A stretch of DNA of 47,326 bases, from NCBI GenBank assembly GCA_031281945.1, contig JAITER010000079.1, forward strand, positions 1 through 47,326, written 5' to 3'. Source of the DNA: Spirochaetaceae bacterium. Its GTDB lineage: Bacteria; Spirochaetota; Spirochaetia; Treponematales; Breznakiellaceae. The position numbers and the translations under genes were made by a program. This document shows positions 1 through 47,326 of the stretch, in pieces. The notes below the pieces were generated by a model that ran no database searches, had not been told where the DNA came from, and saw only the letters and a list, made by a program, of their open reading frames with translations. Within the stretch, counting starts at the first letter, position 1; every line of letters starts with the position of its first letter.

Positions 1-6
1 CTTCCA

Positions 7-40
7 GTGACTGGAGTTCAGACGTGTGCTCTTCCGATCT
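7..40 (+). other. Illumina TruSeq adapter remnant (artefact)
   Basis: The 34 bases match the standard TruSeq read-2 adapter from its GTGACTGGAG start to its CTCTTCCGATCT end. The translated peptide beginning MTGVQTCALPI is a well-known contamination signature. This is not genomic sequence. Genomic sequence presumably starts at 41, and bases 1-6 are also suspect. Confidence 0.97.
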
Positions 41-306
41 CGTTCTTCATTGCCGGGCGCCGCTCCCGCTCCAATCCCGCGCCCGCTTTCGCTCAGGCGG
101 CGGCTTCCGCGGCTAACACAGGCGCCGGCTCGCGCCTTGCTTGCGGCTTGGGGGGCTCCGCCCCCAGTCCCCCCCGCTGGGATGCCAGGGCCTCCCAGAC
201 CCACCAAAAGTTTGCGGCGCCGCTTTATTTAACAGTCGTAATTTTCATGATTGCCTAAACGCCCAGAACCCCAAAAAAGAAATTGCACCCTAAGCTATTT
301 AAAACG
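41..306. other. Non-coding GC-rich stretch at the window edge
   Basis: No convincing gene is seen. The first 180 bases are GC-rich with small hairpins, for example GGGGGC-tcc-GCCCCC near 140-160. The open frames here begin inside the adapter and are artefacts. The stretch next to the adapter could be chimeric. Confidence 0.6.
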
Positions 307-336
307 TTGACAACGGTAAATAACAGGGGGTATAAT
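307..336 (+). promoter_or_regulatory. Sigma-70-type promoter for metF
   Basis: TTGACA at 307-312 and TATAAT at 331-336 are both perfect consensus hexamers, with an 18-base spacer. Transcription would start near 343, giving a leader of about 95 bases before the metF ATG at 438. The leader contains a small perfect hairpin, GCGGCT-tta-AGCCGC, at 387-401, whose role is unknown. Confidence 0.8.
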
Positions 337-437
337 ATATAAAAACCGGCTTAATGGAGTCGTTGATTCTTACGGTTTTTAATTTTGCGGCTTTAAGCCG
401 CGCCACTTTAGAAAAACGAGTGTGTGGAGGTGTTTTT

Positions 438-1367
438 ATGGCTCAACAGAAGATAGCGGACATTCTAAAAACTAGAATGACTTTTTCCTTCGAGGTGTTC
501 CCGCCCAAAGAAGACGACGGCGTTCCCAAATTACAAAAAGAATTAGACGAGCTTTTTAAGTTTAGTCCAGATTTTATTAGCTGTACGTACGGCGCCGGAG
601 GTACGAATGTCGGTAAAAGCGTTGAGATTTGCGATTACATAGTAAAAAAAGATGTAACCTGTATGACCCACTTTACGTGTATAGGCAGCACAAAAGAGCT
701 TATAAAGCAACACATGGACAACTACACCAAGAAATTGGGGTTAAAAAACGTTCTGGCCATGCGCGGCGATTTCCCAAAAGACCCAAACACCGGAGACCTA
801 ATGACTACTACCGGCGGGGTTTTTAACAACGCCAACTTTCTTATAAAATTCTTAAAAGACAACTATCCAGATCTCTGCATAGCGGGCGCGGGCGATCCAG
901 AGACCCACATTTTGGCGGTTTCTCCCGAATCCGACATAGCTTTTATAAGAGCCAAACAAGACGCGGGCGCCGAATTTGTAATGTGCCAGCTGTGCCACGA
1001 TATACCCGCTTACGAAAAATGGGTTAAAAGATGCCGCAAGGCCGGAATAACGTTACCGTTTGTTATGGGTCTTATGCCGGTTTTGGCCCGCGACCCGATT
1101 ATAAACATGACTGTTTCCAACGGATGCGCAATTCCAGCGGATTTAGCCGTAATCATAGGCAAATATACGGCTCCGCGCGGTTCCAGCGAAGAACTCGCAA
1201 AACGTTACGCGGCGGACTTCAAAAAAGCCGGCATGGAATATACGGTTAAATCTCTGTGGCGCTATATGAATACAGACCTCCAGGGGATACACCTGTACGC
1301 CCTAAACCGCGCCGCTGATGTAGGCAAAATTGTACAAGATTCCGGAATACGCGCAAAGAAAAATTAG
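438..1367 (+). CDS. metF: Methylenetetrahydrofolate reductase (MetF)
   Basis: A 309-residue flavoprotein that reduces 5,10-methylene-THF to 5-methyl-THF, supplying methyl groups for methionine or, in acetogens, for the Wood-Ljungdahl methyl branch. Visible family marks are FEVFPPK at residues 18-24 (Glu19 matches the catalytic Glu of the family), CTYGAGG at about 49-55, an AMRGD motif near 107-111 where the family has ALRGD, and GIHLYALNR near the end where the family has GIHFYTLNR. Length fits the short bacterial form, which lacks the eukaryotic regulatory domain. The frame is open from 354, but I chose ATG 438 because GGAGG precedes it by a normal distance and the MetF fold begins just after. 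It is followed by a terminator-like hairpin and then fhs. Cytoplasmic. Confidence 0.95.
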   Translation: MAQQKIADILKTRMTFSFEVFPPKEDDGVPKLQKELDELFKFSPDFISCTYGAGGTNVGKSVEICDYIVKKDVTCMTHFTCIGSTKELIKQHMDNYTKKLGLKNVLAMRGDFPKDPNTGDLMTTTGGVFNNANFLIKFLKDNYPDLCIAGAGDPETHILAVSPESDIAFIRAKQDAGAEFVMCQLCHDIPAYEKWVKRCRKAGITLPFVMGLMPVLARDPIINMTVSNGCAIPADLAVIIGKYTAPRGSSEELAKRYAADFKKAGMEYTVKSLWRYMNTDLQGIHLYALNRAADVGKIVQDSGIRAKKN

Positions 1368-1373
1368 TTTTTA

Positions 1374-1412
1374 AAAAGGGTTTTGCGTTTGTATAGGCGT
1401 ATAAACCCTTTT
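1374..1412 (+). terminator. Terminator-like hairpin between metF and fhs
   Basis: AAAAGGGTTT (1374-1383) pairs perfectly with AAACCCTTTT (1403-1412) across a 19-base loop and is followed by a T-rich run. No strong promoter is visible before fhs, so it may attenuate rather than fully end the metF transcript. Confidence 0.6.
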
Positions 1413-1477
1413 CATTTTTTTAATTTAATTTCCAGACGGGAATTATTTTTATCAAGCAAATTTTTAAGGAAAATAAT

Positions 1478-3214
1478 ATGACAGGCGATGGAGTAAAAAG
1501 AGAACCCAATCCTTCGGATATAAACATTGCGCAAATGGTGTATCCCGCAAACACCGACAGGATTTTTGACGTTGCGAAAAGAGCCGGAGTTCCAGAAAAA
1601 TATCTGGAGCCGTACGGCTATTATAAAGCAAAAGTAGATTACAATTATTTGTCCGATCATAAAAACGATCCGGACGGCAAGCTTGTTTTGGTTACGGCTA
1701 TAACCCCCACTCCGGCGGGAGAAGGCAAAACCACTACTACTGTAGGCCTTGCCGACGGTTTAAGCAAAATAAACAAGAAAGTTATAGTCGCTTTGCGCGA
1801 GCCTTCATTAGGGCCGGTTTTCGGGGTTAAGGGCGGAGCGGCCGGCGGCGGCTGGGCTCAAGTCATCCCTATGGAAGACATAAACCTGCATTTTACCGGT
1901 GATTTTCATGCGATAGGAGCGGCGAACAACCTGCTGGCGGCGATGATAGACAACCACATCTATCAGGGCAACAAACTCAACTTAGACCCGCGCAAAATTA
2001 TCTGGCGCAGGTGTGTAGATATGAACGACCGCCAGCTTCGTTTTATAGTTGACGGTCTGGGCGGCAAAGCTAACGGCGCCTCCCGTGAAGACGGCTACGA
2101 TATAACGGTGGCTTCGGAAGTAATGGCCATCCTTTGCCTTTCTTCCAGTATAGACGACCTTAAAGCCCGTTTGGGCCGCATCATCGTAGGCTATACTTAC
2201 GGCAAGCAGTCGGATGGAAGTGAAAAACCCATTACGGCTTCACAGCTTAACGCGCAAGGCGCTATGGCGGCTCTTCTTAAAGACGCTCTAAAACCAAACC
2301 TTGTTCAAACTCTGGAAGGAACGCCTTCATTTATACACGGCGGCCCTTTCGCAAACATAGCTCACGGTTGCAATTCGATTATGGCTACGAGGCTCGCCCT
2401 TAAACTCGCCGGAAAAGACGGTTACGTCGTCACCGAAGGCGGCTTTGGCGCCGACCTTGGCGCGGAAAAATTCCTTGATATTAAATGCCGTTTCGCCAAA
2501 CTTAAACCGGCGGCCGTAGTAATTGTAGCTACTGTGCGCGCTCTTAAAAGTCATGGCGGAGTAGCCAAAGCGGATCTTAACAAAGAAAATCTTCAGGCTT
2601 TGGAAGCGGGGTTGCCTAATTTGCTTCAGCACGTAGAAAACATAACCAAGGTTTTCCAGCTTCCGGCTGTAGTCGCCATAAACGCTTTCCCGTTGGACAC
2701 AAAAGCGGAACTTGATCTTGTAGAGAAAAAATGCAAGGAGCTCGGCGTCAACGTCGCGCTTTCCGAAGTGTGGGCTAAAGGAGGAGAAGGCGGAAAAGCT
2801 TTGGCCGAAGAAATCGTTAAACTTTGCGAAAAACCGAACAACTTCACCTACTCATACGATGAAAAACTTTCCATAAAAGAAAAAATCGAGGCGATAGCTA
2901 AAAAGATATACCACGCAGACGGCGTGGATTTCCTGCCAAACGCTCAAAAACAAATAGCCCAGCTCGAAAAACTTGGAATGGACAAAGTTCCTATTTGCAT
3001 GGCGAAGACGCAATACAGTTTCTCCGACAACCCCGATTTGCGCGGCGCTCCTAAAAACTGGCGGCTTACTGTTCGCAACATAAAAATTTCCGCCGGAGCC
3101 GGATTTATCGTGGCTCTTACCGGCGAAATAATGACTATGCCGGGTCTGCCGCCCGTTCCGTCCGCGGAAAAAATTGATGTGGATAACAGCGGCAAAATAA
3201 GCGGCTTGTTCTAA
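1478..3214 (+). CDS. fhs: Formate--tetrahydrofolate ligase
   Basis: A 578-residue ATP-dependent ligase that joins formate to tetrahydrofolate, giving 10-formyl-THF. Both family signatures are present: the nucleotide-binding PAGEGKTTT at about residues 79-87 and the [10 protein letters not shown] loop at about 116-125; [12 protein letters not shown] lies further on. The length is slightly above the usual 555-560 because of a short N-terminal extension. ATG 1478 is preceded by AAGGA. It sits immediately downstream of metF, so two steps of the folate one-carbon pathway are side by side. In termite-gut treponemes this enzyme is a marker of CO2-reductive acetogenesis, but it also serves purine and formylmethionine synthesis, so acetogenesis is inference. 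A strong terminator follows. Confidence 0.96.
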
Positions 3215-3253
3215 AAACAAAAAAGCGGGCTTTGCGGTCCGCTTTTTTGTTTT
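3214..3253 (+). terminator. Rho-independent terminator of fhs
   Basis: A perfect 15-base inverted repeat (3214-3228 with 3239-3253) around a 10-base loop, with an A-rich left arm, a GCGG/CCGC core and a T-rich right arm. It begins on the last base of the fhs stop codon. Confidence 0.9.
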
Positions 3254-3621
3254 AAATAGTAAAAAATAAAAGCCGCCGCAAGCGGGGCAAGGTATTGAAG
3301 ATTTCTCCTTGAAATCTTTGCGTATGCGGGGAACACATCCCCCCCCCCCCCCAGCAAGAACCGCCCCAAGGGGCGGGGTGTTAAACCCTCTTTCTGAATA
3401 AAAACCGCGGGCTTTACCCAAACGGCTGGTAAAGTCTGCGGCATTGCTGGCGGGACTAAGGCCGGCGAATTTAAAACCGCAAATGGCCGGCGGTAAATTC
3501 GCGGGCCGCGCGCGGTTTTGCGAAGGTTGGCGGCTGGTTTAGCGCGCGGTTTTCCGTCCGTTTTAACAGCCGCATTGATTGAACGCGAAATGCTCTAAAA
3601 ACCGCCGCCGCGCAAGAAAAA
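3254..3621. other. Gene-free interval with hairpins and a C14 run
   Basis: No gene is supported between the convergent fhs and HD genes. It holds a perfect hairpin AAGATTTC-tcctt-GAAATCTT (3298-3318), an uninterrupted run of 14 C (3339-3352), and a larger imperfect inverted repeat around GGCCGGCGAATTT at about 3460-3510. A few bases near 3386-3396 resemble one end of the dispersed repeat seen at 5018-5092. Confidence 0.6.
3339..3352 (+). repeat. Homopolymer run of 14 C
   Basis: Fourteen consecutive C in the non-coding interval downstream of fhs. A 27-codon frame (ATG 3324) crosses it but has no ribosome binding site, so I do not call a gene. The length is of the kind subject to slipped-strand change. 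Confidence 0.9.
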
Positions 3622-4827
3622 TTATTGATCTTCTATGTAGACGCGCACTATGCGCAGGGTTTTTACAAAAGCGTTTACGACGTCTTTTTTAAAAAAAGAA
3701 GAGCTGTTCCAAAAATCGTTCATCTCGTTTTTCGCAAAAAGGTCTGTTTCAAACACCACCTCTTCCGGCACGTCTATTACAACACGCGAAGAAGGAATTT
3801 TGCGCCCGGTTTTTTCGGAGGCCTCTTTTGCGATGATTTCTTCTTTTTGAGCCCTTGTTTTTAAATTCAGCAGGTCTTTGTGAAGCTCCTCGTTAAAAGG
3901 ATCTTCTTTTACACATGAAAAAAGGCGCCCCTCTTTAACCATTTGCGCAAGATAAAACGCGCTGTGGCGGCGTTCTTTAAGAAGGTTGAAAAGACCGCCG
4001 TCGTCCAGGCCGTATAATTCTTCTCCGCAAAGAACGCCGTCTTTTAGCCCCTCAAACAAAGCTTTTTTCACCATAGCTGTGGCGCCTCTCACCCGCCGGT
4101 GCCAATACACGCTCCTGTACATTAAATACTTGGAAAAAAGAATCGCCTCCACGCTTGGAATCCCGCGTTCTTCTATTACAATTCCTTTCTCCCTATCTGG
4201 ATGAAGCATACTTATTACAAAATCCACATCCTGAACGCCGTAAGGCACCCCGCAGTACAGGGCGTCCCTGTTAAGGTAGTCCAGTTTATCGGGATCCATC
4301 ACGCCGGAAAGAAGCCGCCTGTAAAAACGCAACTCCCCGCTTTCCTCGCCGCCCTCTTGCGGGCTGATAATGGCCGCCGTCATTTCCGCATCCGCGCCGG
4401 CCGTGTAAATAAGGCTTTTAAGCGGTTCGCTTAAAACAAGACGCGCCGATAGTTTTTCGTGTTCTAAAAGAGGAAGTTCTTTAAGTGAGTGGGTGTATGG
4501 AAAATGCCCCAAGTCATGTAAAAGGGAGGCGCAAAGCATGGAAAAAACGCCTTCTTTGGTTAAATAGGAATCCGCCCCGCGCGAAACCAAATGTAAAAGA
4601 ATACGCCGCGTAAGATGATAGACGCCCAAAGAATGTGAAGCCCTTGTATGCGTAGCCCCCGGATAGCAAAGGTATACAGGCCCTAACTGCATGATTCTGT
4701 GCAACTTCATAAAAGCTTCAGTTTTTGTAATTTTTTCCAGGGCGCCGGTTAAATATATATGACCCCATAAAGAGTCCCGCTTGGGAGAATCAAAATTTTG
4801 GGTAAGGGCGTTCAAAATTTTAGACAC
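3622..4827 (-). CDS. HD-domain metal-dependent phosphohydrolase
   Basis: A 401-residue cytoplasmic protein of the HD superfamily, resembling dNTPase/YdhJ-like enzymes. The order of metal-binding motifs is clear: TRASHSLG (His65), LLHDLGHFP (His104-Asp105), LEHEKLS (His123) and later DKLDYLNRDALYCG. The substrate cannot be read from the sequence; relatives act on (d)NTPs or nucleotide second messengers. The start is GTG with no Shine-Dalgarno site; TAAAAT lies exactly seven bases upstream (4835-4840), as at other leaderless-looking starts in this window. It is separated from the next minus-strand gene by a repeat-rich interval, so it is probably transcribed alone. Confidence 0.85.
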   Translation of the reverse strand: MSKILNALTQNFDSPKRDSLWGHIYLTGALEKITKTEAFMKLHRIMQLGPVYLCYPGATHTRASHSLGVYHLTRRILLHLVSRGADSYLTKEGVFSMLCASLLHDLGHFPYTHSLKELPLLEHEKLSARLVLSEPLKSLIYTAGADAEMTAAIISPQEGGEESGELRFYRRLLSGVMDPDKLDYLNRDALYCGVPYGVQDVDFVISMLHPDREKGIVIEERGIPSVEAILFSKYLMYRSVYWHRRVRGATAMVKKALFEGLKDGVLCGEELYGLDDGGLFNLLKERRHSAFYLAQMVKEGRLFSCVKEDPFNEELHKDLLNLKTRAQKEEIIAKEASEKTGRKIPSSRVVIDVPEEVVFETDLFAKNEMNDFWNSSSFFKKDVVNAFVKTLRIVRVYIEDQ

Positions 4828-5017
4828 GGATGGAATTTTAACAGAAAATTAGTTTTTGTACACGTTGCGGCGCGTTAAAACAATAGAGCGGCGTTTTTAC
4901 ATTAAGATTTTATATAAAAATGAAAAAAACCGCTCCAAGATAAAGGGTATTAATACCGCAGGGCAAGCCCTGCACCCGCCGCCTACGGCGGTTTCCGCGG
5001 GGCAAGCCGCGGGGGGG

Positions 5018-5092
5018 TATTAAACCCTTCGGTTCCTCACTCGCTCAATCATGCCCGTGCAAGCACGGCCACGATTTCGCTCCGTTCGTCAA
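5018..5092 (-). repeat. Dispersed intergenic repeat, copy A
   Basis: Read on the minus strand it starts TTGACGAACGGAGCG and ends in AACCGAAGGGTTTAATA, with an internal hairpin (CCGTGC-aa-GCACGG on the plus strand, 5055-5068). Copies B (18944-19022) and C (19676-19713) share both ends in the same order, with a divergent or deleted centre. Confidence 0.75.
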
Positions 5093-5094
5093 TA

Positions 5095-5147
5095 AAAAAC
5101 GCTTTTTATTGGGCTTTGAATAACATTTAAACTAAAAAAGCGTTTTT
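5095..5147 (-). terminator. Terminator-like inverted repeat
   Basis: A perfect 13-base repeat (AAAAACGCTTTTT at 5095-5107 with its complement at 5135-5147), 27-base spacer, lying just past the stop of the minus-strand exported-protein gene ending at 5166. Confidence 0.55.
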
Positions 5148-5165
5148 CCGCGCTCCGTCTTAATA

Positions 5166-5681
5166 TTAGCGCAAATAAGGGTTGAGGTTCTGGCTTGGCC
5201 CGCCCGGCACCGGTTGCATGGTTCCGCGTTGCGGCGTCTGCTGGTTTTGAGCGGGAGACAGCGGCGCGTTTCTTTGCTGCGGCTGGTTCGTTCCGCCCCT
5301 TCTTCTGGTAAAAGTTTTAACTTTTTTGTCCGCGAAAGTTACGATAAGGCTGCCGTCTATGTAATAGTATTCAAAAACCGCTTTAACCTCTACTACGCCG
5401 TAACCTAAAGTAAACACGTAGGGTGTAGGAAACAAACCGATTTGCCCGTTAAGCCTGTACGATACAGAACCGTCTTCGTTAAATTGAATCGTCTCCACAT
5501 CAGTATTGCCGTCTATTTCCAGCGTTCCCTGGCGCTCCCATACGCCGACCAGTTTGGAATTGTCAACATTTTTTATTTCGTCCAATTCGGCTTGCGCGTC
5601 TTTTTTACTTTTGGCGTTCACGTTGAAAACGGAACAAACAAACAGGAAAAAGAAAAACACGGCTTTTATTTCATTTTTCAT
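5166..5681 (-). CDS. Exported protein of unknown function, Pro/Gln-rich tail
   Basis: A 171-residue protein I do not recognise. It has a signal peptide (basic start, phenylalanine-rich core, likely cleavage after NVNA near residue 23), so it is exported; there is no lipobox Cys. Residues about 40-125 are rich in short predicted beta strands and begin KLVGVWERQGTL, reminiscent of lipocalin-like or META-type beta-barrel domains, but the resemblance is weak. The last 45 residues are Pro/Gln/Asn-rich low complexity, probably disordered. GGAGGG lies just upstream of the ATG, a strong ribosome binding site. A cluster of inverted repeats separates it from coaD, so it may be a separate transcript. 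Confidence 0.75.
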   Translation of the reverse strand: MKNEIKAVFFFFLFVCSVFNVNAKSKKDAQAELDEIKNVDNSKLVGVWERQGTLEIDGNTDVETIQFNEDGSVSYRLNGQIGLFPTPYVFTLGYGVVEVKAVFEYYYIDGSLIVTFADKKVKTFTRRRGGTNQPQQRNAPLSPAQNQQTPQRGTMQPVPGGPSQNLNPYLR

Positions 5682-5802
5682 ATACCCTCCAAAAACCGGC
5701 GCGAACGCCTTTATATCTAATTCTACACGGTAATCATCTATTTTTACAGGGGGAGGAGGCGAAAAATTATATTTTACTTTATTTTGAAACCAATTGAAGC
5801 TG

Positions 5803-5840
5803 TTTCAAAGGTTGCTGTTTTGGAACAGCAACCTTTGAAA
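5803..5840. repeat. Perfect 17-bp inverted repeat, first of a hairpin cluster
   Basis: TTTCAAAGGTTGCTGTT (5803-5819) and its exact complement (5824-5840) enclose a TTGG loop. It is followed by GCGGTT-ga-AACCGC (5844-5857) and CCTGT...ACAGG (about 5863-5879). The three hairpins fill the gap between coaD and the next minus-strand gene. There is no T-run typical of a terminator. Confidence 0.85.
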
Positions 5841-5894
5841 ATAGCGGTTGAAACCGCAAGAGCCTGTCAAAACAAACAGGGCCTTGGAACCGCC

Positions 5895-6386
5895 TCAAAT
5901 TTTAAAGGCTAAGACGTTTTTTAAAGCTTCCTGAACTTCGGGCGGAGTTATTACGGAAATATCTTTTCCAAACGCCAACAGTTCTTTAACCGCGGACGAA
6001 CTAAAGTGGGCGTAACGCTCCCTGGGAAAAAATAAAACCGTTTCAATTTCTTGCTCAAAAAAACTGTTCCAGCGAAAAAGGTCTTGTTCAAATAAAAAAT
6101 CGTTTATCGTCCGCGCCCCGCGAACCAAAACCCGGCAACCTTCTTTTTTCATAAAATCAACGGTAAGAGAAGCGGAAAAAGCCACCGATACATTTTTTTT
6201 CTCTTTAAGCAAGTTTTGCAACAGGGCCGCCCGCTCTTCAGTTTTTAAAAGCGGCTCTTTTTTGCGATTTTCGGCCACAAGAACTATAAGCCGCTCAAAA
6301 ATTGAAGCGGCTCTTTCTATTATGTCCAAATGAGCGTAAGTGGGCGGGTCGAAACTGCCGGGAAAAACCGCTTTAGTCATAAACAA
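5895..6386 (-). CDS. coaD: Phosphopantetheine adenylyltransferase
   Basis: A 163-residue enzyme that transfers AMP from ATP to 4'-phosphopantetheine, the penultimate step of coenzyme A synthesis. The N-terminus reads FPGSFDPPTYAHLDII; the nucleotidyltransferase TxGH motif appears as TYAH, keeping the catalytic His19 but with Ala for Gly. RGARTINDFLFEQDL and the SSSAVKELLAFGKDI block match the family. Length is typical (about 160). Two in-frame ATGs are possible (6386 and 6380); AAGGA upstream could serve either. It follows the beta-barrel-like gene by 16 bases on the same strand, so the two are probably cotranscribed. Confidence 0.93.
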   Translation of the reverse strand: MFMTKAVFPGSFDPPTYAHLDIIERAASIFERLIVLVAENRKKEPLLKTEERAALLQNLLKEKKNVSVAFSASLTVDFMKKEGCRVLVRGARTINDFLFEQDLFRWNSFFEQEIETVLFFPRERYAHFSSSAVKELLAFGKDISVITPPEVQEALKNVLAFKI

Positions 6387-6402
6387 TCCTTAAAAATTTA
6401 AA

Positions 6403-7137
6403 CTACGGCGCTTTGGAACGGTCGCCTGGATCGCTGGCGCGGTAAGCCGCCCAGCAAGCTATGGCCGCGGCTATCACCGCCGTAAAAGGAAAAGCCGTCG
6501 CCATGTCGCCGTAATCTTCGCCCTCTAGTTCCGCCGCCCCTTTTTTTAAAACGCCTTTAAGCGCGAGTTTTACAAAAACATTTGTGTTTACAAGCCATTG
6601 GTCTTGCGGGAACTTTGTAAACGACAAGGCGCTTCCGGCTATTAAACTTGGGCCGCCAAGGCGTCTGGAAAAATCGTAGGCGAACACGCCTGTAAAAACA
6701 ATCCCGCTTTCCGCGCCAACGGGCGCCGGCGCTGTTTGCTCGTTGCTTTCCCATGTTGCGAAAGCGGGGCCCGCTTCCAGGCCAAATTGAAAATATTTAC
6801 GGCTTTTAAAAGGGTATAGTTTTAAACCGCCTGAAAAATTCGTCAACGTAACGGCAATTTTATTCCCGCCTAGAGAATTCACCTCTTGCGTGTAAGAAAA
6901 ACCCGCCGTTATGAACATAAACCGCAGAAGCGGAGACCAGCCCGCCGAAGCGTACAAAGAAAGGGATTTTTCCATCTTCCATTCGCTTTCCAGCGGATTA
7001 AAAAACGAATAAATCCCGCCGGCTCCAAAACCGGCTCCAGCGTCTATATAAAAACTCCGCCTTTCTTTTTGCGCGTAAACGTTTAACGCGCAAAAAGAAA
7101 AGAAAAACATAACGGCGGCGGTTTTTAGAAAATTCAT
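6403..7137 (-). CDS. Outer-membrane beta-barrel-like exported protein
   Basis: A 244-residue protein of unknown function. It has a signal peptide (cleavage likely after NVYA, about residue 22). The mature part alternates Gly/aromatic-rich strands (AGAGFGAGGIYSFF, ASAGWSPLLRFMF, TAGFSYTQ, FQFGLEAGPAFATW), typical of small outer-membrane barrels. A hydrophobic stretch near the C-terminus (AVIAAAIACWAAY) is unusual for a barrel and might be a membrane anchor. There is no Shine-Dalgarno site; instead TATATT (7145-7150) sits seven bases before the ATG, suggesting a leaderless transcript. It lies 16 bases upstream of coaD on the same strand. Confidence 0.7.
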   Translation of the reverse strand: MNFLKTAAVMFFFSFCALNVYAQKERRSFYIDAGAGFGAGGIYSFFNPLESEWKMEKSLSLYASAGWSPLLRFMFITAGFSYTQEVNSLGGNKIAVTLTNFSGGLKLYPFKSRKYFQFGLEAGPAFATWESNEQTAPAPVGAESGIVFTGVFAYDFSRRLGGPSLIAGSALSFTKFPQDQWLVNTNVFVKLALKGVLKKGAAELEGEDYGDMATAFPFTAVIAAAIACWAAYRASDPGDRSKAP

Positions 7138-7139
7138 GC

Positions 7140-7152
7140 GTTATAATATAAC
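7140..7152. promoter_or_regulatory. Palindromic -10 region between divergent genes
   Basis: GTTATAATATAAC is a perfect palindrome around a central A. It presents TATAAT to the plus strand and TATATT to the minus strand, where the hexamer is seven bases from the ATG at 7137. No clear -35 box is visible in either direction. Confidence 0.4.
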
Positions 7153-7300
7153 ATAAAAGCTTTTGGTTAAACGCCTTTATCAAATGCGCGAATTCCCGCG
7201 CCTGGCGGCGAGCCTTAAAGCGCGCGGAAAGCGGCTTTTTGGAAAAAAAAGCTTTTGGTTCACCCTTCCCGCTACAGTTGTTAACCGTTACAATTATTGT

Positions 7301-8569
7301 ATGTGTAAAAAAACATTTCCGCTTTCAAAAAAGGAGCTGGAAGACGTCGCGAAGCGTTTTCCCACTCCTTTTTATTTATATGACGAAAAAGCCATACGCA
7401 AAAACGCCCGCGACATAAAAGCGGCTTTTTCCTGTTTTGAAGATTTTTACGAACATTTCGCGGTAAAAGCGCTTCCAAACCCGCATATCCTTAAAATTTT
7501 AAAAGAAGAAGGGTTTGGAGCCGACTGCTCAAGTTTAACGGAGCTTCTTTTAGCCGAAAACGCGGGGTTGCGCGGCGATGAAGTTATGTTCACTTCAAAC
7601 GAAACGCCTTCTTGCGAATACAAAAAAGCGGCCTCCATGGGAGCCGTAATAAATTTAGACGATATAACGCATATAGATTTTCTGGAAAAAAAATGCGGGT
7701 TGCCGGAGTTGCTTTCATTTCGTTACAATCCAGGCGACAAAAAGATAGGAAACGCCATAATAGGCTCCCCGCTGGAAGCAAAATACGGCCTTACATTCGA
7801 GCAGCTTATACAGGCGTATAAAATCGCTAAAGACAAAGGCGTTAAACGTTTCGCGTTGCACACAATGGTGGCTTCCAACGAGCTTAACGCCGGCTATCAC
7901 ATAGAAACAGGCTCTCTGCTTTTTCAAACGGCGGCCGCCATAAAAGAGCGTTGCGGCGTGGTTTTAGAGTTTATAAATCTGGGCGGCGGCGTCGGAATCC
8001 CATACAAGCCGGAAGATAAAGCGTTGGATTACAATTTTCTATCCAGCGGCCTTAAAAAGCTCTTTGATTCAATTTTGGTTCCGGCAGGTTTAGGCTCTAT
8101 AAAAATCAGAACGGAATGGGGAAGAACCATCACCGGGCCTTACGGCTATTTGGTTTCCAGGGCCATACACAAAAAAGACATATACAGAAAATATATAGGG
8201 CTGGACGCTTCCATGGCGGATCTGATGCGTCCGGCTATATACGGCGCGTATCATCACATAAGCGTAATTGGAAAAGAAAACGAGCCGGCTGAGGAAACTT
8301 ACGACGTCGTAGGCGGCCTGTGCGAAAACAACGACAAGTTCGCCATTATGCGCAATTTGCCCCGCATACACGCGGACGAGGACGACGGCGATTTAATTGT
8401 AATACACGATTCGGGAGCTCACGGCAGGGCTATGGGCTTTAACTATAACGGCAAACTTAGGGCCGGAGAACTTTTATTGTGCGAAGACGGCGGAATAAAA
8501 GTTATACGGCGCAAAGAAACCGCGGCGGATTATTTCGCGACATGCGATTCTACGGGCTTTTACCTGTAA
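7301..8569 (+). CDS. lysA: Diaminopimelate decarboxylase-like PLP enzyme
   Basis: A 422-residue fold-type III PLP decarboxylase; the likely reaction is meso-diaminopimelate to lysine. Marks are the PLP lysine in HFAVKALPNP (Lys56), GGGVGIPY, TEWGRTITGPYG (family EPGR written EWGR), GGLCENNDKFA (the usual G-x-CE-x-x-D) and GAHGRAMGFNYNG near the C-terminus. The usual HIGS motif is replaced by HTMVAS, so substrate preference could differ from a standard LysA. The frame is open from 7163, but the first 46 codons show no family character and include a repeated aaaagcttttggtt, so I place the start at ATG 7301. No Shine-Dalgarno site is seen; TACAAT (7289-7294) lies six bases before the ATG. Confidence 0.85.
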   Translation: MCKKTFPLSKKELEDVAKRFPTPFYLYDEKAIRKNARDIKAAFSCFEDFYEHFAVKALPNPHILKILKEEGFGADCSSLTELLLAENAGLRGDEVMFTSNETPSCEYKKAASMGAVINLDDITHIDFLEKKCGLPELLSFRYNPGDKKIGNAIIGSPLEAKYGLTFEQLIQAYKIAKDKGVKRFALHTMVASNELNAGYHIETGSLLFQTAAAIKERCGVVLEFINLGGGVGIPYKPEDKALDYNFLSSGLKKLFDSILVPAGLGSIKIRTEWGRTITGPYGYLVSRAIHKKDIYRKYIGLDASMADLMRPAIYGAYHHISVIGKENEPAEETYDVVGGLCENNDKFAIMRNLPRIHADEDDGDLIVIHDSGAHGRAMGFNYNGKLRAGELLLCEDGGIKVIRRKETAADYFATCDSTGFYL

Positions 8570-8789
8570 GAAGCTTTTATTATAAAAAGCCGCTTAAAAA
8601 TAAAAACATTAACGGGCGAAAGCCGGATTGCAAGGCTCTTGCTTTTATCAGGCGCTATTTTGACGCGGCGTTCCAAAAACAGCCGAAAATCATTTTTTAT
8701 AACGGGCCGCCGGTTGAATTTTGATAAAATGGAAATTAAACGCTATTTTGCCGCCGCGCAAGAACGCGGTCGCGACGCAAGGTGAAAAA

Positions 8790-9941
8790 ATGAAAAAAAA
8801 AGTGGCCGTGCTCGGAGCCGGCGGATCTATAGGGCGGGGAGCCTTGGATGTAATACGCGAAAGAAAAGATTTGTTTGAAGGCGCGCTTTTCGCGGTGGAT
8901 AAAAATTTAAATTGTTTGGAAGAACTTTTTAAAGAATTTCCAACCGCCCGCTTCGCCGCGGTTTCCGCGGATAAAGATGCGGCGTCCGAAGGCTTAAAAA
9001 AAAGGCTTTATTGCGGTAAAGACGCGGTTTTGCGGGCTTTGGAAGATGTAAAACCGGACGCGGTTGTAAACGGCGTAAGCGGCGCCGCCGGCCTGCTCCC
9101 TTCGTTAAAGGCGGTGGAAATAGGCTGTAATTTAGCTCTCGCAAACAAAGAATCCGTAGTTATGGCCTGGGATATTATAAAAGAAGCCGCGCAAAAAAGC
9201 GGAAGCGTGGTAATTCCTGTGGATTCTGAATGTTCCGCGATATTTAACCTTGTAAATCAAACCGGAAAGGAAAATTTACGCCGCATAATACTCACCGCCT
9301 CAGGCGGGCCTTTTAGAGACGCTTCGTTGGAAGAATTGCGCGAGGTTGACGTAGAAAAGGCGTTGCGCCATCCCACATGGAAAATGGGGCCTAAAATAAC
9401 GCTGGATTCATCTACTTTGGCTAACAAAGGGCTTGAAGTTATACAAATTTCCAAAATCATGGAGGTGAGCCCTTCAATTATAGATGTATCGGTTCATAGG
9501 CAAAGCATAGTTCATTCATTAATTTCTCTAAAAGACGGCGCCGTTTACGCGGCTCTTTCAAAACCAGACATGAGGCTGCCCATACATCAGGCGCTTCACT
9601 ACCCGTTATGCGAGAGCTCGCGGTGGGGCGAAATGGATTTTGAAAACGACTCGCCGCTTTCGCTTACTTTTGAAAAACCGGACTGTGAAAAATTCCCGCT
9701 TCTCCCGCTGGCGTTCCACGCCGCTAAAGCCGGCGGTTTTTACCCGGCGGCGTATAACGCGGCCAATGAAATCGCGGACGAGCGCTTTATAAAAGGCGAT
9801 GCGTCTTTTTTGGACATACCTAAAATAACGGCTTCGGTTCTGGAGGCGGACTGGGCCGCCAAAGACAAAAGTTTAACTTTAGAGGCCGTTTTGGAAGCCG
9901 ACTCCGCGGCCCGCCGCATGGCCTGGAGCGTAAAATGTTGA
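8790..9941 (+). CDS. dxr: 1-deoxy-D-xylulose 5-phosphate reductoisomerase
   Basis: A 383-residue NADPH-dependent enzyme converting DXP to methylerythritol 4-phosphate, the committed step of the MEP isoprenoid pathway. Family blocks seen are the nucleotide-binding GAGGSIGRGALDVI (usually GSTGSIG), ANKESVVMAWD, PVDSECSAIF (metal-binding Asp and Glu kept; the following His of most family members is Cys here), LTASGGPFRD, HPTWKMGPKITLDSSTLANKG and HRQSIVHSLI (usually HPQS). I use ATG 8790 because AAGGTG precedes it and the Rossmann strand starts right after; the frame is open from 8721. It overlaps rseP by 7 bases, the same neighbour order as in known treponemes. Confidence 0.94.
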   Translation: MKKKVAVLGAGGSIGRGALDVIRERKDLFEGALFAVDKNLNCLEELFKEFPTARFAAVSADKDAASEGLKKRLYCGKDAVLRALEDVKPDAVVNGVSGAAGLLPSLKAVEIGCNLALANKESVVMAWDIIKEAAQKSGSVVIPVDSECSAIFNLVNQTGKENLRRIILTASGGPFRDASLEELREVDVEKALRHPTWKMGPKITLDSSTLANKGLEVIQISKIMEVSPSIIDVSVHRQSIVHSLISLKDGAVYAALSKPDMRLPIHQALHYPLCESSRWGEMDFENDSPLSLTFEKPDCEKFPLLPLAFHAAKAGGFYPAAYNAANEIADERFIKGDASFLDIPKITASVLEADWAAKDKSLTLEAVLEADSAARRMAWSVKC

Positions 9942-11290
9942 TTCTTAAAATACTTCTTGGAGTTTTCGGCCTTGGAATCGTTGTTTTTGTACACGAGCTA
10001 GGCCATTTTTTAGCGGCCCGCATTTGCGGCATAAAAGTAACCGCTTTTTCGCTCGGCTGGGGGCCGGCGGCGATTCACAAAGAAATAAACGGGGTGGATT
10101 ACCGCATAGGGTTTTTCCCGGTGGGCGGTTACTGCACAATGGCCGGGGAAAGCGACTTTAGAAAAGTTTACGAAAACCGCAAAAACGGCGTTGAACCGGA
10201 AAAAGGCGACTTTTACGGCGCAAGCCCAGTCCGCCGCATGATTACTTCTTTTGCGGGCCCTTTTTTCAACTTAATCTTCTCTGTAATAGTGTTTAGCGTC
10301 GTTATGGGCGCCGGTTACGAATTCACCACGCTGCCAAACCGTATAGCGCTCGCAAAAGACGTAACAGGCAAAAGCTACCCCTCCGACAGGGCCGGACTTG
10401 TTTCAGGCGACTTTATCACCGCCATTAACGGAGAAAAAACCGAAAATTATCACGACATACAAAAATTGATAGCGGTGAACGCCAAAAAAACGCTTGATTT
10501 TACAATATTGCGGGACGGGAAAGAATTGAATTTTTCTATAGAACCGGAGCTTGAAAAAGAAACCGGCGCGGGTAAAATAGGCGTGTATTTTTGGAGCGAC
10601 CCTGTAATTTACGAACTAAAACCAGACGGGGCCGCCGCCAGAGCGGGCCTTTTGTCCGGAGATAAAATTATAAAATGGGACGGCGAAGATTTTCCATATT
10701 CCGCCGCTTTGTATAAAATATACAAAGATAAAGAAATGACGGGCGTAATTCCGGTGGTTTACGAAAGAGCCGGAGAAATTTTTGACGCCGAAATAAAGAT
10801 GTCGCCGCAAGACGGAGGGGACGCGGGTATAGTTTGGCCTTACATCAAAAGTAAAACCCCCGATTACGGCTTTTTCGGCTCAATCGGCCAAGGCTCCATT
10901 CTGGCGTGGGAGACTTTCTCCGCCTCTGTGCGCGGCCTTTCCCTGCTTTTTAGCGGGGTGGATTTAACAAAAGCGGTTTCCGGCCCGGTGCGTATAACCT
11001 ATATGGCCGGCGAAATAGCCGCTGAAGGTTTCTCCGGCGCCAAAATTTCCGCCCTGCGCAACTTTTTTGAATTTCTAGCCCTAATCTCCATAGCCCTGGC
11101 CGTTATGAACCTTCTGCCGCTTCCAATCCTGGACGGAGGCGCCATAGTTATGTTCCTTGTGGAACTAATCAGAGGCAAACCCGCCCCGCCCCGCTTTTTT
11201 TTCGCGCTGCAAACAGCGGGCGTCGTCCTGATAGCGGGGCTTATGGCGCTGGCCTTGTACGGAGACGTCATGTTTTTTATAAGAAAATGA
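9935..11290 (+). CDS. rseP: RIP zinc metalloprotease RseP (site-2 protease)
   Basis: A 451-residue inner-membrane zinc protease that cleaves transmembrane substrates such as anti-sigma factors and remnant signal peptides. HELGH at residues 20-24 in the first membrane helix binds zinc together with the Asp of PLPILDGG at 395-402. Two PDZ-like regions lie between (about 115-200 and 205-290), as in the double-PDZ RseP form. The C-terminus has two further membrane segments. ATG 9935 is read inside the last codons of dxr, with GGAG upstream, so the two are translationally linked. Its 3' end overlaps a convergent minus-strand gene by 14 bases. Confidence 0.94.
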   Translation: MLILKILLGVFGLGIVVFVHELGHFLAARICGIKVTAFSLGWGPAAIHKEINGVDYRIGFFPVGGYCTMAGESDFRKVYENRKNGVEPEKGDFYGASPVRRMITSFAGPFFNLIFSVIVFSVVMGAGYEFTTLPNRIALAKDVTGKSYPSDRAGLVSGDFITAINGEKTENYHDIQKLIAVNAKKTLDFTILRDGKELNFSIEPELEKETGAGKIGVYFWSDPVIYELKPDGAAARAGLLSGDKIIKWDGEDFPYSAALYKIYKDKEMTGVIPVVYERAGEIFDAEIKMSPQDGGDAGIVWPYIKSKTPDYGFFGSIGQGSILAWETFSASVRGLSLLFSGVDLTKAVSGPVRITYMAGEIAAEGFSGAKISALRNFFEFLALISIALAVMNLLPLPILDGGAIVMFLVELIRGKPAPPRFFFALQTAGVVLIAGLMALALYGDVMFFIRK

Positions 11291-11747
11291 GTATATGAGC
11301 CGGCACAGGCTTCTGGGCGTTGGAAAAATACGATCCTTTATATTGCGGCATGGATTTAGGAATGATTTCAAGCCATCCTTTTATAATGGTTGCGTTAAAC
11401 TCCCCATTATTGATTTTTAACATAAATTGAATCGCCTGGTCTATACAAATAAGAACAATCGCGACTGCCATCATTATTGGCGCCGGAATACGGTTTTTAT
11501 AACCAATGTAATAATTTATAAAAATCCCAAGAAAAAAAAGCAACGCCCCCGGTATAAAATTACACCAAAACCAAATCTGTTTTGGATATTGCGCGATCCT
11601 TTGTAATAATGCGTCTTCACCCCAAAAGTAATATAATTCTTTACTGGTTAAGAGTAATAAAAAAAACAACAACCACGGGAGGCTAAAGCAAATAAAAACT
11701 TGTATATAAGTTAGCGATGGTTGCGCAACCTTTAACGAGGATTTCAT
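11277..11747 (-). CDS. Small multi-pass membrane protein, unknown
   Basis: A 156-residue protein with three or four predicted membrane segments (about residues 14-34, 60-82 and 92-112). I do not recognise the family. The stretch ICIDQAIQFMLKINNG followed by a short strand-rich part and NAQ faintly recalls signal peptidase II, but the second catalytic Asp region cannot be identified, so I do not call it lspA. It is visibly more AT-rich than its neighbours and lacks a Shine-Dalgarno site, which could mean recent acquisition. It converges on rseP, with the 3' ends overlapping. Confidence 0.55.
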   Translation of the reverse strand: MKSSLKVAQPSLTYIQVFICFSLPWLLFFLLLLTSKELYYFWGEDALLQRIAQYPKQIWFWCNFIPGALLFFLGIFINYYIGYKNRIPAPIMMAVAIVLICIDQAIQFMLKINNGEFNATIIKGWLEIIPKSMPQYKGSYFSNAQKPVPAHILIFL

Positions 11748-11911
11748 ATAAATTATTCAGTATGTAAACATCTAATGGATTTACATTACAACAAACGTCT
11801 TTTTAATGTAAATCCGGTAGAGAGGTCGCTTTCACAGACTGCGATTCCACAAAACCGGCGGCGGCGTCAAGACGGGGCGGCGCCGGTATGTTCAAATGGC
11901 GTTAATTTCGC

Positions 11912-11917
11912 TAGAAT
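11912..11917 (+). promoter_or_regulatory. Likely -10 element of a leaderless PUR-protein gene
   Basis: TAGAAT is seven bases before ATG 11925, where no Shine-Dalgarno site exists. A weak -35 candidate TGTTCA lies 17 bases upstream (11889-11894). Confidence 0.45.
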
Positions 11918-11924
11918 TCACCGC

Positions 11925-12287
11925 ATGGGTATACGAGGAGAGGTTTTTTCCACAAGAGTTCTATTAAAAAACAGGTCTTATTTTTTTAACGTTAAAGAAA
12001 ACCGTTCAGGCGATCTTTATTTTAACGTTGTAGAAAGCAAAAACAACGACTCAGGGGGGTTTGAGCGCCAATCAGTAATTGTTTTTGACGAAGATTTAAC
12101 TGAATTCTTAAAAGGATTTGACGAAACGCTGAAGGTTTTTGAAAAACTGATGCGCGAAAAGCGCAGAACGGGTTCTCCGGCCAGGTTAAAACCTCAAAAA
12201 GAAGAACCGCGTTACAAAACGGGCAAAAAAGGAAAAATCCTTATCGCACGTAAAAAAGAAGAAGCGAAAGCCCCAAAGCCGGAATAG
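11925..12287 (+). CDS. PUR-domain nucleic-acid-binding protein (DUF3276 / BpuR-like)
   Basis: A 120-residue protein with one PUR repeat: GEVFSTRVLLKNRSYFFNVKEN then GDLYFNVVESK and a C-terminal amphipathic helix (about 60-80), followed by a Lys/Arg-rich tail. Spirochaete relatives such as Borrelia BpuR bind DNA and RNA and act as regulators; the same is likely here but the target is unknown. The frame is open from 11775, but family similarity starts at MGIRGEVFSTR, so I chose ATG 11925. No ribosome binding site is visible. The tail is low complexity and probably disordered. Confidence 0.82.
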   Translation: MGIRGEVFSTRVLLKNRSYFFNVKENRSGDLYFNVVESKNNDSGGFERQSVIVFDEDLTEFLKGFDETLKVFEKLMREKRRTGSPARLKPQKEEPRYKTGKKGKILIARKKEEAKAPKPE

Positions 12288-12333
12288 ATTTAAGAAACGC
12301 GATTTTTTAAATCTATAAGTTTTAAGGTTTGTT

Positions 12334-13119
12334 TTGAAGCAGTTTATATTGAACGCGGCGCCGGACGAGCGCGGGTTTGCGCGTTTAACTGGCGGTGAAT
12401 TTCATTACCTGGCCCGCGTAAGGCGGATGAAAACAGGCGATGGTTTTGAGGCTCTTTCGCCGGACGGAAGTCGTTTACATATTGAAGTTAAAGCCGTTGA
12501 GCGGGACTCGATTATTTTGCAATGCGCGTCCGCCGCGGAAACCGCAAAAATTTTAAAAGATTTTCCGCTCCCGCCGCCCATACACCTTTTCCAGGCGCTT
12601 CCCAGGGGGGCTAAATTGGACCTGATTGTAAGGCAGGCTGTGGAAATAGAGGCCGCCTCCGTAATACCTTTTTACAGCGAGCGTTGCCAGGTAAAAACGG
12701 ATTCCTTTAAAAACCGGGCTTTGCGCCTGGGTAAAATTATAAAAGAAGCGCGGCAGCAAAGCGGATCGCGCGCGGACACGGTTTTGGAGGCGCCTTTTTC
12801 TTTTAACGGCGCTATTTCGCGCTGGGAGGAATTAAAAAGCTCTTCGGAATCTCCCGCGGGCTTTTTTTTGCACGAGGCGTTTATACAAAAAACCGGTTTT
12901 CATGACGTGCTGTCGGTTGCGCCGGGCCTTGTGGCGGCGGTTGTGGGGCCTGAGGGCGGGTTCACCGCGAAAGAAGCGGCGCGCTTGCAGGCGGCCGGTT
13001 TTACGCCGGTAATACTAGGCGCTTCAATTTTAAGGGTGGAAACGGCGGCTTTATACGCTCTTTCGGTTATACGCGCTCTATTGCTAGAGAGGGATATGTG
13101 GACGGCCTCGAAAAAATAG
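12334..13119 (+). CDS. rsmE: 16S rRNA m3U1498 methyltransferase (RsmE)
   Basis: A 261-residue SPOUT-class methyltransferase that methylates U1498 of 16S rRNA using S-adenosylmethionine. An N-terminal PUA-like part with GGEFHYLARVRRMKTGD is followed by the knotted domain containing VVGPEGGF and the SAM-loop ILGASILRVETAA near the end. Length is normal (about 245-260). The start is TTG, preceded by AAGG at a good distance. The next gene begins 22 bases before its stop, indicating a shared transcript. Confidence 0.92.
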   Translation: MKQFILNAAPDERGFARLTGGEFHYLARVRRMKTGDGFEALSPDGSRLHIEVKAVERDSIILQCASAAETAKILKDFPLPPPIHLFQALPRGAKLDLIVRQAVEIEAASVIPFYSERCQVKTDSFKNRALRLGKIIKEARQQSGSRADTVLEAPFSFNGAISRWEELKSSSESPAGFFLHEAFIQKTGFHDVLSVAPGLVAAVVGPEGGFTAKEAARLQAAGFTPVILGASILRVETAALYALSVIRALLLERDMWTASKK

Positions 13120-13847
13120 AATTATTAAAAATTCCAATAAACATTATTCCGCCTGAAAAAGTGGAAGAAATAGCGTACAAGCTGTTAAGCGAAAAAAAAC
13201 CGGCGTCCATCGTGTTGTTGTCCTATTTTGATTTGCTTAAGGCCAGAAGCGCGGGAGAATACAGGGATTTTGTGTTGAACGCGAGCCTTGTAATCCCAAT
13301 TTCCAAAAGCATTATAAGCGGAGCTAAATTTCTTAAATTAACGCCGCCAATTCGTTATATGCCTTTTGATTTTATAGTGAATCTGCTGACCTCGCTGGAA
13401 AAACGGGAGCAATCGGTTTATCTTTTGGGCGGAAAGCCGGCGGCTCTTCTTAAAACCGAAAAAAACATACGGCAAACTTTTCCGTCCCTGCGCGTGATAG
13501 GCCGGTATCCCGGCTATTATAAAAAACAAAATGAACAAACCATTATTACAATGATACGAAAGTCGACGCCGTCTCTTCTTTTGGTGGGGCAGGGCGTTCA
13601 CGGCAGGGAAAAATGGCTTGCGCATAACAACGAAAAGTTGGGGCGCGGGATACATTTGTGGTGCAGCGATATTTTCGACGTCTTCGCCGAGCGCAGAAAG
13701 TACCCTTCAAGGGCGTTGTTCAACCTGGGGCTTGAATGGGCGGGGTATTTTATTCAAAAGCCGGTGAGATTTTTTAGGGTGTTTCCTTTTCTTTATTATA
13801 ACATATTGCTTTTAATCACCCGCATAGCTCAAAAAGGCAAATCCTAA
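13098..13847 (+). CDS. WecG/TagA/CpsF-family glycosyltransferase-like protein (divergent)
   Basis: A 249-residue protein with the overall plan of the WecG/TagA family, which moves ManNAc-type sugars to lipid-linked carriers: a Rossmann-like N-terminal half, QSVYLLGGKPAALLKTEKNI (the usual 'lLGG' block), then a C-terminal block reading GQGVHGREKWLAHN where the family has G.P.QE.W. The DG motif usually found near residue 65 is replaced by PISKSIISGAKFL, so the canonical catalytic Asp is missing and activity is uncertain. The start is GTG with AGAGAGGG upstream, inside the end of rsmE. A basic, hydrophobic C-terminus suggests membrane contact. It lies far from the other glycan genes. Confidence 0.7.
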   Translation: MDGLEKIELLKIPINIIPPEKVEEIAYKLLSEKKPASIVLLSYFDLLKARSAGEYRDFVLNASLVIPISKSIISGAKFLKLTPPIRYMPFDFIVNLLTSLEKREQSVYLLGGKPAALLKTEKNIRQTFPSLRVIGRYPGYYKKQNEQTIITMIRKSTPSLLLVGQGVHGREKWLAHNNEKLGRGIHLWCSDIFDVFAERRKYPSRALFNLGLEWAGYFIQKPVRFFRVFPFLYYNILLLITRIAQKGKS

Positions 13848-13864
13848 AATTCGCGCATCTAATT

Positions 13865-14608
13865 ATGAATAATATATTTAACGCGCCTATACATCATATT
13901 AAAATCTGCGGCAGTTCCATGGACGAAGCGCGCCTTCTTGTAAAAGAACGCGGGGCTGAAACAGGGACTGTAATAATAACGGATTTTCAGAAAAACGGGC
14001 GCGGCAGAAAACCTTCCAGGGTGTGGGAGGCGGAAGAAGGCCTATCTTTATTATGCACTATAATTATGCGTTATAAAGACTTTTACGATATGCCGAAAGC
14101 GCTTCCGCTTCAAACCGGGATGTGCGTTCTTAAAGCCGTTGTAAAAACGGCGCCTTCTTTGCGCGGAAAAACATTCGTAAAATGGCCGAACGACGTTATG
14201 GTAAACGGTAAAAAAGCCGCCGGAATTTTATGCGAAACGGACGGGTCTTACTGTTTAATAGGGATTGGGGTCAACGTAGCGCAAAAAACTTTTCCGGTAA
14301 AAAACGCCGCCAGCCTTTTAACCGAAAGCGCGGACGAAATAAACAGCGAATCCCGCTTCATTCTTTTAGAACACATTTTGGAACATATTTTTTATGATAT
14401 AAAGCGCGGCGATGATTGGATAGAAGAATTAAATAAAAATTTATACATGAAAGAAAATTATATTTCTTTTATGAAAGGCGAAGCTGACAGCGGGAAAATC
14501 GTCCGCGGGATTTTAAAAGGCGTGGGAGAAAACGGTGAATTGGTTGTTTTTTGCGAAGACGAAAACAAGATTAAAAAATTTGTATCCGGCGAAATAATAT
14601 TAAAATAA
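13865..14608 (+). CDS. birA: Biotin--[acetyl-CoA-carboxylase] ligase
   Basis: A 247-residue ligase that makes biotinyl-AMP and transfers biotin to a carrier-protein lysine. GRGRKPSRVWEAEEG (the biotinyl-AMP loop) and KWPNDVMVNGKKAAGIL are diagnostic, and the C-terminal SH3-like part (about 205-247) is present. The N-terminal helix-turn-helix found in bifunctional BirA repressors is absent, so this is the ligase-only form. Biotin carboxylase lies about 5 kb downstream (19868), an obvious client pathway, though no biotin carrier gene is in the window. No Shine-Dalgarno site is seen. The next gene starts two bases after its stop. Confidence 0.92.
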   Translation: MNNIFNAPIHHIKICGSSMDEARLLVKERGAETGTVIITDFQKNGRGRKPSRVWEAEEGLSLLCTIIMRYKDFYDMPKALPLQTGMCVLKAVVKTAPSLRGKTFVKWPNDVMVNGKKAAGILCETDGSYCLIGIGVNVAQKTFPVKNAASLLTESADEINSESRFILLEHILEHIFYDIKRGDDWIEELNKNLYMKENYISFMKGEADSGKIVRGILKGVGENGELVVFCEDENKIKKFVSGEIILK

Positions 14609-14609
14609 T

Positions 14610-15941
14610 ATGATAGATCTAGATTTGGGCATACTGGAAATAACCATCGCTTTTTTTCTTTTTATGCCGGTGATTCGCCCGTTTGTAAAGTCTCTCTGGC
14701 CTATAGAGGGAGTGTCGTGGTTTCCATTGATAGCGCTTGTTTGCGCCGCCGGCTTGTTTTTTGTTTACGGCTTCCGTCCTGAGTGCATACCGCTTTTGCT
14801 ATACGTTATAGTTGTAAATATTATAAATATACCTGATATACACGCTCATATTTCGCGTTTATGGAACAAAGATTTTATAGACCGCAGCTTTTTGTTTTTT
14901 TTTGTAAATATATTTTTTTTATGCCTTACGACGGCGGTAGCCGTTGTGTTTCTGCCTTTAAGCGGGACTTCTCTTTCCACCGAAAATGTGGAAACAATTG
15001 AATTAAAAGACGCGAAAAACGGCAAAACGTTTACGGTTCGTATATACAAGCGAGCCGAAAATGATTCCCCTGAATCTTCGGCTTCCCGGCCTGTAATCCT
15101 GGTCTCCCCGCCAATTTCAGGCTCCATAGGCGCCGTCGACCTGGTTTGCGCGAGCGTTTGCGAAAAAGGAAACATCGCCGTCTCTTTTTCCAGAAAAGAC
15201 CTGGATTTACCGGCTTATAAACCAGAAGGCGGAATTTATATGCCGGGATACATGAATGTTTTTAACAACTGGGCTGTTATAACACGCGCCCGTGAATATC
15301 AAAAAGAAAACGAAACGGCCCGCCTGCTGGAAAAAGAACGGGAAAACGACTTAAAATTTATTTTAAATTTTATTGACGCTCTTTTTAGAAACAATCCAAA
15401 AATAGTAATAGGCTACGGTTTAGGAGGCGGGGCCGCCGTAACAGCGGTTCAGGATGAAGTTTTTACCGGCGAACATCCTTCTTTGCGGGGCGTCGTCGCT
15501 GTAGAAAGCTATCTGTATTCATGCTGGGGGAGCGAGCCGCTTCCGCCTATGAAGCCTACGGATTTTCTTTTTCCTATAGACTTTTTTCACAACCTAAAAA
15601 ACAGGTTTACGGGTAAATACCCCGTAAAAATATCCACGCTGGAAGACGCGCCGCGCCCGAAACTTCCGGTTTTATTTATAGTTTCTGATAAAGTGGAAAG
15701 AACCAAAAACGGCTTCGGGCTTTACGACGCCGTTGAAAAAACCGTTTCCATTTCCGGCGGAATGTGCGGCATATACTCCGTTAAAAATGTAAAAGCCGTT
15801 GATTGGACTGACGCGCCGGCCAAATATCCGTTTTTGCGCTTTATAATCAGCGGTTTCACAAAAAGCGCGTGGAAAAATCTGGATTGCGTTTCCAACGCCG
15901 CATCTGTTTTTCAGCGTTTTATATATCAAACAACCCGTTAA
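14610..15941 (+). CDS. Membrane protein with degenerate alpha/beta-hydrolase domain
   Basis: A 443-residue protein of unknown function. Four hydrophobic segments (about 8-26, 38-55, 58-76, 92-117) are followed by a soluble domain that looks like an alpha/beta hydrolase: RPVILVSPP (oxyanion strand), then KIVIGYGLGGGAA at 264-276 in the place of the nucleophile elbow, and LPVLFIVSDKVE later. The G-x-S-x-G serine is Gly270 here, so classical esterase chemistry is unlikely; it may bind rather than cleave. The start sits two bases after the birA stop, so they are cotranscribed. No homolog with known function comes to mind. Confidence 0.75.
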   Translation: MIDLDLGILEITIAFFLFMPVIRPFVKSLWPIEGVSWFPLIALVCAAGLFFVYGFRPECIPLLLYVIVVNIINIPDIHAHISRLWNKDFIDRSFLFFFVNIFFLCLTTAVAVVFLPLSGTSLSTENVETIELKDAKNGKTFTVRIYKRAENDSPESSASRPVILVSPPISGSIGAVDLVCASVCEKGNIAVSFSRKDLDLPAYKPEGGIYMPGYMNVFNNWAVITRAREYQKENETARLLEKERENDLKFILNFIDALFRNNPKIVIGYGLGGGAAVTAVQDEVFTGEHPSLRGVVAVESYLYSCWGSEPLPPMKPTDFLFPIDFFHNLKNRFTGKYPVKISTLEDAPRPKLPVLFIVSDKVERTKNGFGLYDAVEKTVSISGGMCGIYSVKNVKAVDWTDAPAKYPFLRFIISGFTKSAWKNLDCVSNAASVFQRFIYQTTR

Positions 15942-15962
15942 AAAAGACGAGCCGTTTAAGCC

Positions 15963-17075
15963 TTAAATGAGGGCGTTTTTTTTAAGAGCGTAAACTTTTT
16001 CCACAAGAACTATTTTCGCCGCCAGAAAAGCGCCTAAAACAACAGTAAACAGTTTGAAAGACGTTGTTTGCGCCAGAACGCCGAAAATCGCCGGGCTTAT
16101 GGACGCGCTTAAATACGAGGCGGAAAGTTCCAGCCCTATAACGCCCTGCGATTTTTTTACTCCGAACAAACGCGGCGTTTCATGCATAAGCGTAGGAAAA
16201 ACCGGAGCGCAGCCGGCTCCAAGCATAAAAAATGAAAAGCCTAAAAACAAAGCGCCCGGCGATGTATGTATATTTATAAACGGGACGCTTATAAACGCTA
16301 TAGAAATCGCTATTATTAAAAAACCCAAGCGTAAAAGTTTTAGCCCTTTTAAACGAACCGCTAAAAAACCGGAAAAAAAACGGCCTATAGCGACGCCTCC
16401 GTAAAACAGCGTAGTCCAGCGGGCGGCGCTTTGCGAGGTGAGGCCGTGTTCGTGAACTAAAAAAGAACTCGTCCAAATGCCGGCTGTAACTTCCAAGCCG
16501 CAATAACATATAAAACATGAGCATAAACTTTTGACGCCGCGGGTTTTTAAAGCGTCTCTTACGCCGAAAAAAGATTTTTTTTCACTTTCAGGATGTTTCC
16601 CCGCTCCCGCGTTTCCGCTACGCCAAAGCGGTAAAGAAACGACAAGTATAAAAAACAGGCATATTTGAATCGCGGCTACGGCGCGGTAGCCCATAAACCA
16701 TTTTTCGTTTCCGCCGCTTAAAAATCGGCTCATAATAATAGGCCCCAGCGAGGCGCCCGCGCCCCAGAAACAGTGCAGCCAGTTCATGTGCAAAGCGTTG
16801 TAGTTTATCGCCACATAGTTGTTAAGGCCCGCGTCGATAGCCCCGGCACCCATTCCAAGCGGCAGGGCGCAAAGACATAAAAAATATAAATTTCCGGAAA
16901 AAGAAAATAAAAACAATGAAACCGCAACAAGCCCTACGCTTAAAACCGTTATTTTCCCGGTTCCAAAGACGCTTATAAGGCGGGCGCTTAAAAGGCTTGA
17001 CGCAAAAGTGCCGCAAGAAATCGCCAAAGACACGCAGGAAGCGGCCCAAAGCGGTATGTTAAGAACCAAATGCAT
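15963..17075 (-). CDS. MFS transporter (ATG-initiated part; true start probably upstream)
   Basis: A 370-residue stretch of a major facilitator family carrier with about 11 membrane segments in two bundles joined by a cytoplasmic loop (about 160-180, SGNAGAGKHPESEKKS). Segments such as LPLGMGAGAIDAGLNNYVA, WLHCFWGAGASLGP and SFFMLGAGCAPVFPTLMHE resemble the sugar-carrier (FucP-like) branch; the substrate is not evident. The frame stays open for 126 bases upstream of this ATG and encodes what looks like the missing first helix, so the gene probably starts at 17189 or 17201 on a non-standard codon (see separate entry). Its 3' end converges on the hydrolase-like gene 21 bases away. Confidence 0.85.
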   Translation of the reverse strand: MHLVLNIPLWAASCVSLAISCGTFASSLLSARLISVFGTGKITVLSVGLVAVSLFLFSFSGNLYFLCLCALPLGMGAGAIDAGLNNYVAINYNALHMNWLHCFWGAGASLGPIIMSRFLSGGNEKWFMGYRAVAAIQICLFFILVVSLPLWRSGNAGAGKHPESEKKSFFGVRDALKTRGVKSLCSCFICYCGLEVTAGIWTSSFLVHEHGLTSQSAARWTTLFYGGVAIGRFFSGFLAVRLKGLKLLRLGFLIIAISIAFISVPFINIHTSPGALFLGFSFFMLGAGCAPVFPTLMHETPRLFGVKKSQGVIGLELSASYLSASISPAIFGVLAQTTSFKLFTVVLGAFLAAKIVLVEKVYALKKNALI

Positions 17076-17201
17076 AGCGGGCCAGGCGGAGCCTAAAAGA
17101 GCGTCCGGCAGGCCTAAACTTATGTAAGATAAATATATTATAGCTAAAAGAAAAAAAAAGTGTTTTTTTTCAGTTTTTTTAGTGTATATGTTGTTTTTAA
17201 T
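17076..17201 (-). other. Open 5' extension of the MFS gene without a standard start codon
   Basis: In frame with the MFS gene the codons read I-K-N-N-I-Y-T-K-K-T-E-K-K-H, then FFFLLAIIYLSYISLGLPDA, then LLGSAWPAM. This is a charged N-terminus plus a typical first MFS helix with the usual GxxD...WP pattern. The frame closes with TAA at 17204. There is no ATG, GTG or TTG in it; the candidate starts are ATA (17189) or ATT (17201). A substitution or an indel in one of the A/T runs (17151-17159, 17163-17170, 17174-17180) would be an alternative. Confidence 0.65.
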
Positions 17202-17230
17202 TTATTTATAAACTTGCGTTTTTAATGTTG

Positions 17231-17264
17231 AAACCGCGATCTGTTAAAAAACTTTTCGCGGTTT
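17231..17264 (-). terminator. Inverted repeat downstream of enolase
   Basis: AAACCGCGA (17231-17239) pairs perfectly with TCGCGGTTT (17256-17264) across 16 bases. It lies between the enolase stop and the MFS start on the minus strand. The T-run is weak, so it is a probable rather than a clear terminator. Confidence 0.5.
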
Positions 17265-17319
17265 ATTTAAACAGTTTGCATATCAAGGCCGCCGCGTTTA
17301 AGCAACGGCCCTGATTGCG

Positions 17320-18621
17320 TTATTTGGCCAGATTGTAAAAAGCTTTTTTACCGGCGTATTCGGCTAAACCTTCAAGTTCTTCTTCAATTCTTAAAAGTTG
17401 GTTGTATTTGCATACACGGTCTGTTCTGCTCATGGAGCCGGTTTTTATCTGCCCGGTCTCAAGGCCGACTACAAGATCGGATATAAAGCTGTCTTCCGTT
17501 TCGCCGGAACGGTGGGAAACGACCGCCGTGTATTTCGCTCTTTTCGCCATTTCTATAGCCTCGTAAGTTTCGCTTACGGTGCCTATCTGATTCACTTTGA
17601 TAAGGATGGAGTTGCACGAACCTTCTTTAATTCCCCTTTCAAGGCGCTTGGTGTTTGTAACAAAGAAATCGTCGCCCACAATTTGTATGCGGCCTCCAAG
17701 TTTCTTGGTAAGGTTTACATAACCGGCCCAATCGTTTTGATCCAGAGGGTCTTCTATGGAAATAATGGGGTATTTATCTATCCATTTTGAGTAAATAGCG
17801 ATCATATCGTCGGCGCTTAAAATCTCGTTTGGATTGGACTTCCAAAATTTATAACCTTTGCCGCCGCCTTCTTCAAAAAGCTCAGAACTTGCACAGTCCA
17901 TAGCTATAGCGAATTGCTCTTTATCCGCCTTGTAACCGGCCTTTTCTATAGCCTTTACGATGAATTCCAAAGCCTGTTCGTTTTCCAGATTGGGCGCAAA
18001 GCCGCCTTCGTCCCCCACCGCCGTGTTATGGCCTGAATCTTTTAAAAGGCTTTTAAGGTTGTGAAAAACTTCCGCCGTCCATCTAACGGCTTCCTTCATT
18101 GAAGGCGCACCTATGGGCATAACCATAAATTCCTGAAAATCAATTTTATTGTCAGAATGTTTTCCGCCATTTATAATATTCGCCATAGGAACCGGAAGAA
18201 CGGCGGTGTGAATTCCGCCTAAATATTTATACAACGGGACGTCAAGATATTTCGCCGCCGCCGCCGCGACCGCCATGGAAACGCCTAAAATAGCGTTGGC
18301 TCCAAGCTTGCTTTTTGTTTCCGTGCCGTCAAGCTCAATTAAAGCCCTGTCTATTTCAAGCTGATTTAGGGCGTCGTACCCTAAAATTTCGTTGGCTATA
18401 AGGTTGTTCACATTTTCCACGGCTTTAAGAACGCCTTTGCCAAGATAACGGCTTTTGTCGCCGTCACGCAGTTCCACGGCTTCGTGCTCGCCTGTGGATG
18501 CTCCGGATGGAACGGCGGCGCGGCCCAAAACGCCGTCTTCAAGAATAACGTCAACTTCTACTGTTGGATTTCCCCGGGAATCCAGTATTTCTCTACCCTG
18601 AATACATTCAATAGTTCCCAT
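17320..18621 (-). CDS. eno: Enolase
   Basis: A 433-residue glycolytic enzyme that dehydrates 2-phosphoglycerate to phosphoenolpyruvate. It is complete: N-terminal [15 protein letters not shown], the catalytic GDEGGFAPN block, the Mg-binding [11 protein letters not shown], the signature [14 protein letters not shown] and SHRSGETED. Length is typical. ATG 18621 follows AAGGAG. A promoter candidate lies 47-75 bases upstream. It is transcribed away from the exported-protein gene at 19059; the MFS gene downstream is separated by an inverted repeat. Confidence 0.98.
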
Positions 18622-18667
18622 GTTTTACTCCTTCTAAATTAGCCGTTTCCAGCCTTAAACTGACCTG

Positions 18668-18696
18668 ATTTTTGCCTCTTTAATGCATTTAGTCAA
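18668..18696 (-). promoter_or_regulatory. Promoter candidate for enolase
   Basis: On the minus strand, TTGACT (18691-18696), a 17-base spacer and AAAAAT (18668-18673). The -35 box is strong and the -10 box moderate. It would give an untranslated leader of about 40 bases ending in AAGGAG. Confidence 0.55.
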
Positions 18697-19046
18697 GATA
18701 GGAAAACCTTTTTGGCGAATTCCAGCAAAAACCATACAGGCGGCGCGGATTTTCCGCGTTAAACAGCGGCTTATTTCAACAACCCTGCTTGCCGCCGCCT
18801 TTAGCCTTCGCAAAATGTCCGGCGTTTTGCGTTTTCAAGCCAAGCATGGTTTGGCTAAGGCTTGCGGAGGACGCTGTTCCTTCTTTGCGCTATTTTATCG
18901 CAAAGAAGCTTTAATTTAGCCGCCGCGCCTGGAAACCGTGTTATTGACGAACGGAGCGGGATTGCGGCCGCATTTGCGCGTGCGCGGCGATAACTAAAGC
19001 GAGGAGGCGAAGGGTTTGATATTAGCGCCGTCTGTTTTACAGCCGA
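18697..19046. other. Gene-free interval upstream of enolase and the 19059 gene
   Basis: No gene is supported; a 78-codon frame at 18683-18919 has no family resemblance and no ribosome binding site. The right half carries copy B of the dispersed repeat (18944-19022). Confidence 0.6.
18944..19022 (+). repeat. Dispersed intergenic repeat, copy B
   Basis: It starts TTGACGAACGGAGCG, identical over 15 bases to the start of copy A, and ends GCGAGGAGGCGAAGGGTTTG (copy A: GCGAGTGAGGAACCGAAGGG). The centre differs in sequence but again contains a GC-rich self-complementary stretch (GCCGC...GCGGC). Confidence 0.75.
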
Positions 19047-19058
19047 TAATTTACAAAG

Positions 19059-19679
19059 ATGTTGAAAAAGATTTTGTTTTTTCCGCTTATTTTAAGCGTT
19101 TTTTTAACGCTTCCGCCGCAACCGGCTTTTACATACTGGGTTCAGTTTAAAGAGCAGTATTACAGGCTTTATCACCTGCACCACATTCAATATCCCGATG
19201 ATTCGATGGAAAATATAAATTATCTGGAAAAGGCCCTAAAAGCCTCTTTCGCCAACCCGTTGTACGCTCTAGCTTTAATTCAGAATGAAACCGAGTGGGA
19301 GAAATACCGCAATCTTTTTATGATGCACATCAATTTAAAGTTGATAGAACAATATATATATCTTGGAAATAAATGGAATAAACGCGAAGCGTACTTTTAC
19401 AACGCGCCGTGGAAAGAGCAAAATTTAGATTCCCTAAAAACGGCGGAGTCCTGCTACAAAACCGCCCTGTATTATTGGGACGGAGCCGTGGAGTGGGCGG
19501 AAAAGGCCGGCGTAAAAAAATTCAGGTTTATTAACCTGGAGCGCGTTCAATTTTGGGAGGACGAGGCTTTCCGCATAGAAAAAGGCTCTTTGGATTACAA
19601 AAAAACTATAGAAAGAGAATTGAAGCTTTTACAAAACGTCCGTGAAAAATTTGAAGCTATGGACGCCTCCAGTTATTGA
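19059..19679 (+). CDS. Exported helical protein of unknown function
   Basis: A 206-residue protein with a signal peptide (MLKKILFFPLILSVFLTLPP, cleavage near residue 24) and no lipobox. The mature part is almost wholly helical and rich in Tyr, Trp and Leu (EQYYRLYHLHHIQYP, YIYLGNKWNKREAYFYNAPW, AESCYKTALYYW). This suggests a TPR-like or other helical-repeat fold in the periplasm. From memory it resembles a protein conserved among treponemes, but I cannot assign a function. There is no clear Shine-Dalgarno site; TAATTT (19047-19052) is six bases before the ATG. The stop codon lies inside copy C of the dispersed repeat. Confidence 0.75.
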   Translation: MLKKILFFPLILSVFLTLPPQPAFTYWVQFKEQYYRLYHLHHIQYPDDSMENINYLEKALKASFANPLYALALIQNETEWEKYRNLFMMHINLKLIEQYIYLGNKWNKREAYFYNAPWKEQNLDSLKTAESCYKTALYYWDGAVEWAEKAGVKKFRFINLERVQFWEDEAFRIEKGSLDYKKTIERELKLLQNVREKFEAMDASSY

Positions 19680-19713
19680 CTAACGCAGCGAATGATGAGG
19701 CGAAGGGTTTATA
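19676..19713 (+). repeat. Dispersed intergenic repeat, shortened copy C
   Basis: TTGACTAACGCAGCG followed soon by GATGAGGCGAAGGGTTTATA: both ends of copies A and B, with the hairpin centre missing. Its second to fourth bases (TGA) are the stop codon of the upstream gene. Confidence 0.6.
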
Positions 19714-19867
19714 ACGCCCCGCAACTCGCCGCGCCCGCCATGCGGCGCCTTTTATTAAACCGGACCTTATTTTTCCGTTTTACGCACCTCTCCAAGGCGT
19801 CCGGAGGGCGAATAGGGGCGCGGAATAGATTTAGAGCGCCTTTATACTATACAATGAAATTTAAATT

Positions 19868-21190
19868 ATGATAAAAAAATTATTGGTGGCCAATCGCGGG
19901 GAAATAGCGGTGCGCATTATCCGCGCTTGCAAAGAACTGGGCGTAAAAACAACGGCGGTTTACTCCACAGTGGATAAAGAAAGCCTTCATGTTAAGCTTG
20001 CGGACGAGGCCGTGTGCATAGGCCCCGCGCCTTCCGCCGCCTCTTACCTTGTTCAAAACAACATAATTCAGGCGGCTGTAAAAACTTTCTGCGAAGCGGT
20101 GCATCCCGGCGTGGGGTTTTTGTCGGAAAACGCCGCGTTCGCCCGCGCTGTAACCGAAGCCGGCCTTATTTTTATAGGCCCTGATTACAGGGTTATAGAC
20201 CTTTTGGGCGATAAAGTCGCGGCCAGAAAAGAGGCCTCAAAGGCCGGCCTTCCAGTAACTCCGGGAACGGAAGGGGCTGTCGACGGAATAAAAGAGGGCG
20301 AAAAGGCTTTTTCGCGTCTTGGGGCCCCGGTGATTATTAAGGCCGCAGCCGGCGGCGGCGGAAAGGGTATGCGCATAGTCCGGCGCAAAGAAGACTTGGC
20401 CGAAAATCTTAAACTGGCGGTGAGCGAAGCTCTGGCGGCGTTTGGTTCAGGGCGGGTTTTTATAGAACGTTACATAGAAAACCCAAGACACGTTGAACTT
20501 CAAATTTTGGCTGACGGAGAAGGCTCGGTCGCTATTTTAGGGGAACGGGACTGCACTGTTCAGAAGAATCACCAGAAACTTATAGAAGAAAGCCCGTCTT
20601 TGGGCGTAAAGCCGGAAATGCGGGAGATTATGTGCAAAGGCGCCGTAAAACTATTTTCCCGGCTTAAATACAAGGGGGCCGGAACAATAGAATTTTTGGT
20701 GGAAGACGACTCGTTTTATTTTATGGAGGTAAACGCCAGAGTTCAGGTGGAGCATCCGGTAAGCGAATTTGTAAGCGGAATAGATATTATACGCGAGCAA
20801 ATACTTTGTTGCGTTTCCGGCATGACGATAAATCCCAAAGACGTTCAAATAAAGGGGGCGGCGGTTGAATGCCGCATAAACGCTTTAACCCCCGGCAGGA
20901 TAACCAAATTGCATACGCCAGGCGGCTTTGGAACGCGCTTCGATTCGTTTTTATATCCTTCGTGTTTAATACAGCCCTACTACGATTCAATGATAGCTAA
21001 ACTTATAACGTATGACGCAACCAGGGAGGGCGCGCTCGCCCGCATGAACCGATGTTTAAGCGAACTTGAAATAGAAGGCGTTAAAACAAATAAAGACGAA
21101 CAACGTTTTATTATAAATCATCCGGTGTTCAAACGCGGGGTTTTTGGAACTTCTTTTTACGAAGAATATATTGAAAAGGCCGGCGCATAA
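19868..21190 (+). CDS. accC: Biotin carboxylase
   Basis: A 440-residue ATP-grasp enzyme that carboxylates the biotin of a carrier protein, as in acetyl-CoA or other acyl/pyruvate carboxylases. All blocks are present: KKLLVANRGEIAVRIIRAC, HPGVGFLSEN, the glycine-rich AAAGGGGKGMRIV, ERDCTVQKNHQKLIEE and the catalytic EVNARVQVEHPVSE. The length is that of stand-alone AccC, with no fused carrier or carboxyltransferase domain, and no carrier gene is adjacent; partners must be elsewhere. No ribosome binding site is visible; TATACT/TACAAT at 19843-19855 lie 12-20 bases upstream, so the leader would be very short. Confidence 0.94.
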   Translation: MIKKLLVANRGEIAVRIIRACKELGVKTTAVYSTVDKESLHVKLADEAVCIGPAPSAASYLVQNNIIQAAVKTFCEAVHPGVGFLSENAAFARAVTEAGLIFIGPDYRVIDLLGDKVAARKEASKAGLPVTPGTEGAVDGIKEGEKAFSRLGAPVIIKAAAGGGGKGMRIVRRKEDLAENLKLAVSEALAAFGSGRVFIERYIENPRHVELQILADGEGSVAILGERDCTVQKNHQKLIEESPSLGVKPEMREIMCKGAVKLFSRLKYKGAGTIEFLVEDDSFYFMEVNARVQVEHPVSEFVSGIDIIREQILCCVSGMTINPKDVQIKGAAVECRINALTPGRITKLHTPGGFGTRFDSFLYPSCLIQPYYDSMIAKLITYDATREGALARMNRCLSELEIEGVKTNKDEQRFIINHPVFKRGVFGTSFYEEYIEKAGA

Positions 21191-21299
21191 AAAGACCGTA
21201 AACCGGCCTTGCGTCTATATTTTTAAATAGAAGCGGCCTCAAAAACGGCCCGCCCCTCCAATTCTATCGCGCGTCAAGGCCGGCGCTTTTCTTCCGCGT

Positions 21300-21335
21300 T
21301 TAGCTCTAAACGCGCTATGCGGCGTTTAGAGCTAA
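21300..21335. terminator. Bidirectional hairpin between accC and the PII gene
   Basis: A perfect 14-base inverted repeat (TTAGCTCTAAACGC at 21300-21313 and its complement at 21322-21335) with an 8-base loop, placed between two convergent genes. T-runs are short on both sides. Confidence 0.6.
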
Positions 21336-21361
21336 GGTTTAATCCAATGAATTTACGGTTT

Positions 21362-21703
21362 TCAGCCTATGGCTTTTTGGCCGCTTTCACCGGTGCGAAT
21401 TCTTACGCATTCTTCTATTGGAAGAATGAAAATTTTGCCGTCTCCGATTTCGCCGGAACGCGCCCCTTTTATAACGGCGTCCACAGTTGGTTTTACAAAA
21501 TCATCGTTTACGGCGATTTCTATACGCACTTTTTTAAGCAGGTTTACTTCCACTTCCACGCCCCTGTAATGTTCCGTGTAACCTTTTTGCTGACCGCATC
21601 CAAGCGCGTTTGTAACAGAAAGCTTGTAAACTTGTATTTTGTAAAGCTCCTGTTTCACTTCATTTAAAGCGTGCGGCTGAATATAGGCTATTATAAGTTT
21701 CAT
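21362..21703 (-). CDS. glnK: PII nitrogen regulatory protein (GlnB/GlnK family)
   Basis: A 113-residue PII signal protein that senses ATP/ADP and 2-oxoglutarate and, when paired with an ammonium channel, blocks it. It aligns without gaps to E. coli GlnB: the T-loop reads [20 protein letters not shown], and the C-terminal IGDGKIF and RIRTGE blocks are intact. At position 51, the tyrosine uridylylated in enteric proteins, this protein has valine, so classical uridylylation is not possible; Tyr46 is kept. AAAGGAG lies upstream of the ATG and the gene starts 15 bases after the amt stop, so it is cotranscribed with amt. I use glnK because of that pairing. Confidence 0.93.
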
Positions 21704-21718
21704 TTACTTCTCCTTTAC

Positions 21719-23035
21719 TTACATATTGCTGAATATTTGGAAACCGGTGTACGCTTCGGCCTTATGTTCAACAAGGTCAAGGCCCATCAATTCTTCTTTT
21801 TGCTTAACCCTAAAACCGGTGATAGCTTTTATCGCGAAGAACAATAAGCAACTCGCGGCGGCCGTCCACGCGCCCACCGACAGCACTCCCAAAGCCTGTA
21901 CGCCTAACTGCGAAAAACCGCCGCCATGAAGCGCGCCCACCGCCGTTCCTTCCACATTTCCCCAAATTCCAACAGCGAGAGTTCCCCATATACCGCAAAC
22001 CAGGTGAACCGAAGAAGCGCCTACCGGATCGTCGATTTTTAAGACTTTATCTATAAATTCCACGCTGAACACTACTATAAGGCCGCCTATTAAACCTATG
22101 GCTATGGAAGCGGCGGGACTTACGACCCCGCATGGCGCCGTTATGGAAACCAATCCCGCGAGCGCTCCGTTCATGGACATGGAAACATCCGGTTTTTTGA
22201 AAAGAATGCACGAGGCTATCATAGCCCCCACTCCGCCGGCGGCGGCGGCCAAAGTTGTAACGGTGCAAACGCGGGCTATCGTGGCGTCGGAGCCGGAAAG
22301 CGTAGACGCGCCGTTAAACCCATACCAGCCGAACCATAAAAGAAACACGCCGAGCATGGCCAACGGTATGTTGTGGCCGGGAAACGCTTTTACAATTGTT
22401 TTGCCGTTTTCTCCCTTTGTATATTTTCCTATACGCGGGCCCAAAACCGCCGCCCCTATTAACGCCGCCCAGCCGCCCACAGAGTGAACTACGGTGGAAC
22501 CGGCGAAGTCGTGAAAACCCAGTTGCGAAAGCCAGCCGCCGCCCCATATCCAGTGTCCGGAAACCGGGTAAATTATCGCGGAAATAAAGCACGTGTAGAT
22601 GAGGTAAGATCTAAACTGCGTCCTTTCCGCCACCGCGCCGGATACTATCGTCGCGGCCGTCGCCGCGAACACCACCTGAAAAAACCAGTCGCGGTAATAA
22701 ACAGGGTCGTCCATTACGTTTTTGAAAAAGTCGCTTGCGCCTATAAGCCCGCCCAGCGCGTCTTTTCCGTACATGATGCCCCAGCCTATGGCCCAATAAA
22801 AAATTGTGCCTATGCAGAAGTCCATCAGATTTTTCATCATGATATTAACCGCGTTTTTAGCCCTGGTAAGACCCGTCTCCAAAAGAGCGAATCCGGCTTG
22901 CATTACGAACACAAGACTCGCCCCTAAAAAGAGCCAAACCATATCCAACGATTCACTCAATCCCCATTCCTGCGCAAAACAGGAAGCCGCGCCGGCCAAG
23001 CCAAAGCAGACCGCTATAATCGCACGTTTTTTCAA
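21719..23035 (-). CDS. amtB: Ammonium transporter (Amt family)
   Basis: A 438-residue ammonium channel with an N-terminal signal sequence (through about residue 21) and 11 membrane helices, beginning LDMVWLFLGASLVFVMQAGFA. The twin pore histidines are recognisable as His184 in FAGSTVVHSVGG and the His of SSVHLVCGIWG about 160 residues later. The start is TTG, preceded by a strong GGAGG. It forms an operon with the PII gene, the usual pair in which PII closes the channel at high nitrogen. A long AT-rich upstream region with an inverted repeat may hold nitrogen-responsive control, but no sigma-54 site was identified. Confidence 0.95.
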   Translation of the reverse strand: MKKRAIIAVCFGLAGAASCFAQEWGLSESLDMVWLFLGASLVFVMQAGFALLETGLTRAKNAVNIMMKNLMDFCIGTIFYWAIGWGIMYGKDALGGLIGASDFFKNVMDDPVYYRDWFFQVVFAATAATIVSGAVAERTQFRSYLIYTCFISAIIYPVSGHWIWGGGWLSQLGFHDFAGSTVVHSVGGWAALIGAAVLGPRIGKYTKGENGKTIVKAFPGHNIPLAMLGVFLLWFGWYGFNGASTLSGSDATIARVCTVTTLAAAAGGVGAMIASCILFKKPDVSMSMNGALAGLVSITAPCGVVSPAASIAIGLIGGLIVVFSVEFIDKVLKIDDPVGASSVHLVCGIWGTLAVGIWGNVEGTAVGALHGGGFSQLGVQALGVLSVGAWTAAASCLLFFAIKAITGFRVKQKEELMGLDLVEHKAEAYTGFQIFSNM

Positions 23036-23504
23036 AATTTTTCCTCCAAAAAAACAATATGCTTTTAATTAAGCAAAAATCATGCCATCTTATAACAAAT
23101 ACAACATTTATGAAATAAAATCATACAAAAAAGAATAATTTTATAGTTATCTGCTAAGTTAAGGGCGCTATAAAATTGAAACGCCCTTAAACATCCTAAA
23201 TTTTTATAGAGAAATTTATTATTTATCTACATAAATGTATTATTTTTATACTTTTTTGTAGAAAATCTAGCGACTTGCCAACTCTCAAGCATCGCGGCAG
23301 AATTGAGACTCAAAAACACGGAGCGCCCCGTATTCCGGCTGCCGTGTTTTATTTAGAAGCGGCGCAAACGGCCGCAACAACAAGGCGGGGGTGTTTGCGG
23401 CCTAGATTCGCGAAAAAGCTGATGATTTAAAAGAATTGCGTATTTCACCGCATCCGGCGCGGTTTGGGCTGTAACAGCCGCGATTTAGCGTATATTTAGC
23501 GGCG
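23036..23504. other. AT-rich regulatory interval upstream of amt
   Basis: No gene. The first 250 bases are strongly AT-rich and contain a perfect 9-base inverted repeat, TTAAGGGCG (23159-23167) with CGCCCTTAA (23182-23190). Further on is a terminator-like hairpin (23313-23350). I looked for a GG-N10-GC sigma-54 signature and did not find a convincing one. Confidence 0.6.
23313..23350 (-). terminator. Terminator-like hairpin downstream of argC
   Basis: AAAACACGG (23313-23321) pairs perfectly with CCGTGTTTT (23342-23350); read on the minus strand the right arm runs into TTTTTG. It lies 155 bases past the argC stop. Confidence 0.6.
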
Positions 23505-24629
23505 TTAAAAAAAAGCGGGCGCGTCGGGCAAACCGTCTTTTTCGTTAAAGCCGAAGATTACGTTCATGTTTTGAACCGCCTGACCCGCCGCGCCTTTAAC
23601 CATATTGTCTATGGCGCTTGTTAGGATGAGGGTTTCTCCGTCTTGGCTTACGTTTACGGCTATATCGCAGTAGTTTGAAGAGCGCACGCGGCCGGTGGCT
23701 GGAAGCGCCCCCTGCGGCAATACGCGGATAAAAGGGTCGTTTTCGTAAAAAGAAGCGTAAAGGCGCCTGTAACGCTCCGTTTGTTCTTCTATTTCACGCG
23801 CCGGCGGGCGGGGGGCTTTATGATTTAAAGAAAGCTTTTCGTTTTTATTTAAAGGGGCGTAAACAGTGGCGAGTATGCCTCTGTTCATCGGGGAAAGATG
23901 CGGGGTGAAAATGACCGGCCTTTGTTTTTGGGGCGGGTCTTTTTCCATAAAATAAATGTTGCGGCTTATTTCCGGGGTGTGCCTATGGGAGCCTATTTTA
24001 TAAGGCGAGAATGAATCGGCGCATTCGCAAAAATGATAGGCGCGCAGAAGCTCCCTGCCGCCGCCGCTTATCCCGGAAGCCGCGTCCGCTATAATTTGGC
24101 CGTCAGAAAGCAAGCCGCGGCTTAAAGCCGGAAAAAGAGAAAGCGAAATCGCTGTGGGGTAACAGCCTGGATTGCCTATTACCACAGGCTCAGTTTCGCG
24201 GTTTTTCCCCAAAGCGGCGATAGACGCCCTGTTTACTTCAACAAGGCCGTAAACAGATTTTTTGTGCGTTTCCGCGTCCAAAAAAGGAGTTCCGTACCAG
24301 GCCTTGTAGGTTTCTTCATCAGAGCCAAAACGGAAATCGGCGGAAAGGTCTATAAAAGGGGTTGATTTTTCAACCGCTTGCTTCGCTAAAGCGCCGGCGT
24401 GGCCGTTTGGCAAGGCTGAAAAAACGACGTCGCTTTCTTCTATTACGGAAGCCGCGTTAGTCAATTTTATTGAAAGGGCGGAAAGAAAATTTGGGTATAT
24501 ATCTTCGATATTGCGCCCTTCAGCGCTTGCGGAAGCGGCGGATATGCGCGTTATTTTTGGATGACGCGATAAAATGCGTAAAAGTTCAGAACCCGCGTAA
24601 CCTGTAACGCCTATAACGCCCGCCGTCAT
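23505..24629 (-). CDS. argC: N-acetyl-gamma-glutamyl-phosphate reductase
   Basis: A 374-residue NADPH-dependent reductase, third step of arginine synthesis. It shows the nucleotide-binding GVTGYAGSELLRIL at the N-terminus, SALPNGHAGA, the catalytic Cys156 in IGNPGCYPTA, and HRHTPEI and TPHLSPMNRGI further on. The length is slightly above the usual 340-350 because of an insert around 255-275. No other arginine gene lies in the window. There is no Shine-Dalgarno site; TATTGT (24636-24641) is six bases before the ATG. Confidence 0.94.
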   Translation of the reverse strand: MTAGVIGVTGYAGSELLRILSRHPKITRISAASASAEGRNIEDIYPNFLSALSIKLTNAASVIEESDVVFSALPNGHAGALAKQAVEKSTPFIDLSADFRFGSDEETYKAWYGTPFLDAETHKKSVYGLVEVNRASIAALGKNRETEPVVIGNPGCYPTAISLSLFPALSRGLLSDGQIIADAASGISGGGRELLRAYHFCECADSFSPYKIGSHRHTPEISRNIYFMEKDPPQKQRPVIFTPHLSPMNRGILATVYAPLNKNEKLSLNHKAPRPPAREIEEQTERYRRLYASFYENDPFIRVLPQGALPATGRVRSSNYCDIAVNVSQDGETLILTSAIDNMVKGAAGQAVQNMNVIFGFNEKDGLPDAPAFF

Positions 24630-24750
24630 AAGACTACAATACTAAAAACGCCGCGGTTTGTATATAGTGAAAAACGCAAGCAATTTTTTTAAACCGGCAA
24701 CTCATTATTACATATACACTTATCAATATAGCTTCAGCGCGGGAACGTTT

Positions 24751-25491
24751 TTACAAGCCGTTTTCCAGAAGGCGGATTACGATTTCGGAAGAATGTTTAG
24801 ACGCCGTGTGCAGGTATTCATCAAAAGTTACAGGGCTTTTTTCACCGGCTATATCGGACAGGCACCGGATTACAAGGCACGGCGTATTAAAAATTAAACA
24901 GGTGTGGGCTATGGCGGCGCCTTCCATTTCTACGGCGCGAAGGCCGGGAAATTTAGCGGCGGTTTCTCTTACAACCGAAGAATCGCACACAAACACATCG
25001 GCGCTAGCTATAACTCCGCGCACGGCATTAAAGTTTTCAGGAAGAATAGCGTCTCTTTTTAGCTCTTCCACCGCGTTTTCCGCTTTTTCCAGCAAATGCG
25101 GCGGAGTAAAAAAATACTGTTTAAAGCCGGGAAGCTGGCCGGGCGCGTAACCAAAGGCTGTAAGATCTACGTCATGGTAAACAAGGCGTTCGGAAAACAC
25201 AGCGTCTCCAAAATCCAATTGAATTTCGCCCCCGCCAGAATTTACTCCGCCGGCGCAACCCGTATTTATTACTAAATCCGGCTTATAATGATCTAAAAGA
25301 AGGGCGCATCCTACGGAGGCGTTCACTTTGCCTATGCCGCATTTTAAAATTACCGCATTTTTACCGCCCAAGACGCCGCTTAAATATTCAAAACCGCCGT
25401 GATTTTCTTTTTTCGCGTCTTTTAAACGTGAAAACAAAATATCGACCTCTTCTTCCATCGCGCCTATAACGCCTATAACGCCGCCGGTCAT
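24751..25491 (-). CDS. mtnN: 5'-methylthioadenosine/S-adenosylhomocysteine nucleosidase
   Basis: A 246-residue nucleosidase that splits adenine from methylthioadenosine and S-adenosylhomocysteine, recycling the by-products of SAM use. It starts VIGVIGAMEEEVDILFSRLK; CGIGKVNASV, NTGCAGG, GVIASADVFV and the substrate-binding AVEMEGAAIAHTC follow, and the catalytic Asp lies in RCLSDIA. Length is a little over the usual 230. AAAGGCGG precedes the ATG. It begins 13 bases after the upstream zinc-protein gene ends, so it is probably in the same transcript as the genes from 27774 downward. Confidence 0.94.
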   Translation of the reverse strand: MTGGVIGVIGAMEEEVDILFSRLKDAKKENHGGFEYLSGVLGGKNAVILKCGIGKVNASVGCALLLDHYKPDLVINTGCAGGVNSGGGEIQLDFGDAVFSERLVYHDVDLTAFGYAPGQLPGFKQYFFTPPHLLEKAENAVEELKRDAILPENFNAVRGVIASADVFVCDSSVVRETAAKFPGLRAVEMEGAAIAHTCLIFNTPCLVIRCLSDIAGEKSPVTFDEYLHTASKHSSEIVIRLLENGL

Positions 25492-25504
25492 AAAAATTCC
25501 GCCT

Positions 25505-26104
25505 TTAAGTTAGGGAAAAATGGTCGGCTATAACGCCTCTCCATCGAGCCCTGTTTTCTTTTTTTTCCCATTCTATAATTTGCTTTACTTTTAATCCATG
25601 ATAACTTTGCGATTTGGCGTAGTTTATTACGCCGAAGCGTCCGCCGCCTATGTAAGCCACAACGTCTCCAGGATATAAAACGATGCTGTTTTTTACGGTT
25701 TCAAGCGCGCATTCAAAATGAACCGCCCCTTCGCCTTCTTTTGGGGAAAAAGCGCAACTTGGGTCTTTTATTATTTTACCGCAAATAGGGCAAATTAGAA
25801 CCGGTATTTCTTCTGTGGACATCTTAACGGGAGTCCATTTGGCTCTTTCAATAAAAGAACCTTTAGATTTATCGTATTTGGCCGCGCCCTTGCGGTCCCC
25901 CCTGTTACGAAAAGCGCCGTCTTTGGGGTAAAAAGGTTTTCCGCCGCCGCCCCTGCGCTTCTCCTGCCTCCAGCTTTCGCTTTCGTAACGTCCGGCTTCA
26001 AAAAAACGCTGGCTTGCGTCAGGGCGTTCTTTACCGCGTATTTTTCTATGCTGGGGATTTTTGTACGGCTTGTTATTGCCTCCCATCCCATTTCCGTTCG
26101 TCAT
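25505..26104 (-). CDS. Basic protein with C-terminal CxxC...HxxC zinc-binding motif
   Basis: A 199-residue protein I do not recognise as a named family. The first 90 residues are very basic and low in complexity (Gly, Lys, Arg, Asn, few hydrophobics), like an RNA- or DNA-binding disordered tail. Residues about 100-135 hold LICPICGK and HFECALE, that is Cys105, Cys108, His129 and Cys132, a plausible single zinc site. The remaining 60 residues look like a small beta domain (GDVVAYIGGGRFGVINY). I prefer ATG 26104 over 26116 because GGAGG is five bases upstream of it. Its start overlaps the FlgM-like gene, so it belongs to the same operon. A nucleic-acid-related role is inference. Confidence 0.75.
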   Translation of the reverse strand: MTNGNGMGGNNKPYKNPQHRKIRGKERPDASQRFFEAGRYESESWRQEKRRGGGGKPFYPKDGAFRNRGDRKGAAKYDKSKGSFIERAKWTPVKMSTEEIPVLICPICGKIIKDPSCAFSPKEGEGAVHFECALETVKNSIVLYPGDVVAYIGGGRFGVINYAKSQSYHGLKVKQIIEWEKKENRARWRGVIADHFSLT

Positions 26105-26270
26105 ACAAGCCTCCATTTCCTAATCCGACATATTCATTACTTACGACCTGAGCTAAACGCTGTATCGCCGTTTGAAGATACGCTTCATTATTTATTTTTT
26201 CTTTAAGTCTAGCAATCTTTAACGGATCAGAAGATCTCTTTCTCCGCTCAGGTTGCAATGTTGGCGTCAT
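26073..26270 (-). CDS. Small FlgM-like protein (tentative)
   Basis: A 65-residue peptide whose middle, DPLKIARLKEKINNEAYL followed by IQRLAQVVSNE, resembles the C-terminal helices of anti-sigma-28 factor FlgM (pattern I..lK..I..g.Y....iA..l). If so it would bind FliA and hold back late flagellar genes, but it is shorter than typical FlgM and the match is only by eye. That it is a real gene is supported by its ATG, which overlaps the TGA of yraN as ATGA (26267-26270), the signature of translational coupling, and by its overlap with the downstream start at 26104. Confidence 0.5.
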   Translation of the reverse strand: MTPTLQPERRKRSSDPLKIARLKEKINNEAYLQTAIQRLAQVVSNEYVGLGNGGLYDERKWDGRQ

Positions 26271-26620
26271 ACACTCTCCGAAAAAGCCTGGGCAAGATGC
26301 GTGAATGTATCTATTTGCACAAAAACCACGTCGAATCTCACTCTCATATCAATATATTTTCGATGGGTCAAAAGGAAGTATTTAGCGGTTTCTATTATAC
26401 GCCGCTGTTTGCAAAACCCAACCGAAAACTCAAGGGCGTCAGGGCCGTAACGAAGGCCCGTCTTTACTTCAATAAAAACCAGCGTATCACAGTCCGTCAT
26501 TATAAGATCAACCTCTCCGCAGGGCGACCGGAAATTACGAAGAACGCTTTCCATTCCGCGGCTTTTTAAGAATTCTTCCGCCGCTTCCTCGCCGCGTTTA
26601 CCACTTTCGCGGGTGTTCAT
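26267..26620 (-). CDS. yraN: YraN family (UPF0102) endonuclease-like protein
   Basis: A 117-residue protein of the YraN/UPF0102 family, which has a restriction-endonuclease-like fold and no firmly established role. The conserved blocks are GKRGEEAAEEFLKSRG, NFRSPCGEVDLI and TLVFIEVKTG, giving the E...GE.D...EVK metal-site pattern. Length is typical. It overlaps the HD-GYP gene upstream and the small FlgM-like gene downstream by four bases each (ATGA), so the three are translationally coupled. Confidence 0.9.
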   Translation of the reverse strand: MNTRESGKRGEEAAEEFLKSRGMESVLRNFRSPCGEVDLIMTDCDTLVFIEVKTGLRYGPDALEFSVGFCKQRRIIETAKYFLLTHRKYIDMRVRFDVVFVQIDTFTHLAQAFSESV

Positions 26621-27774
26621 GAGTTTAAATTGAAAGTAGAAGTAATAAACAAAGTCCTATCAGTCAACAGGTTTATTACGTTCCCATTATTATTTGGATT
26701 CCCTTTGACGTCCGATATTATTTTAACTATCGGCCTAAGAGGGGCGTCTTTATTGTTCATTAAAACTCTCGCTTTCAGATTATTATTCAAAATCACTCCA
26801 GAGGCTATAGGGTAAACGCCCATAATTTGAACGAAAGCCTTTAACGCCTTGGGCGAAAAATGGCTTATGGATTCACTCATCATTGTTTTCATGGCATGAT
26901 ACGCCATCATTGAATTACGATAAGATTTTTTGGAGACCATAGCCTCAAAGGCGTCCGCTACGGCTACTATGCAGGCGCCTCTGTCTATGCTTTCTCCGGA
27001 AAGCCTTAAAGGGTAGCCTAAACCATCCCATCGCTCATGATGCTGCAAAACCGGCCAGGAAACTGTTTTTTGATAATGCAATTCATCTTGCACTATATGA
27101 AAAGATGCGACCGAATGGCCCTGTATCATTAATTTTTCTTCCGTCGTAAGCGGCGTCTTTTTGTTTAAAATAGTTTTTGGAATTCTAAGCATTCCCGCGT
27201 CATGCAAAAGGGCGGCGGAAACAAATTCCGGCACGACAGTCTCGGCAAAACCTAACTCTATCGAGATTAACGCGGTAATTATCGCGGTGTTAATAGAGCT
27301 TTTCGCGGCTTCAAAGCCTGTTATATTGCAACCCAATATGAATTCAACGCATGAATTTCTATCTTTTTTTATTAACTGTAAAACAGTGGCGACTATAGTC
27401 CACAAAATACGGGATTTCACTATTTTTTTCGCCGCTATAAGTTCGAAAACGCCGTCTAAAAGCTTTACTTCTTTTTCCAGCCTGTCAAAAATCAAATTTC
27501 CTTCCGCTTCATTAGGAAGGTTGTTTAAAATCTCCTCTACAGCGGCGTCCGGCTCTCCTAAAGCGGCGCCGTCAAGAGCGTCCGGCCCGGTTTCTTGCGA
27601 AACGTTTACGGGGCGGCCGTCGGTAAAAACTTCCATAACTGAAAGTTTTTCAAGCATATCTAAATCTTTTTTTGTAATAACAACATCCGCCGGAAGAAAA
27701 ACGCTGTCATCAACGTAAAGAGGTTGCGTATATTTTACGTTTTCTTTTAAATCCCGCGTTAAAACAGATTTCAT
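26617..27774 (-). CDS. HD-GYP domain protein (possible c-di-GMP phosphodiesterase)
   Basis: A protein of 385 residues. The HD-GYP domain (about 140-330) has LLHDAGMLRIPKTIL (His191-Asp192), GHSVASFHI, QHHERWDGLGYPLRLSG and VAVADAFEAMVSKKSYR. Such domains cut cyclic di-GMP and control motility or adhesion. Two deviations stand out: the first metal-binding His, expected near residue 160, reads SSINTAI where many family members have HSINTAI, and HDxGK is HDAGM. The enzyme may therefore be weak or a binding-only receptor. The N-terminal third is a family-specific region with no sensor domain I can name. I use ATG 27774, which has AAAGG nine bases upstream; a TTG at 27780 is in frame. It heads a tightly overlapping gene string. 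Confidence 0.85.
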   Translation of the reverse strand: MKSVLTRDLKENVKYTQPLYVDDSVFLPADVVITKKDLDMLEKLSVMEVFTDGRPVNVSQETGPDALDGAALGEPDAAVEEILNNLPNEAEGNLIFDRLEKEVKLLDGVFELIAAKKIVKSRILWTIVATVLQLIKKDRNSCVEFILGCNITGFEAAKSSINTAIITALISIELGFAETVVPEFVSAALLHDAGMLRIPKTILNKKTPLTTEEKLMIQGHSVASFHIVQDELHYQKTVSWPVLQHHERWDGLGYPLRLSGESIDRGACIVAVADAFEAMVSKKSYRNSMMAYHAMKTMMSESISHFSPKALKAFVQIMGVYPIASGVILNNNLKARVLMNNKDAPLRPIVKIISDVKGNPNNNGNVINLLTDRTLFITSTFNLNS

Positions 27775-27780
27775 TTGCAA

Positions 27781-28082
27781 CGGCCTTTACGAGAACGCAT
27801 AAATGCACCGGCAAAACACACAACCGCGCCGGCGGCGCCCTATTATTTAACAATAAACGCTTTCTTTACACACACGGCGAAAGCAACCGCAACCCAAGAA
27901 ACGCGCCGCGCTAATTTAGTTTAATTGTTGAAACACGGATCTTTTGACGCATTCAATTGAAAATTCCAAAAAACGCCGCTCCGGGAAAATAAAACCTTTA
28001 TTTTTTTAACTAAAATCAAAACCACGCCGCTTTCTTAATAAAAACAGATTTTTGTTTAAAATAAAAACGCAAAACAAAAAAA
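27781..28082. other. Gene-free interval between rplS and the HD-GYP gene
   Basis: About 300 AT-rich bases with many A and T runs. I see no gene, clear promoter or perfect hairpin. It should contain the end of the rplS transcript and the promoter of the HD-GYP string. Confidence 0.5.
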
Positions 28083-28493
28083 TTACGCTTCTTTCGCTTT
28101 CTCCTCCCGCGCCGCCTGTTGAACCTTGGCTCTGGCGCGAACCGCTTTTGGGCCCAAAAGTTCTTTAATTTTCGCAGCTTTACCAATTTTTCCGCGTATG
28201 TAATAAAGTTTGGCGCGGCGAACTTTTCCGGCGCGGACTACTTCAACACGAACTATACGCGGTGAATGAACCGGAAAAATTCTTTCAACGCCTACGCCGT
28301 AAGAATTTTTACGAACGGTGAAAGTTTTACTCACCCGTGAATTTTTTATGGCGATTACAAGGCCTTCATAAATTTGGACGCGTTCCGTCTTTCCCTCGAC
28401 AATCTTAAAATGCACCTTTACCGTGTCGCCGACTTTAAATTCATCAAGTTCAGTTTTCATGTTTAAAGTTTCAATTTGTTTTATTTCATTCAT
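28083..28493 (-). CDS. rplS: 50S ribosomal protein L19
   Basis: A 136-residue ribosomal protein at the 30S-50S interface. The family core is intact: [35 protein letters not shown]-type [21 protein letters not shown] and [20 protein letters not shown]. The usual length is about 115; the extra C-terminus ([19 protein letters not shown]) is a charged helical tail. I use ATG 28493 because AAGGGGG lies upstream and it matches the normal L19 N-terminus; the frame is open to 28520. Its start overlaps the end of trmD by eight bases. Last gene of the rpsP operon. Confidence 0.96.
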
Positions 28494-29313
28494 CGCAAAC
28501 CCCCTTGCCCTGCGCAACACATCCGCCCCGCGAAGCCGGCTGCGTTTTCTGTGTAAAACATTCTATTATTTGTATTGTTTCAGCGTTAAAAACTCCATTT
28601 TTAACGCCCTTTTTTAAAAGATCAGGGCGGGTTTTTATGGTTTTTTTAACGCTTTCCCGTAAACGCCATTTGCGTATACTTTCATGATTTCCGGAAAGCA
28701 ACACTTCCGGCACCGAAACACTATCATAAACATCCGGTCGTGTCCACTGGGGATATTCCAAAAGCCCGCCTGTAAAACTTTCTTCGCTAAGAGAAAGCGG
28801 GCGTATAACCCCGTCCGCAAGGCGGTAAACCGCGTCTATAACGGCCAAAGCCGCTATTTCACCGGAAGAAAGCACATAATCGCCCAGCGAAATTTCATCA
28901 TCCGCGTAAAGGTCTATAACGCGCTGGTCTACGCCTTCGTACCGTCCGCAAAGAAAAGCCAGCTCTTCTTCAAGCGACAGCTCTAAAGCCCGCGCCTGAT
29001 TAAAAAGAGAACCGGAAGGCGACAGATACACCACCCGCGCTCTTTTCCTTGAGCCGCCGGAAATCGGGCGGGAATCTTTTTTTTCCACGCCGTTAGCTTT
29101 AAACGCCTCGCATATAGGCTGGGCCTTCATAAGCATGCCCGCTCCGCCCCCGTAAGGCGCGTCGTCGCAGGTTTTATGTTTATCGGCGGCGTAGTCGCGG
29201 ATGTTCACCAGCTTCCAGTTTATAATCCCGCGCTCCGCGGCGCGAGCCATAATGGAACTTTCAAAATAAGGAAGCAGAATTTCCGGAAAAAGAGAAAAAA
29301 CAGTAATTTTCAT
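28486..29313 (-). CDS. trmD: tRNA (guanine-N1)-methyltransferase
   Basis: A 275-residue knotted SPOUT methyltransferase that methylates G37 of tRNAs, preventing frameshifting. It has [53 protein letters not shown] (SAM knot) and [11 protein letters not shown]. The C-terminus is longer than the usual 230-250 residues, with a basic stretch and a tail that runs into rplS. A short insert ([16 protein letters not shown]) is seen in the middle. There is no recognisable ribosome binding site before the ATG, although rimM ends only 33 bases away. Confidence 0.96.
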
Positions 29314-29346
29314 TGAATATTTATAAGAAACTCGTTACAAAGAACG

Positions 29347-29859
29347 CTAATCTAAAATCCACGGGGAGAGTATTTCCGCCCATCCTTCTTTGATTGAAAC
29401 GGCCCCAAAAAATTCATTTCGGAATGGAACAAGCCGCACAGCCGCGCAAGGCAAAACCACAGAAACCAAATCGCCGCCGCCGCCTTCAATCACGCCGTCA
29501 ATTACGCCGAGTTCCACGCCGCGCGCGTCTACGACTTTAAGCCCTTTAAGGTCTTCTATGTAAAACTCCCCTTCCGCAAGCGGAGCCGCCTCGGAGCGCG
29601 GGACTATAATTTCCGCGCCCTTTAAAAGCGCGGCGCTTTCCGGGTTGTCGACGCCTGAAAATTTAACCAACGCCAAGGCGCCGGAAAGCCGCCGGGAAGC
29701 TTCCACCGCGCATCTTTTTTTTTGGCCTTTAATGCGCAATGTAAAATATTTTCGGCCTAAAAGGTGGCTCGTCTCGCCTGAAAGCGGCCTTATTTTTACA
29801 AACCCTTCCAGCCCGAAAGCGCTCATAACAACCGCCGTTACAAATTCTTCAACAGCCAA
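29347..29859 (-). CDS. rimM: Ribosome maturation factor RimM
   Basis: A 170-residue 16S rRNA processing factor that binds ribosomal protein S19 during 30S assembly. The N-terminal RimM barrel (FVTAVVMSAFGLEGFVKIRPLSG) and the C-terminal PRC-barrel-like part (FYIEDLKGLKVVDARGVELG, VPFRNEFF) are in the standard order. The start is TTG, the only start codon available after the upstream in-frame stop, and AAAAGG lies eight bases before it. It is in the standard place between khpA and trmD. Confidence 0.93.
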   Translation of the reverse strand: MAVEEFVTAVVMSAFGLEGFVKIRPLSGETSHLLGRKYFTLRIKGQKKRCAVEASRRLSGALALVKFSGVDNPESAALLKGAEIIVPRSEAAPLAEGEFYIEDLKGLKVVDARGVELGVIDGVIEGGGGDLVSVVLPCAAVRLVPFRNEFFGAVSIKEGWAEILSPWILD

Positions 29860-29920
29860 CGCAAAAGCCTTTTCAAATTTTTAAAACACAAATAACGCGG
29901 TTAATATCCGCCGCGCGGCT

Positions 29921-30154
29921 TTAATCAAGGATTTCCAAAACTACACGCCGCCCTGATTTTGCGCCCGCAGCTTGTAAAACCACCCGCAACGCCTTGGCTA
30001 TGCGGCCTCTTTTGCCTATCACCTTGCCAAGATCGCCCTCCCCTACACCCAATTCAAGCACATCGGCTTTTTCTCCGTCTATCATGTTGACCCTAACAGC
30101 GCCGGGGTTGTCCACAAGCGCCTTCGCTATGTATTCTATAAGTTCTTTTTCCAA
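29921..30154 (-). CDS. khpA: KH-domain RNA-binding protein (KhpA)
   Basis: A 77-residue single KH domain. The GxxG-type loop is VIGKRGRIAKALRVVLQAA, followed by the last strand GRRVVLEIL. Relatives bind RNA with KhpB and affect ribosome-related RNA and cell division in Gram-positives; the role here is not established. The start is TTG with GGAG upstream. It lies between rpsP and rimM, the usual position. Confidence 0.93.
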   Translation of the reverse strand: MEKELIEYIAKALVDNPGAVRVNMIDGEKADVLELGVGEGDLGKVIGKRGRIAKALRVVLQAAGAKSGRRVVLEILD

Positions 30155-30252
30155 TTAAAAATCTCCGTGAGAGCTTAAAACGCCGTTGGCCGGAGTTGTT
30201 CAGGAAGGATTAAACGCCTCCCTGAGGCCCGTTCAAATACAAGGCTTTAGAA

Positions 30253-30504
30253 TTATTTGACGTATACGCCTTTTTTGTTGAGTATTTTTCTTACGACGTC
30301 GCTCGCCGTAGCCCCGTTTTTAAGCCACATACGCGCTTTTTCCGCATCGAAAGCAATCTGGTTTTCCTCTTTTTCAATCGGATGATATACGCCCAATTCA
30401 TCAATGGTTCTGCCGTCTCTGGGGCCGCGCTTATCCATTACGATAATGCGGTAAAAAGGACGTTTTTTTGTTCCAAATTTTTTGAGCCTTATTCTGGCGC
30501 TCAT
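30253..30504 (-). CDS. rpsP: 30S ribosomal protein S16
   Basis: An 83-residue ribosomal protein needed for 30S assembly. It matches from MSARIRLKKFGTKKRPFYRI through RDGRTIDELGVYHP to ARMWLKNGATASDVVRKIL. Length is typical. AGGAGG lies upstream of the ATG. It is the first gene of the rpsP-khpA-rimM-trmD-rplS operon; the ffh gene often found before it is absent, and a strong promoter stands directly upstream. Confidence 0.98.
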   Translation of the reverse strand: MSARIRLKKFGTKKRPFYRIIVMDKRGPRDGRTIDELGVYHPIEKEENQIAFDAEKARMWLKNGATASDVVRKILNKKGVYVK

Positions 30505-30577
30505 AGTTCCTCCTGAAAATAGAACCGGAAAACTTTAAAAATAAACCGGCTGTCGTCCACGACAAAATTTAAATGGA

Positions 30578-30607
30578 ATTATAGTTTCAAAAACGGGTTT
30601 GAGTCAA
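30578..30607 (-). promoter_or_regulatory. Sigma-70-type promoter of the rpsP operon
   Basis: On the minus strand, TTGACT (30602-30607), an 18-base spacer and a perfect TATAAT (30578-30583). Transcription would start near 30571, leaving about 66 bases of leader that contain a small hairpin GTCGT-gg-ACGAC (near 30550-30563) and the AGGAGG. Confidence 0.8.
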
Positions 30608-30978
30608 TAGAGCCGCGGGCGTTAAAAACGTTTTCACATATTGAAATACGGCCTTTTCCGCCGCCGTCCCCTGAAAACGCCGCTTTCCGCGGACGGTTAA
30701 AGCCTGAATTTTCCAGAAATCTAAATTAAAGCCGTTCAGAAATTCCAGTTTCCGCAAGCCGCTAAAAAACAGCAAAACGGGGGCGTTTTGAAAGACTAAA
30801 GCAAAGCCGCCCGCCCGCGGGTTAGTAGGCGTCCGGCGGGGCTGTTGAAACAAGCCCGTTTAAGAGGGCGCGTTTTTGCAACGCTTATCCTTATAAAATA
30901 TATAAAATTTAGTATGATGTAAACGCCGCCGCGTTATTAGGCGCGGACGGCTTAAAGAAGAATAAAGGAGGTTGTTCC
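30608..30978. other. Gene-free interval upstream of the xylanase
   Basis: No gene is supported. Near the xylanase it is AT-rich, with a possible -10 TATGAT at about 30914. It carries an imperfect hairpin (GCCGCCGCG...CGCGGACGGC, about 30925-30953) in what would be the leader, and ends with AAGGAGG at 30964-30970. Confidence 0.5.
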
Positions 30979-33564
30979 ATGCGGAATACAGGTAAATTTA
31001 CCGGAGCGGGTTTAAGCGTCGCGCTATTCGCCTTGATTGCGGCGGCCGGATGCGTTTCAAGCGGCGGGGCTGTGGAGGATCTTGTTAAAAAAACGGAGGC
31101 CGCCAAAGGCAATGATTATTTTACAGTGCAAATCAGCAAGACGCCCGATGGTTCGGATGTAGACAAGTCAAAACCGTGGGTTGGAAAGAAAGACGCGAAG
31201 GCCTTTAAAGCCGCGTTAAAGTCGGCCAGGAAACGGAATTCCGCCGCCGGTTTGCAAGAAGCGCTTGAGACGTACAAGGCGGCGATAAAAGCGGACGGCT
31301 CGAATCCGTATTATCGCGGCGATCCGGGAAAGGGAATCCCGTATATTACTTATTCCGAAGCGTCGCTTGCGGGCGGAGCCGGCGCCCCCTGGACGGAGGA
31401 AACGGGGGCGAATCCGGAAAATTACGCGCCTTTTAACGACGGCAAACTTCACAAATGGCGGGCCAACGACGGCCGCCTCCTTTGGGCTAGAAGCGACCCT
31501 CCTTATCTGGAACAAAGCTCTTTTGAGGTGATACAGAATCCCTTTGCGTCTGGAACTTTGGTAAAGGTGCGCGTTTACCACAATCCGGCGGTTAGCGGCA
31601 GGAGTTTCGGCGGGTTCGGCGTGCGTATTCCTTTGACCAAGACCGTAGAAGTAGACGGCGACTCCTTTGTTGAATTCGACCTCTACTACCCCTTTAGCGC
31701 CGCCGGCCTATGGATGCGCATGGAATTCTGGTCTACAGACACAGGCGGCGCGGGCGACCAGAGCGGCAACGGCTCCAACGGACGGGGCAAATCCACATCA
31801 TACATCCGCACCGAAAGCCTTGACGCGATAGGAAACCTGAACCCCGACTGGACGGCCAATTACGAGGGCGAGACTTGGTCGAAAAAGCATATACGGACGG
31901 CTTGCGCCGCGAATGGAAGCTGGAGCCACCTAAACATTGATTTTCATAGTGAAACCGGAGCCGTGCTTGACGGCGCGGCGCTCATGGCCGGCGATATAAA
32001 GATCACCAAACCCGACCCGGACGGAATTCCTATACCATTAACGGACGTTGTTTTGGAAGGCTCGGAAAAGGAAGGCCAGGCCGCCGTCGCGCCGGTTAGA
32101 AGCAAGTACAACGAACAAAACGGCCTTTTTATGGTTGGCGCCATAGGAACCGGCCCCGTTGAAAAAGGCTCGGCCAGGGGCAATCATTACGAAATTTTCG
32201 TAGACGGCAACAACCTTAAAGCCGAAAGCGTTCACAAGAAACACCCGGCGTGGCTTACAAGCCCGGATCCGGACTTCACTTCATGGGCTGGAGAGGCGGG
32301 AGAGACCGCTTTAGACGAATACGCCTTTCCAACTGAGGCTTACAAATCTATACGGGACTCGCATTTTGAAGGCGAACCCTCAGGCGGTTTTAAGGTTCAC
32401 GGCCATGTACTGGCATGGTACAACCAGGCGCCTGTTTGGATGCGCCAGATTACACCCGAACATCTTGGCATGGACTGGAACGACAAAGGCGCTTTCTACG
32501 CTTACGGCAACAACGCCCAGGGCCCGTTTTGGCCGGTTAAAAAAGAAGACGCGCGGCGAATGTACTTTAACCACATCATGTACGAATTGCGGCATTTTAT
32601 GACGGCGGATGAAAAATACGGCTCCAGCGAGGAGAGGGGCGTCATCCCCTTCCATTCCTTCGACGTGTTGAACGAAGAAATACACGAGAGCCGGCATAGC
32701 GTCCTTGCCGCGCAAAATCCGAATGATTGGAAAGGAAGCCTAAAAAGCATTTCCTGGCTCGCCGCCATGACGGACGATGATTTTGACGACACGCGAGAGC
32801 ATTATATTTACCTGCTGTTCAAATACGCCCATATCGCGGTTCCAAACGCTCAAATGGCGGATAAATTCAAGGCGAACTACGCTGAACTGCCCCAATACAT
32901 GAAGCTTGACGGCCATGATTATTCCGGAGATTCGGGAACGCCCGGCGACATCGGCGCCTACATCACGGAGAACCCGCCGCGCTTGACGTACAACGATTAC
33001 GGCGTCTCCACATGGTCCAAGGCGAAAACGGCTTACAACATGATTAAAGAACTGAACGCTTTGTGGAAGACGGACGTCTTGTACGACGGGCGCCCGCTTA
33101 TTGAAGTGATGGGCGTTCAGGGGCATGATGCGGTGGGGCCGTCCCTGGCGAGCGACAACCAGCGTTTGATAGCCCTGTATGCGAGCCTAATTGACGAAGG
33201 GCTTTTGAGCGGCGTGGCTTATTCGGAGCTAGACTTAAAAATCCCTGAAACTTCGCCAGGCGGCGGCGCCGTCGCGCCCGCGCTGATGAACCAAAAACAA
33301 GCCGACGCGCTTGGGTATCAGTACGCCCTGCTATACAAAACATTCGCCAAATACGCCCGGTATATAGACCACGTTATAAGCTGGGGGGTTTCCGGTTCCG
33401 GCTGGCAAGGCGGCTACGTGCTGTTTAACAGCCTGCAAAAAGCGAACCAGGGCTATTACGGCGTGATGGACCCGGACAAATTCATAGCGGGTCACGCATA
33501 CCTGGACTCTTACTTCGCCGGCGAATACGCCAAGACCCTGGCGGACTACAAACCGGAACTATAA
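30979..33564 (+). CDS. Lipoprotein endo-1,4-beta-xylanase, glycoside hydrolase family 10
   Basis: An 861-residue secreted enzyme expected to cut the xylan backbone. The N-terminus is a lipoprotein signal, with AAAG-Cys25 as lipobox, so the enzyme is membrane-anchored and probably surface- or periplasm-exposed. The GH10 barrel occupies about residues 440-840: KVHGHVLAWYNQAPVWM (His476), the acid/base Glu566 in FDVLNEEIHE, VMGVQGHD, and the nucleophile Glu750 in YSELDLK. Residues about 130-350 form a beta-rich region (FDLYYPFSAAGLWMRMEFW, SWSHLNIDFHS) that looks like a carbohydrate-binding module. AAGGAGG precedes the ATG. It stands alone between the ribosomal operon and fabH and is the only polysaccharide-degrading gene here. 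In a gut treponeme it would attack plant hemicellulose; that ecology is inference. Confidence 0.9.
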   Translation: MRNTGKFTGAGLSVALFALIAAAGCVSSGGAVEDLVKKTEAAKGNDYFTVQISKTPDGSDVDKSKPWVGKKDAKAFKAALKSARKRNSAAGLQEALETYKAAIKADGSNPYYRGDPGKGIPYITYSEASLAGGAGAPWTEETGANPENYAPFNDGKLHKWRANDGRLLWARSDPPYLEQSSFEVIQNPFASGTLVKVRVYHNPAVSGRSFGGFGVRIPLTKTVEVDGDSFVEFDLYYPFSAAGLWMRMEFWSTDTGGAGDQSGNGSNGRGKSTSYIRTESLDAIGNLNPDWTANYEGETWSKKHIRTACAANGSWSHLNIDFHSETGAVLDGAALMAGDIKITKPDPDGIPIPLTDVVLEGSEKEGQAAVAPVRSKYNEQNGLFMVGAIGTGPVEKGSARGNHYEIFVDGNNLKAESVHKKHPAWLTSPDPDFTSWAGEAGETALDEYAFPTEAYKSIRDSHFEGEPSGGFKVHGHVLAWYNQAPVWMRQITPEHLGMDWNDKGAFYAYGNNAQGPFWPVKKEDARRMYFNHIMYELRHFMTADEKYGSSEERGVIPFHSFDVLNEEIHESRHSVLAAQNPNDWKGSLKSISWLAAMTDDDFDDTREHYIYLLFKYAHIAVPNAQMADKFKANYAELPQYMKLDGHDYSGDSGTPGDIGAYITENPPRLTYNDYGVSTWSKAKTAYNMIKELNALWKTDVLYDGRPLIEVMGVQGHDAVGPSLASDNQRLIALYASLIDEGLLSGVAYSELDLKIPETSPGGGAVAPALMNQKQADALGYQYALLYKTFAKYARYIDHVISWGVSGSGWQGGYVLFNSLQKANQGYYGVMDPDKFIAGHAYLDSYFAGEYAKTLADYKPEL

Positions 33565-33589
33565 ACGCCGCCGGAGCCTTGAATTGTTG

Positions 33590-33628
33590 AATTCGGCTTT
33601 AATATATCACGTATATTAAGGCCGAATT
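33590..33628 (+). terminator. Strong hairpin downstream of the xylanase gene
   Basis: A 17-base stem (33590-33606 with 33612-33628) with one G-T wobble and a 5-base loop TCACG, 26 bases after the stop. No T-run follows, so it may act as a 3' stabiliser as well as a stop. Confidence 0.55.
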
Positions 33629-33703
33629 TAGCCGTCAAAACAAAAAGCGCGTATTAAATCGCGTAAAACATTAAATTCCGCCAACCGGAATCAATTACAA
33701 AAA

Positions 33704-33735
33704 GCGGCGTTTATTGACGCCGCCGCGCTTTTTTT
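33704..33735 (+). terminator. Terminator before fabH
   Basis: GCGGCG (33704-33709) and CGCCGC (33718-33723) form a stem, extended by flanking A and T runs, and the sequence ends in a run of seven T. Confidence 0.6.
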
Positions 33736-33742
33736 AATAAAC

Positions 33743-33781
33743 TTATTCCTTAGTTTATGTTAATTATTATTTAAGGAATAA
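33743..33781 (+). promoter_or_regulatory. Inverted repeat covering the fabH ribosome binding site
   Basis: TTATTCCTTA (33743-33752) is the exact complement of TAAGGAATAA (33772-33781); the right arm contains AAGGA, the fabH Shine-Dalgarno site. In RNA the pairing would hide it; in DNA it could be an operator. Which applies cannot be told from sequence. Confidence 0.45.
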
Positions 33782-33783
33782 AA

Positions 33784-34809
33784 ATGGCTTTTGAAATTGT
33801 AGCTACCGGGCGCGCTTTACCAAAAAACAGAATTACAAACGATGAACTTTCCGCAACGGTTGACACCAACGATGAATGGATACGATCCCACACCGGAATA
33901 GGTTCGCGTTATATAGCCGGGGAAGACGTCGCTACAAGCGATTTAGCCGCGCTTGCGGCTAAAAGAGCGCTTGCGGCTTTAGCGAAAAAAACCGGCGAGC
34001 CGGAAAACTCTATTGCGGAAAGCATAGACGTAATAATCGTTTCCACTTCTTCCGGAGACTATGTAGGCGGCGTCCCGCCGACATCCTGCGTAGTTCAGAA
34101 TAAAATAGGGGCGAAAAACGCCGCGGCTTTTGATATGGCGGTTTGTTGCACCGGCTTTATTTACGGCCTGGAGATAGCGTCCGGCCTTTTGTCGACCGGC
34201 TCCCGCAAAAGAATATTGCTTATTTGCGCCGAACTTCTTTCCCGGATTACAGACTGGAGCGACCGCGGCACCTGTGTGCTTTTTGGAGACGGGGCTGCGG
34301 CGGTGATTATAGAAAAGACCCAGGCGCCTTTAACCGGGGACGGGAAGCGCGGGATTTTGCGTTGCTTGCTCGGCGCGGACGGCGGCGGGGCGGAAAGCCT
34401 TATTGTAAGGCGCGGCGGTTCCAAAAACCCTTATCGTAAAAACGAAGTTGTAGACAAACCGCCGCACATAGAGATGGACGGGCGGGCCGTGTACAATTTC
34501 GCGGTTAAAACCATAACTGACGTTATAAGCAAACTTCTTGAGCAAGAAGGCGTGGGGATTTCAGATTTAGCCGTCATCATACCGCATCAAGCCAACGTCC
34601 GCATCGTGGAGGCGGCCAGAAAACGACTGGGCGCGCCGGAGGGTGTGTTTTACACGAACATGGAGGAGTACGCCAACACTTCGGCGGCTTCCATTCCCAT
34701 AGCTCTGGACGAACTGAACGAGGCGGGGCGGCTTAAAAAAGGCGATTTGATTATGGTGGTGGGTTTTGGCGGCGGGCTTACATTCGGCGGAGCGTTAATC
34801 GTATGGTAG
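33784..34809 (+). CDS. fabH: 3-oxoacyl-ACP synthase III
   Basis: A 341-residue condensing enzyme that starts fatty-acid synthesis by joining an acyl-CoA to malonyl-ACP. The Cys-His-Asn triad is readable as Cys122 in AVCCTGF, His268 in IPHQAN and Asn298 in YANTSAAS. VDTNDEWIRSHTGIGSR and the C-terminal GFGGGLTFG fit FabH. AAGGA precedes ATG 33784 inside an inverted repeat. The last codons overlap the fabD start by seven bases, so the two are cotranscribed and coupled. Confidence 0.94.
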   Translation: MAFEIVATGRALPKNRITNDELSATVDTNDEWIRSHTGIGSRYIAGEDVATSDLAALAAKRALAALAKKTGEPENSIAESIDVIIVSTSSGDYVGGVPPTSCVVQNKIGAKNAAAFDMAVCCTGFIYGLEIASGLLSTGSRKRILLICAELLSRITDWSDRGTCVLFGDGAAAVIIEKTQAPLTGDGKRGILRCLLGADGGGAESLIVRRGGSKNPYRKNEVVDKPPHIEMDGRAVYNFAVKTITDVISKLLEQEGVGISDLAVIIPHQANVRIVEAARKRLGAPEGVFYTNMEEYANTSAASIPIALDELNEAGRLKKGDLIMVVGFGGGLTFGGALIVW

Positions 34810-35744
34810 AGAATTTTAAAAAACCGGCGTTTTTATTTCCAGGCCAGGGGGCGCAGTATTCCGGCATGGCCCTGGATTTTTACGAGGCGAGCTCAGGCGT
34901 AAAAGATCTTTTTTCCATCGCCGGAGAAATTTGCGGTATGAACATGAAGAAACTCCTGTCCGAAGACGGCGAGGTTCTTAAAAAGACGGAAACCGCCCAG
35001 ATTGCGGTTACTCTGGCGAATCTTTCAGCGGCGGCGTTTTTAGCGGAGCGCGGGGTGCGGTGCGCGGCGGCGGCCGGGCACAGCCTTGGCGAATACGCGG
35101 CGTTGCGCGAAGCCGGCGTTATTTCTGTAGAGGACTGTTTCGCGCTGGTAAGGGAGCGCGGAGCGGCTATGGGGGCCGCCTCCGGGATTCCGGACGGGGC
35201 CGGCATGGCGGCCGTTTTGGGTTTGCCGCCTGATAAAGTGCGCGAACTTGTCTTGCTTTGGACGCAAGAAGGGCTGTCCGGCCTTTTCGCCGCAAACTAC
35301 AATTCTCCCGGCCAAACGGTGGTTTCAGGCGTCGCGGAGGCTTTAAAAGAAGCCGAATCGCGTTTTAAAGAAGCCGGCGCCAAACGTTTCGTCCCGCTTA
35401 AAGTTTCAGGCCCATTTCACAGCCCGCTTCTAGCCGGCGCGGCGGAGGTTTTTTCGCGGTTTCTGGAAACCGTCCATTTTAACGAACCCAAAACGCCCGT
35501 GTTTTCCAATGTAACGGGAAAGCGAATACAGACGGCAGCGGAGGCCAAAAAATTGTGCGTTTTACAGATTACAAGCCCCGTTCAATGGACTTTATGTTGC
35601 GCGGGCGTCGCCTCTTGCGGCGTAGACGGCGCTTATGAGACAGGCCCCGGCAGAACTTTGCGCGGCCTTTGGGCGGACGCCGGCATGAGCGTCCCGTGCC
35701 GGCCCGCCGGAAAAGTTTCCGATTACGATGCGGATTTTAAATAA
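34803..35744 (+). CDS. fabD: Malonyl-CoA:ACP transacylase
   Basis: A 313-residue enzyme loading malonyl groups on acyl carrier protein for fatty-acid elongation. It shows FLFPGQGAQYSGMA near the N-terminus, the nucleophile Ser94 in AAAGHSLGEYAAL, and VSGPFHSPLL with the catalytic His. Length is normal. It starts within the end of fabH. No acpP, fabG or fabF follows, so the rest of the pathway is elsewhere. Confidence 0.94.
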   Translation: MVENFKKPAFLFPGQGAQYSGMALDFYEASSGVKDLFSIAGEICGMNMKKLLSEDGEVLKKTETAQIAVTLANLSAAAFLAERGVRCAAAAGHSLGEYAALREAGVISVEDCFALVRERGAAMGAASGIPDGAGMAAVLGLPPDKVRELVLLWTQEGLSGLFAANYNSPGQTVVSGVAEALKEAESRFKEAGAKRFVPLKVSGPFHSPLLAGAAEVFSRFLETVHFNEPKTPVFSNVTGKRIQTAAEAKKLCVLQITSPVQWTLCCAGVASCGVDGAYETGPGRTLRGLWADAGMSVPCRPAGKVSDYDADFK

Positions 35745-35839
35745 ACCCGATTATATTTCGCGTCTAAATATGGGGAAACGCCGTTTTATATTCACGCCGT
35801 CGCGCAGGTAAAGACGGGCGGTTCGCTCTCTATTAAATC

Positions 35840-35868
35840 TTGAGCTTTTTTTAAAAAACCTGTAAAAT
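35840..35868 (+). promoter_or_regulatory. Promoter of the polysaccharide-export pair
   Basis: TTGAGC (35840-35845), a 17-base spacer and TAAAAT (35863-35868) preceded by TG. Transcription would begin near 35875, only about seven bases before the ATG at 35882, so the message would have almost no leader; no Shine-Dalgarno site is present. Confidence 0.65.
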
Positions 35869-35881
35869 ATTTCATCATATT

Positions 35882-36880
35882 ATGCAAGAATTTCAAGAAA
35901 ACATCACGGAAGATAAAGAATTCACTTTAATAGATCTGATAGCTATAATCTGGCGGCGCCGGATTATGATAACTTTGATAGTTTCAACCGCTATAATAGG
36001 CGTTCTAACTCTTTCAATAGTTTCGCTTAAATTGCCGGAAGACAAAACGCCTATAGCCAATGTTTACACGCCAGCCGCCCTGCTAATAATAAACAGCGAC
36101 TCTTCATCCGGCATTCCAAGTTCTTTAAACAGCATAGCGTCCATGGCCGGAATTAGTTTGTCGGCCAACAAAGGAACCAACGTTGAATTCGCGGCGTTTC
36201 TACTGGGGACGAATTCTTTTTTAGACGAAATTATAAAAGAATTTGATTTAATAGCGCGTTTTAAGCTGGAAGAACAAGAAACAAAGCTTACCGCAGCCCG
36301 CGGTATAGTTAAAAGCAAACTGGCTTCTTCTTACGATAAAGAAGCCGGGGTGTTTACGATTGCGTTTACCGATAAAGATAAATTTTTCGCTACGGACGTA
36401 GTAAATTTTGCGGTTGAGCTTTTACAGCAAAGATTCGAAGCTTTGGGCATGGATAAGAACAAGCGTGAAAAAGAGAATCTTGAAATCAACATGGCCAACG
36501 CGCTGGAAGAAATCAAAAATTTACAGATGCGGGCTCAAGCGCAGGTGAATTCTTCCAGAATGATAAGTTTCGCCTCGATAGACAACACTCGCATGGAGAT
36601 GGAGTTAAAAGCCCAGCGCGAGGTTTATTCACAGTTAAAGGTTCAGTATGAGTTGTTAAAGGTGACTATAGCAAGCGAAAAGCCGGTTTTTCAAATAATT
36701 GAAACGGCTTCCGTTCCAGAAGTAAAATCAGGCCCAAGCAGGGGTTTAATGTGTATAATAGTTACAATAACCGCAGTTTTGGCTTCTCTACTTATTACTT
36801 TCGCCCTTCATTTTATTGAATCCGTAAGAAAAGATCCTAAAGCAATACAAAAATTAAGAGGGGCGCATGAAAAAAAATAA
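35882..36880 (+). CDS. Wzz-type polysaccharide chain-length/copolymerase protein
   Basis: A 332-residue inner-membrane protein of the polysaccharide copolymerase family. TM1 (about 27-50, ITLIVSTAIIGVLTLSIVS) and TM2 (about 290-315) enclose a large periplasmic part with a long coiled-coil helix (about 185-265). The typical Wzz start FTLIDLIAIIWRRRIMI and the C-terminal Pro/Gly segment ETASVPEVKSGPSRGL just before TM2 are present. There is no cytoplasmic tyrosine-kinase domain. It sets chain length or gates export of a surface polymer. The next gene, an export protein, begins inside its last codons. Confidence 0.85.
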   Translation: MQEFQENITEDKEFTLIDLIAIIWRRRIMITLIVSTAIIGVLTLSIVSLKLPEDKTPIANVYTPAALLIINSDSSSGIPSSLNSIASMAGISLSANKGTNVEFAAFLLGTNSFLDEIIKEFDLIARFKLEEQETKLTAARGIVKSKLASSYDKEAGVFTIAFTDKDKFFATDVVNFAVELLQQRFEALGMDKNKREKENLEINMANALEEIKNLQMRAQAQVNSSRMISFASIDNTRMEMELKAQREVYSQLKVQYELLKVTIASEKPVFQIIETASVPEVKSGPSRGLMCIIVTITAVLASLLITFALHFIESVRKDPKAIQKLRGAHEKK

Positions 36881-38168
36881 AATCATTTCAACATCCTACA
36901 GTTTGATTTTTTTAAATTTAATCTGGGCGTGTTTTGTTTTTTTTTACGCCCCGGCTCAAAACGCGGTTGCGCAGGATTTAGCCGCCGCCCTTTCCGCGCC
37001 GGATTATCCTGTAACCGCCGGCGACACTTACGCTTTGGTGTACGGCAGTTCCACAGACTCCGAAACAAAAGCCGTGGAATTGCCAATTATTGTAGACCAC
37101 AGCTACAGGATAAGGGTTTCCAATCTAGGCTACGCAAACGCCGCCGGTAAAACATACCAGCAATTAAAACGCCAGGTGGAGGCCATTGTTCTGGAAAATC
37201 ACCCGTTTGTTTCCGTTCAGTTTATTATGAGACAGCCCGCCGCGTTTAACGTGTATATAAAAGGAGAAGTGAAAGCGGCTTCCTCAATACGCGCCTGGGC
37301 TTTAACCCGCGTTTCGGATGTGCTTGCGTATTCCGGACAGGCTGTTTTACTGGAACAAAGCCTTGCGGAAAACCAACTGGTTACTTCTGGCAGATCTCAA
37401 AACAGCATACTTACAGAATACGCTTCCATGCGGGATGTTAAAGTGGTTTCATCCAACGGCTCCCAAAAAACATACGATTTATTTAAAGCGGTACGCGAGG
37501 GGGATCTTTCGCAAAACCCTTATGTGCGTCCCGGCGATGTAATTATAGTTTCCAAGGTTTCAAGGCGCGTAAGCGTTTCAGGCGCCGTAAACCGGCCTGG
37601 TTCGTACCAACTTTTAAAAAACGAAAATTTGAAAACTTTAATAGACTTCTACGCGGACGGGTTTACGCCTTTGGCGGATAAAACTCAAATTTCAATTTTA
37701 AGATATACATCGGCGGGCCGGTTGAAATCCGAAGAGATAAAACTAACTGAAAATGATTTTGAAAACGACTTCAAACTTTTAGATTACGATTATATAACGA
37801 TAAAGCCAATCACGAATATGTATCCGGTGGCTTTTATAGACCCCACAAAATCGTATTATATAACAGTAGCCGGCGCGGTTAGAGCTCCAAGCCGGTATCC
37901 ATTTACGCCGGACAGAACCTGGGAATACTACATAGCTTTAGCCGGCGGATTTATTAAAGGTCAAAACGCTTTCAACAGCGTTACATTAAAAGACCTGGAC
38001 GGCAACAAACTTAAAAAATCAAGCATCATAAGACCGGAAACGGTTATTACGGCAAATACAAACGACTTTTTATACTACTTCAATCAGTACGCGCCTGTTA
38101 TAGCCACCGTTATATCTATAACAATGTCTTATATTTCATTGCAAACCACATTAAAGGCGTTAAGATAG
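36867..38168 (+). CDS. SLBB-domain polysaccharide export protein (Wza-like)
   Basis: A 433-residue exported protein. A signal-like hydrophobic N-terminus (about 10-35) is followed by a polysaccharide-export domain (YPVTAGDTYALVYG...YRIRVSNLGYANAAGKTYQQL) and then at least two SLBB-like beta-grasp units (VSVSGAVNRPGSYQL at about 230, ITVAGAVRAPSRYPF at about 332). Such proteins form the outer-membrane exit for capsule or O-antigen-like polymers. A C-terminal hydrophobic segment (PVIATVISITMSYISL) could be the pore helix. It overlaps the Wzz-like gene by 14 bases. The sugar genes from 41 kb are a likely but unproved partner set. Confidence 0.85.
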   Translation: MKKNKIISTSYSLIFLNLIWACFVFFYAPAQNAVAQDLAAALSAPDYPVTAGDTYALVYGSSTDSETKAVELPIIVDHSYRIRVSNLGYANAAGKTYQQLKRQVEAIVLENHPFVSVQFIMRQPAAFNVYIKGEVKAASSIRAWALTRVSDVLAYSGQAVLLEQSLAENQLVTSGRSQNSILTEYASMRDVKVVSSNGSQKTYDLFKAVREGDLSQNPYVRPGDVIIVSKVSRRVSVSGAVNRPGSYQLLKNENLKTLIDFYADGFTPLADKTQISILRYTSAGRLKSEEIKLTENDFENDFKLLDYDYITIKPITNMYPVAFIDPTKSYYITVAGAVRAPSRYPFTPDRTWEYYIALAGGFIKGQNAFNSVTLKDLDGNKLKKSSIIRPETVITANTNDFLYYFNQYAPVIATVISITMSYISLQTTLKALR

Positions 38169-38189
38169 ATAAACTCCGCCGGAATATAA

Positions 38190-39291
38190 TTATTGTAAAG
38201 TTTGCATTTTAAGAAACGCTTCTATAAATACGTCTATGCCGCCGTCCATAACCGCTTGAATGTTGCCGGTTTCCACTTTTGTCCGGGCGTCTTTTACAAG
38301 CGTGTAAGGCTGAAAAACATAATTTCTTATCTGATTGCTCCACGATATATCTTTTTTTTCGGCGGCGAATTTTTCTTTTTCTTTTTCTTGTTCTTGCTTG
38401 TAATGTTCGTACAGGCGGGCTTTAAGCATACTCATGGCGAGCGCGCGATTCATTGTTTGACTGCGCTCGCTTTGGCAAGCCGCGACTATGCCTGTGGGAA
38501 TGTGTGTGAAACGCACGGCGCTATCTGTTTTATTAACGTGCTGGCCTCCCGCGCCGCTTGAACGGTATGTGTCCACACGCAAATCATCCGGTTTTATTTC
38601 AACTTCGATTGAATCGTCCAAGACCGGAAAAGCGTAAACCGAGGCGAAGCTTGTGTGACGGCGCGAGTTGGCGTCAAACGGGGATATGCGAACCAAGCGG
38701 TGTACGCCGGTTTCGCATTTCAACCGCCCATAAGCGTAAGGGCCGTTTACGCGGATGGTTGCGGATTTTAAACCGCCTTCCGCTTCTAAAAAATCAACGC
38801 TTTCCACGCTAAAGCCATGTTTCTCCGACCAGCGCAGGTACATACGGTAAAGCATTCCGGCCCAGTCGTTAGCCTCCGTGCCGCCCGCCCCTGAATGTAT
38901 GGTAAGAAAACAGGAGTTGGCGTCGATTTCGTCCGGCATAAGTTCAATAATGTATTGTTTTTCGTAGGCGGTTTTAATTTCGGAAAGTTTTTGTTCAATT
39001 TCCGCGGCTTCGCTTTCTTCTCCGGCTTCCAGAGCCAGTTCCAGGTGGGCGCTTAAATCTTCACATTCATTAGACAGAGAAACCCACGGTTCAACTCTGA
39101 GCTTTAGTTTTTTTAATTCGCCGAGGGTTTTTTCAGCTTCTTTCGCGTCATTCCAAAAGCCGTCTTTAAGACATTCGGCTTCCAGGGCGGATATTTTTTT
39201 TGCGAGACCCGCCTCGTCAAAGACGCCTCCTTATAACAGATATTGTTTCTTCCATTTCTTTTATTGGAATATAAAGTTCTTGCAACAGCAT
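38190..39291 (-). CDS. prfB: Peptide chain release factor 2 with programmed +1 frameshift
   Basis: Release factor 2 ends translation at UGA and UAA. The gene is split over two frames: ATG 39291 (GGAG upstream) gives 24 codons ending CTT followed by an in-frame TGA (39217-39219), preceded by AGGAGG at 39226-39231. Skipping T39219 resumes at GAC (39218) and runs to 38190, giving 366 residues, the normal RF2 length. This is the classical autoregulatory site: low RF2 favours the +1 shift. The anticodon-like SPF tripeptide (RISPFDANSRR) and the catalytic GGQ (SSGAGGQHVNKT) are present. Reading only the ATG at 38939 would miss the N-terminal domain. Confidence 0.96.
39216..39231 (-). promoter_or_regulatory. 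RF2 programmed frameshift site
   Basis: On the minus strand AGG AGG CGT CTT TGA C: an internal Shine-Dalgarno-like AGGAGG three bases before the CTT-TGA slip site, matching the conserved RF2 recoding signal. Confidence 0.95.
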
Positions 39292-39352
39292 TTATTTCTC
39301 CGTAAAGCCCGCAGCTTCTGTTTTACAGCGCCGCGGGCGGGTTGGCTAAGTT

Positions 39353-40087
39353 TTATTCATCAAAATCGTCGGGTATTTCAACTGTATGATATACGTTTTG
39401 CACATCATCGTTTTCTTCAAGTTTTTCAACCAAGCGCAGAAGCTTCGCCACAGCCTCTTTTGGCAGGCTTACAGGCGCTTCAGGTATCATGCTTATTTCG
39501 GCGCTTGTGGTTTCAAAACCTTTTTCTTCCAGGGCTTTAGCCACCGATTCAAAGTCGGCGGGGTCGGAACTCACCTCTATAACGCCTGAACTTTCCAAGA
39601 CGTCTTCCGCGCCGCCTTCTATCGCGGCTTCCATAACGGCGTCTTCGGTGTATTTCTCGCCATCCAGCGTAATTATGCCTTTGCGGGTGAGAAGGCGCGT
39701 TACAGAACCGGCTTTAGCAAGTTCGGCTCCAGCTCTGGTGAGTATGTTGCGAATGTCCGCAGCGGCGCGGTTGCGGTTGTCTGTAAGTGCTTCTATAAGA
39801 AGCGCGGCTTCACCCAAACGGGCTTCGTAAGTGAGTTCTTCGTAGGTTTGCCCTTCTAATTCCCCAGAACCTTTTTTGATGGCCCTGTCGATGTTATCTT
39901 TGGGCATATTCGCCCCGCGCGCCTTTATAATGGCCGTTCTAAGCCGGGGGTTTCCTTCCGGATCGCCGCCGCCCATGCGCGCCGCTATAGAAATTTCTTT
40001 AATTAATTTAGTAAACGCCTGACCGCGGGCCGCGTCCGCCGCTCCTTTAGCGCGTTTAATTTTCGCCCATTTACTGTGTCCAGACAT
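39353..40087 (-). CDS. yebC: YebC/PmpR family DNA-binding / translation-associated protein
   Basis: A 244-residue protein of the YebC family. The N-terminal MSGHSKWAKIKRAKGAADAA and the block ARMGGGDPEGNPRLRTAI...ARGANMPKDNIDRAIKKG are nearly invariant across bacteria. Members were first described as transcription regulators and more recently as helping ribosomes through difficult sequences. AGGAG precedes the ATG. It is on the same strand as prfB, which follows 61 bases downstream, so two translation-related genes may share a transcript. Confidence 0.95.
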   Translation of the reverse strand: MSGHSKWAKIKRAKGAADAARGQAFTKLIKEISIAARMGGGDPEGNPRLRTAIIKARGANMPKDNIDRAIKKGSGELEGQTYEELTYEARLGEAALLIEALTDNRNRAAADIRNILTRAGAELAKAGSVTRLLTRKGIITLDGEKYTEDAVMEAAIEGGAEDVLESSGVIEVSSDPADFESVAKALEEKGFETTSAEISMIPEAPVSLPKEAVAKLLRLVEKLEENDDVQNVYHTVEIPDDFDE

Positions 40088-40918
40088 AACAACTCCTAAA
40101 AATCTAACGATTAACGCGGGGGCTTTGTTAAAACGCCGCGCCGCTTGATGTAAGAGTATACGTTAAAGGCGGGAAAAAAATAAGGGCTGTGAGCGGTTTT
40201 TACAAAAAGCGCGAATCAGGCCAAAACACGCCCGTTTTATTGCTTTAGCTCAGGCGGCGGCGAAATAAAACAATCAAATATTTACGCTAATTCTTGACGG
40301 TTCCTTAGCTCCGTTATTTGTAAACAAAGACGTTTACGCCTTGCAAATTTAGAGCCGCCCTTTACAGTTTTTTAGTTTACGGTGTATTTGTAAGGAAATC
40401 TTACCGCCGCGCCGCCGCAACTGACGCGGCTGCGCCCCTGGATTGGGCGTAACTTGCCGTTATGGACGGGGCGCGGGTTGAATATAAGGGAAAACGCGCA
40501 AAAAATCAATGCGTTGTAGCGAAACCGGCTTATGGGGGGGGGGGGGGGTAAACGCTTTAGATTGCGTTTTTAAAATCTTGCTCCTTGTAGATAAGTGCAT
40601 AAGGTATAAAGAAATATGGTGTGTTTTGTAAGATTGTCATGTGCGGCGCGGGATTTCTTCCATTTAAAAATACATTTTTACGTCATTTTACGCAACAAAA
40701 ACTTTAGGGATGTTGACGAGGCGGACAGGGCTTTGGAACGCGGCTTGCGCTTATGGCGCCTGGCGGCCCCTCGCCTTAAGAGCGCAAGCTATTTTTGAGA
40801 ATTGGTCTGCTAAAGCGGCCAAATTATGGCGAAAATACGCCCGGATCTCAATAATAAGAACGCTGGTGAAAAACGGCCTGAGCCAAGCGGTTGGGAGGGA
40901 GGCTTTAATTCAAAACAA
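40088..40918. other. Gene-free interval upstream of the glycan cluster
   Basis: About 830 bases with no supported gene. Frames at 40616-40798 and 40710-40922 have no ribosome binding site and no family resemblance. The interval holds the yebC promoter region, a G15 run (40534-40548) and alternating AT-rich and GC-rich stretches. The right end leads into a near-consensus promoter at 40919. Confidence 0.6.
40534..40548 (+). repeat. Homopolymer run of 15 G
   Basis: Fifteen G directly after AT, so an ATG abuts it, but no ribosome binding site precedes it and the frame closes after about 12 codons. It lies 371 bases upstream of the promoter at 40919. Confidence 0.9.
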
Positions 40919-40947
40919 TTGACTAGCGCGTTAAGAATCCATATAAT
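40919..40947 (+). promoter_or_regulatory. Strong promoter of the surface-glycan cluster
   Basis: TTGACT (40919-40924), a 17-base spacer and a perfect TATAAT (40942-40947). Transcription would start near 40954, just before AAAGGAG (40956-40961), which serves the leader ORF starting at TTG 40968. Confidence 0.85.
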
Positions 40948-40967
40948 CTCACGCAAAGGAGAAGATT

Positions 40968-41126
40968 TTGACTAAAGACTTACTAGGAAAACATTTAGCT
41001 GTAAGCAAACACACTCCCCCCCCCCCCCCGCCGCAAGAATTTAATTTTAGTTTTTATAAGTCCGTTTTACAAAAAACAAACGGTTCCGCGCCGTTTCCAG
41101 TTTATTTAACGGCGGCGGCTTCATGA
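40968..41126 (+). CDS. 52-codon leader ORF carrying a C14 run, coupled to the dehydrogenase gene
   Basis: A short reading frame with TTG start six bases after AAGGAG and immediately behind a near-consensus promoter. It reads MTKDLLGKHLAVSKHT, then a proline run from 14 C (41016-41029), then QEFNFSFYKSVLQ and so on to TGA 41124-41126. That stop overlaps the dehydrogenase ATG (41123-41125) as ATGA. The peptide matches no family I know. With one C more or fewer the frame would stop at 41042 or 41107 (present numbering), well short of the next start, and the dehydrogenase has no ribosome binding site of its own. I infer a phase-variable translational-coupling switch; the sequence shows the arrangement, not its operation. 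Confidence 0.65.
   Translation: MTKDLLGKHLAVSKHTPPPPPPQEFNFSFYKSVLQKTNGSAPFPVYLTAAAS
41016..41029 (+). repeat. Homopolymer run of 14 C inside the leader ORF
   Basis: Fourteen C in frame (proline codons) 16 codons into the leader ORF. A change of one unit alters where the leader terminates relative to the dehydrogenase start. Confidence 0.92.
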
Positions 41127-42292
41127 AAAAAATATGTATTATCGGCGGGTGCGGTCATGTAGGCGTCCCGCTGGGGCTGGCGCTTGCGGAACGGGGCTTT
41201 GACGTAACTCTAGTCGACGTCAACGCCGGAGCTGTAGAAAGCATAAACAACCGAAAACCGCCGTTTAAAGAAGCGGGCGCGGCGAAAATACTGCAAGACC
41301 GCATCGGAAAAAATTTGACCGCCACAACAAACGTGGAGGCGGTGAAAGAGCAGGATGCGGTTGTATTCGTCACCGGCACGCCTGTCGACGAACATCACAA
41401 CCCCAAAATCAACGACGTATTAAAAGTCGTCAGAACATATCTTGATTTGATGAACAAAGAACAGTTGGTGATTTTACGAAGCACTATTTTCCCTGGAACC
41501 ACCGGATTAATCGCCGAATTATTGCGCGATAAATTCGGTTCAGCCAAACTGGCTTTTTGCCCGGAACGTATTGTGCAAGGCGAAGGCGTCGAAGAAATCT
41601 TCAACCTGCCGCAAATTATCGCGCCGTCTTCGGAAGAAGCGTACATTGAGGCGAGCGCCGTCTTTTCAAAAATAGCGCCAAAAATAATACGGCTCGAGGC
41701 GAAAGAAGCGGAACTGGTGAAGCTCATCACAAACACCTGGCGTTATCTGGAGTTCGCCGCGGCCAACGCTTTCTACATGATGGTTGAACATGAAGGGCTG
41801 GATTTTTATACGGTGTACAACGCGCTAAAAGAAGACTACCCGCGGGCGAAACATTTTCCTTCCGCAGGGCTTGCGGCGGGCCCGTGTTTGTTCAAAGATA
41901 CGATGCAACTTTCCGCATTCTACCAGAACAACTTTTTCCTGGGGCAGTCGGCCATGCTGGTAAATGAAGGGTTGCCGAATTTTCTGGTTGATCAATTGGA
42001 AAAGAAGATGGGTTCTCTCGCGCATAAAAAAATAGCGTTGCTTGGCATGACGTTCAAGGCGAACAATGACGACGTCCGCGAAAGTTTATCGTTCAAGATA
42101 AAAAAATTGCTCGAATTTAAAATGGCGAAGCCGCTTACGCACGACCCTTACGCCGCCGGCGATTTTATGCCTTTGGACGAGGTCTTGAAACAGGCTGAAG
42201 GGGTTGTTTTGGGAACTCCGCACGATGAATATAAAAACATCGCGCTTTCCGTCCCATTCGTAGACTGCTGGGGTTTTTGGAAACGAGTTTAA
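41123..42292 (+). CDS. UDP-glucose/UDP-ManNAc 6-dehydrogenase family protein
   Basis: A 389-residue NAD-dependent nucleotide-sugar dehydrogenase that oxidises C6 of a UDP-sugar to the uronic acid. Seen in order: the Rossmann GGCGHVGVPLGLALAERG, VFVTGTPVDE, STIFPGTTG, CPERIVQGEG (WecC-like), and the catalytic Cys255 in GLAAGPCLFKDT, followed by GMTFKANNDDVRES. Substrate (UDP-Glc or UDP-ManNAc) cannot be decided by eye; the CPERI..G pattern leans to the ManNAc type. There is no Shine-Dalgarno site: the ATG overlaps the stop of the leader ORF. It is first of the glycan cluster; a hairpin follows. Confidence 0.9.
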   Translation: MKKICIIGGCGHVGVPLGLALAERGFDVTLVDVNAGAVESINNRKPPFKEAGAAKILQDRIGKNLTATTNVEAVKEQDAVVFVTGTPVDEHHNPKINDVLKVVRTYLDLMNKEQLVILRSTIFPGTTGLIAELLRDKFGSAKLAFCPERIVQGEGVEEIFNLPQIIAPSSEEAYIEASAVFSKIAPKIIRLEAKEAELVKLITNTWRYLEFAAANAFYMMVEHEGLDFYTVYNALKEDYPRAKHFPSAGLAAGPCLFKDTMQLSAFYQNNFFLGQSAMLVNEGLPNFLVDQLEKKMGSLAHKKIALLGMTFKANNDDVRESLSFKIKKLLEFKMAKPLTHDPYAAGDFMPLDEVLKQAEGVVLGTPHDEYKNIALSVPFVDCWGFWKRV

Positions 42293-42309
42293 AATAAGGG
42301 CGAGCGCCC

Positions 42310-42354
42310 GCCTTTCCGCCGCTTGGAGCGGTTCAATTAAGGCGGCGGAAAGGC
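42310..42354 (+). terminator. Terminator-like hairpin after the dehydrogenase gene
   Basis: A perfect 13-base inverted repeat (GCCTTTCCGCCGC at 42310-42322, complement at 42342-42354) with a 19-base loop, followed by TTTAAAAC. It may reduce read-through into the epimerase. Confidence 0.6.
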
Positions 42355-42461
42355 TTTAAAACAATTAAAACGAAACGGCGAACAGCAAAAGACGGCGAAA
42401 AAACAGGCGGCGCTTCCAGCCGCCGTCAGCGTTAAAAGCCGGCGTTTTTTAGGAGTAAAAC

Positions 42462-43481
42462 ATGAAGATTCTAGTTACCGGCTCCGCGGGGTTTATATGC
42501 GGATACCTGGTGGAAGAGTTGCTGAAAAACGGGCATACGGTTGTCGGAATCGACAACTATTCCAAATACGGGCCGGTTAAAAAATCATACGACGGGAATC
42601 CTAACTACCAGTTTTATCAGCATGACATGAAGAACGTGGATTTTATAAAAGAATGCGCGGCGGACTGCGACCACATAGTCGCGGCGGCGGCGATGATAGG
42701 CGGAATATCATATTTCCACGAAATGGCGTATGAACTGCTCGCGGAAAACGAGCGTATATTAGCCGCGACTTTTGACGCAGCTATTTGGGCGTATAAAACG
42801 AAGAAGTTGCAAAAAATCACCGTGTTAAGTTCCAGCATGGTCTATGAATCCGCCGTCTCTTTCCCAAGCCGCGAAGGAGACGAGCGTAAATGCCCGCCGC
42901 CGTTAAGCACTTACGGCTTCCAAAAACTCGCCTCCGAATACTATTGCCAGGGGGCTTTTGAGCAGTACGGGCTGCCCTACACCATCGCCCGCCCGTTTAA
43001 CTGTGTGGGAACCGGAGAAAAACGGGCGCTTTGCGACAAAGAAATTTATTCGGGGAACATCGCTTTGGCGATGAGCCATGTCGTGCCGGATTTGGCGCAA
43101 AAAATCATACGCGGGCAGGATCCGTTGCGCATCCTGGGTTCCGGCGCCCAGATCCGTCATTACACATACGCAGGGGATTTGGCCCGCGGCATCCGCTTGT
43201 GCATAGAAAGCCCCGCCGCCCTTAACCAGGACTTTAATTTGTCAACGCCCGATTCCACCACCGTTTTGGAACTGGCCCAGGCTATATGGAAAAAGATAAA
43301 CCCCGGCAAACCGTTCCGTTATGTGTCAGACAAGCCGTACAAATACGACGTCCAAAAACGTACGCCTTCCGTTCAAAAGGCGAAAGACTTGCTTGGATTT
43401 TCGGCGGATACAAAACTTGACGCTATTTTGGATGAAGTGATTCCCTGGATAGCGGAGCAAATAAAGGCGGGAGGCATTTAA
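42462..43481 (+). CDS. NAD-dependent sugar epimerase/dehydratase
   Basis: A 339-residue extended short-chain dehydrogenase that works on nucleotide sugars. It has the Rossmann GSAGFICGYLVEELL at residues 7-21, AAAAMIGG, the SSSMVYES strand and the catalytic YGFQKLASEYY (Tyr-x3-Lys), then RPFNCVGTGEKRA and the substrate-side RHYTYAGDLARGI. Relatives include UDP-glucose 4-epimerase and GDP-sugar epimerases; the exact substrate is open. TAGGAG precedes the ATG. Its TAA stop overlaps by one base (TAATG) an ATG that begins the poly-C-linked methyltransferase frame. Confidence 0.9.
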   Translation: MKILVTGSAGFICGYLVEELLKNGHTVVGIDNYSKYGPVKKSYDGNPNYQFYQHDMKNVDFIKECAADCDHIVAAAAMIGGISYFHEMAYELLAENERILAATFDAAIWAYKTKKLQKITVLSSSMVYESAVSFPSREGDERKCPPPLSTYGFQKLASEYYCQGAFEQYGLPYTIARPFNCVGTGEKRALCDKEIYSGNIALAMSHVVPDLAQKIIRGQDPLRILGSGAQIRHYTYAGDLARGIRLCIESPAALNQDFNLSTPDSTTVLELAQAIWKKINPGKPFRYVSDKPYKYDVQKRTPSVQKAKDLLGFSADTKLDAILDEVIPWIAEQIKAGGI

Positions 43482-43484
43482 TGA

Positions 43485-43499
43485 CCCCCCCCCCCCCCC
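43485..43499 (+). repeat. Homopolymer run of 15 C between the ATG and the methyltransferase frame
   Basis: Fifteen C beginning two bases after ATG 43481-43483. As assembled, this ATG reads 19 codons and stops at TGA 43538-43540; with 14 or 17 C it would join the methyltransferase frame. Confidence 0.92.
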
Positions 43500-43550
43500 G
43501 CGCAAACCGGCGCGTCAAAAATACAGGAGAAAGAGATTGACGCCAGGCGC

Positions 43551-44192
43551 TTGTACCATAACAGGTTTGATAAAAAAGAGGGCGCGAAACAGGCTGTGTG
43601 GAAGACGCTGTGCGTTCATTTTTTCCAACGTTTCACGCCTAAAAAGGGGCGCGTCATGGATATAGCCGCCGGAAATTGCGAGTTCATAAATCATATTGAA
43701 GCAAACGAAAAAATCGCTTTCGATATTAACGGGGACGCCGCTTTATTCGCCAAACCGGACGTCCGGTTTATTCACGACACGTTTTTTAATATGGGAAGCT
43801 ATGCGATTGGCGAATTTGAGGTTGTTTTCGCGTCAAACATCTTTGAACATCTGGATTCCAAAGAACAGGTTGTTTCCGCGATGAAGCTCTGCTATGAACG
43901 GCTTGTTCCGGGAGGAAAACTCCTTGTATTGCAGCCTAACATTAAATACACAGGCGGCGCGTACTGGGATTTTATCGACCATAAAACGCCGTTAACCGAT
44001 AAATCCGTCGTCGAAGCCGGACTTTTATGCGGGTTTAAGGCGGCGCGCGTTTTGCCGCGGTTTTTACCATACACAACTCGCTCCCGTCTGCCGCAACATC
44101 CGGCGTTTGTTTGGCTATATTTGAAGACGCCCCCGGCCTGGGCTGTATTTGGCAAGCAATCTTTTATAGTTCTGGAAAAACCCCGTGAATAG
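43551..44192 (+). CDS. SAM-dependent methyltransferase, likely phase-variable (out of frame with its ATG as assembled)
   Basis: A 213-residue class I methyltransferase: motif I is VMDIAAGNCEFINH, followed by FEVVFASNIFEHL and LVPGGKLLVLQPN. It probably modifies a sugar of the surface glycan. The coordinates start at an in-frame TTG without a good ribosome binding site. The same frame stays open upstream to the C run and encodes natural-looking sequence (ASKIQEKEIDARRLYHNRF), so the true N-terminus lies upstream. With 14 C the protein would begin at ATG 43481 and gain about 23 residues; with the 15 C shown, that ATG is out of frame. An ATT codon at 43536 preceded by AGGAG is a second possible start. 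The next gene overlaps its stop by eight bases. Confidence 0.8.
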   Translation: MYHNRFDKKEGAKQAVWKTLCVHFFQRFTPKKGRVMDIAAGNCEFINHIEANEKIAFDINGDAALFAKPDVRFIHDTFFNMGSYAIGEFEVVFASNIFEHLDSKEQVVSAMKLCYERLVPGGKLLVLQPNIKYTGGAYWDFIDHKTPLTDKSVVEAGLLCGFKAARVLPRFLPYTTRSRLPQHPAFVWLYLKTPPAWAVFGKQSFIVLEKPRE

Positions 44193-45279
44193 CGTAAACA
44201 TCATCATTCCGGTGTACAACGAAGCGGAAAACATACGCCGCGCCGTTCTTGGCATAGAGGCCGCCGCAACCATGCCGCATAACATAATGATTGTGTACGA
44301 CGGGGAAGAAGACGATACTGTGCCGGTTGTAAAAGAAATGCAAAAAACGGCGCCCGGAATCGAGCTTGTAAAAAACAAATACGGGAAAGGCCCGTTAAAC
44401 GCGATAAAAACAGGGTTGGAAGCCGCGAACGGGACTTACGCGCTTGTTACGATGGCGGATTTATCCGACCCGCCTGAAGTTATGAACGCGCTGTACGAAA
44501 AGGCTGAAGCTGAAAACGCGGATATTGTGTGCGCTTCCCGCTACATGAAAGGCGGCAAACAGTCGGGCGGGCCGTTTTTTAAAAGCCTCCTTTCCCGCAT
44601 AGCCGGTCTTTCGTTGCGTTACGCAGCCAAACTTCCCACCCATGACGCGACTAACAGTTTTAAACTGTACCGCGTTTCATTCCTAAAAACACAAACAATA
44701 GAAAGCTCAGGCGGTTTTGAGCTGGGCCTGGAGTTGGTCGCGAAAGCTTTCGCCGGCGGCTATAAAATCGCCGAGACGCCTACAACATGGACGGAGCGGG
44801 AGGCGGGAAAGTCAAACTTCCGGCTTTTAAAATGGTTAAAAAATTACATACACTGGTATATTTACATCTTTACGGCGCGAAAAAAAGGGATTATGCGTTA
44901 CGCGCCGCGCTTTGTTTTTTACGCTGCGGCGGGCGGCGTATGCGCCCTAATCAACTGGTCGTTTTTTTATATTTTGCATTACTTAGCCCATATCAATTAT
45001 TTGCCCGCCGCGGCTGTTAGCTTTTGTTTTTCCACTACGGCGAATTACGCTTTGAGCTCCCTTATTTTTAAATCAAAAGGTCGGCGAAAACTGGCCGAAT
45101 ATGTTTTGGTTTTGTTAGCAAGCGCGGCGGCCCTTTCCATCGATTTGGGGGTTATGTACGCGCTGATTGAGCGCCTTGATTTTTCGCCTATGGCCGCGAA
45201 GATTTTGGGAACCGGAAGCGCGTTTTTATTCAACTACTCGGCAAGGCAGTTTTTTATATTTTCGCCGGAAGAAAAATAA
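44185..45279 (+). CDS. GT2 glycosyltransferase fused to a GtrA-like membrane domain
   Basis: A 364-residue fusion. Residues 1-230 are a dolichyl-phosphate-mannose-synthase-like family 2 transferase (VNIIIPVYNEAENIRR, the DGEEDD and MADLSDPPEVM acidic motifs, and TWTEREAGKSNFRLLKW), which would make a polyprenyl-phosphate sugar. Residues about 235-360 are four membrane helices of the GtrA/DPMS2 type (FVFYAAAGGVCALINWSFFYIL, ending NYSARQFFIF), which anchor the enzyme or help flip the lipid-linked sugar. The start is GTG inside the end of the methyltransferase gene. The lipid-linked sugar would suit a GT-C-type enzyme such as the next gene may encode. Confidence 0.9.
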   Translation: MNSVNIIIPVYNEAENIRRAVLGIEAAATMPHNIMIVYDGEEDDTVPVVKEMQKTAPGIELVKNKYGKGPLNAIKTGLEAANGTYALVTMADLSDPPEVMNALYEKAEAENADIVCASRYMKGGKQSGGPFFKSLLSRIAGLSLRYAAKLPTHDATNSFKLYRVSFLKTQTIESSGGFELGLELVAKAFAGGYKIAETPTTWTEREAGKSNFRLLKWLKNYIHWYIYIFTARKKGIMRYAPRFVFYAAAGGVCALINWSFFYILHYLAHINYLPAAAVSFCFSTTANYALSSLIFKSKGRRKLAEYVLVLLASAAALSIDLGVMYALIERLDFSPMAAKILGTGSAFLFNYSARQFFIFSPEEK

Positions 45280-45291
45280 AGGAAATGAATT

Positions 45292-47326
45292 ATGAAAATC
45301 GAAAATCTCCTAAAAAAGATCCCGGAGCGGAAAATAAACGCGGGATTGCGAATAACGGCTTTGGCCGGCGCCGCGGTCTGCATCGCCGTGTTTTTTATAC
45401 CGGCGGCGCGTTCCGCAATCATCCAGTTTTTTGAAATCCTGCTGGGCCGCCGGCTTAATCCCCCGCACTGGGACGGCCTGCTCGCAAAATGGGCGCCTAC
45501 CGGGTTGCTTTTATGCGCGGTTATGGCGCTCATCGCCGAAAGAAAACGTCCGGTAATACTCAAATGGCTCGCCCGCGTTAAAAAACAATTGAATAATCAT
45601 AAAAAGCTGATTATCACGGCGTTCTTTGTTTTAATGACGGTAAATTTTTTAAAGTCCCTGAATTTGCCGGCCGCGGGCGCCGGGCTTGATCCTTCATGGA
45701 AGTGGGCCGTCAATAATATAGCCTATAACCATCAGTACACATTCGGAAAAGACGTAACTTTTACATACGGCCCTTTGGGATATTTGTTTGAAAGTCAACA
45801 TTACGCCGAAACCATTATACAGGGAATAGCGTTAAACGTTTTTTGCGTAGGCGTTATATTGCTGTTATTCTATTTGAATTACAAAAAGAAGATGTATTCA
45901 ATTCAGAAGCTGTTCATATTCAGTTTATTTCTGTTTATTTTTACTGGAATTATTTCATGCGAATGGATATGGAATATAATGCTTTTTTTTCTGTTTTCCA
46001 CGTGTTATTTATTGCGGGAAGACAAACGCCTCCGCTTCCCTCTCATAATTTGCGCGGGCTTTTTGAGCGCCTTTTCCCTGCTACTTAAATTCAACACCGC
46101 GGTTTTAGCCGCCGCCCTCTCAGGCGCCCTGGCTCTTATGCTCTTGCTGCGCGGCGGTAAAAGGCTGTTTGCGTGGTATATAGGCCTGTTTTTCCCCGCG
46201 TACATCGCTTTTACGGCCGCCGGCTCCGCGTTCTTTTTCAAAAATATAAATAATTTTATTGTGTGGTTGCAAATGTCCGTGGAAATAGCCGGAGGGTTTA
46301 GCTCCGCTATGGTTGTAAAGGGTTTATTTATTTTTACGGCGGCCGCAGTTCTTATAATAATTATATATTTGCGCTTCGCGTATACGCAAAAGAAGGAAAA
46401 TGTTTTCGCGTTGTGCGTCATAGGGACGGCCGTCTTGTTTTTTTCGTTTAAGCACGGTTTTGTGCGGCAGGACGGGCACATGCTCAGTTTTTTTACTGCG
46501 GTTCCTTTTTTAACAGGATTTCTTTTTTTATTTTCTCCGCCAAGCTCTTACAAAAAAAGCCGCGCTATGTTTCAAACAACCGTTTTTTTATGTCTTTTGG
46601 GCGCCGTCAACATAGTCTTTATCCCCGGCCTTATAAAAGGCGTTTTTAACAACGCTTATCTTATCACTCAATTGGGGAAAAATTATAAGACGTTTAACGA
46701 AAGAAAAATGGAAGGCCCAAAAGCGGACGCGCTTCCCGCCGAATGGAACGCTAAAATAGCGGACTCCTCCATTCAGGCGACGCCCTGGGAGCTAAGTTAC
46801 GCGGCGGCGAATCATTGGAAAGGCTGGCGGCCAAATCCGGTTATGCAATTATACAGCGTTTATACAAAAAAACTTGACGAATACAGCGCCGCCTCTTTTG
46901 CGCCGGAAAACGCGCCGCGTTTTATACTGCTGGAATATTACGCGATTGACGGGCGCAATATGTTTGTAGACTCCCCCGCGACATGGAACGCCATCCTGCC
47001 CAATTATACAATCTTGACGCGGGATGAAAGCAGGGCGCTGTTGTCAAAAAAAGACGCCCATAAATCATTAAATTTCGAGCCGGTTTTTTCCGCCTCCTAT
47101 AAATTTAATGAGACGATACCCGTTCCGCAATCTCCGGATCCGGTTTACGCGAAAATTATTATTAAAGATTCGATTTTTGGCAAACTTGCGACGACTCTGT
47201 TCCGGGGGAATCCTCCCTCCATGACCGTTAAATATCATGACGGAGCGCCGGGGGGGGGGGGGGGGTGTAAAATGTTTTCGTTTAAACGCGGTTACGTTGC
47301 AAAACCCCGCGATGCTGAATTACATC
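45292..47326 (+). CDS. Large multi-pass membrane protein, GT-C glycosyltransferase-like; runs off the window
   Basis: At least 678 codons from ATG 45292 (AAGGAA upstream) to the window edge without a stop, so the C-terminus is missing. About ten membrane helices fill the first 430 residues; the rest is a soluble, probably periplasmic domain. An early loop reads GLDPSWKWAVNN...FGKDVTFTYGPLGYL; an acidic residue in the first periplasmic loop and this DxSW/TYGPLG pattern recall GT-C enzymes that use polyprenyl-phosphate sugars. The family assignment is by eye. Near residue 654 the frame crosses 16 G, read as Gly codons. With 15 G the alternative frame is also open to the edge; with 17 or 14 G it meets TAA at once. 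It directly follows the GT2-GtrA gene, which could make its donor. Confidence 0.75.
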   Translation, partial: MKIENLLKKIPERKINAGLRITALAGAAVCIAVFFIPAARSAIIQFFEILLGRRLNPPHWDGLLAKWAPTGLLLCAVMALIAERKRPVILKWLARVKKQLNNHKKLIITAFFVLMTVNFLKSLNLPAAGAGLDPSWKWAVNNIAYNHQYTFGKDVTFTYGPLGYLFESQHYAETIIQGIALNVFCVGVILLLFYLNYKKKMYSIQKLFIFSLFLFIFTGIISCEWIWNIMLFFLFSTCYLLREDKRLRFPLIICAGFLSAFSLLLKFNTAVLAAALSGALALMLLLRGGKRLFAWYIGLFFPAYIAFTAAGSAFFFKNINNFIVWLQMSVEIAGGFSSAMVVKGLFIFTAAAVLIIIIYLRFAYTQKKENVFALCVIGTAVLFFSFKHGFVRQDGHMLSFFTAVPFLTGFLFLFSPPSSYKKSRAMFQTTVFLCLLGAVNIVFIPGLIKGVFNNAYLITQLGKNYKTFNERKMEGPKADALPAEWNAKIADSSIQATPWELSYAAANHWKGWRPNPVMQLYSVYTKKLDEYSAASFAPENAPRFILLEYYAIDGRNMFVDSPATWNAILPNYTILTRDESRALLSKKDAHKSLNFEPVFSASYKFNETIPVPQSPDPVYAKIIIKDSIFGKLATTLFRGNPPSMTVKYHDGAPGGGGGCKMFSFKRGYVAKPRDAELH
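47250..47265 (+). repeat. Homopolymer run of 16 G inside the last gene
   Basis: Sixteen G within the coding frame, read as CCG then five GGG codons before TGT. The window ends 61 bases later, which may reflect assembly trouble at the run. Confidence 0.92.

Follow-up and report, generated by a model that had tools for sequence, protein, structure and literature searches.

A run of 14 C lies within a short leader open reading frame (ORF) upstream of a nucleotide-sugar dehydrogenase gene in the window that we analyzed (the whole of contig G000:C51, 47,326 nucleotides), and we give about even credence to the reading that this tract, in a translated leader, would serve as a slipped-strand phase-variation switch of the glycan operon that follows. 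We observed the anatomy of this leader, a distinct class of tracts to which its C-run belongs, conservation of tract position, promoter and coupling frame before dehydrogenase orthologues, and the recurrence of such leaders in relatives. The same tract site in three species, in DNA that is otherwise diverged, suggests an on/off switch, as yet unproven, that works by way of an upstream mini-gene. The window belongs to an uncultured, Treponema-family MAG from the termite gut (genome G000, 2.49 Mb in 99 contigs), and the nearest named relatives of its dehydrogenase are found in Treponema/Spirochaetaceae MAGs.

The leader ORF and its operon

A sequence-only reading of the window had described the leader, and all of its elements are present, on the + strand. 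They comprise a sigma-70-type promoter, TTGACT-N17-TATAAT, at 40919-40947 (11 of 12 consensus positions in the promoter scan; the best of five promoter-like hits in the region, where shuffles yield 1.3); a Shine-Dalgarno (SD) sequence, AAAGGAG, at 40955-40961 (duplex energy -9.2 kcal/mol, with a stronger SD in only 16% of genes); a 52-codon ORF with a TTG start at 40968, extending to 41126 and having no Pfam match; a C14 homopolymer inside it at 41016-41029, read as proline codons; and the letters ATGA at 41123-41126, in which the leader stop TGA (41124-41126) overlaps the dehydrogenase ATG (41123). Changing the C-count by one base alters the leader reading frame and shifts the leader end, which falls at +4 relative to the dehydrogenase start with 14 C, at -13 with 13 C and at -78 with 15 C; the distances of 81 and 16 bases given earlier for the two off-frame stops agree with these values, being 78 and 13 when counted from the end of the stop.

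The dehydrogenase (41123-42292; UDPG/GDP-mannose dehydrogenase family by PF03721, PF00984 and PF03720, with TIGR03026 above its cut-off) is the first gene of the operon. Behind it on the + strand lie an NAD-dependent epimerase/dehydratase (42462-43481, by Pfam), which is directly 3' of the dehydrogenase also at loci L058, L059 and L060; a methyltransferase-like gene (43481-44192; weak Methyltransf_23/11/12 matches); a family 2 glycosyltransferase (GT2) with a GtrA domain (44185-45279, by Pfam); and an ORF for a large predicted membrane protein that runs off the contig (45292-47326). The functions found near tracts concern the cell surface: nucleotide-sugar dehydrogenase, epimerase, methyltransferase and GT2, and in relatives FkbM methyltransferase and outer membrane protein (OMP). 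The methyltransferase-like gene has a frame switch of its own. Its ORF is preceded by the SD GGAGG, its ATG at 43481 overlaps the epimerase stop, and a C15 tract at 43485-43499 (+ strand) follows ATG-A, giving ATG-ACC-C15. At C15 the open frame of 43485-44192 is shifted by one base relative to this ATG, and C14 or C17 would bring the two into phase, so that the gene would be OFF at the assembled length; as read from the letters, this tract is a classical in-frame phase switch of the ordinary type.

In the mechanism that we propose for the leader, the strong promoter would give an mRNA with the leader as its first ORF. With one class of C-counts (modulo 3), ribosomes would cross the tract and terminate on the ATGA at the dehydrogenase start, and this termination would open the structured ribosome-binding region of the dehydrogenase and permit re-initiation (the ON state, at 14 C in the window); with the other two classes the stop would come 13 or 78 bases earlier and dehydrogenase translation would drop (OFF or low). 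The leader peptide is probably unimportant, and what matters would be the act of translating the leader. Translation of the leader, variation of tract length and a dependence of dehydrogenase output on that length are what we infer from the arrangement.

Conservation before dehydrogenase orthologues

The two closest orthologues of the window dehydrogenase, L058 (85%) and L059 (78%), have the same arrangement. A coding-strand C14 lies 93 bp upstream of the gene in the window, 100 bp upstream in L058 and 98 bp upstream in L059, and in all three the tract is preceded, on its own strand, by an 11-of-12 promoter (68-127 bp away in the window and L059, and well upstream in L058). The leader starts in L058 and L059 have no SD, so that leaderless initiation would be needed there. 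Once the tract is masked, the three loci have leaders that do not align with one another, and we rejected a conserved leader peptide on this ground. In each of them a single frame out of three leads from the tract to the dehydrogenase start, where it ends at ATGA; all three loci keep this coupling frame free of stops along the full 94-101 nt, and both other frames close before the gene. The ATGA overlap taken alone is weak evidence, and in shuffles the coupling frame at the window is open by chance in 16% of cases; for the three dehydrogenase leaders together the chance is 0.16 x 0.16 x 0.26 = 0.007. Coupling at ATGA calls for C14 in the window and in L058 and for C15 in L059, which puts the assembled lengths of the window and L058 in the ON class and that of L059 in the OFF class.

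In the dehydrogenase tree the window, L058 and L059 form a clade, with L032 outside it and then the tract-less L239 and L060. L032 is a near relative (82% identity over the matched part) that has only C7 and no ATGA coupling, and a family search for further orthologues found the dehydrogenase without a tract in G158, G176 and G045. Leader position and stop overlap are kept across homologous loci within the three-species clade, and the idea of a leader-borne switch survived this comparison.

The sequence-only reading had also held that the dehydrogenase lacks a ribosome binding site of its own. This has to be qualified: an SD-like GGCGGCGG is present at 41111-41118 (+ strand; -5.0 kcal/mol against the anti-SD), but it is predicted to be base-paired. 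Its strength is about the median among 557 ATG genes of the G000 set, and by duplex energy the corresponding SD is strong in L058, L059 and L032. With an SD of its own, the gene might be translated independently of the leader, both in the window, where this SD is of average strength, and in the relatives, where it is strong. Predicted accessibility of the dehydrogenase SD is among the lowest 4% of genes in the window, the lowest 1% in L058 and the lowest 19% in L059, so that burial is strongly predicted in two of the three clade species and less so in L059; in L032 the SD is predicted to be open (84th percentile of accessibility). In predicted folding the accessibility is almost constant from 10 to 18 C, and an effect of tract length would therefore be exerted by way of the reading frame, not of folding. 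In L059, pairing between the C-tract and the dehydrogenase SD is predicted; we considered a hairpin of tract and SD as a conserved length sensor and rejected it, because it occurs in L059 only and accessibility is near-constant across C-counts. The claim that the C-count sets the delivery of ribosomes to the dehydrogenase stands in part: the distinct class of tracts, the conserved position, promoter and frame, the predicted burial of the SD and the classical frame switch in the methyltransferase ORF of the operon speak for it, whereas the gene's own SD, the absence of general coupling over all tracts (see below) and the arrangement in L032 speak against it.

Tracts and poly-C leaders across genomes

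The C14 of the leader is part of a distinct genome-wide class of tracts, and is one of many. In 1.28 Mb of G000 we counted 9 C/G runs of length 8, 1 of 9, 3 of 10 and 2 of 11, and 8, 5, 21, 23 and 11 runs at lengths 12 to 16, with a peak at 14-15 (the analysis took in roughly half of G000 and, from genome G041, 0.41 Mb, in contigs chosen for their tracts). Because run lengths in G000 are bimodal, the C14 is not a chance run; because it is one of about 140 C/G runs of at least 11 in the whole genome (the largest number among the 40 relatives that the search covered), a tract by itself is not unique to the dehydrogenase leader. The tracts that we placed in G000 (n = 76) are mostly intergenic, although genes take up about 76% of the sequence. 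When all tracts are pooled, extension in frame into the next gene and stop-start coupling to it are no more frequent than chance would give, and we dropped the idea of a general placement of tracts in frame with the gene that follows or in coupling to it. Of 67 tracts in G041, 52 have a length of exactly 14; slippage by itself might not produce so sharp a distribution, and assembly could be partly responsible for it. Loci in both ON and OFF classes are seen across single MAG assemblies. No mutL match was obtained in G000, the genome with the most tracts of the 40, at E <= 1e-3 (the genome is 95% complete, and absence is not proven), and for MutS the match stops at 799 of 840 positions.

Leaders with a promoter, a start and a C-tract recur beyond the dehydrogenase. 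In the genome of L059 (G041, identical to G094), at least seven C-tracts lie behind a promoter of 10-11 of 12 positions and a leaderless ATG, 6-9 nt after the -10 box, whose frame is open to the tract. Over three genome sets, such leaderless ATG leaders are open to the tract at 10 of 158 tracts on the C strand and at 0 of 170 on the G strand. Promoters of 11-12 of 12 positions in G000 and G041 are followed by an excess of ATG 5-7 nt after the -10 box, which suggests that leaderless mRNAs are common in these treponemes. Some promoter-leader starts are also duplicated within the genome (L243 and L259 are 78% identical over about 83 bp), and the dehydrogenase leader is 76% identical over 93 bp to a second leader 6.4 kb away. 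A pattern search of 200 genomes of the family found the combination of promoter, ATG and poly-C leader in 40. At 74 unique places in 37 genomes, the ATG frame stays open for about 20 codons in 64 and the other two frames in 26 and 31; part of the 74 may be ordinary leaderless genes whose N-terminal part holds a tract. With one place per genome the counts are 32 of 37, against 14 and 14. Substitutions within paralogous leader families show no bias toward the third codon position (53 against 44 and 38, p = 0.28), so the open frame seems to be kept and the peptide not.

In three further leaders the long frame reaches to the start of the gene behind it and ends there; these genes encode a transketolase N-terminal subunit at L250 (stop ending at +11), a radical SAM protein at L275 (+8) and an FkbM methyltransferase at L127 (+7). 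Among leaders with a promoter, a start and a tract, the stop falls at the start of the next gene in 6 of 10, where 1.65 are expected from genes with free upstream DNA as controls (p = 0.002, for a leader class defined after examples had been seen and with the start of L275 corrected by hand); counting the dehydrogenase once gives p = 0.023, and leaving the dehydrogenase cases out gives p = 0.067. These controls replaced those of an earlier test, which used operon genes and was uninformative. Five other leaders, of which four are in G041 and one is in G001, have a long frame that stops well short of the next gene, which encodes an OMP, a lipoprotein or similar; here polarity or another mechanism would have to act, if anything does. 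We propose tentatively, and with less than even confidence in the two statements jointly, that a promoter, a leaderless start and a short poly-C ORF may make up a portable module in termite-gut treponemes, and that this module may be placed before glycan, OMP and lipoprotein genes, where the frame of the leader, and not that of the gene, would set expression via re-initiation or polarity.

Alternative explanations and known systems

The main alternative is that the arrangement is a chance ORF over a neutral tract: intergenic C/G tracts abound, perhaps through weak mismatch repair, one of them would have fallen in a 5' leader, and any gene that starts with ATGA supplies a TGA in frame. The position of most of the roughly 140 G000 tracts between genes, the missing mutL match, the absence of a general frame enrichment over tracts and the 16% of shuffles that leave the window's coupling frame open all fit this explanation; it does not account for a tract of equal position, strand and length before the dehydrogenase in three species without flank similarity, nor for one kept where tracts are few (about 25 in the 3.1 Mb of the genome of L058), and the promoter, the frame and the predicted SD burial are consistent across the clade. 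We regard it as rather doubtful. An effect at the RNA level, independent of frame, in which tract length would tune an sRNA target or mRNA stability in the 5' leader, seems to us improbable: near-constant SD accessibility from 10 to 18 C argues against it, the pairing of tract and SD predicted in L059 is not conserved, and the open coupling frame would be left unexplained, even though the tract sits in the transcribed leader ahead of surface-glycan genes, promoter-linked tracts are mainly on the C strand, and the sRNA RepG at the tlpB G-repeat of Helicobacter pylori is a precedent (PMC8295292).

Transcriptional phase variation, with the tract changing promoter geometry as at tpr and tp0126 of Treponema pallidum, has a poly-G precedent in the same order (PMC7864442), and two tracts in G041 have a position of this type: L245 (11553, - strand) and L274 (1124, + strand) each have, 240-270 bp ahead of paralogous genes (MKNKSFLFLIAALAL...), a C14 immediately 5' of a TATAAT box, an arrangement that looks like promoter-type phase variation. 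At the dehydrogenase, a tract within the promoter spacer was rejected since 68 bp separate the end of the promoter from the tract. In the window and L059 the best promoter is 68-127 bp 5' of the tract, in L058 it is also well 5', and no strong promoter overlaps the tract; because the promoter is at least 68 bp before it, an effect of the T. pallidum type fits poorly, and we consider it very improbable here.

Slipped-strand switches, translational coupling and upstream ORFs (uORFs) are each already known; phase variation has been described mostly in pathogens, usually with the switch inside the frame of the switched gene or in its promoter. The reading of the leader as a translated switch shares with the homopolymer (SSR) switches of Neisseria, Campylobacter and Helicobacter a long C/G tract whose length modulo 3 sets the frame, with surface-glycan genes adjoining; unlike in those coding-frame switches, the tract lies in a separate leader ORF and the enzyme's own frame is never broken. 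With ATGA translational coupling and bacterial uORFs it has in common a leader stop that overlaps the start and an SD that is predicted to be buried and that termination would open; known uORFs sense metabolites or conditions, whereas in this leader a hypermutable tract would determine the frame. The poly-G tracts of T. pallidum (tprE/G/J, tprL and tp0126) likewise belong to the Treponematales and lie upstream of surface genes, but they have 7-11 G in or beside the promoter and act on transcription (PMC7864442), whereas the dehydrogenase leader has about 14 C in a transcribed leader at least 68 bp after the promoter. H. pylori tlpB-hp0102 also has a variable homopolymer in an mRNA leader, in an operon with an LPS glycosyltransferase, but its control is graded, by the antisense sRNA RepG, and without leader ORF coupling (PMC8295292). 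In the literature that we searched, which includes few subscription journals, we found no description of a leader ORF that is phase-variable and coupled to the gene downstream of it. If the reading is true, any downstream gene could become phase-variable with its protein untouched, and surveys limited to tracts in annotated genes or promoters would miss leader-ORF switches; tract-rich uncultured gut symbionts (the load in termite-gut symbionts reaches about 230 tracts per genome) offer a natural test.

Some further tracts were noted in passing. The window holds five C/G tracts, the leader C14 among them; a G16 (47250-47265) lies inside the ORF of the large membrane protein, and a G15 (40534-40548) and a C14 (3339-3352) are intergenic. 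L121 (623, - strand) and L148 (10432, + strand) are paralogous genes with ATG-TTA-C15 or C16 near the start, predicted to be classical frame switches whose C-counts differ within one genome. Similar flanks (ttaacatttaacaatgaagtta / gttgtttttaacgggcgtttcttat) occur at the tracts L101 5640, L107 394, L123 1347 and L134 8638, where the C-tract is, judging by these flanks, carried by a repeated element.
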